A stretch of 48,109 bases of DNA from an uncultured Prevotellaceae bacterium. Lineage in GTDB: Bacteria; Bacteroidota; Bacteroidia; Bacteroidales; Muribaculaceae. A program made the translations under genes and the position numbers. Positions 1 through 48,109 of the stretch are shown piece by piece. Each line of letters begins with the position of its first letter. The first letter of the stretch is position 1. Location of the stretch: the NCBI GenBank assembly GCA_947165675.1, contig CAMVBJ010000024.1, positions 1 to 48,109 on the forward strand, read 5' to 3'. The notes beneath the pieces are model-generated. The model was not told where the DNA came from and did not search any database. It saw only the letters and a program-made list of their open reading frames with translations.

Positions 1-191
1 ATTCTCTTGGTGTGCAACATAGAAATAAATACAATAAAGACAAATGGCATCCGCACTGATTGCGAGCCTCTTGCGAGCAATCAACTTAAAAAAACTTAGC
101 GACTGGGCGTCTTCGCGTGAGGTTCGTTTGGGACTTTTCAAACAACCGTAACAACCTGTGTAACAACAATTACAACTTTATTTTTGGGAAT
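1..191. other. Intergenic sequence at window start, no gene seen
   Basis: No convincing coding region, tRNA or tmRNA is visible here. A small inverted repeat (GATTGC...GCAATC) lies near 57-81. The 9-mer GGCATCCGC at 46 recurs in two other intergenic regions, near 1538 and 39013. The window may start inside a longer intergenic region. Confidence 0.6.
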
Positions 192-319
192 GATCTAGGA
201 GTTGACCCTAAAAGATTTTTAATGCTCATTTCGCTAAGAAAACGTATTGCACGAATAGTATTTATAATAATTCGTGTAATTCGCATTAGCCCCACAGGGT
301 TAGGGCCAACATCTATATC
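192..319. repeat. 128-bp repeat element, copy A (MITE-like)
   Basis: The element begins GATCTAGGAGTTGACC and ends with the near-inverse GGCCAACATCTATATC, giving imperfect terminal inverted repeats of about 17 bp. It is exactly as long as the copy at 16236-16363. The two are nearly identical from the block ATTTCGCTAAGAAAA rightward to the end, including CGTATTGCACGAATAGTATT. No open reading frame of interest lies inside. A non-autonomous mobile element is the simplest reading. The mobilising enzyme is not in the window. Confidence 0.75.
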
Positions 320-384
320 ATTGCCTAAAAATATGGTCAATGATATAGCAGTAGTTGGCATTAGCCCCGCAGGGCTAATGCCAA
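313..384. repeat. Second terminal repeat plus 13-bp hairpin next to copy A
   Basis: The right end of copy A (CTATATCATTG, 313-323) faces a second outward copy of the same end (CAATGATATAG, 338-348), a perfect 11-bp inverted repeat. This is followed at 355-384 by a hairpin with a perfect 13-bp stem (TTGGCATTAGCCC and GGGCTAATGCCAA). It looks like a second, shorter family member inserted beside copy A. It lies downstream of smpB, whose stop codon is at 450, and the hairpin could also end transcription there. Confidence 0.6.
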
Positions 385-449
385 TTTCACCAATTTTTTA
401 CAAAGTGACGTAAAAACTGTTTTAAATTAATTCGAGTAATTAGCCTAAC

Positions 450-920
450 TTATTTCTTGAACATGCGGTCGATGCTTCGCTTGTCCTCACGTTCCTTGAT
501 GCTCTGGCGCTTGTCGTATTGCTTCTTGCCACGGCCGATGGCGATGACGAGCTTGGCAAGGCCACGCTCGTTGATGAACAGCCGCAGGGGCACAATCGAG
601 AATCCAGGCTGGAGGGTGCCCTTGGCGATATTGCGTATCTCCTTACGGTTGAGCAGGAGCTTGCGGTCACGGTGGGTGGTGTGGTTGTTGTAGGAGCCGT
701 AGGAGTACTCGGCAATGTACATGTTCTTGACCCACACCTCGCCATTGATGACCATGCAATAGGTGTCGGTCAAGCCACACTTGCCTTGACGGATGGACTT
801 GATCTCGGTCCCCGTGAGCACGATGCCGGCAGTGAAGGTCTCGATGATCTCGTAGTCGAACGTGGCCTTGCGGTTCTTGATGTTGATTGAATTGTTATTG
901 CGATGATTGTTGGCAGCCAT
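450..920 (-). CDS. smpB: SsrA-binding protein SmpB
   Basis: SmpB binds tmRNA and delivers it to stalled ribosomes for trans-translation in the cytoplasm. At 156 aa the protein has the normal family length. It shows the hallmark stretches: an early [10 protein letters not shown] strand, [16 protein letters not shown], and the basic C-terminal tail with KKQYDKR and a run of Lys/Arg/Asp/Glu that becomes helical in the ribosomal A site. The gene lies 17 bp downstream of the Yip1-type gene on the same strand, so the two are probably co-transcribed. No ssrA (tmRNA) gene is adjacent. The repeat elements at 192-384 lie just past its stop. Identification is secure. Confidence 0.97.
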
Positions 921-937
921 AGCCTCATGTATTTTTT

Positions 938-1486
938 TTATTTAATGACAAAAAGCCCGATAATCGCTTTCAGGATAACAGGCGTTAATAGCAACAGAGC
1001 CGATGAGATGATCACAAACTTGGTGACCTTGTCCTTCTTGACAAAGAGGTGATCGGTGCCACGATAGGCCATCCAGGGCAGATAGGCCATCAGGAACAGG
1101 ACGGGGGTGAAATCGCTGGGCAGCAGATGGCGCAGAATGATCAACAGCACCAGGAAGATGAGATTATAGAGGATAAAATCCTTGAGACGGGCCTTTGCGC
1201 CCTCGGTCCTGGCCAACTCGGGGTAAAAACCGCCCAAGAGGTAATAGATGATGACGTAGCTGACGGAGTAGGCCGACACGTCGATGATTCCATTGATCAA
1301 CGAGGTGCCGAAGCCGATCGTGCGGTCATAAATCATGGGTACGAAGCATGACAGTGCCAGCAAGACCATCAACGGGATGAACGCACTGCGCATGACCTGT
1401 CCCATGGGGATGTTGCTCTCCTTGATCAACTCCCATCCATACTTGGGAGCAGTGATCACACACCATATATTATGCCAGATACTCAT
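938..1486 (-). CDS. Yip1-family integral membrane protein
   Basis: A 182-aa protein with about five hydrophobic segments after a short amphipathic N-terminus ([11 protein letters not shown]). The pattern of a soluble start, a P-containing first membrane segment and clustered C-terminal membrane helices fits the Yip1/YIPF-like family (function not established in bacteria). The start at 1486 is supported by an almost exact second copy of the start region 131 bp upstream, which encodes the same first nine residues and then runs into a stop. A TATCTTTG -7 element (1638-1645) lies upstream of both copies, so the mRNA leader should contain the short ORF and a hairpin. smpB follows 17 bp downstream. 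Confidence 0.75.
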
Positions 1487-1512
1487 AGACTGAATAATTG
1501 TGGATGAAAGAA

Positions 1513-1576
1513 CAGTTTTCAGTTTTCAGTTTTCAGCGGCATCCGCATTCATCTGTCAACTGACAACTGACAACTG
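1513..1576. repeat. Heptad-repeat hairpin in the leader of the Yip1-type gene
   Basis: The left arm (1513-1536) is three CAGTTTT units plus CAG. The right arm (1553-1576) is three units of CTGaCAA type plus CTG. The arms pair at 20 of 24 positions around a loop holding CGGCATCCG. A similar AGTTTTTAGTT tandem occurs at 25224-25260. As RNA it would form a long stem just before the downstream start codon. Confidence 0.75.
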
Positions 1577-1617
1577 TCAACCGAAATATCACACCAAATA
1601 TTATGCCAAATACTCAT
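1549..1617 (-). CDS. 22-codon leader ORF (ghost start of the Yip1-type gene)
   Basis: On the minus strand the ATG at 1617 opens a reading frame for [16 protein letters not shown] and six further residues, ending at TGA (1549-1551). Its first nine residues are identical to those of the downstream protein, and it lies between the likely promoter and the real start. It may be a translated upstream ORF or only a relic of the duplication. Expression is inferred. Confidence 0.4.
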   Translation of the reverse strand: MSIWHNIWCDISVDSCQLSVDR

Positions 1618-1637
1618 AGACTGAAAAATTGCGGATG

Positions 1638-1645
1638 CAAAGATA
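1638..1645 (-). promoter_or_regulatory. Putative -7 element for the Yip1-type gene and smpB
   Basis: CAAAGATA on the plus strand reads TATCTTTG on the minus strand, matching the Bacteroidetes -7 consensus TAnnTTTG. No clear TTG is seen at -33. It lies upstream of both the ghost start (1617) and the real start (1486). Confidence 0.5.
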
Positions 1646-1715
1646 ATAAATAATTTACAAATATAAACTGACTGTAGGAATTTTAATTTACATTAGTAAA
1701 AAAACGCCGAAACAA

Positions 1716-1746
1716 TTGGCTGAAATGTACAAAATAATTACATTTG
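1716..1746 (+). promoter_or_regulatory. Bacteroidetes-type promoter of the lipoprotein nitroreductase
   Basis: TTG at 1716-1718 is followed after 20 nt by TACATTTG at 1739-1746. This matches the -33/-7 pattern and the spacing seen at three other promoters in the window. The predicted 5' leader before the ATG at 1850 is about 100 nt. Confidence 0.7.
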
Positions 1747-1849
1747 CACCGCAAATGATTAGAATCTATCATAATCACTAATCAGTGAGGCAGTTTTCAA
1801 CGGCGACACTTAAATATAATTATTAACTCAAAATAATTTTTTAATAACG

Positions 1850-2485
1850 ATGAAGAAAATAGTATTAGCAATGACTACGATCCTGTTGACCTTAGGCGCT
1901 TGCTCGACTCCTAACGACGAGAACAAGCAAGCGGTGGCTCAGGCAGACAGCGGCCAAGCCGCAATCGAGAACATCATGACCCGCACGAGCATCCGCAAGT
2001 TCAAGGATCAGCCCGTCGAGCAAGAGAAGGTTGACATCATGCTCAAGGCAGCCATGGCGGCACCGACAGCGGTCAACTTGCAGCCGTGGCACTTTATCGT
2101 CATTACCGACAAGCAGACCATCGGCCTGCTGTCAGGTCAGCAACCCACCAATGCTCCGCTACTGATTGCCGTCTGTGGCGACACTGACAAGACCACCATG
2201 CCCGACGGCAAGGGCAAGCTGCCCGACTTCTGGGTAGAGGACGTGTCGGCAGCTACCGAGAACCTGTTGCTTGCCGCCCACGCCCTGGGATTAGGCGCAG
2301 TGTGGACAGGAGCTTATCCTGCCATGGACCGTGTTGCCGACATTGCCAATGTGCTGAATTGCCCGCAGAACATCATTCCGCTGGCTGTAGTGCGCATCGG
2401 TTATCCTGACGAGTCGCCAGCCCCCAAGGACAAGTTCAAGGAGGAGAACGTGAGCTATAACAAGTTTGGAGGCAAGAAAGGATAA
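1850..2485 (+). CDS. Lipoprotein with nitroreductase-family domain
   Basis: A 211-aa protein starting with a lipoprotein signal peptide (MKKIVLAMTTILLTLGAC, lipobox cysteine at residue 18), then a short polar linker, then an FMN-dependent nitroreductase fold: the early TRTSIRKFKDQPV, AAPTAVNLQPWHFIV, and the later ENLLLAAHALGLGAVWTG motif. The family reduces nitro compounds, quinones or related substrates using NAD(P)H and FMN in the cytoplasm. Here the signal places the enzyme in the envelope, where flavin and reductant supply is not obvious. The gene is monocistronic, converges on the EpsG-like gene, and is followed by a hairpin at 2512-2555. The substrate cannot be told from sequence. Confidence 0.85.
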   Translation: MKKIVLAMTTILLTLGACSTPNDENKQAVAQADSGQAAIENIMTRTSIRKFKDQPVEQEKVDIMLKAAMAAPTAVNLQPWHFIVITDKQTIGLLSGQQPTNAPLLIAVCGDTDKTTMPDGKGKLPDFWVEDVSAATENLLLAAHALGLGAVWTGAYPAMDRVADIANVLNCPQNIIPLAVVRIGYPDESPAPKDKFKEENVSYNKFGGKKG

Positions 2486-2511
2486 TCCCCTCGCCCACCC
2501 TGAAGAATGAT

Positions 2512-2555
2512 CAATCATCCCGTTCATTTGCCTCATGCAATGGACGGGATGATTG
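2512..2555. terminator. Hairpin between convergent genes
   Basis: CAATCATCCCGTTCATTTGC (2512-2531) pairs with 2537-2555 with few mismatches around a 5-nt loop. There is no T-run on either side, so intrinsic termination is uncertain. Its place between two converging genes makes a bidirectional terminator or mRNA 3'-end stabiliser plausible. Confidence 0.5.
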
Positions 2556-2564
2556 GTATATCGC

Positions 2565-3719
2565 TCAGAAGAGGAAAGTCTGGTAAAGTTCGGGCGTATA
2601 GATGCTGCCACGGATGGTCACTGCCTTGTGAAGCTCGTAGAAGATGTAATAGAAATTGATGGCAGCGATAGCGGCTAAGGCGACCCACTTGCGCGCCCTC
2701 CACAGGTAGCACATCGTGTAGCTGATCATCACCAGGAAACAGCATCTCATCAAGTCGCCGGGGCGGCTCAGATACTGGGTCGTATTGCCCATGAGGTTGA
2801 GATAACCCAAGTGCAATAAGGAGAATCGAAACAAGGCCGACAAGCCAAGGTCGGACGAAAACATGCGCTTAATGGATGGATAATACCAGATGATGATGCA
2901 TCCCGTCAACAAGGGGAAGAGCCTGGCTGGACCAATCACAGGCCTGAAGGCATAGGTGACATCGGTATTGAACAGACGATAGTAGTGACCATAGCCCACA
3001 AGGGCGAACAACTGGCCCACCTGGTCAAAACACCACTTGATCCACTGTGGGAATGAGCCTAAAACGACACATGCAACAAGCAGTGCATAGGGCAGCCAGC
3101 GCTTGGCGCCACGCACAGGGATCAGGGGGACAAAATACAGCGGAATGAGGAGAATGGCCATCTTGTGAATCAGCATGGCCACGATTGAGATCAGGCAATA
3201 TAGCCAGAAGCGCCGTCTCACGATCAATTCAATGAGAACGACCAGGAGACACTCGATAATCGCCTGTCGTATTGTGCTCATCCACCAGATGTAGTAAGGT
3301 CCAAGAAACAGGCACAGGGCAATCCATGGCAACAACACCTTGCGGTGGCGCAAGGCATAGGTCAGCAACACAATGTGCAGCATGGCCCAGAAGCCAAAGA
3401 AGGCTGCATAGTGCATGCCCATCTGGGCCATCATGCTGGAAATGTAATGGAAGCCTGGCTCGAAATTTTCCCGAGAGAAATCTCCCAGGGACTGCATGCT
3501 CACGTAGTAGTCATAGTACATGCTGTAATCCCACGAAGTGAGCCACCGCACCGATGATATGGTAATGTAAAGCAACACCGCTGTGACAATCTCCCAAGAG
3601 TGGAGCGGCAACACTGTCCCGCCCGAAGCTATCGCCAGTTGCTCACGCCGATTCACATGCCAGCCTAACAAGGCTATCATGGTGGCGGTTCCGCAATAGA
3701 CAATGAGGCTCTGAATCAT
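2565..3719 (-). CDS. EpsG-like polytopic membrane protein
   Basis: A 384-aa protein with around ten hydrophobic segments. The loop sequences TSSVRWLTSWDYSMYYDYY, PGFHYISSMMAQMG and YYIWWMSTIRQAIIECLL resemble EpsG or Wzy-like proteins that polymerise or handle exopolysaccharide. The WMSxxRQ motif is typical of the EpsG group in Bacteroidetes. It follows sprA by 12 bp on the same strand, so it is likely transcribed with it. No other polysaccharide genes are nearby, so a role in a standard capsule locus is not supported. Annotation as EpsG-like is by overall resemblance only. Confidence 0.7.
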   Translation of the reverse strand: MIQSLIVYCGTATMIALLGWHVNRREQLAIASGGTVLPLHSWEIVTAVLLYITISSVRWLTSWDYSMYYDYYVSMQSLGDFSRENFEPGFHYISSMMAQMGMHYAAFFGFWAMLHIVLLTYALRHRKVLLPWIALCLFLGPYYIWWMSTIRQAIIECLLVVLIELIVRRRFWLYCLISIVAMLIHKMAILLIPLYFVPLIPVRGAKRWLPYALLVACVVLGSFPQWIKWCFDQVGQLFALVGYGHYYRLFNTDVTYAFRPVIGPARLFPLLTGCIIIWYYPSIKRMFSSDLGLSALFRFSLLHLGYLNLMGNTTQYLSRPGDLMRCCFLVMISYTMCYLWRARKWVALAAIAAINFYYIFYELHKAVTIRGSIYTPELYQTFLF

Positions 3720-3731
3720 GGCAACCTAACT

Positions 3732-6700
3732 TTACTTGACAAGAGACATGTTGATGGTGAGACCGTAATTGCTGTTGGTCGTCGGATAGGCCGAGGTCGA
3801 TACCAGTGGCGTGTTGGTCTGGTAGTCAAAGTAGGCGCCCATCGTGATGCGCTTGCTGACAACATAATTGGCCGTGAAATTGACACTCCACGTGCGGGTA
3901 CCGCTGGTAGCCTGGGCCGTGTTGAGATCAATCTTGCGAATCAATGCCGTGTTGCTCGACATCTTCACGTTGAGGTTGAAAGTGAGGTCATTATTGACAT
4001 TCTGCTGCTTGGACTTGATCTTGAGCACCTTGTTGAAGTTGGCAATCTTGTAACTGCCACCCAGGGTGAATGACCTGCTCGAAGCCTCGACAAGCTGTCC
4101 TGCTGAGGAATTAAGCGTCAATGTGCGCTGATCATCAAACTGCAAGTTCAACGAGAGATCATTGAAGAAGGTCGCATTGAAGCCAATGAGCGGCGCAAAC
4201 TTCTCGGTCAAGGAGATGGACGAGATGTTGTAAGGCGATGACGGGATGGCACCACCCGTGAGAACGTCACGCGTAAAGCCGAGGCCATTACCGATGGTCA
4301 CCCAATCGGTGAATGAGTTATAGGAGCCTACACTGTAAACACACTGGTAAGCATGGGTCAGCGTGAAGTTCTTGAACAACCTCTTGAAAAATGGAATGCG
4401 CATCAGACCGTCATAGGAGACTCGCCAGTTGGGCAGAATGCTCTTGATGCCGGGGAAGGGATTAAGGTTAACCTTCTTGGCATCCTGACCTGAATAAGCC
4501 GCCATGAATGCGGGAATCAGCACATCGCTGCTCGACGTGTTGACGGCGCCGTTTTCAATGCTATAGGTATTGCCTGCCATCGCAGTGTTCTGCAAGAAGC
4601 CCGCGTGAGGATATGTAACGCCCATGTACTGCTGCTGCAACCGGTCGGCAACAATAGGGATATTCTCGAGGAACTTGTCAAAGACGTCACTGTGGTAGTT
4701 ATCATCGGCCTTGACTGTCCTCATGGCGGTCTTCAGGGCTATATGAGTCTTGGTGTAGCTGCCGCCGAAGAGGACCGTCGGATTGTCATACATGAACTGA
4801 ATCTGGTTAGTACGGTTATCGGTACGGTTACCAGTCAATGTGATCTTGAGACCAGAAATGGGCTCAAGTTGAACCTCGGCATTAAACTCGTTAGTACAGC
4901 CATAGAGGGCTGGCGTCGTCTGGCTCTTATCATTCAAGAGCCAGTTGTGGTCAATGGCCTTGTCGATGTAGGACTGATCAGCGAAACCGAATGCGAAGCC
5001 TAAACCAGGAGCCATCACGTCGTAGTGGGTCGTTTGACCGAAGATGTCACCAATATCAGGTATAAACTGTGGAATCGTGAGCGAAGTGGTCTTCTTGAGT
5101 CTCAGGTTAACGCTACGCACGCTCATGAGGACGCGACTCATATACTGAGCAGCCTCGGTGAAGAAGTTGTGACGCTCCTCGCCTTTGATCTCGGTGATCG
5201 TGAACTTCAGGTTCTCCTCGCCCAGGGTAATGATTTCCACATTATCCTTATCCTTGACCTTGAACTCTACCTTGAAGGGCTCATCCTTGGTCGTGGTTGC
5301 TGTCACCTTGACCTTCTTGACACCCAACTTGTGGTTGATGATAATGGCCGTGTCGGGACTCAACTTGATGGTACGGCTGAACTTCTTGGGTTTCTCCTTC
5401 TTGGCGGGTTTAGAGCGCTTTGAGGATTTGCTCGAGAATCGTTCATCTACCTTCTTAAGGTATGGAATCTTGCTATAGAACTGCTCCAGACTGAAGCGTC
5501 CGTCAAGAGAGCGGGTCGTCTGGTTGGCAATCGTGTTGCCAGTCGAGACGCCACCCACGATAGAACCACGATCCCAGCGATAGATTGAATTATAGGATAA
5601 ACTGGCGTTGATCCAACTCAAAATGGGAATCTGGCTGAAGGGAGCCTTGTAGCTCACGTTGAAAGTCTGGTTGTAGGCCCATGGTGTACCCAAGTCCTTG
5701 ATAGACCTCATTACCGAGTCACGCCAGTCACGATATTTGTCAGGGAGTAGTTTCCTGTTGACCTGTCCCACGGGTTCCAGAATATGGGCGGTGGTATTGC
5801 TGTTGAAGGATGCCGTGAGTGACTTAGTGAAGCTCCATGACAGTGCAAACTGGCGATCCCACAAGAAGTTCTTGCTGACGGCGACAGGAAGCTCAACATC
5901 AATGCCAGTCTCGTTACGAGTCTGCTGCTCGTAGTAGTAGCGAGAGATATTGGTGCTGAATGCGACATTCGAGGGCAACCAGTGGATCTCCCAATCGCGG
6001 AAGAACTTCATGTTCTTGTTCTTCTCGTTGATGAAGTAGGAGAAGGGCTTGAATGGCTTGGCATAGGGGGTCCAGTTATATTGCATACTGCCCCTGTAAT
6101 CGTTGGTATTCTCGTAGACGTTCTCTGGGTCGTTCATGTGCTGCTTGTTGAACGAGTAGCTGAACGAGAAGTTAGTAGGATCCCACGGCATGGGATTCTT
6201 CATCGTCTTGACATCGAATTTAAGACCCGATATCGAGAAGTTCTTGGCCGTGCGCTGGGTAACGGCAAAGTTCATAATGCTGTCCTTCTGCTCCTTGGTC
6301 TCACAGATGTCGATAGACTCCTTCAATTCCACATCCTGATCCAGCGGGTTGTACTTGGGCGTGGTCTTCTCATTACTGTAGGAATAGTAAATGGGAGCAT
6401 GGAGTTTTACTTTCTCAGGGATAAAGCGGCCTAGGTCGGTCTGAACAGCCACGTTGTACTGGTCATAGTTATCAAGACGACGCATGGACAGGCTCTGGTC
6501 AATCGAACCGAATCCCGCCGTCTCCTTATGGAAGCCGAGATTGACAGTCGCGATATCACTCATAGACAGTGTCATGCTGGCCTTAGCAGCCCAACCGCCC
6601 TCGCTATCGAAGTCAGTCACGCGCAACTCATCCACCCAGACGACGCAACTCTTGGTCGTGGGAGAGTTGTTACGGACACCTATCAATATCACACGAACCT

Positions 6701-9700
6701 TGCTCAACGCCGGGTTACCGACCACATATACCTTGTTATTGGGGTGGTCATCGTCCACATCCTGGTAACGTGCTGAATAGCTTACTCCGTCAATGCCAGC
6801 CATCTTGTCGGCATTGCGGTTTTTCTTGGCATTGACGAGCACATCAAGATTGATGTCAAGCATGTTCTCCTCGGGCCAAACCTTGAGACGGTCGCTCGAA
6901 CTGTTAGTGCTGTAACGGCCAGCGGGAGTCACCGTCAAGGGGATCTCATACTCGTAATAGTTGTTTTTCACATCTGAGCCGAGGCGCACAAACAAGGAGA
7001 CGTCTCCGTTGCGCAGGTTAGACTCGTTATTGATTGTTGCCTCGTTGTGGACAAACATCTGCAAGCGCTTATAAGTGCGCAGGTCGAGATCGGTATTGCG
7101 GTAAACGCCACGGGCATCTCCAGCATCAAGGTCATTGACCGTAAGTTGCATTGACTGCTCATTGAGCTGGGTAATCTGGGATTGTCCACTATCGATAATG
7201 CGGGAAACGCCAGGAGGCAAAACGTAGTTTACAGGTTCACGCGAGGCGTTCTCCTCGATGTTAACTGTATTGATACTGATATTGCCGTTGGCAGGCTGTT
7301 CGCCACGCATGTTCAGGTTATACTTGTAGTTACGCCACTCACCGCGCACAAGTTCCAATGACGCAAAGCGCAAGTGGGTCGTGGCATGGAAGTCCGTCAT
7401 GAACATACGCATGAAACGGATGGTCGAGAAATCTTGAATATTGCCCACCTTCTTCTGGTAGCTGGCCAGAGGGATAGTGAACTGATACCAAGTTGCCACT
7501 TGGGTCTCTCCATTGCGGGTATGCACGTTGGCCACCTGCTTGTCGGTGATAAAGTTCTTGCCTACGCGCATGGAGTCAGGATGAATCGCTACCTTGTACT
7601 GGAAATAACGCTCATACTCATTGAGGGTGTTATCCTGGTTGATGTCCTCGACATCGGGGGTCGAACGGGATGTCTGGTACTGGGAATCATCAGCATCGCT
7701 CTGTGACAACGAGTTACCTTCGGTGCCGTTATAGTGCTTATAGCGGTCGATGATTGAGTAACGATTCTGATCATAGTAGTTGTGACGATAGAAGGCGTAA
7801 TTGTCACTTGCCGGGTCGTTTAACGGCGAAAATGGATTTTCCCGCATGGCCGCTATTGTCGATTCAGGCATGTCTCTTTGCAACTCATTCAAGAATGCGG
7901 CATAGGTCGGATGAGTGAACTCCTCAGCAGTAGAGAGACCATCAAGACCCACGTCCTGCAGGATGCGGGCACCATTGGTGTTATCGAAGGCGTAGGTTAA
8001 CGATGACTGAGTGGCAACCTTACCCCAAATCGTGGTGGTAACATAGGTTGAGTCACCATTAATGGGAAGACCGTTTTCGTAGCTCTTGTATCCATCCTTG
8101 AGAATATCCTCACTGACCTCACCCAAGTTGAAATAGAGCGAGCCACCATCACTATTATTCAGATCTGGATCCATAAACGGGTCAAGCATCCAGAACTGAA
8201 TATACTCGATATTGGACTGTTCAAAGTTAGTATTGTCAATCTTACGCATGATACCACCCCATCGTTTCTCGGGGTAAAGCAGTGAACCATCCTCTTTATT
8301 CACGTATGTACCGTCCAAGTTATAAGGACCGCGTTCCTGGGGATAGAATGAGAGGTTCAACGTCTGAATGACAGACGACTCACCATAGTTGAGCTCACGG
8401 CCAGGGAACACTTCACTGAAGGCAACTTCACGCGCATAAGGATAGGACAAAGCATCCAAGTCATTCTTGATATAGCCTGGAGCATAGGAAGAATTGCGCT
8501 GAGTAAACAGACGGTCCACATAGTACCACGAGAGCAGAGCGCGGCTCTTGCCATAAGCCAAATCATCTTCGGGGAAGAGTAGCGAATTGGCCATGGCGTC
8601 GTTGGGTGTCGATGCCAGGAACCAAGAATAAGGCGAGCGCATATCGATACCCGACTGGGTGGATTCAAAGTCATCAATGTAAGAACTACCTGAGTTAGAA
8701 CCCGTCTTAGCCTGGTGGGGCACCAATTGGGCAAAGTCACCTCGGAAGTTCAAAGTAGAGGGCGCTACGGCATTGACGGTAGGTATCTTGTTGAGCAAGT
8801 TGGTCAGCCACATGAACTGAGTGTTATAAGACATATTCACGCCCCATATTGTATTATTGACCAACTCCTTACCGATGGCGACCTTGTCACCGATAGCCTT
8901 CTCGCCATAATGCATAATGGTACCACCGATATGGAAATCCTTATTAAAGGCATAATCCAAGTCAAGTCCTAATAGTGTCTTGCGTTGCATGCTGAATGTG
9001 GACTGATTCTCGAGTGATACACTGATGTTGGTACCGGCATCGATTATGCTCTGGTTGGTAATCGTCACAGTACCCATGGTGTAGTCCACGGTATAATCAC
9101 TATTCTCGGTCAGGGTAACACCTCCAGCGGTAACGACAACCGATCCGCGTGCCACATTGGTGGCGTTCAGGCGAATAACGCTACCTGAGCTGGACTGGTA
9201 TTCACCCGCAAGGACAAACTTGTTCTTGTCACTGAATTGCTGGGCAACAGTCAACGTCGAGTCATAGAGCTCAGTGTAGATATACTTCTGGGCAAGTGCA
9301 TCATCCTGGAACTTGGAACGCAGATGCTCACCAAAAGGCTCTACAACCGGGAAAATGATCTTACCTGTCGAAGACTGTACCGTATATCCTTCCAAGTAAT
9401 CGAAGCGGCCATCGATGTTGGTCTCTTGATTAGCGTCCAAGCGGTCCAAGTTCATCACTTGCAGCAATGGTGTGCCATTGATAGCACCTGCAGGAATATA
9501 GGTTAACTCGTTACCCGTGGTGTCACTCAGGTACTTGATATTGAGTTTGAAGTTGTTCTTCTGAATCGAGTAAGCGCCAAGTGCATACACATTCTTCATC
9601 GCCAGATCCCACATGGGATAATAGGGCGACGAAGTGGTTCCCTTCAGCATCTTGACATACAGCGATTGGTCCGATGAAGTAATATCGCTGGAGAACTCAC

Positions 9701-11183
9701 CCACCTGATAGGTTTGACCGTTATAAAGGTACTGATAAGCTACGGCCAGGATTTCATCGCTCGATAAGGCAGTCTTGAGCATGATGTAACCCAGGCTGGG
9801 ATTCAGTGTATATTCCGAAGAGGAGAGCAAGCGTGCACTCTCAATCTTCTCATAGTCCCTACCACCCTCAAATCCGTAGTCCTTCAATGGAGAAAGTGCA
9901 GCCGTCTTGTAACGGGCGTCAGGGTAGTTCCTCTTGATTTCGTCCATCAAGTTGTTAGCGCTGTCACAGGGCACCATGCCCTCTTGTCCAAGCCAGTGAT
10001 GGTTCAAGATATTAATTTCATCACCCTCACCCAAATCCATGAATGCCAAAATGTGGCGTGACTCATTGTAGTTGTTGCGCTTATTGGTCACCCAAACCTC
10101 AATGCGTGTAATTTGAATACCAGATGAAGGTACCGGCAAGGTAGTGCACCAATTATCATAGTGATCACGGAAGTAGTGTGACAGGAAGAAATTGCGGTTC
10201 TGGTCATACTTGTCGGCAGTGAGATAGAAATCGGTTGTCTGAGAGCCACCCTTACTGCTAACGGTCTGAGACTCACTATTCTGTTGCGAAACAAGAGCGG
10301 TGGCGGTGAGTTTGCCAAATTGCAATTTAGTCTTGATACCAAACAATGCTGCACTACCGCGGATGAGCTGAGAACCTGTTGTCATGCTCACATTACCCGC
10401 CTCAATATTCTTGATGATTTCATCCTCTTTGCCTTCATAAGCAAGCTTGAGGTTCTTGCTATCGAAATCAAAAGTGGCGCCGGTATTGTAGGACATATTG
10501 AAGCGCATCTTGTCACCCACTGACGCGGTTATGTTAGCTTGAATCTTCTGGTCGAAGTCAAAGTAGGTCTTGCGACGTTGTGAGACAGAAAGTGCAGGGT
10601 TGTCGGTAGAGTTGCTCTTCACGCCCATGTTGATGACGACCGATCCGGTGGTCTTGAGTTGAACACCGCCAGGGCCAAAGACTTTCTCTAATGGCCCCAT
10701 GCCAAACTGCATGTCCAAGAAGTTGAACGGGTCTTTCTCTTTTTCTTGAGCGCTTTCGGCGTTCTTTTGACGATAATACTCCATCATCGAACGCCGGAAG
10801 TCCATATTGCTATACTCGTCAGACGACATGATATAGGGAGTAACTATATCATTGTCGCCTAAACGTGTGTGAATCACATAACAACCAGTCTCAGGGTCAA
10901 ACTCGACAACACTGGTAATGTTGGATGGTGTCTTCAAGTCGGCGGCATATTCACTGTTGTCCTGGACGTCATTATAGTTAAGTGGGACAGTGTGCTTCAC
11001 ATTGAAGTGAAGATCCAGTTGTGGCGTCTGCTGTTGTTGAGCCGAGGGACGCGTGTCGGGAGGTGGCGGTGGGGGTGGCAATGTGCTGGTTACATATTGT
11101 GCCAACAACGTGTTATTACCCGCCCACAAGCCAATGAGCGTTCCTATAATGATGGCTAAAAATATTTTTTTTCGGCTCAGCAT
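3732..11183 (-). CDS. sprA: SprA/Sov, type IX secretion outer-membrane translocon
   Basis: At 2483 aa this has the length expected for SprA, the giant 36-strand outer-membrane barrel through which type IX substrates leave the cell. An N-terminal signal/anchor (residues about 7-29) is followed by a proline-rich stretch (TLPPPPPPPDTRPS) and then long alternating beta-rich sequence. Recognisable pieces are FGPGGVQLKTTGSVVINMG near residue 170, the SSYIDDFESTQSGIDMRSP region, and WVDELRVTDFDSEGGWAA. It ends in barrel strands (VSKRITMGAYFDY...INMSLVK). The open reading frame is intact. It lies 60 bp after ruvA, a neighbour often seen with sprA in Bacteroidetes. Other type IX genes (porV, gldKLMN) are not in the window. 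Confidence 0.96.
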   Translation of the reverse strand: MLSRKKIFLAIIIGTLIGLWAGNNTLLAQYVTSTLPPPPPPPDTRPSAQQQQTPQLDLHFNVKHTVPLNYNDVQDNSEYAADLKTPSNITSVVEFDPETGCYVIHTRLGDNDIVTPYIMSSDEYSNMDFRRSMMEYYRQKNAESAQEKEKDPFNFLDMQFGMGPLEKVFGPGGVQLKTTGSVVINMGVKSNSTDNPALSVSQRRKTYFDFDQKIQANITASVGDKMRFNMSYNTGATFDFDSKNLKLAYEGKEDEIIKNIEAGNVSMTTGSQLIRGSAALFGIKTKLQFGKLTATALVSQQNSESQTVSSKGGSQTTDFYLTADKYDQNRNFFLSHYFRDHYDNWCTTLPVPSSGIQITRIEVWVTNKRNNYNESRHILAFMDLGEGDEINILNHHWLGQEGMVPCDSANNLMDEIKRNYPDARYKTAALSPLKDYGFEGGRDYEKIESARLLSSSEYTLNPSLGYIMLKTALSSDEILAVAYQYLYNGQTYQVGEFSSDITSSDQSLYVKMLKGTTSSPYYPMWDLAMKNVYALGAYSIQKNNFKLNIKYLSDTTGNELTYIPAGAINGTPLLQVMNLDRLDANQETNIDGRFDYLEGYTVQSSTGKIIFPVVEPFGEHLRSKFQDDALAQKYIYTELYDSTLTVAQQFSDKNKFVLAGEYQSSSGSVIRLNATNVARGSVVVTAGGVTLTENSDYTVDYTMGTVTITNQSIIDAGTNISVSLENQSTFSMQRKTLLGLDLDYAFNKDFHIGGTIMHYGEKAIGDKVAIGKELVNNTIWGVNMSYNTQFMWLTNLLNKIPTVNAVAPSTLNFRGDFAQLVPHQAKTGSNSGSSYIDDFESTQSGIDMRSPYSWFLASTPNDAMANSLLFPEDDLAYGKSRALLSWYYVDRLFTQRNSSYAPGYIKNDLDALSYPYAREVAFSEVFPGRELNYGESSVIQTLNLSFYPQERGPYNLDGTYVNKEDGSLLYPEKRWGGIMRKIDNTNFEQSNIEYIQFWMLDPFMDPDLNNSDGGSLYFNLGEVSEDILKDGYKSYENGLPINGDSTYVTTTIWGKVATQSSLTYAFDNTNGARILQDVGLDGLSTAEEFTHPTYAAFLNELQRDMPESTIAAMRENPFSPLNDPASDNYAFYRHNYYDQNRYSIIDRYKHYNGTEGNSLSQSDADDSQYQTSRSTPDVEDINQDNTLNEYERYFQYKVAIHPDSMRVGKNFITDKQVANVHTRNGETQVATWYQFTIPLASYQKKVGNIQDFSTIRFMRMFMTDFHATTHLRFASLELVRGEWRNYKYNLNMRGEQPANGNISINTVNIEENASREPVNYVLPPGVSRIIDSGQSQITQLNEQSMQLTVNDLDAGDARGVYRNTDLDLRTYKRLQMFVHNEATINNESNLRNGDVSLFVRLGSDVKNNYYEYEIPLTVTPAGRYSTNSSSDRLKVWPEENMLDINLDVLVNAKKNRNADKMAGIDGVSYSARYQDVDDDHPNNKVYVVGNPALSKVRVILIGVRNNSPTTKSCVVWVDELRVTDFDSEGGWAAKASMTLSMSDIATVNLGFHKETAGFGSIDQSLSMRRLDNYDQYNVAVQTDLGRFIPEKVKLHAPIYYSYSNEKTTPKYNPLDQDVELKESIDICETKEQKDSIMNFAVTQRTAKNFSISGLKFDVKTMKNPMPWDPTNFSFSYSFNKQHMNDPENVYENTNDYRGSMQYNWTPYAKPFKPFSYFINEKNKNMKFFRDWEIHWLPSNVAFSTNISRYYYEQQTRNETGIDVELPVAVSKNFLWDRQFALSWSFTKSLTASFNSNTTAHILEPVGQVNRKLLPDKYRDWRDSVMRSIKDLGTPWAYNQTFNVSYKAPFSQIPILSWINASLSYNSIYRWDRGSIVGGVSTGNTIANQTTRSLDGRFSLEQFYSKIPYLKKVDERFSSKSSKRSKPAKKEKPKKFSRTIKLSPDTAIIINHKLGVKKVKVTATTTKDEPFKVEFKVKDKDNVEIITLGEENLKFTITEIKGEERHNFFTEAAQYMSRVLMSVRSVNLRLKKTTSLTIPQFIPDIGDIFGQTTHYDVMAPGLGFAFGFADQSYIDKAIDHNWLLNDKSQTTPALYGCTNEFNAEVQLEPISGLKITLTGNRTDNRTNQIQFMYDNPTVLFGGSYTKTHIALKTAMRTVKADDNYHSDVFDKFLENIPIVADRLQQQYMGVTYPHAGFLQNTAMAGNTYSIENGAVNTSSSDVLIPAFMAAYSGQDAKKVNLNPFPGIKSILPNWRVSYDGLMRIPFFKRLFKNFTLTHAYQCVYSVGSYNSFTDWVTIGNGLGFTRDVLTGGAIPSSPYNISSISLTEKFAPLIGFNATFFNDLSLNLQFDDQRTLTLNSSAGQLVEASSRSFTLGGSYKIANFNKVLKIKSKQQNVNNDLTFNLNVKMSSNTALIRKIDLNTAQATSGTRTWSVNFTANYVVSKRITMGAYFDYQTNTPLVSTSAYPTTNSNYGLTINMSLVK

Positions 11184-11243
11184 GAACTTTTTTATTCAAT
11201 AGTTATCTTCACAAGCCTGAATTATGCTTCAAGACTCATGACA

Positions 11244-11837
11244 TCACATCATCTTGAGGGCCTGCTTGATCGCTTCCTCAACACTCAAGCCTGGATTGTT
11301 GGTTAACAGTGACTTAAGTGCCTTTTGGGAAGCTTGTTGGGTGAATCCCAACATGACGAGAGCGGCAAGCGCTTCGTCATAAACAAGACCTGCAGGTTTA
11401 CCTGTATGTTCTAATAACGTATTACCTGCTGGTTTTATTTTATCCTTGAGATCAACTATTATTCGCTGGGCTGTTTTAGCTCCGACACCTTTCACGGCCT
11501 TAAACATGGCAGTATCGTTGCTGGTGACAGCTTGGGCCAACTCATCTACATTCATTGAGGACAAAATCACACGAGCGGTATTGGGCCCAACCCCCGACAC
11601 CGAGATAAGCAGGAGGAATGCCTCTCTCTCCTTCTTGGTGGCAAAGCCATAGAGTAAGTGAGCGTCCTCACGTATCACCTCATGAACGTATAACAACGTC
11701 GAGTCACCCTTCTCTCCCCTATTGAGGACATCATAGGTATTTAACGAGATATTCAACATGTATCCCAAGCCATGATTATCTATGATGGCATAAGCAGGAT
11801 TGATCTCAGCTATTGTTCCTTTTATATAATCAAACAT
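11244..11837 (-). CDS. ruvA: Holliday junction branch migration protein RuvA
   Basis: RuvA binds four-way junctions as a tetramer and loads the RuvB motor during recombinational repair. The 197-aa protein has the expected three parts: an OB-fold N-terminus (MFDYIKGTIAEINPAYAIIDNHGLGYML), a helix-hairpin-helix middle with VSGVGPNTARVILSSM and VKGVGAKTAQRIIVDLKDK, and a C-terminal RuvB-contact domain (EALAALVMLGFTQQASQKAL). It starts 4 bp after the upstream subtilase stop codon and lies 60 bp before sprA, so a housekeeping repair gene sits inside a block of secretion and protease genes. Identification is secure. Confidence 0.97.
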   Translation of the reverse strand: MFDYIKGTIAEINPAYAIIDNHGLGYMLNISLNTYDVLNRGEKGDSTLLYVHEVIREDAHLLYGFATKKEREAFLLLISVSGVGPNTARVILSSMNVDELAQAVTSNDTAMFKAVKGVGAKTAQRIIVDLKDKIKPAGNTLLEHTGKPAGLVYDEALAALVMLGFTQQASQKALKSLLTNNPGLSVEEAIKQALKMM

Positions 11838-11841
11838 AAAC

Positions 11842-13959
11842 TCAGTTTTTTAATATCAAATCAATCAAACGATTAACATCGGCTATCTGGATTTCGGAAT
11901 CACGATTGACGTCAGCTCGAATCAGGGTTGCCGAATCACGTTGCGACCCATCATCCAGTAAAACATCAATAATCAACAAGACATCGGCAATATTCACTTC
12001 GTCGTCATGGTTCACGTCACCCTTTAACAAAATGCGGTCAATGACATGATTTACCGCAGCAAGAACATCAATTTTACCACTACCCCATCGTTCCAAATTG
12101 CCATTTTGCACCCATTGGTCACGCACAGCGGTAGCATTGAACACATCACGTATCATCCTAACGGTGAGACGTGGTTCCAGTTGTAGCAACAATGCGATAC
12201 AACCACTCACTACCGGAGCCGACATCGAAGTGCCCTGATTGACATAATAAGGATACTCAATGCCATCGACAGTAACAGGAGAAACCCAACTCCTCAGAAC
12301 AGCATCAGTCTCGTACCTACTTGCTGAAGAAATCACCGAGTAGCCTGGTGCACAGATATCAGGGCGGGAAAGCCCACGTTCGTCAGGACCATAAGAAGAG
12401 AAATCTGCTATATCGGTGGGAATGCTGCCCGTGATATGCATGTTATCTCCATATATATTAACATAACTTGCACGAGTACAGTATGCCCCGACAGAAATCA
12501 CGTCATCGGTCGTAGCCATATCACTTATAGAACCTTGGGAAGTTCCACCCGTAACTCCAGGAAGGTTGAAAGAGTAGAAATAAGTATTCTTAGTACACCA
12601 CCCGGAAAGCATAGTCGGCTGGTTGGCCGTATATTGAATACCCACCAAATGACCTGCCGCAAGGGATGTTGCGTCAAAGATCCAGTATGAATGGAAACGT
12701 CCGTCACCCACCACTGAACCGTCCACATCAAATTGTGGTTCAATAGCGTTAACATACTGGAAATACCCCGAATAATAGGCTCCGAAATCCAAATCGTCAA
12801 CACTGTTAATCTCATAGACACTATCCTCGGGCAGACTTCCAATCCAAGAGGACGCATACTCGATTTCTCCTGTTTGGCGGTTTACAATAACAATGCGGGT
12901 CAAATGATCCTGAGCGCCATCATTCCACATACTTACATACCCCTTACGCTGTAGTCCTGACCACTGATTACGCAATAGTGTAGTTACTGTGTCACGGTTT
13001 CCAGACAAGTTCTCGTGAAAACAGATAGGGGCATTGCCATCATTACCAGCCGATAAAACACAGATGCGTCCTGGTCCAGATAAAGAGGAAAAAGTCCTGC
13101 ACAAGAAAGAAGAACCGTCATTAGGTCCATCATTGGTGCCAAGGCTCATGTTGACGACACAAGGTTTACCTGCCCTATCGGCGAAATCGAAGATGTAACG
13201 AAGGCAATTAGCGATATTAATATCGGTAAGTTCGTCTTCAGGAATACCACACGCCACTATATCGGCTTCGGGAGCCACACCATACCAGTTGCAAGACATA
13301 TAACCACCCACAGCAGTTCCAGCAGTATGAGTGCCATGGGATGAGTCAGGAGAGTCGGTTGTAAGCAAAGCTATTTCACCTTGAGTTTCATAATAGCTTC
13401 CTGGCAATGAATATCCATCTACCACTGGACTGACACCTGATGAGTCGCAAGGCATATACACTGCCTGTAAGCGAGAACGCCCATCGGCATCATTCCAATT
13501 CACATGATTATAATCGATGCCAGTGTCAATAATGCCGACAATGACATCCTTGCCCCTGAGGGGTGCAGGCAATCCTTGGGCATGAATCAGGTCATCCACA
13601 TTTGAGTAATAACGGGCACTGTCATTGCACACGTGGACATGACATCCCAGTGAAATCTGAGAAACGCCCTCGATGGATACAACATCGTGCATTACATGAG
13701 CTGGGATAGTCGCTGTCACAAAACCATTGAAGGTAGCGTTGATTTTCACACCCACCGCCTGCAACGAATCTATCACTTGGTCATCATTCAAGCCAATGAA
13801 CGCTTGATAACACCGTGGAGAAGATGAGGCAACGCCACGCAAGCACGTTGCATTTCGTTGCCACAATTGATATCGTGATGCGGCACTGAACGGATTAGCA
13901 GCTTTTACCAGTAAGCCGAGAAACAACAATATGAGTAATATCGATGCTACTCTGGCCAT
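11842..13959 (-). CDS. Secreted S8 subtilisin-like protease with dockerin-like tail
   Basis: A 705-aa exported serine protease. A signal peptide (residues 1-21) and an I9-like propeptide region (about 50-105) precede the catalytic domain. Asp145 (GIIDTGIDYNH), His208 (SSHGTHTAGT), oxyanion Asn306 (SAGNDG) and Ser578 (NQGTSMSAP) give a complete triad. A long insertion between Asn306 and Ser578 is beta-rich. The last 60 or so residues hold two EF-hand or dockerin-like repeats with loops DVNHDDEVNIAD and DVNRDSEIQIAD. The ATG overlaps the stop of the upstream paralogue as TAATG, implying translational coupling. The substrate is unknown. No classical type IX C-terminal domain is seen. Confidence 0.9.
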   Translation of the reverse strand: MARVASILLILLFLGLLVKAANPFSAASRYQLWQRNATCLRGVASSSPRCYQAFIGLNDDQVIDSLQAVGVKINATFNGFVTATIPAHVMHDVVSIEGVSQISLGCHVHVCNDSARYYSNVDDLIHAQGLPAPLRGKDVIVGIIDTGIDYNHVNWNDADGRSRLQAVYMPCDSSGVSPVVDGYSLPGSYYETQGEIALLTTDSPDSSHGTHTAGTAVGGYMSCNWYGVAPEADIVACGIPEDELTDINIANCLRYIFDFADRAGKPCVVNMSLGTNDGPNDGSSFLCRTFSSLSGPGRICVLSAGNDGNAPICFHENLSGNRDTVTTLLRNQWSGLQRKGYVSMWNDGAQDHLTRIVIVNRQTGEIEYASSWIGSLPEDSVYEINSVDDLDFGAYYSGYFQYVNAIEPQFDVDGSVVGDGRFHSYWIFDATSLAAGHLVGIQYTANQPTMLSGWCTKNTYFYSFNLPGVTGGTSQGSISDMATTDDVISVGAYCTRASYVNIYGDNMHITGSIPTDIADFSSYGPDERGLSRPDICAPGYSVISSASRYETDAVLRSWVSPVTVDGIEYPYYVNQGTSMSAPVVSGCIALLLQLEPRLTVRMIRDVFNATAVRDQWVQNGNLERWGSGKIDVLAAVNHVIDRILLKGDVNHDDEVNIADVLLIIDVLLDDGSQRDSATLIRADVNRDSEIQIADVNRLIDLILKN

Positions 13960-16001
13960 TAATTACCATTTAAAATCAAGTCAATGATGGAATTGATATC
14001 GCTGATGGTAACTTCACCATCATTGTTCACATCGGCCCGTTTCATAATGTCGTCACTAACTACACCGCCAAGAATAATATCAATCGTCAAATTCACGTCG
14101 CTGATAGTCACCTCGCCGTCATTGTTCACATCACCATTCTTGTCCTCAATGTGAAGCACATGTCGCATACCCGCAACGGCATCCAACTTGCCGGCGCCCC
14201 AACACTCTGCATCACCGTGGGTTACCTGCCAGTCCTTATAGCTGGTCTTTCTGATAATCTCTCTCACATCGGCAGTGCTCAGATTTGGATTGGCTTCCAT
14301 CCACAATGCCACCGTGCCTGAAACCACAGCAGCCGACATTGATGTGCCCATGTAAGGGCAATAGGGATACTCAATACCGTCAACGAAGGCCGAAGGCTGC
14401 CAATATTGAATGTTGGGTGGATTGGTGTTATAGCGGTTACCCGATGACAGTATCACACTACCCGGGGCACACACATCGGGACGAGAGATTCCGTTATCAT
14501 CCGGGCCATAGGATGAGTTGTGTGAAAGCAGAGTAGGCTGGCTGGTTGCACGGTAAACATACGAGCTATCACGCAACAGGATATAGGCACGGCTATTATA
14601 AGCGCCCACAGAAATCACGCTGTCGGTAGTGGCAAAATCACTGATGGATCCATGAATGTCTCCCCTCTCGGCCCAGCTCACTCCATGTTGGCTGAAGTGG
14701 GCATACCAAGAAGTCCAGATTGATAACTCATTGCGTGACGGCGCAAAGTATTGCAATCCCAGCACATAGTTGGAGTATTTACCTTTTACGTTCACATTGC
14801 ACAACGAGTTGGGACGTCCATTGACATCATACGTACCCCGGATCGTCACTTTTCCAGTGAAATATTCGGCCAACCTTGAATCGGTTTCAGCTGATATTTC
14901 AGCATAAGATCCTTGTGACACAGCGCCATAAGGACGTGTACTATAGACCACTTCTTTAGTGCGGGTATCAACGATGACGAGTCTTGCATTAAATGCGCTC
15001 TTGGATTTACTCCAGGCATCAACATTTCCGGTCAACGTCGTACTTCCCCAAATGCCTCCCAAGAGTACAGTAACAGTATCCTGCTTGTTCTCGAGAACAC
15101 GATGAACATACACTGGGTCGTCACCATCATTACCAGCAGGTACAACAAACACTCGGCCTGGGCCAGAGAGTTGTTCACACACGCGGTTAAGGTAGGACGT
15201 GCCATCATGAGGGCCAATATTGGTGCCTAAACTCATATTGATCACACATGGTTTACCCATTCGGCGAGCGTAATCACAAGCATAACTGATGCAGTTGGCC
15301 ACCACCACGTCGTTGAGTTTGTCTTCGGGAACACCACAGGCGACGATGTCGGCTTCGGGAGCAACACCATACCAGCCATTGTCACGATAGGAGCCTGCGG
15401 CAGTGCCGGCGGTATGTGTACCGTGGGTCGAATGAGGGTCATCGGTCGTCAATGTTGCTATTTCATCGGCATTCTCATAGCAGCTGCCTGGAAGGCGGAT
15501 AGCCCTGACAACAGGCGGTGTACCGTTATCGTCAAAGGGCATATATACAGCCTTGACACGTGTCTTTCCTTCGGCATCACACAGGTTGATATGGTTATAA
15601 TCAAAGCCACCGTCGATAACAGCAACGATAACCCCCTTGCCAGTATAAGGCATACCCAAGCCCTCGCCCAGGTGGACAGGATCAACACGTGAGTAGAAGC
15701 GGGCGCTATCAGAACAGGTCTCAAGATAGGTGGACCGTGTCACGTGCTTAACGCCATTGATCGCTAATAGTGTCGAAGTTTCAATGTCGGTGGGAATACG
15801 GGCAGCGATAAAACCATCAAATCTTGAAGTGATGGTCACGCCAGCAGCATTAAGTTGATACTGCATGTACTCGTCGAGCTGTTCGACTTCAATAAACGCA
15901 TCGTAGTATTCATTGCTCACTTCGCCCTGAGCTAACGCGGGCAACGTGGCGCTTACCATGGCCACTACTACTGACATCAATAATAAGGTAATCCTTTTCA
16001 T
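13959..16001 (-). CDS. Secreted S8 subtilisin-like protease with dockerin-like tail (paralogue)
   Basis: A 680-aa paralogue of the next gene with the same plan: signal peptide (cleavage near ALAQ, residue 25), propeptide-like region, Asp130 (AVIDGGFDYNH), His193 (STHGTHTAGT), Asn291 (PAGNDG) and Ser554 (YMGTSMSAA), then a paired dockerin-like tail with loops DVNNDGEVTISD, present twice. All catalytic residues are intact. It is the first gene of the minus-strand block leading to ruvA and sprA, and its stop codon overlaps the next start. A -7 element TACATTTG lies about 50 bp upstream. Secretion by the neighbouring SprA is a reasonable inference, not shown by sequence. Confidence 0.9.
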   Translation of the reverse strand: MKRITLLLMSVVVAMVSATLPALAQGEVSNEYYDAFIEVEQLDEYMQYQLNAAGVTITSRFDGFIAARIPTDIETSTLLAINGVKHVTRSTYLETCSDSARFYSRVDPVHLGEGLGMPYTGKGVIVAVIDGGFDYNHINLCDAEGKTRVKAVYMPFDDNGTPPVVRAIRLPGSCYENADEIATLTTDDPHSTHGTHTAGTAAGSYRDNGWYGVAPEADIVACGVPEDKLNDVVVANCISYACDYARRMGKPCVINMSLGTNIGPHDGTSYLNRVCEQLSGPGRVFVVPAGNDGDDPVYVHRVLENKQDTVTVLLGGIWGSTTLTGNVDAWSKSKSAFNARLVIVDTRTKEVVYSTRPYGAVSQGSYAEISAETDSRLAEYFTGKVTIRGTYDVNGRPNSLCNVNVKGKYSNYVLGLQYFAPSRNELSIWTSWYAHFSQHGVSWAERGDIHGSISDFATTDSVISVGAYNSRAYILLRDSSYVYRATSQPTLLSHNSSYGPDDNGISRPDVCAPGSVILSSGNRYNTNPPNIQYWQPSAFVDGIEYPYCPYMGTSMSAAVVSGTVALWMEANPNLSTADVREIIRKTSYKDWQVTHGDAECWGAGKLDAVAGMRHVLHIEDKNGDVNNDGEVTISDVNLTIDIILGGVVSDDIMKRADVNNDGEVTISDINSIIDLILNGN

Positions 16002-16047
16002 ATCATGATTAGCTGTAAAGTTTCTAACTCATGTTGTAATTAAACTG

Positions 16048-16055
16048 CAAATGTA
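16048..16055 (-). promoter_or_regulatory. Putative -7 element of the subtilase-ruvA-sprA block
   Basis: CAAATGTA on the plus strand reads TACATTTG on the minus strand. No clear -33 TTG is present at 20 nt. The predicted leader to the ATG at 16001 is about 45 nt. The palindrome at 16096-16136 lies just upstream. Confidence 0.5.
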
Positions 16056-16095
16056 GTGAAAAATCATGGTACCATCTCTATTTTCAAATAAAAAA

Positions 16096-16136
16096 TTCAA
16101 GTTTCTAAAGTAGCTGCGCCACTTTAAAAACTTGAA
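16096..16136. repeat. 41-bp palindrome, copy 1
   Basis: TTCAAGTTTCTAAAGT (16096-16111) pairs with ACTTTAAAAACTTGAA (16121-16136) at 15 of 16 positions around the loop AGCTGCGCC. A near-identical palindrome abuts the stop codon of the TPR gene at the other end of this intergenic region. Confidence 0.8.
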
Positions 16137-16235
16137 TCATATATAATTGCAACCTTTGCGCAAAAGACTATGAATATTGGTAGCAATTTCCTGATTTCAT
16201 CATTTGTTTCGGCCATTAGATAGCTGATATTGATT

Positions 16236-16363
16236 GATAGCAGTTGACCTTGAGAAGTTTTTTAACGCTAATTTCGCTAAGAAAAACGTATTGCACGAAT
16301 AGTATTTATAATAATTCGAGTAATTCGCATTAGCCCCGCAGGGTTAGGGCCAACTTCTATATC
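16236..16363. repeat. 128-bp repeat element, copy B (MITE-like)
   Basis: The left end GATAGCAGTTGACC and right end GGCCAACTTCTATATC form imperfect terminal inverted repeats. The length equals copy A (192-319), and the core block from ATTTCGCTAAG to the right end is nearly identical. It lies in the 622-bp gap between the subtilase promoter region and the TPR gene. Confidence 0.75.
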
Positions 16364-16369
16364 ATTCCC

Positions 16370-16411
16370 TAAAAAAATGAAAACGGGTGGCTGGAATCAC
16401 ACAGCCACCCG
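16370..16411 (-). terminator. Intrinsic terminator read from the TPR-gene side
   Basis: A perfect 10-bp stem (CGGGTGGCTG at 16384-16393 with CAGCCACCCG at 16402-16411). On the minus strand the hairpin is followed by TTTTCATTTTTTT. It lies about 210 bp after the TPR-gene stop, so it probably ends that operon. Confidence 0.75.
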
Positions 16412-16584
16412 CAATGAGGTTATTACTTTACTTAAGTTTCGCAAGTTGTTAACTTGCTCACTGCATAAAGATTAACGATTAAAGATTAACGAAAAACCAT
16501 CCCAAAAATCGGGAAAATTTTCCAAAACTTACTATTAACCTGTGTAAATACCTTCTTTACTCGTTAATCGTTACTCTCTACTCC
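16412..16584. other. Noncoding spacer with small repeats
   Basis: AT-rich DNA with GATTAACG repeated at about 16470-16491 and its inverse (TCGTTAATCGTT) near 16560. No coding region or clear promoter was found. It is part of the intergenic interval 16002-16624. Confidence 0.5.
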
Positions 16585-16624
16585 TCAAGTTTTTAAAGTG
16601 GTTCAGCCACTTTAGAAACTTGAA
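16585..16624. repeat. Palindrome copy 2, directly after the TPR-gene stop
   Basis: TCAAGTTTTTAAAGTGG pairs with CCACTTTAGAAACTTGA around TTCAG. The arms match the palindrome at 16096-16136 in sequence. It abuts the stop codon (16625-16627) of the TPR gene, so in RNA it would form the immediate 3' hairpin of that message. Confidence 0.8.
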
Positions 16625-18250
16625 TTACTTCATACTCTCGACATACTTGCGCAGCGAGGTGTTGTCGGGATCGTACTCAAGCCACTTCTGGTAGTATCCC
16701 TTGGCTGTAGCCTTGTCTCCCTTGTTGAAGTAGTAGGTAGCGAGGTAGTTGTAGGCATACTTGTAATAGCGTGCGTAGTCGGCCTTATTCTCCTTGCCGT
16801 CGAGAATGCTGATCAATTCATTGTAAGCGGCCAGCGCAGCACCCGTGTTGTTGTCACCCTCACGGAATTTAGCAATTTTAGCCTTCTGGTTCACAATCTG
16901 CACATTGCCGGGAACCAGCTTGTCAACCTCATCCACATACTTCTGGGACTTAGTAAGAGCATCGGCCTTGGTAGCGGCATCCAGGCTATCGGTGCTGGCA
17001 ATGCCCAGGTAGTAGTTGGACAACGTGAAGAGGTCATTAGACTTGTTATTGCCACTATCCACCAGTCGCTGGTAATACTCTGCAGCCTTTACAAAATTCT
17101 CGGTATCGGCATAACTATCACCCATGTAGCGAATCAGATCCACATTGTTGGGGTTGAGCTCAAGGGCCTTCTCATAGGCTGCAATTGCTTCCTCGGGATG
17201 ATTAGCGTTCTGGAGAGCAATACCATAATCAGTATAATCACGTACCTCGTAGCTGGAACCCTTGGGGAGCACATTGGCAAAAAACGAACGTCCTGCTTCA
17301 ACGGCCTCGGGCCACTTCTCGAGTTGAATGAGGTTGTAGAGCTGCATACGCTTCATGTAGAACACCTTCTCATCGGCAGGGTTGAGCTTGTTAACAAGGC
17401 TGGTAGCCAGGTTAAGCGACTCCTGATACTTCTCACCGAAGAACAACAGCTGAACATAACGCACCTCGTCTTGAGCAAAGTGGTTGGGGTTCTTGATATA
17501 TTTGCCATACTGCTCAGCTGCCTTGGCACCTAAGTTGTCGGCGTAGTACTTCTCGGCGAGCTCACGCTGAACCAGCGCCGAGTTGGGCACCTTGACCTGC
17601 AACTCCTCGAGGCGCTCAATAGCCATTGAGGGATTCACGTTGAAGTAGGTGTTGGCATACTTTACATAGGCCTCAATATTGTTGGGATCCTTGTCAAAAG
17701 CCAACTCATAGATTCCAGCTGCATTGCCCCAGTCCTTCTTGTCGGCCTTGGTATCAGCTTCAAAGATGTAGCTGTCGGGGTCATCGGCATTCCACTTACG
17801 GGCGTTCTTGATGCACTTCTCGATGTCCTTAGCATAGGTGGTGGGGTTTGCATCATAGTATGCACGAGCAATTTCCATCTCAAGCTTTGAGTCCTTCTTG
17901 GACAGCTTGCGTGCCTTCTCGAGCAGAGCCTTCACTTCGCCGCCGTTCTTGAGTGCGATAGCTGCCTGACCCACATAGTTGTAGGGATTCATGGCATCGG
18001 CAGCAATACCCTTCTCAAAGTTGGCTGCGGCACCAGCTACATTGCCCTGGTGCAGAGCAATCTGACCGAGATAGTAGTAGGCTTCGGCCTTGTCGGTGGT
18101 AGCAGCATTTAAGTTGCGCTCCAACAACTCCTTGGCATTGTCCAACTTGTCAACCTTGTAGTACTCAATACCGTCTTTGTAGCCTTGTGCGTTGGCTACC
18201 AGCGATGCACCCATCAACATGAGTGATGCAAATAAGAATTTCCTTTTCAT
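16625..18250 (-). CDS. Exported tetratricopeptide-repeat protein
   Basis: A 541-aa protein with a signal peptide (cleavage after ANAQ, residue 22) and a chain of TPR-type helical pairs throughout. Examples are AEAYYYLGQIALHQGNVAGAAANFEKGI near residues 55-85, ALQNANHPEEAIAAYEKALELNPNNVDLIRYMGDSY near 350-385, and the last repeat YYFNKGDKATAKGYYQKWLEYDPDN. TPR arrays act as protein-binding scaffolds, and the location should be periplasmic. It follows the PstS-like lipoprotein gene on the same strand. In other Bacteroidales I recall this pair next to exbB/exbD-type energy-coupling genes, but none are visible here. A scaffold for an envelope complex is an inference. Confidence 0.85.
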   Translation of the reverse strand: MKRKFLFASLMLMGASLVANAQGYKDGIEYYKVDKLDNAKELLERNLNAATTDKAEAYYYLGQIALHQGNVAGAAANFEKGIAADAMNPYNYVGQAAIALKNGGEVKALLEKARKLSKKDSKLEMEIARAYYDANPTTYAKDIEKCIKNARKWNADDPDSYIFEADTKADKKDWGNAAGIYELAFDKDPNNIEAYVKYANTYFNVNPSMAIERLEELQVKVPNSALVQRELAEKYYADNLGAKAAEQYGKYIKNPNHFAQDEVRYVQLLFFGEKYQESLNLATSLVNKLNPADEKVFYMKRMQLYNLIQLEKWPEAVEAGRSFFANVLPKGSSYEVRDYTDYGIALQNANHPEEAIAAYEKALELNPNNVDLIRYMGDSYADTENFVKAAEYYQRLVDSGNNKSNDLFTLSNYYLGIASTDSLDAATKADALTKSQKYVDEVDKLVPGNVQIVNQKAKIAKFREGDNNTGAALAAYNELISILDGKENKADYARYYKYAYNYLATYYFNKGDKATAKGYYQKWLEYDPDNTSLRKYVESMK

Positions 18251-18305
18251 CGTAGTAACAATTTATTGTTAATATCTGTTTTATAATTTCATTCTGTCAT
18301 GTAAA

Positions 18306-18330
18306 TTGCAATTCTCGTGCCAAATTGCAA
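18306..18330. promoter_or_regulatory. 8-bp inverted repeat between PstS-like and TPR genes
   Basis: TTGCAATT (18306-18313) and AATTGCAA (18323-18330) form a perfect inverted repeat with a 9-nt centre, between the stop of the PstS-like gene and the TPR start. It could be a weak hairpin or an operator. No T-run follows. Confidence 0.35.
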
Positions 18331-18332
18331 AC

Positions 18333-19313
18333 TCATTGAATTTCAACATATCTCACAGGCTCAGCAGCAGGGAGAATTCCCGTCTGGAGTATGATCTTCT
18401 GGCCGATTACACCTGTGAGGAAGGTAAAGAATCCATGATCGAGCATACCATTATAGGATGCATCAATGGCCCAGATGGTTCGTACCAGGGGATAGTCACC
18501 GCTGTTGATGTGGGCTTGATAAGGCTTCACACCTTGTACCTGGTCATCGCCACGCAGAGGCATGACCTTAATGCGGTCGGTGAAGTCGATGACACTCACC
18601 TCATTTTTTGTCTTTAGCTCTTCATACTTCTCGGCAATAGGAATCTCGGCAGATTTCAAGTCACTGGTAATCCAGCTCACACCGATAAATCCAATCACGT
18701 TCTTGTACTGCTCAACAGCATCGAACACGTCGCGGCTCGACTTGCGGGCATACACATTAGGACCAAAATTGCCACCGTTGAGGAATTTGTCTTTCATGTA
18801 ATGAACAACCCCTGTACCAGAGCCGTCAAACATCACCTTGATTGTATCATTCTTCAGTTTGGTGGGGAATACTTCACCCCAGCGTTTTACCTTGCCAGTG
18901 AAAATATCACGAAGGTCGTCCATCGACAGTTCGTCAATGTCGTTCTGTTTATTGACAATCACCGCAATGGCATCAACGGCAATCATCTTGGTACGGTAAC
19001 CACGGCCCAGCTTCTTGAGACTTTCCTTCTGTTCGCGAGTCAAGTCATGTGAGATAATAATCAGATCCACCTTGTTCTTGAACAAGGAATCCAGGGCATC
19101 GTGTTCGTTGATGTATTCGGGCATAATGCTTGCCTCAGGATACTGGTACTCAAACACAGCGATTTCCTGTTCCAGCACACTCTGGAAAGATTCTTCACAC
19201 ATGATTCGTGCCAGACCACGGGTGCTCGTGCTCTTGGGACGTTGGTCTCCACAAGAAGCCATCACCATGACAAGCAACAGTAACAGAGTTGCAATATTAC
19301 TTCTTTTGATCAT
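18333..19313 (-). CDS. PstS-like substrate-binding lipoprotein
   Basis: The start chosen is the ATG at 19313 (protein MIKRSNIATLLLLLVMVMASC...), because it opens directly onto a lipoprotein signal with a lipobox cysteine. The longer frame to 19535 encodes an unconvincing leader that overlaps the upstream gene out of frame. The mature protein of about 305 aa has the periplasmic binding protein fold of phosphate-type binders: VDLIIISHDLTREQ, VNKQNDIDELSMDDLRDIFTGKVKRWGEV and MFDGSGTGVVHYMKD. The ATG lies 17 nt inside the upstream gene's 3' end. No pstCAB permease genes are near, so classical phosphate uptake is unlikely. A signalling or energy-coupling role with the TPR protein is a guess. Confidence 0.82.
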   Translation of the reverse strand: MIKRSNIATLLLLLVMVMASCGDQRPKSTSTRGLARIMCEESFQSVLEQEIAVFEYQYPEASIMPEYINEHDALDSLFKNKVDLIIISHDLTREQKESLKKLGRGYRTKMIAVDAIAVIVNKQNDIDELSMDDLRDIFTGKVKRWGEVFPTKLKNDTIKVMFDGSGTGVVHYMKDKFLNGGNFGPNVYARKSSRDVFDAVEQYKNVIGFIGVSWITSDLKSAEIPIAEKYEELKTKNEVSVIDFTDRIKVMPLRGDDQVQGVKPYQAHINSGDYPLVRTIWAIDASYNGMLDHGFFTFLTGVIGQKIILQTGILPAAEPVRYVEIQ

Positions 19314-19629
19314 CACTATTGTCGGTTTTGTTGACTTTAATTCCTTCTTTATTATAGGTAGTATAGCCCGGTTCCTCTTCGGAGTCAACATCGTCATACT
19401 TGCGCATTCCGTAGGAATGTTCCCCTTTGAATTCACGATAGCCACGATAGAGACCATATATGCCAAACACCAATGCGAAGAACCAACGGATAGCGTTCCA
19501 CATGGGCGTTTCGGTCCAGCCAAAGACATTTTCAATCAAGAGCCATGACATTCCCAAGTACACCAAGACCATGAAAATGCCAAAAAAAAGCTTCAGACTT
19601 TGGACCATGCTTGATTGTCTGTTGTTCAT
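19297..19629 (-). CDS. Small two-helix membrane protein
   Basis: A 110-aa protein with two hydrophobic segments (about residues 10-32 and 44-62) and a polar, acidic C-terminal tail ending in KTDNSDDQKK. No known domain is recognised with certainty. It overlaps the PstS-like gene start by 17 nt and so is translationally linked to it. It is likely the first gene of the three-gene minus-strand cluster. A -7-like element (TAACTTTG, minus strand, 19701-19708) lies upstream. Confidence 0.7.
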   Translation of the reverse strand: MNNRQSSMVQSLKLFFGIFMVLVYLGMSWLLIENVFGWTETPMWNAIRWFFALVFGIYGLYRGYREFKGEHSYGMRKYDDVDSEEEPGYTTYNKEGIKVNKTDNSDDQKK

Positions 19630-19700
19630 ATCTAATCAAATAAATTCGATTTCTCGCTTTAGACTAACTAAATAAAAAAACGTTTATAACTATCAAACGA

Positions 19701-19708
19701 CAAAGTTA
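19701..19708 (-). promoter_or_regulatory. Putative -7 element of the PstS-like cluster
   Basis: CAAAGTTA on the plus strand reads TAACTTTG on the minus strand. The -33 is not convincing. The predicted leader to 19629 is about 70 nt. Confidence 0.45.
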
Positions 19709-19843
19709 ACATTTTATCCTGATTTGAGGTGTTAAATTTATAAAAATTGTTCAAATCGCTTATCAAAAAATGGAAATGCGATCAAGTTGATATACGTCAT
19801 TTTAAAAAAAATCGACAGAAAACTGTATATTTTCAAGAAAAAG

Positions 19844-19874
19844 TTGCCCAATTGGAAAATAGATTGTATATTTG
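19844..19874 (+). promoter_or_regulatory. Orphan plus-strand promoter
   Basis: TTG at 19844-19846, a 20-nt spacer, then TATATTTG at 19867-19874. This is a full match to the Bacteroidetes pattern with the same spacing as three other promoters here. No plus-strand gene follows; a terminator comes about 70 nt later. Confidence 0.65.
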
Positions 19875-19878
19875 CAAA

Positions 19879-19951
19879 ACCTTAAATCAAACTTTTATTC
19901 ATACTATTTTTTCCTAGGGCACCTTCGTTGTGAAACGAAGTGCTTTTTTTT
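19879..19951 (+). ncRNA. Candidate small RNA of about 70 nt
   Basis: The interval starts just after the promoter at 19844-19874. It has an unstructured AT-rich 5' part with no ATG, then a hairpin (GCACCTTCGTT with AACGAAGTGC, one bulged base, 19919-19943) and eight T residues (19944-19951). This is the classic layout of an independent terminated small RNA. Targets are unknown. It lies between the divergent ends of the PstS-like cluster and yitT, both on the opposite strand. Confidence 0.5.
19919..19951 (+). terminator. Intrinsic terminator, plus strand
   Basis: The stem GCAC(C)TTCGTT / AACGAAGTGC with a GTGA loop is followed by eight T. The T-run exists only on the plus strand, so it does not serve the minus-strand genes on either side. 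Confidence 0.8.
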
Positions 19952-19970
19952 GGTTGCATGATAATAACAG

Positions 19971-20006
19971 AAGAGCCCAGCACCCCCAATGTGGCACCCG
20001 GCTCTT
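19971..20006 (-). terminator. Weak hairpin after yitT
   Basis: AAGAGCC (19971-19977) and GGCTCTT (20000-20006) pair around a 22-nt loop, about 40 bp beyond the yitT stop. The minus strand continues with a modest T-rich stretch (CTGTTATTAT), so termination is possible but not strong. Confidence 0.4.
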
Positions 20007-20042
20007 ACTATAATAAAAAAGGTTTAGGATTTCTCGTTCAGA

Positions 20043-21005
20043 TTACTCCACAGGCAAGGCACGGAAGCCTGTACCCAAAATTTCGGAACTCTCCATGATG
20101 TTAACAAACGCATGCGGGTCGATATGATAGAGTGCCGAGCGCAGCTTAATCATGTCAGATCGATCAAGAGTCACATAGACCATTTTTCTTTCCTTGCCCT
20201 CATAGAGGCCACTACCAGTGATACAGGTTCCACCACGCTTGATGTCGTTGATGATATAATCACGGATGGGTTCAGGATCATCGGTAATGATAAACATGGT
20301 CTTATAAGTCTTCATACCATCAACAACAAGGTCGATGACCTTGCCCTCGATGAAGATGATTAGAATCGAGTAAATGGGCAGGCGGATGTCACCAAAGGCA
20401 ATGAGCGTGCTCAAGGTGATAATGCCATCAACAATCATCACTAAGGTGCCTAAAGAAATGTGGGTGTACTTATGCAGAATCATAGATATGATATCTGATC
20501 CACCACTGGTCGCACCCGAACGGAAAATCAAGCCGATGGCAACGCCATAGATAATACCTGCTACAACCGTATTGAGAAAATAGTCGGGCTGAAACCAACC
20601 GCCATGATGAGGAATCTCGACCATCGACTTAACCATCGACGGGTCAACAGTAGAAACGATAGCACCATCATGAATGACGGGATTATAGCCCCACGCGGTC
20701 TCAAGCAAAAAAGTAAACAGGAAAATCAATGCAGTCGAAACAATGGTCTTGATACCGAATTTCGGTCCCAATATCCAAGTTCCGATGATGAGCAATGGCA
20801 CATCCATACAGATGGCATAGAGTGAAATCTTCCAAGGCCACAGGGTGTTGAACACGTTACTCAGACCATAGGTTCCACCAGGCGCCATCAAATAAGGGTT
20901 AACAAACATGACATCGCCAATAGCAAACAAGGCACTGCCAATCACGAGTAGCAAGTAAGCCCACACTTCACGCCACAACTTTCTTTTAGGGTCAATGTTC
21001 AGCAT
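20043..21005 (-). CDS. YitT-family membrane protein
   Basis: A 320-aa protein with about five or six membrane helices in the first 210 residues, carrying the family stretches GDVMFVNPYLMAPGGTYGLSN, YGVAIGLIFRSGATSGGSDI and SLGTLVMIVDGII. A soluble C-terminal domain of the DUF2179 type follows (MFIITDDPEPIRDYIINDIKRGGTCITGSGLY...). The family occurs widely in Firmicutes and Bacteroidetes. Its transported substrate is not established. It lies 78 bp after proS on the same strand and may be the last gene of the tsaB to yitT cluster. Confidence 0.9.
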   Translation of the reverse strand: MLNIDPKRKLWREVWAYLLLVIGSALFAIGDVMFVNPYLMAPGGTYGLSNVFNTLWPWKISLYAICMDVPLLIIGTWILGPKFGIKTIVSTALIFLFTFLLETAWGYNPVIHDGAIVSTVDPSMVKSMVEIPHHGGWFQPDYFLNTVVAGIIYGVAIGLIFRSGATSGGSDIISMILHKYTHISLGTLVMIVDGIITLSTLIAFGDIRLPIYSILIIFIEGKVIDLVVDGMKTYKTMFIITDDPEPIRDYIINDIKRGGTCITGSGLYEGKERKMVYVTLDRSDMIKLRSALYHIDPHAFVNIMESSEILGTGFRALPVE

Positions 21006-21083
21006 TATTGTTATGTGATATCTAATGAATATAGGTGGCGGCTATCAAAATGAGCTACCGCCACCCAATAACTTGATTATTGA

Positions 21084-22565
21084 CTAATAGTTGCGGGCAA
21101 AGATCACACGACGATGGCTGGGTTTGCCAGTGTAGATACACTTACCTTCTTCATCGGGGGCGTCCATGGGGATACAGCGGATAGTCGCCTTGGTCTCTTC
21201 CTTGATTTTCTCCTCGGTCTCGGTTGTGCCGTCCCAGTGAGCAAGAATGAAACCACCCTTCTCAATCTGTTCCTTGAACTCGTCCCAGGTGTCCACCTTG
21301 CAGGTCATCTCCTCGCGATGATGCAAAGCCTTGTTAAAGATATTCTGCTGTATTTCCTCAAGCAATGCCTGGACACGGTTCTCGATGCCTGCAAGCTGCT
21401 CGCTGCTCTTCTCAAGCGTGTCGCGACGCATGACCTCAACGGTGCCGGCTTCAATATCACGAGCACCCAGAACAAGACGAACGGGCACACCCTTCAGCTC
21501 GTAATCGGCGAACTTGAAGCCAGGACGCTTGTTGTCGGCATTATCATATTTTACTGAAATGCCCATGCCACGCAGGTTGTTAACAATGGGTTCTACCACC
21601 TTGTTGACCTGTTCGAGCTGGTCGTTGGTCTTATAAACGGGAATAATGACAACCTGAATAGGAGCCAAATGGGGTGGCAGCACCAGGCCATTGTCATCGC
21701 TGTGGGTCATGATCAGTGCACCCATCAAGCGCGTCGAGACGCCCCATGAAGTAGCCCATACGTCCTGCAACTTATTATCCTTATCGATAAACTTCACGTC
21801 GAATGCTTTAGCAAAGTTCTGACCCAAGAAATGGCTGGTACCAGACTGAAGAGCCTTACCATCCTGCATCATAGCTTCGATGGTGTAGGTCTCAAGGGCT
21901 CCGGCAAAGCGTTCATGAGGAGTTTTGACGCCCTTAATAACAGGAAGTGCCATATACTTCTCAGCAAAGTCAGCATAAACGTTCAACATCTCGATAGCCT
22001 TTGCTTCGGCCTCTTCCTTGGTGGCATGAGCCGTGTGGCCCTCTTGCCAGAGGAATTCGGCGGTACGAAGGAACAGACGGGTACGCATCTCCCAACGGAA
22101 GACATTGCACCACTGATTGATGAGTAATGGCAGGTCACGATAGCTATTGATCCAATTGCGGTAAGTATTCCAGATAATGGTCTCGCTGGTAGGACGAATC
22201 ACCAGTTCCTCTTCAAGGCGAGCCGAAGGGTCAACGACAACGCCCTTGCCCTGAGGATCATTCATCAAGCGGTAATGGGTAACCACGGCACATTCCTTGG
22301 CAAAGCCTTCTACATGGTCAGCTTCACGGCTCAGAAATGATTTCGGTATAAGCAGGGGGAAATATGCGTTTTGCACGCCAGTCGCTTTGAACATGTCATC
22401 AAGTTGACGCTGCATCTTCTCCCAGATAGCATAACCGTAAGGCTTAATGACCATGCAACCGCGCACTGCCGATTGCTCGGCCAGATCGGCTTTCACTACC
22501 AGTTCATTATACCATTGAGAGTAATTATCGGCTCTCTTAGTTAAATCTTTAAGCTCTTTTGCCAT
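21084..22565 (-). CDS. proS: Prolyl-tRNA synthetase, archaeal/eukaryotic type
   Basis: It charges tRNA(Pro) with proline. The 493-aa length and motif order fit the short ProS type without the bacterial editing insertion: [47 protein letters not shown] (class II motif 2), the anticodon-binding part ([12 protein letters not shown]...), and the C-terminal end RRVIFARNY, whose terminal Tyr is typical of this group. It lies 39 bp after the OmpA-like gene. The reading frame is complete with no odd insertions. Confidence 0.96.
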
Positions 22566-22604
22566 TGTAGTAATCTGCTTTATAATATATAAAAAAATGT
22601 GTTG

Positions 22605-23255
22605 TTATTTCTCTTTAGCAATGTGACTGATGTTGATGATGCCTTTTTTGGCCTGCTGCAACATCGTTTTCTCGGGAACGAGAAAAATCTCCAGACGGCG
22701 ATTGCGCTTACGGTTCTCGACCGAGTTATTGTCAACCACAGGGTCGGTCTCGCCTAAAGCATAGGGCACCACATAATCCACACTACCGTTCTCATCAAAC
22801 CAGTCGAATATCGCATTGACACGTTGACGGCTCAAGTTGAGGGTATATTCCGAACTGCCAGTGTTATCGCTGTGCATGACAAGCAGCAACTTGTAGAAAC
22901 CTGGATTCTTAATCATCCTCAAGAACGGTTTGAGCTGGGCTTCACCTAATGTCGACAGGGCTGTGTCATTAGGCTCAAACAACTGGCTGGCGGGTATAGT
23001 GATAACAATGACCTCATCATCACGCATGATTTCCACCTCATAGTTTGAACGCTTGAAAGCAACAGCCATGTCATACTGGAAGTCTTGTATCTTTTCAGCC
23101 TGTTTACTGTTCTTGATTTCAGGGGTTGCCAAGTTTTCGTCAAGTGACAATTCATAGATATCTTCCTCCTTATCCCTGGCATTTAGTTCCTGGGGAGATA
23201 GCAGGAAAATTAAGATTGGCAGCAACAGGATAATATGTGATAATATTCGATTCAT
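22605..23255 (-). CDS. OmpA-C-like envelope protein
   Basis: A 216-aa exported protein. It has a signal peptide (hydrophobic residues about 7-21, likely cleavage near NARD), then a linker, then an OmpA/MotB-like peptidoglycan-binding domain. That domain contains LVMHSDNTGSSEYTLNLSRQRVNAIFDWF and the ending ENRKRNRRLEIFLVP, which is the diagnostic NRR-I/V pattern. The domain usually anchors outer-membrane or periplasmic proteins to peptidoglycan. There is no beta-barrel part, so it is a stand-alone binder. It is placed between rimM (15 bp) and proS (39 bp), probably in one transcript. Confidence 0.85.
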   Translation of the reverse strand: MNRILSHIILLLPILIFLLSPQELNARDKEEDIYELSLDENLATPEIKNSKQAEKIQDFQYDMAVAFKRSNYEVEIMRDDEVIVITIPASQLFEPNDTALSTLGEAQLKPFLRMIKNPGFYKLLLVMHSDNTGSSEYTLNLSRQRVNAIFDWFDENGSVDYVVPYALGETDPVVDNNSVENRKRNRRLEIFLVPEKTMLQQAKKGIINISHIAKEK

Positions 23256-23270
23256 AGTTAATAAAACGGA

Positions 23271-23807
23271 TTATTCGTTCAGGTCAAGAAGGCCTTGGGG
23301 CAAATCCATGACCATCACATTCTTGTCTAAATCAAATTCCACAATCAACTCGTCGGTAGCAGGAACCAAGAGTTCTCTGTCATCACAATCAACGATGAAG
23401 ATGGCATTTTCAGTCTGCTCATCGACATCAATGATTTCCCCTACCCGCTGCCCATCAATGCCTCGAAGTTCAAAGCCGATGAAGTAATCCAGTGGATAAC
23501 CGTCGGCATCGGCGTCGAGACTCTCACGCTGGTAGTCCCGCTTGAGGGCATAAATGGCATGGTTAACAAGACGTGACACGTCTTTTTCATTCTCGATGCC
23601 ATCAATCGTGAGCAATACGGTCTCTTGAGTCTTGGGACGACACGAGTTGACAAAGAACGGCACCATGATGCCATCAATGTCACTTACCAAGCAAGATAGA
23701 TCCCTCAACGTGTTGATGTCCACATCGATAGTCGCTGAGATTTCTCCAGCGACGCCATGTGGCTTGTTGTATCTGCCTATCTCAATTAATTCGTCCCTCT
23801 TAATCAT
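23271..23807 (-). CDS. rimM: Ribosome maturation factor RimM
   Basis: RimM helps assemble the head of the 30S ribosomal subunit. The 178-aa protein has the normal layout: an N-terminal beta-barrel (IGRYNKPHGVAGEISA, the family start motif) and a C-terminal PRC-barrel (FIGFELRGIDGQRVGEIIDVDEQTENAIFIV...LVPATDELIVEFDLDKNVMVMDLPQGLLDL). It lies 12 bp after the DUF4290 gene. In other Bacteroidales I recall murA lying between these two; here they are directly joined. Confidence 0.95.
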   Translation of the reverse strand: MIKRDELIEIGRYNKPHGVAGEISATIDVDINTLRDLSCLVSDIDGIMVPFFVNSCRPKTQETVLLTIDGIENEKDVSRLVNHAIYALKRDYQRESLDADADGYPLDYFIGFELRGIDGQRVGEIIDVDEQTENAIFIVDCDDRELLVPATDELIVEFDLDKNVMVMDLPQGLLDLNE

Positions 23808-23819
23808 GACAAGTACTGG

Positions 23820-24425
23820 TTATTTCTTTTTCTTCTTCTTGCCCGTGTTCTGAACAGGCTTCACGACCTGATATTCATGCAGGTGGTGGGTTTCGGGGTC
23901 AAGCCTAATGGATCCATGGCTATAGTAGGCCATGTCCTTGAAGATCTTGGCATCATCCACATCCTCATTATTGATTTGATAGATGAGCTTCTTCATGTGA
24001 TTGGCCAGCAGCATGACAAGTGCATCACGCTCCTCACCCTCGGGATAGGTCGCGGCACGTTCAATCATGCGCTCGATGTTCTTGCCATAATGGCGGAATT
24101 TAATGGGTTCCAACTCGTAGGGGATGGGATCAGGCTTGGTGTCCAAGTTTTCTTCCCTAATGATGTCTTCAAAGGGGAAATCCACATCGAGGGAGAATCC
24201 GCTCATGATCATGAGGTGATCCCACAACTTGTGCTGGTAGTCGGCTTCGGTACGCAATTGCGGGAACATATTAGCCATGTTCTGCACTATGGTGAAAGCG
24301 CAACGTGTACGCTCACCACGGTCTTCAATTGTCAAGCAATGGTCAACCATCTGCTGAATGTTGCGGCCATACTCGGGCAACACAAGCTTCTTGAGTAATG
24401 AATTATATGTTAACATAATCTGCAA
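23820..24425 (-). CDS. DUF4290 protein
   Basis: A 201-aa, mostly helical, soluble protein matching the conserved Bacteroidetes family of unknown function: LVLPEYGRNIQQMVDHCLTIEDRGERTRCAFTIV near the start, PFKFEDI-like FPFEDIIREENL in the middle and FRHYGKNIERMIERA later. It ends in a run of six lysines. The family normally sits beside murA and rimM, which hints at a cell-wall or ribosome link. Its location is expected to be cytoplasmic. Confidence 0.88.
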   Translation of the reverse strand: MQIMLTYNSLLKKLVLPEYGRNIQQMVDHCLTIEDRGERTRCAFTIVQNMANMFPQLRTEADYQHKLWDHLMIMSGFSLDVDFPFEDIIREENLDTKPDPIPYELEPIKFRHYGKNIERMIERAATYPEGEERDALVMLLANHMKKLIYQINNEDVDDAKIFKDMAYYSHGSIRLDPETHHLHEYQVVKPVQNTGKKKKKK

Positions 24426-24483
24426 AAATAATATTTTTTTTCAAATTGCGGATAACCATGTCCGCAATTTCGAGTCCAAGCCA

Positions 24484-25188
24484 TTACAAGTTGAGTACCG
24501 GATTCTTTGGCTTAGTTGCTTGAAACTCCTTGAGATAAAGGGGGGTGCTATAAGCCACATCAATGAACTGTTGTTCACGCCATGCGCGCTCGGCAAGCGC
24601 CATCATGTCAACGGCTACGGGCTTGACACCGCTGATGAATCTCAAGCGATCATGGGTGAGCAATTGATGCGCCTTATCGCTGCCGTTACCCATCACAACA
24701 AGGTTATAGCCTTGCTCCAGAAAATCGCTGAACGAATGTTCGTCAAGAATCAAAGCCTGAGGCTCCATCACCTCTTCAAGAGCGGAATTGTAGACCGCCG
24801 TATAAACCTCCATGCGACGGGCATCAATCATCGGGACATAGAGCGCTTTGTCATCATCAATATAGTGGTTGAACATAGTGCTCACCGTGAGTAATTGCAG
24901 CGTGTTTACTCCTATCAGAGGCACATTGAGACCAAAAGACAGCCCCTTGGCCTCACTCAGGCCGATGCGCAATCCCGTGTAAGAACCAGGACCGATGCTC
25001 ACAGCGATGGCATCCAACCTAATTTCACGTGAACGTGCATATTCAAGCATGTCTTTCACATATAAGCTCAACAACGTGGCATGGGTCTGTCCATCATAGT
25101 TTTCACGATGGTCCATCACCTGTCCCTCGCTGGTTAGCGCCACCGAACAAACCTCGGTAGATGTCTCTATGTTCAGGATATTAGCCAT
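24484..25188 (-). CDS. tsaB: tRNA threonylcarbamoyladenosine biosynthesis protein TsaB
   Basis: TsaB partners TsaD in making the universal t6A37 modification of ANN-decoding tRNAs. The 234-aa protein has the ASKHA-fold signature ANILNIETSTEVCSVALT at the start, the GPGSYTGLRIGLSEAKGL motif near residue 67-84, and MIDARRMEVYTAVY in the middle. It lacks the zinc-binding HxxxH of TsaD, as expected. It is the first gene of the minus-strand housekeeping cluster, with a TACCTTTG -7 element about 22 bp upstream. Confidence 0.95.
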   Translation of the reverse strand: MANILNIETSTEVCSVALTSEGQVMDHRENYDGQTHATLLSLYVKDMLEYARSREIRLDAIAVSIGPGSYTGLRIGLSEAKGLSFGLNVPLIGVNTLQLLTVSTMFNHYIDDDKALYVPMIDARRMEVYTAVYNSALEEVMEPQALILDEHSFSDFLEQGYNLVVMGNGSDKAHQLLTHDRLRFISGVKPVAVDMMALAERAWREQQFIDVAYSTPLYLKEFQATKPKNPVLNL

Positions 25189-25209
25189 TTCCTCTATCTA
25201 AAAAACGCG

Positions 25210-25260
25210 CAAAGGTACAAAATAGTTTTTAGTTAACAGTTTTTAGTTCATAGATTTTTA
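25210..25260 (-). promoter_or_regulatory. tsaB -7 element and 14-bp tandem repeat
   Basis: CAAAGGTA at 25210-25217 reads TACCTTTG on the minus strand. Just upstream of it (25224-25260) lies a tandem of AGTTTTTAGTTAAC and AGTTTTTAGTTCAT followed by a partial third unit. The tandem would occupy the spacer and -33 region. Confidence 0.55.
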
Positions 25261-25273
25261 GCAAAATGTGGAT

Positions 25274-26302
25274 TTATAAGGCTTGGATAAGAGCGTCAAC
25301 GTCCTCGGGACGTGTAGCCCAGCTTGTGACAAAACGACAATTCATTTTGTCACCAACAGGGAACCACTGCTCAAAGACAAAGTTCTTCTCCAAACGCTCA
25401 ATCGTATCCTTGGATAGCAGGACAAATTGCTGATTGGTGGGTGAATTGCTATACATCTCATAACCACGGGCGATAAATGCATCACGTAGTCTGATGGCTT
25501 GTTCGACGGCATGACGTGCAATCTTGAAGTAGAGGTCGTCTTGCATGAGTGTGTCGAACTGGATGCCCAACAAACGTCCCTTGGCCAGCAAGGCACCATG
25601 CTGCTTAACAATGGTAAAGAAATGAGCAGGAGCAGGAGCTGCGGGATTGGGGAAAACAACCGCCTCACCACAATAGGCGCCACACTTGGTCCCACCAAGG
25701 TAGAAAACATCGCACAAGTCTGCTAATTGGCTTAAGGTGACACCACAGCCCTCGGCCATTAGGCCGTAGCCCAAGCGAGCCCCGTCAATAAAGAGTGGCA
25801 ACTCATACTGCTTGCATATATCGCTGATGGCCACCAACTCATTGAGGGTGTAAATGGTCCCCATCTCGGTCGCAAAGGTTATATAAACCATGCCAGGGAA
25901 AACCATGTGGTCATAGGTCGGGTCAGCATAAAAGTCCTTGAGCCATCGCTCTAACTCACCTGCATCCATCTTGCCGTCATGTGATGGCAGTGTCAACACT
26001 TTGTGACCGCCAGACTCGATGGCGCCAGACTCATGAACATTGATATGACCGGTCTCAACAGCAAGCACGCCTTGATAGGAACTCAACATAGAGTCAATGA
26101 CCGTGGCATTGGTCTGGGTGCCACCCACCAGAAAAAAGACATCGGCATCGGGCTTGCCACAAGCCAGACGGATTTTTTCCTTGGCAGCGGCGCAATAATC
26201 ATCCAAGCCATAACCAGTTGCACACTCGTCATTGGTAGCCAGCAGCCGATTGAGGACTGCTTCATGGCAACCATTATTGTAATCGCTCTCAAATGAAATC
26301 AT
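25274..26302 (-). CDS. Threonine aldolase / beta-eliminating lyase family PLP enzyme
   Basis: A 342-aa cytoplasmic PLP-dependent enzyme of fold type I. The motif YLGGTKCGAY puts the Schiff-base lysine at residue 206, and FIDGARLGYG (residues 171-180) holds the Asp that contacts the PLP pyridine nitrogen. Overall it matches low-specificity L-threonine aldolase, which cleaves threonine or allo-threonine to glycine and acetaldehyde. Length is normal. Related lyases share these motifs, so the exact substrate is not certain. It diverges from the amylase gene, and their promoters overlap. Confidence 0.85.
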   Translation of the reverse strand: MISFESDYNNGCHEAVLNRLLATNDECATGYGLDDYCAAAKEKIRLACGKPDADVFFLVGGTQTNATVIDSMLSSYQGVLAVETGHINVHESGAIESGGHKVLTLPSHDGKMDAGELERWLKDFYADPTYDHMVFPGMVYITFATEMGTIYTLNELVAISDICKQYELPLFIDGARLGYGLMAEGCGVTLSQLADLCDVFYLGGTKCGAYCGEAVVFPNPAAPAPAHFFTIVKQHGALLAKGRLLGIQFDTLMQDDLYFKIARHAVEQAIRLRDAFIARGYEMYSNSPTNQQFVLLSKDTIERLEKNFVFEQWFPVGDKMNCRFVTSWATRPEDVDALIQAL

Positions 26303-26354
26303 ATTTTTAGTTTTTGTCCTGATCCTTAAATGAGGGGTTTAGGGTGAATTGTTG

Positions 26355-26385
26355 TTGCAAAGGTAATTAAAAAGCATTAATTTTG
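26355..26385 (+). promoter_or_regulatory. Amylase promoter, overlapping the divergent aldolase -7
   Basis: TTG (26355-26357), 20-nt spacer, TAATTTTG (26378-26385), then only four bases before the ATG at 26390. On the other strand CAAAGGTA (26358-26365) reads TACCTTTG, the likely -7 of the aldolase-like gene. The two promoters therefore share bases. Confidence 0.65.
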
Positions 26386-26389
26386 CACC

Positions 26390-28057
26390 ATGAAAGAGAA
26401 CAAAAAGGCGATTATCTACCAGTTGATGCCCCGATGGTTCACCAACTGCAAGGAAAAGTGCACCCCAAACGGCACAATCAGGCAAAACGGAGTTGGAAAG
26501 TTTAATGACATTGATGAAACCAAATTACGGTTAATAAAATCCTTAGGCGCAACTCATGTATGGTACACTGGCATCATCGAGCATGCCACTGCTACCGATT
26601 ATTCACGCTATGGTATCAAACCTTGTGATAGTCACGTGGTCAAGGGCAGAGCCGGGTCGCCCTATGCCATCCGCGACTACTATGACGTGTGTCCTGATCT
26701 TGCTGTCAAAGTCACGAACCGCATGGCCGAATTTGAGTCACTTGTCGATCGAACTCACAAGACGGGCCTCAAGGTAATCATCGACTTCGTACCCAATCAT
26801 GTTGCACGCCAGTATGAGAGCGATGTCAAACCTGATGGTGTCAAGGATCTGGGAGAAGGAGATAACCCCATGATGTTCTTTGAACCCAATAATAATTTTT
26901 ACTATATCACCGGTCAAGAGTTTGCTCCCCATCATGTTGAATTAGGGAGTTACCGCGAGTTTCCTGCCCGTGCAACAGGTAACGACTGTTACACTGCTTC
27001 GCCAGGTCGTGACGACTGGTACGAGACCATTAAGCTTAACTATGGCATTGATCCCTGGAATGGTAGCACGCACTTCAATCCTGTTCCCAGCACTTGGCAT
27101 AAAATGCTTGATATCCTTAAGTTCTGGACAAGTAAGGGCGTGGACGGGTTCCGCTGTGACATGGCACACATGGTGCCTGTAGCCTTCTGGCACTGGGCCA
27201 TCAAGCAAATCAAGGAAATTAATCCCACGTTGATTTTTATAGCCGAGATCTATGACGTTAGTTTATATCACAGTTATATCTATGATGGCGGGTTTGATTA
27301 CTTATATGATAAGGTGACCCTTTATGACTCGTTGCGTGGTATCCTGTGTGAAGGCTGGTCAGCAAGTAATCTTACCAAATGCTGGCAGATGGTCGAAGGT
27401 ATAAGCAAACACATGCTTAATTTTCTTGAAAACCACGATGAGCAGCGCATCGCTTCACCTCAATTCTGCGGTGACCCGTTCAAGGCAATGCCTGCGCTTG
27501 TGGTTTCGGCCACGATATCGTCTTGTCCATTCATGCTCTATGCCGGGCAGGAATTAGGTGAAACCGCTGCCGATGCCGAGGGGTATAGTGGCCTGGATGG
27601 CCGCACAACCATCTTTGACTATTGGAGCGTGCCCAGTCTGCGCCGTTGGAATCAAGGCAAACTCAAGGTCAGCCAACGCAAACTGAGGTCATTATACCGC
27701 ACAATCTTGAGGTTGTGTAATAGCGAAAAGACACTGTCACGAGGCGACTTCTTTGACCTCATGTATGTCAATCAAGATACGCTTGACATCCATCACCAGT
27801 ACGCTTACTTGCGCCACTGTGACAGTGAGATGACCCTGATAGTTGCCAACTTTGGCGACCAGGAATTGAGATCCAGAATCCGCATCCCACAACATGCCCT
27901 TGACTGCGCAAGGATGCCTCACGCTACTTACACCTGTCAAAACTTGCTGACCAGCGAAAAAACAGAAATCAAGCTCACCAGCGACACTCTCCTACCCATC
28001 CACGTTGAGTCACACTCAGCTATCCTGCTTCATTTCAAGCAAAACCCTGATGAATGA
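26390..28057 (+). CDS. Cytoplasmic GH13 alpha-amylase-family enzyme
   Basis: A 555-aa glycoside hydrolase without a signal peptide, so it acts in the cytoplasm, probably on imported maltodextrins or glycogen. GH13 regions are clear: VIIDFVPNH (129-137), GFRCDMAH with Arg255 and nucleophile Asp257, FIAEIYD with acid/base Glu286, and LENHDEQR with Asp350. A C-terminal beta domain follows. The catalytic set is complete. The barrel has long loops and a Cys-rich N-terminus. It cannot be told whether it is an amylase, a debranching enzyme or a transglucosylase. The -7 element lies 4 nt from the start, implying a leaderless mRNA. Confidence 0.88.
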   Translation: MKENKKAIIYQLMPRWFTNCKEKCTPNGTIRQNGVGKFNDIDETKLRLIKSLGATHVWYTGIIEHATATDYSRYGIKPCDSHVVKGRAGSPYAIRDYYDVCPDLAVKVTNRMAEFESLVDRTHKTGLKVIIDFVPNHVARQYESDVKPDGVKDLGEGDNPMMFFEPNNNFYYITGQEFAPHHVELGSYREFPARATGNDCYTASPGRDDWYETIKLNYGIDPWNGSTHFNPVPSTWHKMLDILKFWTSKGVDGFRCDMAHMVPVAFWHWAIKQIKEINPTLIFIAEIYDVSLYHSYIYDGGFDYLYDKVTLYDSLRGILCEGWSASNLTKCWQMVEGISKHMLNFLENHDEQRIASPQFCGDPFKAMPALVVSATISSCPFMLYAGQELGETAADAEGYSGLDGRTTIFDYWSVPSLRRWNQGKLKVSQRKLRSLYRTILRLCNSEKTLSRGDFFDLMYVNQDTLDIHHQYAYLRHCDSEMTLIVANFGDQELRSRIRIPQHALDCARMPHATYTCQNLLTSEKTEIKLTSDTLLPIHVESHSAILLHFKQNPDE

Positions 28058-28180
28058 GATGATCATGGACATGCTGCTGAAAGTAAGGCTGAGGACGCTT
28101 ATTGTGGTAATAATGTGTCGAAATAAATATCATCATCCATTTTTATCAATAATGATGACGATGCTAAATGAAAAAATTCT

Positions 28181-28188
28181 TACCTTTG
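28181..28188 (+). promoter_or_regulatory. Putative -7 element of prs
   Basis: TACCTTTG matches TAnnTTTG about 30 nt before the prs start. No TTG is seen at the expected -33 position. Confidence 0.5.
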
Positions 28189-28217
28189 CAGATAGTTAAC
28201 TAAATCTTATCATCGTT

Positions 28218-29153
28218 ATGGCTGAATTAAAAGTATTCTCGGGCACTAATTCACGTTACGTAGCCTTGAAGATCGCTAAAGAATTGAATGTGGAATTGGG
28301 AAAACTCAACATTATGCACTTTGCTGATGGAGAGTTTGAAGTATGCTATGAGGAGCCTGTTCGTGGAGCTGAAGTCTATCTCGTTCAATCAACTTTTAAC
28401 AGTAGCGAGAACTTAATGGAATTGCTATTGATGATAGATGCTGCCAAGCGAGCATCAGCCCACAAGGTAATTGCCGTGATTCCTTACTTTGGTTGGGCAC
28501 GTCAGGACCGCAAGGATAAACCACGTGTATCGATTGCCGCCAAGCTGGTTGCAAATCTGCTGATTGCTGCTGGTATCGACCGCCTGATCACAATGGATCT
28601 TCATGCCGACCAGATTCAAGGATTCTTTGACATACCAGTGGACCACCTGTATGCTTCGACCATGTTTGTCCCCGATATCGCTTCACTCGGTCTCGAGAAC
28701 ATGGTCATTGCTTCTCCTGACGTCGGTGGTGCCAAACGCGCCAATTCTTATGCCAAGTATTTCAATGCTCCCCTTGTGTTGTGCCACAAGCACCGCCAGC
28801 AGGCCAATGTAGTAGAGAGTATGACCATCATCGGTGATGTTAAAGACAAAGATGTGATCCTGATTGATGACATGGTTGACACAGCAGGAACCATCTGTAA
28901 AGCAGCCACGTTGATGAAAGATAACGGAGCCCGCAGTGTAAGAGCCTATATCTCTCATGCCGTGATGAGCGATCCAGCCAGCGAGCGGGTGATGTCAAGT
29001 GGTCTTGACGAACTTGTTATCAGCGATAGTATCCCGTTTGACACCGACCGCTGTCCCAAAGTGAGGGTCTTGAGTGTGGACAAGCTGTTTGCAAGCACAA
29101 TCAAACACGTGAACCGCAGAGAATCGATCAGTGAAGTATTCCTTTTTAAATAA
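28218..29153 (+). CDS. prs: Ribose-phosphate pyrophosphokinase
   Basis: It makes PRPP from ribose 5-phosphate and ATP, feeding nucleotide, histidine, tryptophan and NAD synthesis. The 311-aa length is standard. Visible motifs are KVFSGTNSRYVALKIA at the start, RQDRKDKPR (ATP-binding flexible loop), ITMDLHADQIQGFF, and the PRPP-binding loop DDMVDTAGT (residues 217-225). It is monocistronic, with a promoter just upstream and a strong hairpin terminator at 29226-29259. Confidence 0.97.
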   Translation: MAELKVFSGTNSRYVALKIAKELNVELGKLNIMHFADGEFEVCYEEPVRGAEVYLVQSTFNSSENLMELLLMIDAAKRASAHKVIAVIPYFGWARQDRKDKPRVSIAAKLVANLLIAAGIDRLITMDLHADQIQGFFDIPVDHLYASTMFVPDIASLGLENMVIASPDVGGAKRANSYAKYFNAPLVLCHKHRQQANVVESMTIIGDVKDKDVILIDDMVDTAGTICKAATLMKDNGARSVRAYISHAVMSDPASERVMSSGLDELVISDSIPFDTDRCPKVRVLSVDKLFASTIKHVNRRESISEVFLFK

Positions 29154-29225
29154 TTGAGTCCACTTAAAAACAGGCTTAATGAATTAGAAAACCACAAAAT
29201 ATACAGGTATATAATTCAAGAATGG

Positions 29226-29268
29226 TATGGTAGGATGCGCCCACAAGTATCCTACCATATTATTCTTG
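29226..29268 (+). terminator. prs terminator
   Basis: TATGGTAGGAT (29226-29236) and ATCCTACCATA (29249-29259) form an 11-bp perfect stem followed by the T-rich TTATTCTTG. Confidence 0.75.
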
Positions 29269-29300
29269 TTACAAAATTATAGTTTTTAAACACACTTTAC

Positions 29301-29331
29301 TTGTTGTTTACATTTATTTTGATTAATTTTG
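29301..29331 (+). promoter_or_regulatory. Promoter of the propeller-amidase operon
   Basis: TTG at 29301-29303, 20-nt spacer, TAATTTTG at 29324-29331. The predicted leader before the ATG at 29409 is about 75 nt. Confidence 0.7.
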
Positions 29332-29408
29332 CTGCACATTGCAACCAGACATAATCAGATTCAATAGTTTATATTACCAATTTTGTTTAACTCAAACCAT
29401 TTTACCTT

Positions 29409-30305
29409 ATGATGAGAAAAATTCTATTCGCACTTGCGTTAGGTTTCTCGATGAGCGCAATGGCACAGGTGATGAATGTGACCTCCATCGAGAAGGTCAA
29501 TCTTCCTGAAAAAGCCTCTGTCGCAGCTATCAGTCCTCAAGGAGACTATCTGCTGTTGACGAGTGCAACCAACCAAGGCCTCACCAAACTCGACCTAACC
29601 ACCGGTCAGACTCAATCACTGAGCACAGCGCCCAGTGCTGGCCACAACGTGAAGATTTCGCCAGATGGCCAAACGGTTATCTATCGCGAAAGTTCGTTCA
29701 ATGACAAGCATCTGCGCATGTCATCGCTCAAGAGCGTCAATCTGGGCACTGGAGCCAGTCAAGTTCTGGTAAGACCCACACGTGACTTGCAGGGTTACTC
29801 CATCAATGCCACAAGCGCTGGAGCTGTCACCAATGGCAAATTCAGCAAAAAAGCCATTGGTAGTGCCAAGGCTCAGAATCTGCCCGTACTGTCAATTAAC
29901 AAGGGCAAGTTAATGATCACCATCAATGGAAAGACTCGCCAGTTGTCACCCAACGGCAGCCAATTCAGCTACATGTGGGCATCTCTATCACCCGACGGCA
30001 AGCAGGTGCTTTACTACCAGGCAGCTCACGGGACCTATGTTTGTGACCTCGATGGCAAAAATGTCCGCAAGATTGGCAAAATGCGTGCTCCTGTATGGTA
30101 TGATGATAATACCATCGTGGGGATGATGGATCTGGATGATGGCGAGTTGATCTATGCCTCGACAATTATTGCCGCCACACTTGATGGCAAAACCCAGACC
30201 CTTACCGATGACACTACCATCGCGATGTATCCCCATGCCACTGCAGGTAAAATTGTGTTCAGCACTCCTGCTGGAGAAGCATTTATTATTCATGTAACTA
30301 AATAA
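29409..30305 (+). CDS. Exported TolB/WD40-like beta-propeller protein
   Basis: A 298-aa protein with a signal peptide (cleavage near SAMAQ, residue 20) and repeated short motifs of the PD40/TolB type: ISPQGDYLLLTS, ISPDGQTVIYRES, LSPDGKQVLYYQ. Each marks one propeller blade. Such domains usually bind protein partners in the periplasm or outside the cell. Its TAA overlaps the ATG of the amidase gene by one base (TAATG), so the two products are made together and may work together. No catalytic motif is seen. Confidence 0.8.
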   Translation: MMRKILFALALGFSMSAMAQVMNVTSIEKVNLPEKASVAAISPQGDYLLLTSATNQGLTKLDLTTGQTQSLSTAPSAGHNVKISPDGQTVIYRESSFNDKHLRMSSLKSVNLGTGASQVLVRPTRDLQGYSINATSAGAVTNGKFSKKAIGSAKAQNLPVLSINKGKLMITINGKTRQLSPNGSQFSYMWASLSPDGKQVLYYQAAHGTYVCDLDGKNVRKIGKMRAPVWYDDNTIVGMMDLDDGELIYASTIIAATLDGKTQTLTDDTTIAMYPHATAGKIVFSTPAGEAFIIHVTK

Positions 30306-33300
30306 TGATGACAGCTATGAAAAAGATATTATTACTTGCCGTAGCCGCCATCATGGCAGCTGGCACAATACAGGCCAAAACAGCCGACGAAATCCGTATC
30401 TACTTGAATCCCGGTCACGGCAGTTGGGGACCTAATGATCGCCCGATGGCGACTATCCCCTATCCCAACCTTGCCGAAACAGGGCGACCCGACACCAACG
30501 GTTTTTATGAATCCAATACTAACTTGTGGAAGTCAATACAAACCCGTGCGACCTTGATCAAGATGGGTGTAAAAGCCGATAATATTACCATGTCGAGATG
30601 GTTTAATGGACCCTACCCCTACGTGCAAGGGGCAGCAGATGCTGAAATCTATAACCGTCCATTATCAGAGATATGCGAGGAGGTGGAAGTTGGAAACTAC
30701 GACATGTTCCTGTCTCACCACTCCAATGCAGCCACCGATGGCTCTTCAGCTAATTATCCGCTAATACTCTACCGTGGCAAGGATGGCGCTGGAAATGATT
30801 ATGCTTCAGGCAGCTACAACATGGCTCAAACATGCTGGCCTCTGTTCTACACCAACGAGATTGATGTCATGAACTATTATAGCCCGACAAATCCCAACGT
30901 CCGTGGCGATATTGATTTCTACGGCGGATCCTCTACCCGTGTTGACCCCAACACCGGCATTGCCTATACGGGTTACCTGGGCGTGCTCAAACATGGAGCA
31001 CCTGGCTTCCTGATAGAAGGTTACTTCCATACCTACCAGCCAGCCCGACACCGAGCCCTGAATATAGATTACTGCCACCAAGAGGGTGTGAGAATCGCAA
31101 GAGGTATTGGGCAATACTTCGGTCTCAATGGCGAGACTACTGGCTATATCATGGGTACAGTAAAAGATATGCATAACCACCTTGTGCACAACCTGTACAG
31201 TTATAATGCCAATTCTATCGACCAATGGGCACCCATCAATGGCGCTATCGTCATCCTGTATAAGAACGGTGAGGAAGTAGGTCGCTACACTACCGACCAG
31301 AATTACAATGGAGTGTTTGTGTTTGAGAACCTGGAGCCTGGCACCTATACCATCGCTATTGAAGCAGAAGGTTACAAACCCTTGGGAGATTATAACGCAG
31401 GTAGCATTGACTCACAGTGGGAAGAATATGTCTCAAAAGCTGCTGGCAACATCGTTGTCGAGGCCAACAAAACCACTTATGTTGTGCCCATGCTCGAGAT
31501 GAGTGATTACGTGCCTGACACCGAGCAGTATCAGAACTATCCCGAGCCCGAACTGCCTGGTTACGTTTCGGCACCCACCCAGCTCAACCTCAATCAAGAC
31601 GAGGGTACGACCTATGACCTTGATGGAACCATTAGACGTATGATCGTCCGTGGTGACAGCACCGTTATATTGACCAATGCTGCCGACGGTACACCACATC
31701 TATACTTGATCAACAACAATGACAAAACCATAGTCAAGGAGTTGAGCATCAACGGAATTGCCGCTACCGAGACCAATAATGCCGGTTTCTATAGCCGCCT
31801 CTATGACATCGCCTTTACTGCCGATGGACAGCTCGTTGGCATGAACAGCGTCCAGACACAGTTTGGCGAAGGTCAAGTGAATACGGGTTATCAGCGCGGC
31901 ACTCTACGCCTGTACAAATGGGCCGATTATGACAGTGACCCCACTGAATGGGTGACCACAATGAGCTCAGCCAACTTCTATTACTACCGCGCTCAGTCAA
32001 TAGCCATTGACGGTGAAGCAGACAACTGCACTGTGACCATCATTGGCACAAATGATGCTGCAAGCAGCGCTGGTGGAATGAGGTTCTTGAAACTGGCGGT
32101 CATGCAAAACCAAATCACAAGCACGACCTATACTGAGAAGACAATTTCAGCACTCAGTAACTTCACCAAAACCAAGATTGGTGAACCTCAACTCGTGCTG
32201 TCACCACGCAATGATGACCAAGTGATGCTTGATGGTGAAAACACCTTGATCATGGAGGTTGCAACAGCCAACAGCAATGGGGTTGACAGCGAAGTTGCTG
32301 GCCGATTCAATGGCGAGGAGACCGACGTGCCGGTTAAGGGAACTTCTTTCTTCAAGTATGCACAGCATCAGTTCATGGTGACACCGTATGTCGCTCCTGC
32401 AAGAGAAGATGGTGTAAATGTAGGAGGTATCAAGCTGTATGATATCACCGCAGGTCTTGATCAAGCTGCTCTGGTTGCCACGACCAATACAGACCTTGAT
32501 CCGCTCGCATGCCAGTTCATGGCAACAGGCGCTAATGTCAAGGGCGAGGACATCTACTTGTACCTGATGCAAGACAACAAGATGACCAGGTGGCAGAGCG
32601 ACATCAATAATCAGCCTGGAGTAAAGGGTATCTATGCCTATGGTCTGGCTGTCGATGATGACCAGTTTACCTTCAATTGCAATGACGCTGCCAAGAATGC
32701 TTATATCACCTTCTATGATGGTGATGGTAATCCTGTAGCCACCGTTAATGTGCCTAATGTTGTGGAAGGCATGAACACGGTAACTATCAACGTAAGTGAA
32801 CTGGAAGGCGTACAACCTGGCACTAATCTCACTTGGGCTGTAACAGTTGAGGGCGAACCTATCACCACCATCAAGCGTATCAATGCAACTGGCCCCAACT
32901 ATAGCGGCCAGCTGTATGTAGCTGTTGATAAATCGCCATCGAGCCCCAAGATGGGCAGCATCTATGCTGGCAATCGTGTCAGCAGTTCGGCCCTTACCAG
33001 CAATGGTATTTACGTCTATAATGCTCAGGGTGAACGAGTAAGCGAGACTTTGTATCAGGGAGGCCACACATGGCGCAACAATTGCCGCATGGCAATTGAT
33101 GGGAATGGCAAACTCTATGTTCCTGATTGGGGTGATCCCACCTCTGGCGTCTTTATTGCAGATCCAGAGAACCTGGATGGAACTTGGGCAGAATTCTTTG
33201 TGGGTACCCGCAATAGTGCTGGATTAATCACTAATAACGGCGTTAATGTCGGTTCATCAACACCTGGCGTTGGCATTAGCGGAACCGGTGCTGACACCAA

Positions 33301-34087
33301 ACTGTATGTATATCTTGAAGACTTCAGTCCCAAGAATGGCATTGGTGTTTACAATATTGGTCAGCCCGACGGAAGCATTGTTGACACCTGGGATACCGCA
33401 CCGAACCAGTACCTGAATGTAAGTAGTTACGAAGCCAACGGTAACGGCAATGTGGTGCCTGATGCACAAGGTCGCGGTGTCTGGGTTGCTCAGTACCGTT
33501 CGGCAGGCATGAACATCAATGGTGTGCCTTCACTCCTCTTTGTAGATAACGATGGCCATGTTCTGCTCAATTCAAGCTTAGAGCCCTATAGCAGCATGCT
33601 CAATGGTAGCGATCGATCAGGCTTTGCCGTAAATGACGCTTGCGACATGCTCGTCATCAATGACGGTAGTGGCATCTTGCAGTTCTTTGACCTGACGTGG
33701 GATGGCAACACTCCAGCCCTTTCACCCAAGTACTCGTACACGGCCGACGCTCGTAATAGCGCTGGCTCCATCTTCCAGATGGCATTTGACTACGCTGGAA
33801 ACCTGGTTTGCGCTGGTAGTAATATCGGTATCTACTCAATACCGGCCCAGGAGAATGTTCATACTACTCCTGCTATGAGTACCATTAGCATTCCCGGCGC
33901 ACAGACTGGTCATGACGTGAACTGTGACGGTAATACGACTATTGCCGATGTGACTACCCTGATTGATCACCTGTTAGGTGGTAATCCCCAGCCCATCAAC
34001 CTGGATGCTGCTGACGTTAACGGTGATGGAACCCGCACCATTGCCGACGTCACCGCACTGATTGACTACCTGCTGAGTGGCAATTAA
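30305..34087 (+). CDS. Giant secreted N-acetylmuramoyl-L-alanine amidase with dockerin-like tail
   Basis: A 1260-aa exported protein. A signal peptide (residues about 5-25) is followed by an Amidase_3-type zinc peptidase: LNPGHG (His38), YESNTNLW (Glu69), SHHSNA (His139) and LIEGY (Glu238), the full zinc and catalytic set. Residues about 275-375 form a carboxypeptidase-regulatory-like beta-sandwich (GTVKDMHNHLV..., GVFVFENLEPGTYTIAIEAEGYKPL). A long beta-rich, propeller-like region of unclear identity runs to about 1190. The final 60 residues are a dockerin-like pair (DVNCDGNTTIAD and DVNGDGTRTIAD). The start may be 30305 (coupled TAATG) or Met5 at 30317. It likely cuts peptidoglycan outside the cell or at division; the target is unknown. 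Confidence 0.88.
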   Translation: MMTAMKKILLLAVAAIMAAGTIQAKTADEIRIYLNPGHGSWGPNDRPMATIPYPNLAETGRPDTNGFYESNTNLWKSIQTRATLIKMGVKADNITMSRWFNGPYPYVQGAADAEIYNRPLSEICEEVEVGNYDMFLSHHSNAATDGSSANYPLILYRGKDGAGNDYASGSYNMAQTCWPLFYTNEIDVMNYYSPTNPNVRGDIDFYGGSSTRVDPNTGIAYTGYLGVLKHGAPGFLIEGYFHTYQPARHRALNIDYCHQEGVRIARGIGQYFGLNGETTGYIMGTVKDMHNHLVHNLYSYNANSIDQWAPINGAIVILYKNGEEVGRYTTDQNYNGVFVFENLEPGTYTIAIEAEGYKPLGDYNAGSIDSQWEEYVSKAAGNIVVEANKTTYVVPMLEMSDYVPDTEQYQNYPEPELPGYVSAPTQLNLNQDEGTTYDLDGTIRRMIVRGDSTVILTNAADGTPHLYLINNNDKTIVKELSINGIAATETNNAGFYSRLYDIAFTADGQLVGMNSVQTQFGEGQVNTGYQRGTLRLYKWADYDSDPTEWVTTMSSANFYYYRAQSIAIDGEADNCTVTIIGTNDAASSAGGMRFLKLAVMQNQITSTTYTEKTISALSNFTKTKIGEPQLVLSPRNDDQVMLDGENTLIMEVATANSNGVDSEVAGRFNGEETDVPVKGTSFFKYAQHQFMVTPYVAPAREDGVNVGGIKLYDITAGLDQAALVATTNTDLDPLACQFMATGANVKGEDIYLYLMQDNKMTRWQSDINNQPGVKGIYAYGLAVDDDQFTFNCNDAAKNAYITFYDGDGNPVATVNVPNVVEGMNTVTINVSELEGVQPGTNLTWAVTVEGEPITTIKRINATGPNYSGQLYVAVDKSPSSPKMGSIYAGNRVSSSALTSNGIYVYNAQGERVSETLYQGGHTWRNNCRMAIDGNGKLYVPDWGDPTSGVFIADPENLDGTWAEFFVGTRNSAGLITNNGVNVGSSTPGVGISGTGADTKLYVYLEDFSPKNGIGVYNIGQPDGSIVDTWDTAPNQYLNVSSYEANGNGNVVPDAQGRGVWVAQYRSAGMNINGVPSLLFVDNDGHVLLNSSLEPYSSMLNGSDRSGFAVNDACDMLVINDGSGILQFFDLTWDGNTPALSPKYSYTADARNSAGSIFQMAFDYAGNLVCAGSNIGIYSIPAQENVHTTPAMSTISIPGAQTGHDVNCDGNTTIADVTTLIDHLLGGNPQPINLDAADVNGDGTRTIADVTALIDYLLSGN

Positions 34088-34112
34088 TCCTCATAGCGGT
34101 CAATCTTGAACC

Positions 34113-34160
34113 TAAACAGGCGGCCTCACAAGTGGCGGTCGCCTGTTTTGTTATTTTTAT
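34113..34160 (+). terminator. Terminator of the propeller-amidase operon
   Basis: AAACAGGCG and CGCCTGTTT pair, followed by TGTTATTTTTAT. Position and T-rich tail fit an intrinsic terminator. Confidence 0.8.
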
Positions 34161-34203
34161 ATAAATGATGATTAGGGATGAGATGCAATTCATCAGTTTT
34201 TTG

Positions 34204-34211
34204 TAATTTTG
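34204..34211 (+). promoter_or_regulatory. lon -7 element, which decides the start codon
   Basis: TAATTTTG at 34204-34211 predicts transcription from about 34215. An in-frame ATG at 34178 would lie upstream of the RNA start, so the ATG at 34253 is the usable start. Confidence 0.6.
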
Positions 34212-34252
34212 CCCACCGATTTTGCAAGACTACAGCAAGTAAGCTATACAAT

Positions 34253-36697
34253 ATGATTGATTTATTAGACAATATCGATGCCGAAATGAATGATAACGGT
34301 GCAAGAGTAGTCCCCATCATCACTGAAATACATGAGGTGGGTGACGGCACTGACATTCAGGACAACAACGCCAATGATATACCCATTTTGCCCCTGCGCA
34401 ATATGGTATTATTTCCCTCAATGACCATGCCGGTATCGGTAGGCCGTGAGAAATCGATGCGCCTCATTAAGGAGGCTGATGATAGTCATGCAGCCATCGC
34501 TGTATTCTGTCAATACGACAGTCATATCGAAGATCCGATGGAGCGTGACCTGTACCGTTTTGGTACCATCGCACATATTATAAAGGTGCTCGAATTGCCT
34601 GATGGTTCGACCAATGTCATCCTGCAAGGCCGTTCGGCATGCCAGTTAGAGCAGGTTGCCCAAGTATCCCCATACATGCGTGGAGCCATCAGACTCGTCG
34701 AAGACAAAATGCCTCTGGCTGGTGACAAGGAGTTTGAGATGTTGATGCAATCAATTGTCGAGGTGACATTGCGCATGTTGCGCAACATGGGTACCAATGG
34801 CCGCGAATTAGCTTTCGCGATGAAGAACATCGATAATCCCATGTACTTGATGAACTTCCTTGCCACCAATATTGCGTTTGACTCAGACCAAAAACAGCAC
34901 ATGCTTGAGGAAAGGGACATCAAGAAACGCGCCTATCTGTTGTTTGCATTGTTATCTCGAGAGGAACAATTGGTTGAAATCAAGGCCAATATCCAGTCGC
35001 GCACCCGCGAGGAATTGTCACAACAGCAACGTGATCACTTCTTGCAGCAACAGATACGCACCATCCAAGAGGAATTGGGAACCGATATCGATGACATCGA
35101 GGAGCTGCAGGAACGAGGCAGCAAGATGAAATGGAATGAAGATATCCAGAAGCAGTTTGAAAAAGAATTGCGCAAACTGGAACGTCTCAATCCCCAAACG
35201 CCAGACTACTCGGTTCAGTATGCCTATCTTGACAACATGCTCAACTTGCCCTGGGAAACCTATACCGAGGACTTCTTTGACCTCAAGAAGGTGGAACAGA
35301 AACTCAATGACGACCACTACGGTCTGGAGAAAGTCAAGGACCGCATTCTTGAGCACCTGTCGGTACTCAAGTTGCGAGGAGACTTGAAAGCTCCCATCCT
35401 GTGCCTTTATGGTCCTCCAGGAGTTGGAAAGACGTCATTAGGTAAATCTATAGCCGATGCCCTGCACCGCGAGTATGCTCGTATCTCATTAGGAGGACTG
35501 CATGATGAAGCCGAGATTCGTGGTCACCGCCGCACCTATATCGGAGCAATGCCAGGTCGCATTATTGCAGCTCTTGCCAAATGTGGAAGTAACAATCCTG
35601 TGATTGTTCTCGATGAAATCGATAAAGTGGGGCAAGACTTCAAAGGGGATCCGTCATCGGCCCTACTTGAGGTACTTGACCCTGAGCAAAATGGTCATTT
35701 TCATGACAATTACTTAGACGTGGACTATGATCTATCCAAGATATTGTTCATTGCGACCGCCAACAGTCTATCGACCGTGAGCCGACCGTTGCTCGACCGT
35801 ATGGAAGTCATTGAGATTAACGGCTATATTCCTGAGGAGAAGTTGGAAATCGCTAAGCGTCATCTCGTTCCCAAGGAACTGGAGGAAAATGGTTTCAAGA
35901 AGAATGAGATTAAGTTTGGCAAACAAGTCATCCTAAAGATCATCGAAGACTACACTCGTGAGTCAGGTGTCCGCCAGTTGGAGAAGAAAATAGCAACCGT
36001 TCTACGTCGCGTGGCACGTCACAAAGCCAGTGGTGACCCCTACCCCACGAGCATCAAGGCTGAGGATCTGAAGGAATACCTCGGATCACCTGACTATAGC
36101 CGTGACAAGTACGAGGGTAACGAGTTTGCAGGAGTAGTAACAGGATTGGCATGGACGGCTGTAGGCGGAGAAATCCTGTTTGTCGAGTCGTCGTTGGCGC
36201 GTGGCAAGGGCGAGAAACTCACCTTGACGGGCAACTTGGGCGATGTCATGAAAGAGTCGGCAGTCATTGCATTGCAATACCTGCGTTCTCACTGCTCGTT
36301 GTTAAATATCGATCCAGACTTGTTTGACAAGTACAATATCCACATTCATGTACCTGAGGGTGCTATTCCCAAGGACGGACCTTCGGCAGGAGTGACTATG
36401 GTAACTTCACTGGCTTCATCTTTCACACAACGCAAGGTGAAGGACCATCTTGCCATGACAGGTGAAATCACCCTGCGCGGCAAGGTATTGCCCGTTGGTG
36501 GCATCAAGGAAAAAATCCTTGCCGCTAAACGTGCCGGCATCAAGGAAATCATCCTGTGCAAAGACAACCGAAAGGATATCGAGGAAATCAACGAGATCTA
36601 TCTCAAGGGATTAACATTCCACTACGTCAACACTATTAAGGATGTTCTCGACTTGGCCCTCTTGCCAGAGAAGGTAAAAGATGCCATCGAACTCTAA
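34253..36697 (+). CDS. lon: ATP-dependent protease Lon
   Basis: Lon degrades misfolded and regulatory proteins in the cytoplasm. Starting at 34253 the protein is 814 aa. It has the LON N-terminal domain ([21 protein letters not shown]), a coiled-coil segment, an AAA+ module with Walker A GPPGVGKT (387-394) and Walker [10 protein letters not shown], and the C-terminal Ser-Lys protease with Ser711 in KDGPSAGV and Lys754 in GGIKEKI. All key residues are present. An in-frame ATG 75 bp upstream adds a Cys-rich leader that lies before the likely promoter and is rejected. It is monocistronic, with a terminator at 36702-36748. Confidence 0.96.
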
Positions 36698-36701
36698 AAG
36701 T

Positions 36702-36748
36702 AAAAGGGGCTTCAATGACTAATAAGTCATAAGCCTCTTTTCTTTTTG
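36702..36748 (+). terminator. lon terminator
   Basis: A long hairpin: AAAAGGGGCTT with AAGCCTCTTTT, and ATGACT with AGTCAT inside, followed by CTTTTT. Confidence 0.85.
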
Positions 36749-36750
36749 GC

Positions 36751-36793
36751 GATGATTTAGAAGTTGGCACTAACCCTGCGGGGCTAACGCGAA
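36751..36793. repeat. Partial copy of the 128-bp repeat family, inverted
   Basis: GATGATTTAGAAGTTGGC, then CTAACCCTGCGGGGCTAA and GCGAA, match the right-hand end of copies A and B read in reverse. The copy is truncated at about 43 bp. It lies between the convergent lon and mtnN genes. Confidence 0.6.
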
Positions 36794-36830
36794 CCTTTAG
36801 CTTGATAATTGAAATCCCCTCTAATACTTA

Positions 36831-37508
36831 TTACAGGTGATTAATGATATCCCGAACTAACGCGAATGTCTCTCGTGGAGCATCAGTCCAAAAGTCGAGA
36901 TACTGGCGAGTATTATCATGGCTGGCACCAGGAGAGTCACTGATGACGCGCAGGGCCAGGAACGGCACCTTGTTCAAGTAGCAAACCTGAGCAATAGCCC
37001 CTGACTCCATGTCCACTGCGAGAGCCTCAGGAAAATTGCCTTTGATGCGTTTCAGGTCATCCATTTTGTCAATGAACTGGTCGCCTGAACAGATAACACC
37101 ACGGTGAATGTCTCCACGCTCGGGGATAAGATCAAGCAAACGCTTAGAGCCTTCAAAATATAAAGGTAATCCCTGCACTTGGCCTAACTCGCTCTCTGGA
37201 CCACACCACACGTCATGATAGGCGACGCGGGCACCGGCTACCACGTCCATCACGTTGACTGACAGGTCGGCACCTCCTGCTACACCACTGTTAATGACAT
37301 AATCGGGCAAAAAAGAATTGATGAGGGTTAAAGTGCCCATCGCAGCATTGACCTTACCGATGCCACATTGCATAGCAATCACATCATGAGGTCCCATCTT
37401 ACCACGGTGAAATTCACAACCGCCCATACGGCTTTCCTCGCTGTCCTGAAGCAATGGCAGGAGTAGTTCTAACTCCTTATGCATCGCTACAATAATTCCA
37501 ATCTTCAT
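36831..37508 (-). CDS. mtnN: MTA/SAH nucleosidase
   Basis: A 225-aa nucleoside phosphorylase-fold protein. It matches 5'-methylthioadenosine/S-adenosylhomocysteine nucleosidases, which release adenine and so clear by-products of polyamine synthesis and methylation. Glu12 (AMHKELELL), the VINSGVAGG loop (71-79), VDMESGA with Glu168, and ISDSPG with catalytic Asp191 are all in place. Length is normal. It diverges from the nitroreductase-like gene. A TAAATTTG -7 element (minus strand, 37544-37551) lies about 35 bp upstream. A related purine nucleosidase activity cannot be excluded. Confidence 0.9.
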   Translation of the reverse strand: MKIGIIVAMHKELELLLPLLQDSEESRMGGCEFHRGKMGPHDVIAMQCGIGKVNAAMGTLTLINSFLPDYVINSGVAGGADLSVNVMDVVAGARVAYHDVWCGPESELGQVQGLPLYFEGSKRLLDLIPERGDIHRGVICSGDQFIDKMDDLKRIKGNFPEALAVDMESGAIAQVCYLNKVPFLALRVISDSPGASHDNTRQYLDFWTDAPRETFALVRDIINHL

Positions 37509-37543
37509 GAGAAATATAGACTAAATTTGACTTTATCTGACTG

Positions 37544-37581
37544 CAAATTTAGCTATAATTTCCGAATTATGTCTATATTTG
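37544..37581. promoter_or_regulatory. Divergent -7 elements between mtnN and nitroreductase genes
   Basis: The minus strand carries TAAATTTG (37544-37551) for mtnN. The plus strand carries TATATTTG (37574-37581) for the nitroreductase-like gene. Both match TAnnTTTG; neither has a clear -33 TTG. Confidence 0.5.
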
Positions 37582-37621
37582 CATCGGTATAATATCCACA
37601 GATTATCAATCAAAACATCGA

Positions 37622-38308
37622 ATGAACATTACTGCATTACAACAAGCAATGGTGGATCGTCACTCGGTACGAAAATATCAAGTGAGACCCATCGAGAAGG
37701 AAAAGGTTGAACAGTTACAAGCCCTTATCAATGAGTGCAACCAGGCTGGCAACCTGCACATCCAACTCGTTCTCAACGAGCCCAAGGCTTTCAGTACTGG
37801 ATTGTTCAGTTATGGCAAGTTTACAGGGGTAACAAATTATATCGCTATGATCTGCAACAAGGGAGACGACACCACACTGGGTTACTATGGTGAGAAAATT
37901 GTTCTTACTGCTCAAGCCATGGGACTCAACACTTGTTGGGTAGCATTGACGTTCAGTAAGCAGAAAGACCAGTATGAGATATTACCTGGAGAAAAACTCA
38001 TCTGTGTCATTGCACTTGGCTATGGTCTAAATCAAGGTGTTGCACACCCTCAGAAGAAAGGTATCGAGCACTACTGCAAGACCCCTGGAGAAATGCCCGA
38101 GTGGTTCCGCCGAGGCATGGAAGCTGTTCTGCTCGCCCCTACTGCCATCAATCAGCAGAAGTTTGAGTTTCAGCTCATCGATAGCAACCACGTCAGGGCC
38201 ATCACTCGTCCGACCATACTCAATCCCTATCCTAAAATAGATCTGGGTATCGCCAAGTTTCACTTTGAACTGGGAGCAGGGAGCGATAACTTCACTTGGG
38301 CAGACTGA
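37622..38308 (+). CDS. Nitroreductase-family protein (cytoplasmic)
   Basis: A 228-aa protein without a signal peptide. The start QQAMVDRHSVRKYQVRPIEKEKVEQL and the later IVLTAQAMGLNTCWVAL are nitroreductase-fold hallmarks. The C-terminal half (MPEWFRRGMEAVLLAPTAINQQKFEFQLI) repeats the substrate- and flavin-loop motif. This arrangement fits the group labelled putative TM-nitroreductase. It likely binds FMN and reduces an unknown electrophile or quinone. It differs from the lipoprotein nitroreductase at 1850 in length and location. The DUF1893 gene follows 29 bp downstream. Confidence 0.85.
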   Translation: MNITALQQAMVDRHSVRKYQVRPIEKEKVEQLQALINECNQAGNLHIQLVLNEPKAFSTGLFSYGKFTGVTNYIAMICNKGDDTTLGYYGEKIVLTAQAMGLNTCWVALTFSKQKDQYEILPGEKLICVIALGYGLNQGVAHPQKKGIEHYCKTPGEMPEWFRRGMEAVLLAPTAINQQKFEFQLIDSNHVRAITRPTILNPYPKIDLGIAKFHFELGAGSDNFTWAD

Positions 38309-38337
38309 CATCAAGCATCATTTTGGGAAAGATTAGT

Positions 38338-38751
38338 ATGGAAGATCTGATAAGAATATTGCATGATGAGGGACTAACCCTGGTCGTCAAGAGCGAGGAT
38401 GGTAGGTTGCATCGTTTCAATCACCGCGGTGTAAAAGACTTGTTAGAACTTGTAACTCATCATTCAGATGTACTGAAGAATGCAATGATTGCCGATAAGG
38501 CCGTTGGGAAAGCAGCTGCCGCATGTATGGTTGTGGGTGGAGCCTTACATGTCCATGCCGACGTAATGAGCGAGCCCGCCCTTGCCATGCTGACGAGGCA
38601 CGGTGTTTTGAGCCAATACGGTCAACTGGTTGACCACATCATTAATCGCAGTGGTGATGACTGGTGCCCGATGGAGCGCTTGAGTCATGACATCGATAAT
38701 CCAAGAGACATCATACTGAAAATCAGTGATTTTTTTAAATCCATTAACTAA
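38338..38751 (+). CDS. DUF1893 protein
   Basis: A 137-aa soluble protein matching DUF1893: LHDEGLTLVVKSEDGRLHRFNHRGVKDLLEL followed by DKAVGKAAAACMVVGGALHVHADVMSEPALAMLTRHGV. The family has a cytidine-deaminase-like fold and no settled function. The start at 38338 (MEDLIRIL) is chosen because the longer frame to 38296 overlaps the upstream gene and adds an unconserved leader. It is probably co-transcribed with the nitroreductase gene. A terminator hairpin follows directly. Confidence 0.85.
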   Translation: MEDLIRILHDEGLTLVVKSEDGRLHRFNHRGVKDLLELVTHHSDVLKNAMIADKAVGKAAAACMVVGGALHVHADVMSEPALAMLTRHGVLSQYGQLVDHIINRSGDDWCPMERLSHDIDNPRDIILKISDFFKSIN

Positions 38752-38787
38752 AACGCCGAGCCTCAACGGTTCGACGTTTTCATTTTT
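38750..38787 (+). terminator. Terminator after the DUF1893 gene
   Basis: AAAACG...CGTTTT with inner CGA/TCG and CC/GG pairs around TCAAC, followed by CATTTTT. The stem starts at the stop codon. Confidence 0.65.
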
Positions 38788-38864
38788 AAACATCACTAAT
38801 TGTAACTGTATTGTGTCTAATGGCTGAATTAAAGTTTCACGTTTACTACTATTATAGACACATG

Positions 38865-38898
38865 AAAACTCCATTTTGCAACAACAAAACGGAGTTTT
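38865..38898. terminator. Second hairpin, probably bidirectional
   Basis: AAAACTCC-A-TTTTG (38865-38878) pairs with CAAAA-C-GGAGTTTT (38885-38898) around CAACAA. The A-rich and T-rich arms make it a possible terminator on both strands. No gene is seen between here and 39058. Confidence 0.6.
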
Positions 38899-39058
38899 AA
38901 CAAAACTTTAACAGTCCGTACCTATTGGTATCTTCAGTACTTTAACCTCACGCAAAGCCGCAAAGTCTTTTTACAGACAACTGTCAGTTTTTTGCCTACA
39001 ATTAACAGAATTGGCATCCGCTAACATTTGCATGAGACTCGATGAGCTAACAATTATA

Positions 39059-39429
39059 CTTATTGATTACCAGAGCAACCGCACCAAAATTAACATAATT
39101 TGATGTAGAACACCCGGAGGGTGACCTCTGAGTAACCCCTGGTAAGGCAATCCACTGAACAATAGCGCAGTGGGGTGCCTCACCAGGGGAAAACGCTCCA
39201 TCAACCCAAGTCGCCGGAGGCGGCCCCATGTGCTAAAAGCCGAAATGGGGTCGCCTCCAGCGACAAGCTATTCCTCACCATCACCCCCAGTGAATCAGAC
39301 TCCCTCGTTAACACTCGGCAGCCTGATTTACTGGGGGTTACTCAGATAGCCGCCCTTCGGGCGGCTAATACTCATTTTGTCAGCTAATGAGCAAATGTTA
39401 ATTTTGGCGCGGTTGCCCTTATTGATTAC
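39059..39429. mobile_element. 347-bp multi-hairpin MITE-like element with 12-bp target duplication
   Basis: The 12-mer CTTATTGATTAC occurs at 39059-39070 and again at 39418-39429, where it covers the prfA stop codon. Between the copies lies a 347-bp element (39071-39417) whose ends are 22-bp inverted repeats matching at 21 positions (39075-39096 and 39395-39416). Inside are hairpins at 39136-39189, 39210-39264 (18 of 20 paired), 39284-39337 (14 of 15) and 39347-39367 (9-bp perfect stem), plus CACCCGGAGGGTG near 39110. No believable protein is encoded. It reads as a non-autonomous insertion placed at the 3' end of prfA. Confidence 0.8.
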
Positions 39430-40535
39430 AACTCGGCTTCTTTGAGTTTTTCGGCATTCTCGGCTACGATGAGGTGGTCTATGCAATCTTGAATATCACC
39501 ATCCATGAACGCTGGCAGATTGTAGATAGTATATCCGATTCTGTGATCGGTAATGCGCCCTTGAGGATAGTTATAAGTTCTAATCTTGGCAGACCTGTCA
39601 CCTGTCGAAACAAGGGTCTTGCGACGCGAGGCAATATCATCCATGTACTTCTGGTGCTCGTGATCGTAAATGAATGTGCGTAATCGAGCCAGCGCACGCT
39701 CCTTGTTTTTAGGCTGGTCGCGGGTCTCGGTACACTCAATGAGAATTTCCTGCTGCTCACCCGTGTTGGGGTTAGTCCACATGTATCTCAACCTTACGCC
39801 GCTGTTCACCTTGTTCACGTTCTGGCCACCAGCGCCACCGCTACGGAAGGTATCCCACTTGATTTCACCTTCGTTGATATGCACATCAAAGGGTTCTGCC
39901 TCGGGCAGTACAGCCACACTCGCAGCGCTGGTGTGGACTCGGCCCTGGGTCTCGGTGACAGGGACGCGTTGCACACGATGAACACCAGACTCATACTTCA
40001 ATGTGCCATACACATTGTCACCCGTAATACTGAACACGACCTCCTTGAAACCTCCCACGGCACCTTCACTGCAACTGGACATTTGCACGTTCCAACCCTT
40101 GGTCTCACAGTAGCGGGTGTACATGCGAGCCAGGTCGCCGGCAAAGAGGGCAGCCTCGTCACCGCCAGTTCCCCCTCTGATCTCAAGCACCACGTTCTTG
40201 CTGTCCTCGGGGTCTTCGGGAATGAGCAGGAGTTTGATTTCTTCTTCGAGTTTAGGTACTTCAGTCTGGTTAGCTTCAATTTCCTCACGAGCCATTGTCC
40301 TCAAGTCTTCATCATTTTCAGTTTCCAGCACTGCCTTGGCCTGCTCGATATCTTCAAGCAACTTGCGGTAGCGATGGGTCGCATTAAGCAACGTTTCCAA
40401 ACTCTTATACTCCTTAGTGAGCTTGACATATCTTCGCTGGTCGGCAATGACATTGGGATCGGTAATGAGTGTACCGATTTCCTCAAATCTCGCATCCAGT
40501 CCGTCCAGTCGTTCAAGTAATGGTGATTGTGCCAT
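39426..40535 (-). CDS. prfA: Peptide chain release factor 1
   Basis: RF1 reads UAA and UAG stop codons and releases the finished peptide. The 369-aa protein has the PVT codon-recognition tripeptide (residues 192-194), which marks RF1 rather than RF2, and the catalytic GGQ (236-238) in RSGGAGGQNVNK. The N-terminal helical domain and C-terminal basic region (TYNYPQGRITDHRIGYTIYNLPAFMDGDI) are normal. Its stop codon lies inside the 12-bp repeat flanking the mobile element, so the insertion left the coding region intact but replaced its 3' untranslated region. Confidence 0.97.
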   Translation of the reverse strand: MAQSPLLERLDGLDARFEEIGTLITDPNVIADQRRYVKLTKEYKSLETLLNATHRYRKLLEDIEQAKAVLETENDEDLRTMAREEIEANQTEVPKLEEEIKLLLIPEDPEDSKNVVLEIRGGTGGDEAALFAGDLARMYTRYCETKGWNVQMSSCSEGAVGGFKEVVFSITGDNVYGTLKYESGVHRVQRVPVTETQGRVHTSAASVAVLPEAEPFDVHINEGEIKWDTFRSGGAGGQNVNKVNSGVRLRYMWTNPNTGEQQEILIECTETRDQPKNKERALARLRTFIYDHEHQKYMDDIASRRKTLVSTGDRSAKIRTYNYPQGRITDHRIGYTIYNLPAFMDGDIQDCIDHLIVAENAEKLKEAEL

Positions 40536-40561
40536 AAATCGTAAGTTCTTATTTTTGGGTG

Positions 40562-40621
40562 CAAAGGTAGTGAAAAGGTTTAGCTTTTAGATGAAAGGCA
40601 TTAGGTTTTTTATTACTTTTG
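40562..40621. promoter_or_regulatory. Divergent -7 elements of prfA and the sulfatase gene
   Basis: Minus strand: TACCTTTG (40562-40569), about 27 nt before prfA. Plus strand: TACTTTTG (40614-40621), only four bases before the sulfatase ATG at 40626. Confidence 0.55.
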
Positions 40622-40625
40622 TAGC

Positions 40626-42590
40626 ATGAAACATCAACTATCCATAATCGGTGGACTCATTTGGGACTTATTGGTAGTCTATTGTTCTTATACATTGTGC
40701 CGAGCTGTCTTTCTTGCGCTTAACTGGTCATTGTATGCAGGGACATTAACGTTTACCCATAGCATGGAACTGTTTGGCGCTGGTCTTTTATTTGACACGC
40801 CCGCTATACTTTATACCAATTCCCTTATACTGCTCATGTTCCTGATTCCCCTTCACTTGAAGGATAGCCCCATCTACTATCGTGTGGCTCGATGGATATA
40901 TGTAATCGTCAACAGCATCGCTGTGTATATGAACTTGATGGACTGTGTGTATTTTCCCTTCACGGGAAAGCGCACAACAGCATCTGTTTTTGCCGAATTC
41001 AGTAACGAGGGAACAGGTGAGATGATGAAAATCTTTGGAGGGCAATTCCTCAGCCATTGGTATTTAGTGCTGCTGGCAGCCTTAATAACCATAGCATTCT
41101 GGAAACTATTTCGCCCCTTTCCTGATAGAGTCAAGAAGCCTGAAAGACTCCCTCGATACTATCTCTTAAGCATACTGGCACTTGTGTTGGCTATCCCCTT
41201 GTGTATCGGTGCTATCCGTGGGGGCTTTACTAAGGCCACCCGCCCCATCACCATCAGCAACGCCAACCAGTATGTCAACCGCCCAGCCGAGACCGGCATC
41301 GTGCTTAATACGCCTTTTTCCATCTTCCGCACCTTGAAAAAGACGCCCTTTATCGTGCCAAACTACATGAGCGACAAGGAGGCATCCGCCCTCTATACCC
41401 CTCTTCACCAGCCCAATGACAGCTCAGCCTTCACGCCCCGCAACGTAGTCGTGCTCATTCTGGAGAGTTACAGCAAGCAACACATCGGGTTCTACAACAA
41501 GACCTTGCGCGGGGGGACTTACAAGGGGTTCACACCCTTTCTGGACTCTCTTATCACAACGAGTGCGATGACCTATAAGTACTCCTATGCCAACGGACGT
41601 AAGAGTATCGAGGGAATGCCATCAGTACTGTCATCACTGCCCAATTACGTTGAGCCGTTGTTCCTGACACCTGCATCGCTCAATGCCATGTCAGGTCTGG
41701 CCCGAGAGTTAGGAGAGAACAAGGGTTATACTACAGCATTTTTCCATGGAGCCCAAAATGGTTCGATGGGCTTTCAGGCTTTTGCCCGCGCTACGGGTTT
41801 CCAGCATTATTATGGACGCACCGAGTATAATGCCGACCCTGACTTCAATGGAGATAAGGACTTTGATGGCACATGGGCCATCTGGGACGAAGAGTTTTTC
41901 CAATTCTTTGCAGAGCAGATGACCCGGATGAAAGAGCCGTTCATGACAGCATTGTTCAGCGCATCGAGCCACGACCCGTTTGTCGTTCCAGAGAAGTACA
42001 AGGGTCGTTTTCCCCAGGGCGAGCGTCCACTGCAACAATGCATCGCCTATACTGACTATGCCCTGAAACGCTTCTTCGAGACCGCCAGTCGCCAAGCGTG
42101 GTTCAAGAACACTCTGTTTGTAATCACAGCCGACCATGTGAGCCAACAGATTGACCCGTTCTACTGCACCTCTCTTGGCAACTATTGTGTACCCATTATC
42201 CTCTATGCCCCTGGTGACCCAGCGCTGCGCGGCTATGACGAGGAACAAATCGTGGAACAAATCGACATCATGCCCACGGTACTCAGCTATCTGCACTATG
42301 ACAAACCATATATTGCCTTTGGCCGAAACATGTTAGGTAAGGAGAATGGTTTTGCACTTCACTGGGTGCCTGAAAGCAGTAGCTACGAATACGTGTGGGG
42401 GGATTATGTCCTGCAATTTGATGGTAACCAAGTCACGTCGGCCTTTGCTTTCCGCACCGACTCGACTTTCTCTCATGATGTTCTCAACTCCATGCCACAA
42501 GCCACTCTTGACCTGATGCAACGCCACATGAAGTCCATTATCCAGCAGTACATGCAACGCATGACTACAGACAACCTCATCGTCAAGTGA
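40626..42590 (+). CDS. LTA-synthase-type sulfatase (phosphoglycerol transferase-like)
   Basis: A 654-aa membrane enzyme. Five hydrophobic helices in the first 225 residues are followed by an extracytoplasmic alkaline-phosphatase/sulfatase-fold domain of the LtaS/MdoB kind: VVVLILESYSKQH with metal-ligand Glu280, NGRKSIEGMPS with the nucleophile position at Ser327, and TADHVSQ with Asp503 and His504. Such enzymes move phosphoglycerol or phosphoethanolamine onto glycans or lipids. Lipoteichoic acid is not expected in a Gram-negative cell, so envelope glycan or lipid A decoration is more likely, by inference. Its -7 element is 4 nt from the ATG. It is followed by the ECF S-component gene. Confidence 0.88.
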   Translation: MKHQLSIIGGLIWDLLVVYCSYTLCRAVFLALNWSLYAGTLTFTHSMELFGAGLLFDTPAILYTNSLILLMFLIPLHLKDSPIYYRVARWIYVIVNSIAVYMNLMDCVYFPFTGKRTTASVFAEFSNEGTGEMMKIFGGQFLSHWYLVLLAALITIAFWKLFRPFPDRVKKPERLPRYYLLSILALVLAIPLCIGAIRGGFTKATRPITISNANQYVNRPAETGIVLNTPFSIFRTLKKTPFIVPNYMSDKEASALYTPLHQPNDSSAFTPRNVVVLILESYSKQHIGFYNKTLRGGTYKGFTPFLDSLITTSAMTYKYSYANGRKSIEGMPSVLSSLPNYVEPLFLTPASLNAMSGLARELGENKGYTTAFFHGAQNGSMGFQAFARATGFQHYYGRTEYNADPDFNGDKDFDGTWAIWDEEFFQFFAEQMTRMKEPFMTALFSASSHDPFVVPEKYKGRFPQGERPLQQCIAYTDYALKRFFETASRQAWFKNTLFVITADHVSQQIDPFYCTSLGNYCVPIILYAPGDPALRGYDEEQIVEQIDIMPTVLSYLHYDKPYIAFGRNMLGKENGFALHWVPESSSYEYVWGDYVLQFDGNQVTSAFAFRTDSTFSHDVLNSMPQATLDLMQRHMKSIIQQYMQRMTTDNLIVK

Positions 42591-42644
42591 ATCAATTTTT
42601 TATAGAAAAATATCAATCGATGATGTAAAATAGAATACTTTTCT

Positions 42645-42652
42645 TATCTTTG
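42645..42652 (+). promoter_or_regulatory. Putative -7 element of the ECF S-component gene
   Basis: TATCTTTG, 28 nt before the start. The A-rich leader between them has no Shine-Dalgarno match, which is common in Bacteroidetes. Confidence 0.55.
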
Positions 42653-42680
42653 CATTCAAACAAAAAAATATCAATAAAAA

Positions 42681-43199
42681 ATGGAAAGTAACGCTACTGC
42701 AATTAGACTTTATTCATTGGGATGGCGCGAGATGCGCACCTGGCTGTTTGCCACATTGTTCATTGCCGGTAACATCGTGCTGCCGCAACTGTGCCACCTG
42801 ATTCCACAGGGTGGCCTGATGCTGCTGCCCATCTACTTCTTCACGCTCATCGCCGCCTACAAGTACGGTCTGCGCGTGGGTCTGTTGACCGCCGTATTGT
42901 CACCGCTGGTCAACTCGGTGATGTTCGGCATGCCTGCCGCTGCTGCCCTGCCCATCATCACCATCAAGGGCGTGCTGCTGGCTGGTGCTGCCTCATGGAT
43001 GGCAAGCCGCAGCAAGGGCGCCTCGCTGCTGGCGATGATCGGTGTCGTGCTGGGCTATCAGCTCGTGGGTGGCATCATCGAGTGGGTCATGACGAGCAGT
43101 CTTGCCAGAGCATTACAGGACTGGAAACTGGGTTGGCCGGGCATGGCAATACAGGCCATCGGTGGCTGGCTGGTGCTCAACCACCTGCTGCGCAAGTGA
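42681..43199 (+). CDS. ECF transporter S-component
   Basis: A 172-aa integral membrane protein with about five or six helices. The pattern LPIYFFTLIAAYKYGLRVGLLTAVLSPLVNSVMFGMPAAAALPIITIKGVLLAGAASWMA is typical of the substrate-binding S subunit of energy-coupling-factor vitamin importers. The shared ATPase and EcfT genes are not nearby, as in group II systems. The ligand cannot be read from sequence. The codons look more G/C-rich than in the neighbouring genes, though I did not compute this. It converges on the DUF3667 gene with only 8 bp between stops. Confidence 0.8.
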   Translation: MESNATAIRLYSLGWREMRTWLFATLFIAGNIVLPQLCHLIPQGGLMLLPIYFFTLIAAYKYGLRVGLLTAVLSPLVNSVMFGMPAAAALPIITIKGVLLAGAASWMASRSKGASLLAMIGVVLGYQLVGGIIEWVMTSSLARALQDWKLGWPGMAIQAIGGWLVLNHLLRK

Positions 43200-43207
43200 T
43201 CAGTACT

Positions 43208-44683
43208 TTATGTCCCTAAAATAATGCCTGCCACGATAACCAAAACCACAGTGGGGAGGCAGGCTATCCATGTGCTATTAAATCTCTTGTAAAGTTCTAT
43301 CGGCAACAAGCTGATGGCTACCGATGCAATGTAAACTAACGTCAGCACCACATAGGAACCGACAATATTGAAGTTGTTATCATACATTATAAAGGCTAAA
43401 GTCAAACTGATCAACAGGCACATCAATATAGCCATCTTGCTGAGCCTGATAACAGTAGACGTGACACGGCTTAGATTGCGGTTATAGAACAGCTCGGCAA
43501 CCACAAGCGACACCGGCAGCAACAACATGATGTATATAAACAGACCCACGTAGACCGATTCCTCGATAAGGAACACGGCAGCCAGCAACGAGATGATCCA
43601 TAACGCCACTATCGACCCCACTATCGGCAGCCGCACCGCTTGCTTGAACACCTCTTTCCAGCTTAATTGATAAAACTGGCGGAAACTCAAAAATTCCAAA
43701 TACCACGAGTAAGTGGCAATCATGTATTTAACCACGGTAACGATAATCACCAGCACGGCAGCACAAAGCCCAACAAAACTGATGCCGGTCCCTGACAGCA
43801 CCGGCTCCGCTGGCCCGTCAAACACATCCTTAAGCCCGTTGCACAGCAGTTGCGGGATGCGCCACATCAGGTACATCGATAGGAAAAATACATAGAATAT
43901 GTATGTCTCTACTAACGTGTATTTGCTCACGTGACGAAAAGTGATCCAGATGCAGATGCCCACAAAGGCGGCTATAAACAGCCATTCATAAAGCATATTG
44001 CCAGCCATAAACTTGGAAAACCGCACCAGGGTAGTGAGCATAGTTTTGCGGTAACTGGTGTAAGACAGGTCCGGTCCATCATCCTTATCAGCCTCAACTG
44101 CCTTTTTTTCATCAACCTCACGTGACACGCTCTCACTGGCAGGCGTCTGGTTTGCCTTTCTGGCATCCAGCTTAAAGGACTCGCCCACACTATAGACCGA
44201 ATCAACCTTCTCAAGTCGGCTCAACGTTTCAAACACCGAGAGCTGACTTTCACTGGTCAACTGGCTGGCCAGGAACAAAAACACTACCATGATGGCCAGC
44301 AACTTGAATGGTGGGAAATAAAAGTTGCGGTGACCATTCAAGTAGTCTCTCACCATGTATCCGGGACGCCAGGACAATTCTTTCATCGTGCGGAAAATGG
44401 GCCGGTTACCCAAGCCCCAGATGTCAAGGAAATTGAGCATCGCCTGGTTCCAGGTATAACGCGTCCACGTGCCAGCCTGACCACACTGGGGGCACACGCG
44501 CCCCACGTAGGCCGTGCCGCAATTGGAACAAGTGCGGTGCGTGTCGTCAACATCGGGGATGATACTTGCACGCGACCGCTGCCTGTGGTCTAAACGCTGG
44601 TCCATCGTCTTGATCTTGCGACGCAACGTGCCCTTTTTCACGGGCTTGAGGACTTTAGCCTTATGTCTCTTGAGCAACTTCAT
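43208..44683 (-). CDS. DUF3667 zinc-ribbon membrane protein
   Basis: A 491-aa protein. A very basic N-terminus (K/R-rich, residues 1-40) is followed by a four-cysteine zinc ribbon (Cys52, Cys55, Cys64, Cys67 in CSNCG...CPQCG), a conserved stretch (IFRTMKELSWRPGYMVRDYLNGHRNFYFPPFKLL) typical of DUF3667, and about six or seven membrane helices. The ribbon and the GHRxxYFxPxxxL motif are the family hallmark. Function is unknown. Start choice: the ATG at 44683 is just 4 nt after a TACCTTTG -7 element, so either the mRNA is leaderless or translation begins at Met27 (44605). Confidence 0.82.
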   Translation of the reverse strand: MKLLKRHKAKVLKPVKKGTLRRKIKTMDQRLDHRQRSRASIIPDVDDTHRTCSNCGTAYVGRVCPQCGQAGTWTRYTWNQAMLNFLDIWGLGNRPIFRTMKELSWRPGYMVRDYLNGHRNFYFPPFKLLAIMVVFLFLASQLTSESQLSVFETLSRLEKVDSVYSVGESFKLDARKANQTPASESVSREVDEKKAVEADKDDGPDLSYTSYRKTMLTTLVRFSKFMAGNMLYEWLFIAAFVGICIWITFRHVSKYTLVETYIFYVFFLSMYLMWRIPQLLCNGLKDVFDGPAEPVLSGTGISFVGLCAAVLVIIVTVVKYMIATYSWYLEFLSFRQFYQLSWKEVFKQAVRLPIVGSIVALWIISLLAAVFLIEESVYVGLFIYIMLLLPVSLVVAELFYNRNLSRVTSTVIRLSKMAILMCLLISLTLAFIMYDNNFNIVGSYVVLTLVYIASVAISLLPIELYKRFNSTWIACLPTVVLVIVAGIILGT

Positions 44684-44687
44684 GCCG

Positions 44688-44695
44688 CAAAGGTA
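44688..44695 (-). promoter_or_regulatory. -7 element of the DUF3667 gene
   Basis: CAAAGGTA on the plus strand reads TACCTTTG on the minus strand, ending four bases before the annotated ATG. No -33 TTG is evident. Confidence 0.5.
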
Positions 44696-44724
44696 ATGAT
44701 TAAAATCAGGAAACTGAAATGAAG

Positions 44725-44784
44725 AATCAGGAATTTGTGCACCGCTTATCGTAATTTACAGTATATAAGTGCCAATTCCTGATT
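44725..44784. repeat. 11-bp perfect inverted repeat upstream of DUF3667
   Basis: AATCAGGAATT (44725-44735) and AATTCCTGATT (44774-44784) with 38 nt between, part of which also pairs loosely (GCACC...GTGCC). It directly precedes the repeat element at 44790. Confidence 0.6.
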
Positions 44785-44789
44785 GAAAC

Positions 44790-45004
44790 GATATAGCAGT
44801 TGACCCATTGGTGGTATTAACCGCCCTGTCGGGCGGGAAATTAAGCAAATTAATTTTAAAATTTAATTTTCTTTTAATTTCCCGAAACTTGGCTGCACCT
44901 CAGCCATATAAGTAAACTTAATGGCGTTCGATTTGCACAAGTTTTCCCGTGCGTTAGCACGGTTTGATGCAGAGACGTTTCAGCGCAGGGCCAACTTCTA
45001 TATC
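44790..45004. repeat. 215-bp repeat element with family ends and a different core (copy D)
   Basis: The ends GATATAGCAGTTGACCC and GGGCCAACTTCTATATC are inverted repeats matching at 15 of 17 positions and are the same ends as in copies A and B. The core shares nothing obvious with them. It has a CCGCCC-tgtc-GGGCGG hairpin (44821-44836) and an AT-rich TTAATTTT-type stretch, but no coding region. It lies 16 bp beyond the stop of the tannase-like gene. Confidence 0.7.
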
Positions 45005-45020
45005 ATTGCCTTCCCTTATT

Positions 45021-46556
45021 TCAGAAAAGTGATTTAATCCACTCGAAGAGTTCGTCAAGAGCATAATCGCCGCTATGGGGACGGTTCCATGCCAGCAGGA
45101 AGTTGACGTCCTTTCCAGCATTCTGGAGTTTCAGCGCCAGATTGATGGGAACAGGGAAAGCGGTGTCACGGTCACGGGCGCCATGACGGATGTACCAGTG
45201 GGGAGCCACATCGGTCACGCCGTCGCCAATGAAATTCATGGGATTCAGCATGGCTACATTGGCAGATATCTCAGGTGTAACAACAGTGCCCATCTTAGAA
45301 GCGCTATACTCTGTGAAATTCACACTGTTACCCTTGCTGTCACCAAATTCTTCATTCTCACCCGAAGCACGCTGGTTCACAACGCCCTGGGTGTCAAATG
45401 CGGGAGCGGTTTTCAACGGCTGAGTAGAAACCACATAGTTCAGGTATTTGTCCATGTCGAGGTCGATAATGTACTCCCCTACCCGCTTAGATCCACCATG
45501 ACGCATCATCATGGGAGGACGGTTGCCCATCGGTTTCTTATCGCCACCCATTCGTGTCACGCCCCCATTGATGGGAGGCGCACCAAAGCCTGCTTCTTCG
45601 CTGAAAACGAAGCCCAAGCTGTCGGGGATATCGGCACCGGCATTCTTAGCAATTTGGGCAGAGCGGATGAGTTCGCCCTTGATATAATCGAGGTAGTTAT
45701 CGGCAGTGAGCAGAGTGCCGCCTGGAGTATACAGATTCAGGCTTGCCAAATAAGCCGGGAACATGGCCTTAAGTTCGTTGCTCACGGCCAGCACATCGGC
45801 ATCCCCCTGTTGGCGGCTATCGGTGCCGTTATAGAGCCACTCGTAAGCCATATCGGCATGGTCCAAGTCGATAATCGGGCAATAGCACACGCTTGCAAAC
45901 ACGTCATCGCGCTCGTCGGCAGCACCCATGGCCTGAAGCATCGGCTCATAGGCCGGATTATTGCCTGTTGCACCCATCAGTGAAGACATGGCGCCACCTG
46001 CACTGGTGCCGTCGGTAATGATGCGCTCAGCATTACCAGGCATTACGGCATCAAAGTGGCGGAGGTAACGGATGGCCGCCTTCAGGTCGAGTATAGCGGC
46101 GGGAGCACGGCCTGTATAGATGGTCTGCCCTTTCTTGACTCCGTTTTTCTTATCACTCTTGATGGCAACTACAGTGGAATTGCGGCCCCGCGATCCAGGG
46201 ATGACCAGCACATAACCCTCCTTAAGCGCACGGCCACTTGCATCGCCAGCCTGAGGTTGCCCAGCGGCAGAGGCCATGTATCCGCCAACGTAAGTGCGCA
46301 GAAAAATCGGCGTCTGCTGCGTTGCGCCATCTGGCACATAGACGTTCAGGAACTGATAGGCCGAGTCCTCAATATTAGTCACAAAAAAGAGTCGTTCATA
46401 GGCTGTATATCGTATAGTGGAGCCATCGTGCATGGTCATCACACGCGCCTCGCCTGCATTGGGATCATACTGCAATGTGGGATGTGGAGCCTTTGGCCTG
46501 GCCGAAATGCCCAGAGCCACAGCTACGGCAAGCATCAACAATAATGTCTTTTTCAT
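45021..46556 (-). CDS. Secreted subtype-B tannase-like esterase
   Basis: A 511-aa alpha/beta hydrolase with a signal peptide (cleavage near residue 19). The nucleophile motif GTSAGGAMSSL puts Ser185 in place. Near the end, HGARDRDTAF supplies the likely catalytic Asp462, and NRPHSGDYALDELFEWI supplies His494. The order and the 32-residue Asp-His spacing match subtype-B tannases and feruloyl-esterase relatives, which split galloyl or hydroxycinnamoyl esters. The lid region (about 290-400) carries many Met, Gly and Pro residues. It is last in a three-gene set with a lipoprotein esterase (9 bp) and an MFS carrier. The true ester substrate is unproved. Confidence 0.82.
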   Translation of the reverse strand: MKKTLLLMLAVAVALGISARPKAPHPTLQYDPNAGEARVMTMHDGSTIRYTAYERLFFVTNIEDSAYQFLNVYVPDGATQQTPIFLRTYVGGYMASAAGQPQAGDASGRALKEGYVLVIPGSRGRNSTVVAIKSDKKNGVKKGQTIYTGRAPAAILDLKAAIRYLRHFDAVMPGNAERIITDGTSAGGAMSSLMGATGNNPAYEPMLQAMGAADERDDVFASVCYCPIIDLDHADMAYEWLYNGTDSRQQGDADVLAVSNELKAMFPAYLASLNLYTPGGTLLTADNYLDYIKGELIRSAQIAKNAGADIPDSLGFVFSEEAGFGAPPINGGVTRMGGDKKPMGNRPPMMMRHGGSKRVGEYIIDLDMDKYLNYVVSTQPLKTAPAFDTQGVVNQRASGENEEFGDSKGNSVNFTEYSASKMGTVVTPEISANVAMLNPMNFIGDGVTDVAPHWYIRHGARDRDTAFPVPINLALKLQNAGKDVNFLLAWNRPHSGDYALDELFEWIKSLF

Positions 46557-46565
46557 ACGTCTATC

Positions 46566-47519
46566 TTATTTCTTGGATTGTTCGAATAACCAGTCTCGCA
46601 CTGGAGTTAACTTGTAAGCATAATCAAACGAGGCCATGTGTTCCATGCCCTTTCCATCCTCGGGCAAGACTGTACCGGCTTCAAACTTGATGAAGTTCAC
46701 ATGACCGCCTTTGTTGATGAGTTGGATGGCCAGTTTATCCTGTTCATCCTGGGGCAATCTGGCACTCCATGAGGCAGAATCGATTTTAGCATGCCGCTCA
46801 TTAAGTACAGTGGTGAGGTCTCTCATTCCACCCGAGGCCTTCTTGTCACCTCCAGCAACGATGTAGAAGAAACGCTTGTTGCCAAAGTCGTTCATCTTGC
46901 TCGTATCCCACTGGCTGCCAACAAACAGCGAAGCGGCAAAAACATCAGGATAAGCGATATTGAAATAGAATGAAATCATACCACCCATCGACTGGCCAGT
47001 GGTATAGAGACGATTCTTGTCCACATTGTACTTGTCGGCAATCTCGTTGAGCAAACGGATGGTCATATCCACCTCGTCAGAATGGTTCCAGTCGTCATCA
47101 ACAGCGGTTTCGGAATACTGAGGAACGAGCACAAATGACGGGTGGCGGTCCTGATCCTCAGGAGAGGCGAACAACAGGGCGCCGTAACCCTGGGTGAGCG
47201 GAGCGGTCACTTCTTTTCCCGCAGTGCTGGCATCGGCGATGAAGAGCACGAGCGGATAATTCTTCTTCTCCCATCCATCAGGAATAAAGAGATTGTATTG
47301 CATTGATTTACCCGTCGATTTATCCTTGTAGGTAAACTGCTTGAAAGTGGGCACGACAGCCTCCTTGAGCGCAATAAATGCGGTGTCATCATCCTTGTTG
47401 AGCTGCATCGACATGCCATTACGAGGGAACTTGTCATGCTTGTCATGCTTGTCATTCTGCTTGTTGCCACAACTAATGGACAACAGCAAAACCATAGTGA
47501 GTAATAAAATCTTTTTCAT
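46566..47519 (-). CDS. Lipoprotein esterase of the alpha/beta-hydrolase fold
   Basis: A 317-aa envelope lipoprotein: signal with lipobox cysteine at residue 17, a KHD-repeat linker (KHDKHDK), then a hydrolase of the PHB-depolymerase/feruloyl-esterase type. The nucleophile Ser177 lies in TTGQSMGGMISFYF. The active-site order continues with a plausible Asp and His toward the end (GGHVNFIKFEAG). It sits between the MFS gene (26 bp) and the tannase-like gene (9 bp) on the same strand. A role in hydrolysing esters outside the cytoplasm is likely; the exact substrate is not known. Confidence 0.8.
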   Translation of the reverse strand: MKKILLLTMVLLLSISCGNKQNDKHDKHDKFPRNGMSMQLNKDDDTAFIALKEAVVPTFKQFTYKDKSTGKSMQYNLFIPDGWEKKNYPLVLFIADASTAGKEVTAPLTQGYGALLFASPEDQDRHPSFVLVPQYSETAVDDDWNHSDEVDMTIRLLNEIADKYNVDKNRLYTTGQSMGGMISFYFNIAYPDVFAASLFVGSQWDTSKMNDFGNKRFFYIVAGGDKKASGGMRDLTTVLNERHAKIDSASWSARLPQDEQDKLAIQLINKGGHVNFIKFEAGTVLPEDGKGMEHMASFDYAYKLTPVRDWLFEQSKK

Positions 47520-47545
47520 AATCTCTCATTTATATAATTATTGGT

Positions 47546-48109
47546 TTATTCTGGAGGAAGGCTTTGGAAATGTCGAGTCGTCCACACCTGGAGTAAAAAG
47601 AGGAGACTCAAGATCACACCCACCTTGTACGGGGCTGAGACATCGCCATAGCCAAACATGCCTGAGAGCGGCATTACCAAGATGGGCGAAATGAATTGCC
47701 CAAGATACAAAGCGGCCGAGATCAGCGGCATGACAGTAGTAGCGGAGTTCTTGCCGCCCTTGATGCTGGCGATGGTGTTCAAGTAAGGCACGCCAACTCC
47801 GGCAGCAATGCCGATCAATGCCGAGCCAACTATAAGGCTTGTGACATTGCCAAGCAAATAAAACCCATAACCCAACAGGAAACTGATGGGTGCAAAATAC
47901 TTGATGGGGCGACGGAATGCCTTCATCAGATGCCCAAAGGCCAAACCCACAAAGAATGCCACGACATCAAGGCCAACCATAATCATGGTGATAGCCTGCG
48001 ACGATAATGACGTCTGTTCGCTGGCTATGATAGCGAAATTGGTTGGGAAGATGAAGAAAATCATCATTAGCAACAACATGCCAATGACCGACGGATGGAA
48101 CTTGAGCAA
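47546..48109 (-). CDS. MFS transporter, C-terminal part (cut by window end)
   Basis: The visible 187 residues hold the last half of a major facilitator superfamily carrier, roughly six membrane helices. The signature loops are FGHLMKAFRRPIKYFAPISFLLGYGFYLL and ALIGIAAGVGVPYLNTIAS. The reading frame is open at the window edge, so the true start lies beyond 48109. It precedes the two esterase genes with short gaps and is probably the first visible gene of that operon. The transported compound might be a product or substrate of the esterases, but this is inference. Confidence 0.85.
   Translation of the reverse strand: MLKFHPSVIGMLLLMMIFFIFPTNFAIIASEQTSLSSQAITMIMVGLDVVAFFVGLAFGHLMKAFRRPIKYFAPISFLLGYGFYLLGNVTSLIVGSALIGIAAGVGVPYLNTIASIKGGKNSATTVMPLISAALYLGQFISPILVMPLSGMFGYGDVSAPYKVGVILSLLFLLQVWTTRHFQSLPPE

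Follow-up and report, generated by a model that had tools for sequence, protein, structure and literature searches.

The insertion at the 3' end of prfA in the window (the whole 48,109-nt stretch of DNA that was analysed) was best explained, with a probability of about 0.83, as a two-layer non-autonomous transposable element, with an outer layer bearing ISAs1-type ends and a REPIN-like core derived from a Y1 transposase unit. It consists of two nested elements, an ISAs1-ended outer shell and a symmetric hairpin core. Taken as a whole, the insertion is a structured, non-autonomous MITE of the ISAs1 type and adds to a known kind of element; its hairpins form part of a second, nested element related to the borders of Y1 transposase genes, a layering beyond the view of the first-pass annotation.

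Anatomy of the insertion and its ISAs1-type outer layer

The insertion spans 350 bp (39071-39420) between two convergent ORFs, directly behind prfA (39426-40535, minus strand), an intact ORF whose product NCBIfam assigned to peptide chain release factor 1 (above cutoff, with 481.9 and 454.4 bits). Its boundaries are the canonical ISAs1 ends CAG...CTG. The exact 12-bp direct repeat CTTATTGATTAC (39059-39070 and 39418-39429), the terminal inverted repeats, which are nearly perfect, and the successive hairpins all lay where the first-pass annotation had placed them, and the prfA stop codon (39426-39428) indeed fell within the right-hand 12-mer. The length of 347 bp and the 22-bp terminal inverted repeats (21 of 22 matching) given there were refined: the repeats are real and extend over 25 nt, of which 23 are complementary (39072-39096 and 39395-39419), in an element of 350 bp with canonical ISAs1 ends. 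The left arm (39071-39107, plus strand) carries the ISAs1-type terminal inverted repeat CAGAGCAACCGCACCAAAATTAACAT, comparable to CAGGGCAACCGCATCAAAATTAGCAT in the element at locus L064 of genome G004, and the right arm (39367-39420, minus strand) carries its counterpart.

The target duplication is the 9-bp sequence ATTGATTAC, with a left copy (39062-39070) inside the left 12-mer and a right copy (39421-39429) inside the right one, where it holds the stop codon. An apparent 12 bp arose because three bases of the element's own right end, which reads CTT instead of CTG, match the left flank by chance. The duplication, earlier regarded as unusually long for common MITE families, is therefore really 9 bp, in the ISAs1 range of 9-10 bp, and an autonomous ISAs1 element (L104) has an apparent 12 bp that arises in the same way. 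A novel transposition chemistry behind a 12-bp duplication was accordingly rejected. Duplications of 10-12 bp are made by IS4/IS231-type elements; an origin of this type was dropped, as an ISAs1 transposase was found beside the terminal repeat.

No protein had been expected inside the insertion, and none was recognised: seven ORFs of at least 30 aa overlap it, the longest of 70 aa, and none was taken as a gene. The hairpins were as strong as first described: on either strand the 347 bp folded far better than shuffled versions (z = -13.97 and -14.82, with none of 100 shuffles per strand as stable). No Rfam family matched in the window at the gathering threshold.

The terminal repeat has the consensus CAGGGCAACCGC(A/G)(C/T)CAAAAT at both ends and was found with at most three mismatches in 12 of 101 genus genomes; the reversed control pattern occurred in none of those listed. 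At L064, the same repeat lies 5' of a transposase ORF assigned to ISAs1 by NCBIfam (281 bits; cutoff 70) and to DDE_Tnp_1 by Pfam. The G004 contig stops inside this element, with its right end unseen; the protein and the end are also found on a 7935-base record of Candidatus Sodaliphilus limicaballi. With this protein alone as query, no relative was detected at E ≤ 1e-10 in the window's own genome (98% complete), and among 36 other genus members G004 was the only one with a match. The outer layer therefore looks dormant in the present genome, where a Y1 gene is still present.

Among the 42 ISAs1 loci returned, 27 were examined, 17 had both terminal repeats (element length 1.16-1.35 kb) and 16 were testable. 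Direct repeats of 9-12 bp flanked 11 of these 16, against a maximum of 6 bp in mismatched flank pairs (n = 240), and the other five had 0, 0, 0, 0 and 4 bp. One Persicobacter genome accounts for five of the 11, as copies whose ends are more distant; for elements with CAGGGCAACCGC-type ends only, repeats of 9-12 bp were present in 6 of 10. Concerning the miniature copies, 23 loci were scanned, of which 15, from seven genomes, had both ends and eight did not show both. The duplication was exactly 9 bp at canonical boundaries in 8 of the 15, 9-11 bp in 10 when a one-base slide of the boundary was allowed (maximum of 6 in 210 mismatched pairs), and 8-12 bp in 11 with a three-base slide (6, 4, 0 and 0 bp in the others; one of the 210 mismatched pairs reached 8). 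Five copies (L006, L066, L078, L082 and L088) showed no 9-bp repeat even when the boundary was allowed to shift by one base from the canonical ends. The earlier expectation of multiple copies, each with its own 12-bp duplication, thus held for the copies and not for the length.

Accordingly, the ends of the window element match those of autonomous ISAs1 elements, and its 9-bp duplication has the length that these elements produce. As in ISAs1-family insertion sequences and MITEs, the same terminal repeat stands at both ends, with a duplication of 9-10 bp. The window element differs from the insertion sequences in being gene-less, and therefore movable only in trans, as MITEs are, in its length (350 bp, not 1.16-1.35 kb), in holding a structured core and in residing in a genome without a relative of the G004 transposase at E ≤ 1e-10. 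The part of PMC5756416 available to us holds no usable duplication length for the ISAs1 family.

A DNA search of the window's own genome returned 25 matching pieces, grouped by eye into 11 places on contigs C24 (the window), C53, C37 (two), C5 (two), C36, C14, C59, C6 and C42. At least one ISAs1-type end was kept at nine of them; the C14 and C42 copies had none of the 11 ISAs1-type end matches of this genome, and the C6 copy had lost its middle. Two of the copies contained, within the central palindrome, a third small element with ends AGGCTGTTGCAAAAC / TTGCAACAGCCT, giving three-level nesting (L005, about 1696-1876, G000:C5, copy C5:74741-75254; and L007, about 1644-1822, G000:C36). L002, L003 and L007 (G000:C53, C37 and C36) had in common a divergent right side, GTCTTCCCGTGCGTTAGCACGG..., where a further repeat seems to have been attached to the core.

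Of 61 genus genomes, own included, 59 gave a match to the prfA piece, five of them (G003, G017, G026, G029 and G087) a short one only, perhaps to a paralogue. Beside prfA, the element was absent from all 29 relatives examined (the best-scoring 29 of 58 relatives with a prfA match), including G118, which yet has copies elsewhere. Eighteen of the 29 kept, somewhere within the 1.5 kb compared, the window's intergenic block at about 38786-38913, which lies directly before the prfA stop in L180 and L181. The empty site anticipated at prfA was therefore found as far as the absence of the element is concerned, in relatives whose prfA identity of 80-85% makes them too distant to show the exact pre-insertion sequence. 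The element is a dispersed non-autonomous insertion, not a resident region, and the proposal of a structured non-autonomous element was borne out by its 11 places and by copies with their own target duplications. As a separate observation, the intergenic block (about 38757-38913) has a terminator-like hairpin and is found near prfA in 18 of the 29 relatives at a varying distance.

The hairpin core and its free-standing copies

The core occupies 259 bp (39108-39366) and is made of two inverted end-units flanking a central palindrome. The left unit (39108-39189, plus strand) comprises hp1 (CACCCGGAGGGTG; 39111-39123), the conserved unpaired linker GAGTAAC (39130-39136), which lies at the 5' foot of hp2, and hp2 itself (39136-39189) with a common A/C mismatch. 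The right unit (39284-39366, minus strand) contains hp2 (39284-39337) and hp1 (GCCGCCCTTCGGGCGGC; 39349-39365) in inverse orientation, and the central palindrome, hp3 (39210-39264), is a structure whose halves lie at both gene borders in Y1 loci. The two units scored 72.5 and 79.6 bits against the covariance model R1, values that are not independent, both units being among the 35 sequences used to build the model.

The R1 alignment contained 33 end-units from 17 Y1 loci and the two from the window; the units of L144, L159-L164, L166-L168 and all of L200-L211 were left out, L156 failed automatic closure, and the entry for the L146 right unit is three bases shorter. Seventeen base pairs were supported, with 95.0% of cells paired, and both sides had changed in at least one sequence for 14 of the 17. 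The covariation score was 0.627, compared with 0.167 in shuffled alignments (0 of 500 reached the observed value) and at most 0.133 in slid controls, the structure being derived from the alignment on which it was tested, which favours the score. Across the 35 end-units, hairpin sequences vary between species with the pairing kept. The foot T-A-A-C-C was invariant in 35 of 35 units except at its second A (31 of 35), and the mismatched position of the stem was A/C in 24 of the 35, another non-pair in five and a pair in six. Such a foot and stem mismatch are recognition marks in IS200/IS605 and REP hairpins, and the TAAC foot and mismatch of the core units may play the same role by analogy.

Many matches in relatives span the middle of the query only. 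With the R1 model (E ≤ 0.001), units were detected in 68 of 101 genus genomes, own included; the own genome has at least 18 units and others reach at least 45. These counts are lower bounds, based on the best 45 candidates per genome and strict filters. The comparison of units took in 102 of roughly 150 listed. Twenty regions were fetched around units, seven of them picked since a pair was already visible, and they showed a facing pair in 13 cases, a reversed pair in two and a single unit in five. The 13 facing pairs come from six genomes, and their outer span was 256-264 bp in 11 (274 and 345 bp in the others), the window core having 259. None of the 13 had ISAs1-type ends within 150 bp at up to five mismatches, compared with one mismatch at each end in the window. 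No target duplication was found in their flanks, where the longest common word was 6, within the null (up to 8).

Other arrangements were also seen. Composites resembling the one in the window, with other linkers, occur in G036, G018 and G025. L227 has, by eye, a seemingly decayed right arm. L219, L220, L222, L226 and L228 represent a core subfamily with short common outer flanks like TTGCCAGTCAAT ... TTGCCATAGTCA, and because these flanks are common to the cores, the mobile unit of this subfamily may be slightly longer than the core. In L072 (G118:C20, about 1690-1960), a composite copy stands just upstream of spaced identical repeats, GTCAGAGACCATCTTCCATTAAAACAAGGATTAAGAC, which resemble a CRISPR array; the spaced repeat is visible by eye, though a tandem-repeat scan of L072 found none.

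Y1 transposase genes and their inverted borders

On contig C42 of the own genome, core modules stand on both sides of a gene for a Y1 transposase of 149 aa (Pfam Y1_Tnp), which is single-copy in this genome and whose protein scored 55.5 bits with the IS200 model (cutoff 55) and 22 bits with the RAYT model (cutoff 80). Eighteen other Y1 loci of the genus, inspected by eye, had on their 5' side hp1, a GAGTAAC-like linker, hp2 and usually GTCGC...GCGACCCC, and on their 3' side the inverted series, apart from L156, with too little 3' sequence, and L144 and L160, which deviate in detail. The central palindrome of the window's core corresponds to the two gene-side borders brought together without the Y1 gene. 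Because the halves of the core flank, in inverted orientation, the single Y1 gene of its own genome, the core resembles a REPIN-type element derived from such a Y1 unit.

The inversion was tested on the 300 bp to either side of each gene, the downstream stretch being reverse-complemented for the comparison, against 200 dinucleotide shuffles. From 42 loci (the best 30 of the genus, own included, and 12 returned from the order), two without the tyrosine motif and two with short flanks were removed, and among the 38 tested, the inverted flanks beat all 200 shuffles in 34 (25 of 26 in the genus and 9 of 12 in the rest of the order). L205 and L210 were borderline (2 of 200 and 1 of 200), and inverted flanks were not found by this test in L164 and L208. 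Control ORFs, 84 in total (30 from the window, some possibly spurious, and 54 from the prfA loci, mutually homologous), scored at most 20, compared with 21-84 for 33 of the 37 full-flank Y1 loci. When 20 Y1 loci were compared, only three pairs had common outer flanking DNA beyond the unit, a fourth matching through repeats; for this reason, the Y1 gene seems to sit mostly at different places, within the approximately 1.1 kb compared. Tandem or reversed arrays of units, resembling BIME clusters, were seen beside Y1 genes at G096:C57 (18362-20057) and at L145, L146, L160, L200 and L211.

The unit-rich genomes G036, G116, G103 and G118 had no Y1 match at 1e-20 (G118 lying outside the 79 matched genomes), so that either some genomes lack a cognate Y1 enzyme or incomplete assemblies hid it from the search. 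An association between Y1 genes and units (19 of 19 compared with 49 of 82; Fisher p = 2.6e-4) was rejected as support: it is circular, because R1 was built from the flanks of 17 of the 19 loci, and its E-value cut was picked after the list was seen.

Beyond the genus, the end of the Y1 gene of G130, from another family of the order, had 14 matches in its own genome, four on the gene's contig and ten elsewhere, and that of G220, from yet another family, had 27, mostly of only about 40 bases, nine on its two Y1 contigs and 18 away from them. Six genomes were searched with each query, and the five other than its own gave no match. Three G130 regions contained pairs with hp1 inside and a variable linker. 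Beyond the genus, the plan is thus loosely kept, with genome-specific sequences.

Comparison with known systems and alternative explanations

REPINs are defined in PMC3116915, and as far as the available portions of that paper and of PMC6006769 describe REPINs and BIMEs, the core likewise has two inverted hairpin units around a spacer, its gene-less copies are dispersed and its units border a Y1 transposase gene. It differs from them in its unit of 82 nt with two hairpins and in its common central palindrome, which together bring the core to about 259 bp. The foot is TAAC, in which only the second A varies (kept in 31 of 35 units, the other three bases in all 35), compared with GT[AG]G in the REPs of these sources, and the Y1 protein scores below the RAYT cutoff and just above that of IS200. 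Of the features of a REPIN, dispersed pairs of inverted units and a Y1 gene bordered by those units were found, and the GT[AG]G foot and a RAYT-type protein were not. Because the canonical foot and protein are lacking, the core is REPIN-like and was not filed as a REPIN.

The TIRtrons and their TIRYT, RAYT-like proteins reported from Pseudomonas, Stenotrophomonas, Acidobacteria and others (PMC3733652, in the part available) also combine a Y1 transposase gene with long inverted repeat borders, and some of their families are dispersed; the present loci differ in their IS200-like proteins, their occurrence in Bacteroidales and their recurring multi-hairpin plan. A likeness in protein features was found with TnpA-Y1 subclass 1.2, as defined in the accessible sections of PMC6006769: HuH and tyrosine motifs, a length of mostly 146-151 aa (about 148 in the subclass) and an origin in Bacteroidetes. 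The HuH motif DH[IV]H was present in 33 of 40 Y1 proteins and the tyrosine motif Y---Q--HH in 40 of 40, the loci having been pre-filtered for Y[IV]--Q--H[HR] (2 of 42 dropped); the own protein, of 149 aa, has DHVH and YIINQKEHH. In contrast to the WQ motif of subclass 1.2, the residue after W, readable in 37 of the 40 proteins, was G in 30, E in three, A in three and S in one, but Q in none, for which reason the proteins would be called only subclass-1.2-like. The table seen in PMC6006769 gives no REP for subclass 1.2, whereas the Y1 genes described here have elaborate inverted borders. Among the matches listed in the open-licence literature, judged by title or the start of the abstract, no report on structured ends of subclass 1.2 genes or on ISAs1 MITEs in Bacteroidales was found, which is weak evidence of absence.

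Four other explanations were weighed. That the core moved only as cargo of other elements, next to a domesticated or inactive Y1 protein without effect on the units, is unlikely: it would fit the single-copy Y1 gene of the own genome and the unit-rich genomes without a detected Y1 gene, and it is at odds with the copies specific to the resident Y1 ends in G130 (14, ten on other contigs) and G220 (27, 18 away). There is little chance that the insertion is a single ISAs1-derived MITE with the hairpins as its own filler, the same repeat having been captured by the surroundings of Y1 genes. The ISAs1-type ends kept at 9 of 11 places in the own genome and the composites with other linkers in G036, G018 and G025 speak for such a MITE, but facing cores lack ISAs1 ends in 13 of 13 regions and measure 256-264 bp in 11 of them, units border Y1 genes on both sides at mostly different loci, and the hairpin sequences differ between species with their pairing kept.

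A reading of the hairpins as RNA, be it a mobile gene for a structured noncoding RNA, as suggested in the first-pass annotation, or an RNA regulator, gained no support and is very improbable; the covariation would then reflect an RNA. The strong covariation and the strong fold of both strands agree with it, although they do not distinguish RNA from hairpins of single-stranded DNA, and promoter-like matches in 38700-39600 number six where shuffles give 1.6 (sd 1.4), with one match lying at 39401-39374, within the element and on its minus strand. Against an RNA stand the lack of an Rfam family, the about equal folding of both strands and a mirror-symmetric structure which also appears to form both borders of the Y1 gene, as expected of DNA ends. 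Finally, a resident structured 3' region or prfA terminator without any insertion, which the position directly behind prfA between convergent ORFs might suggest, has a practically negligible probability, given the 29 of 29 relatives without the element at prfA, 18 of which keep the neighbouring intergenic block within 1.5 kb, and the copies elsewhere with 9-bp duplications; the terminator reading was rejected on the former ground.

Under the preferred two-layer reading, the outer layer is by its anatomy a miniature element that an ISAs1-type DDE transposase, producing target duplications of 9-10 bp, would have moved in trans; it landed at the 3' end of prfA, where the duplication preserved the stop codon. 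The core corresponds to both borders, structured and inverted relative to each other, of a gene for an IS200-like Y1 transposase, with the gene absent. Most likely, the core would move by single-strand transposition: the Y1 protein would recognise hp2 through the mismatch in its stem and the unpaired TAAC at its 5' foot, and transfer core-sized single strands with no target duplication. The core presumably came to sit within an ISAs1-type element, in that order of nesting, and the composite would then have been copied by ISAs1 transposition.

More broadly, and with odds slightly better than even, these loci may represent an unrecognised Bacteroidales system of the REP/REPIN type, in which a clade of IS200-like, subclass-1.2-like Y1 proteins (W followed by G, E or A) is encoded by genes with inverted multi-hairpin ends, in which a TAAC-type foot is conserved and the recognition stem carries a mismatch. 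Genome-specific, gene-less copies would be produced by single-strand transposition, and some would travel further as cargo of DDE-type MITEs, one repeat thus using two unrelated chemistries.

Work on REP repeats and single-strand transposases has mostly concerned Proteobacteria. The present observations bear on how far the partnership of REP-like repeats with single-strand transposases extends and on how such repeats spread: such a partnership would exist in many members of one Bacteroidales genus and in some other families, and compensatory pairing changes there would mark the structure that is recognised. The composite resembles a REPIN-type repeat that a DDE transposase has amplified, and two distinct signatures, a 9-bp duplication or none, can be read from the sequences. 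The partner transposase group is one tabulated as REP-less in the part of PMC6006769 available, and the core points to a REPIN-like Bacteroidales system tied to Y1 proteins for which that part gives no link to repeats.
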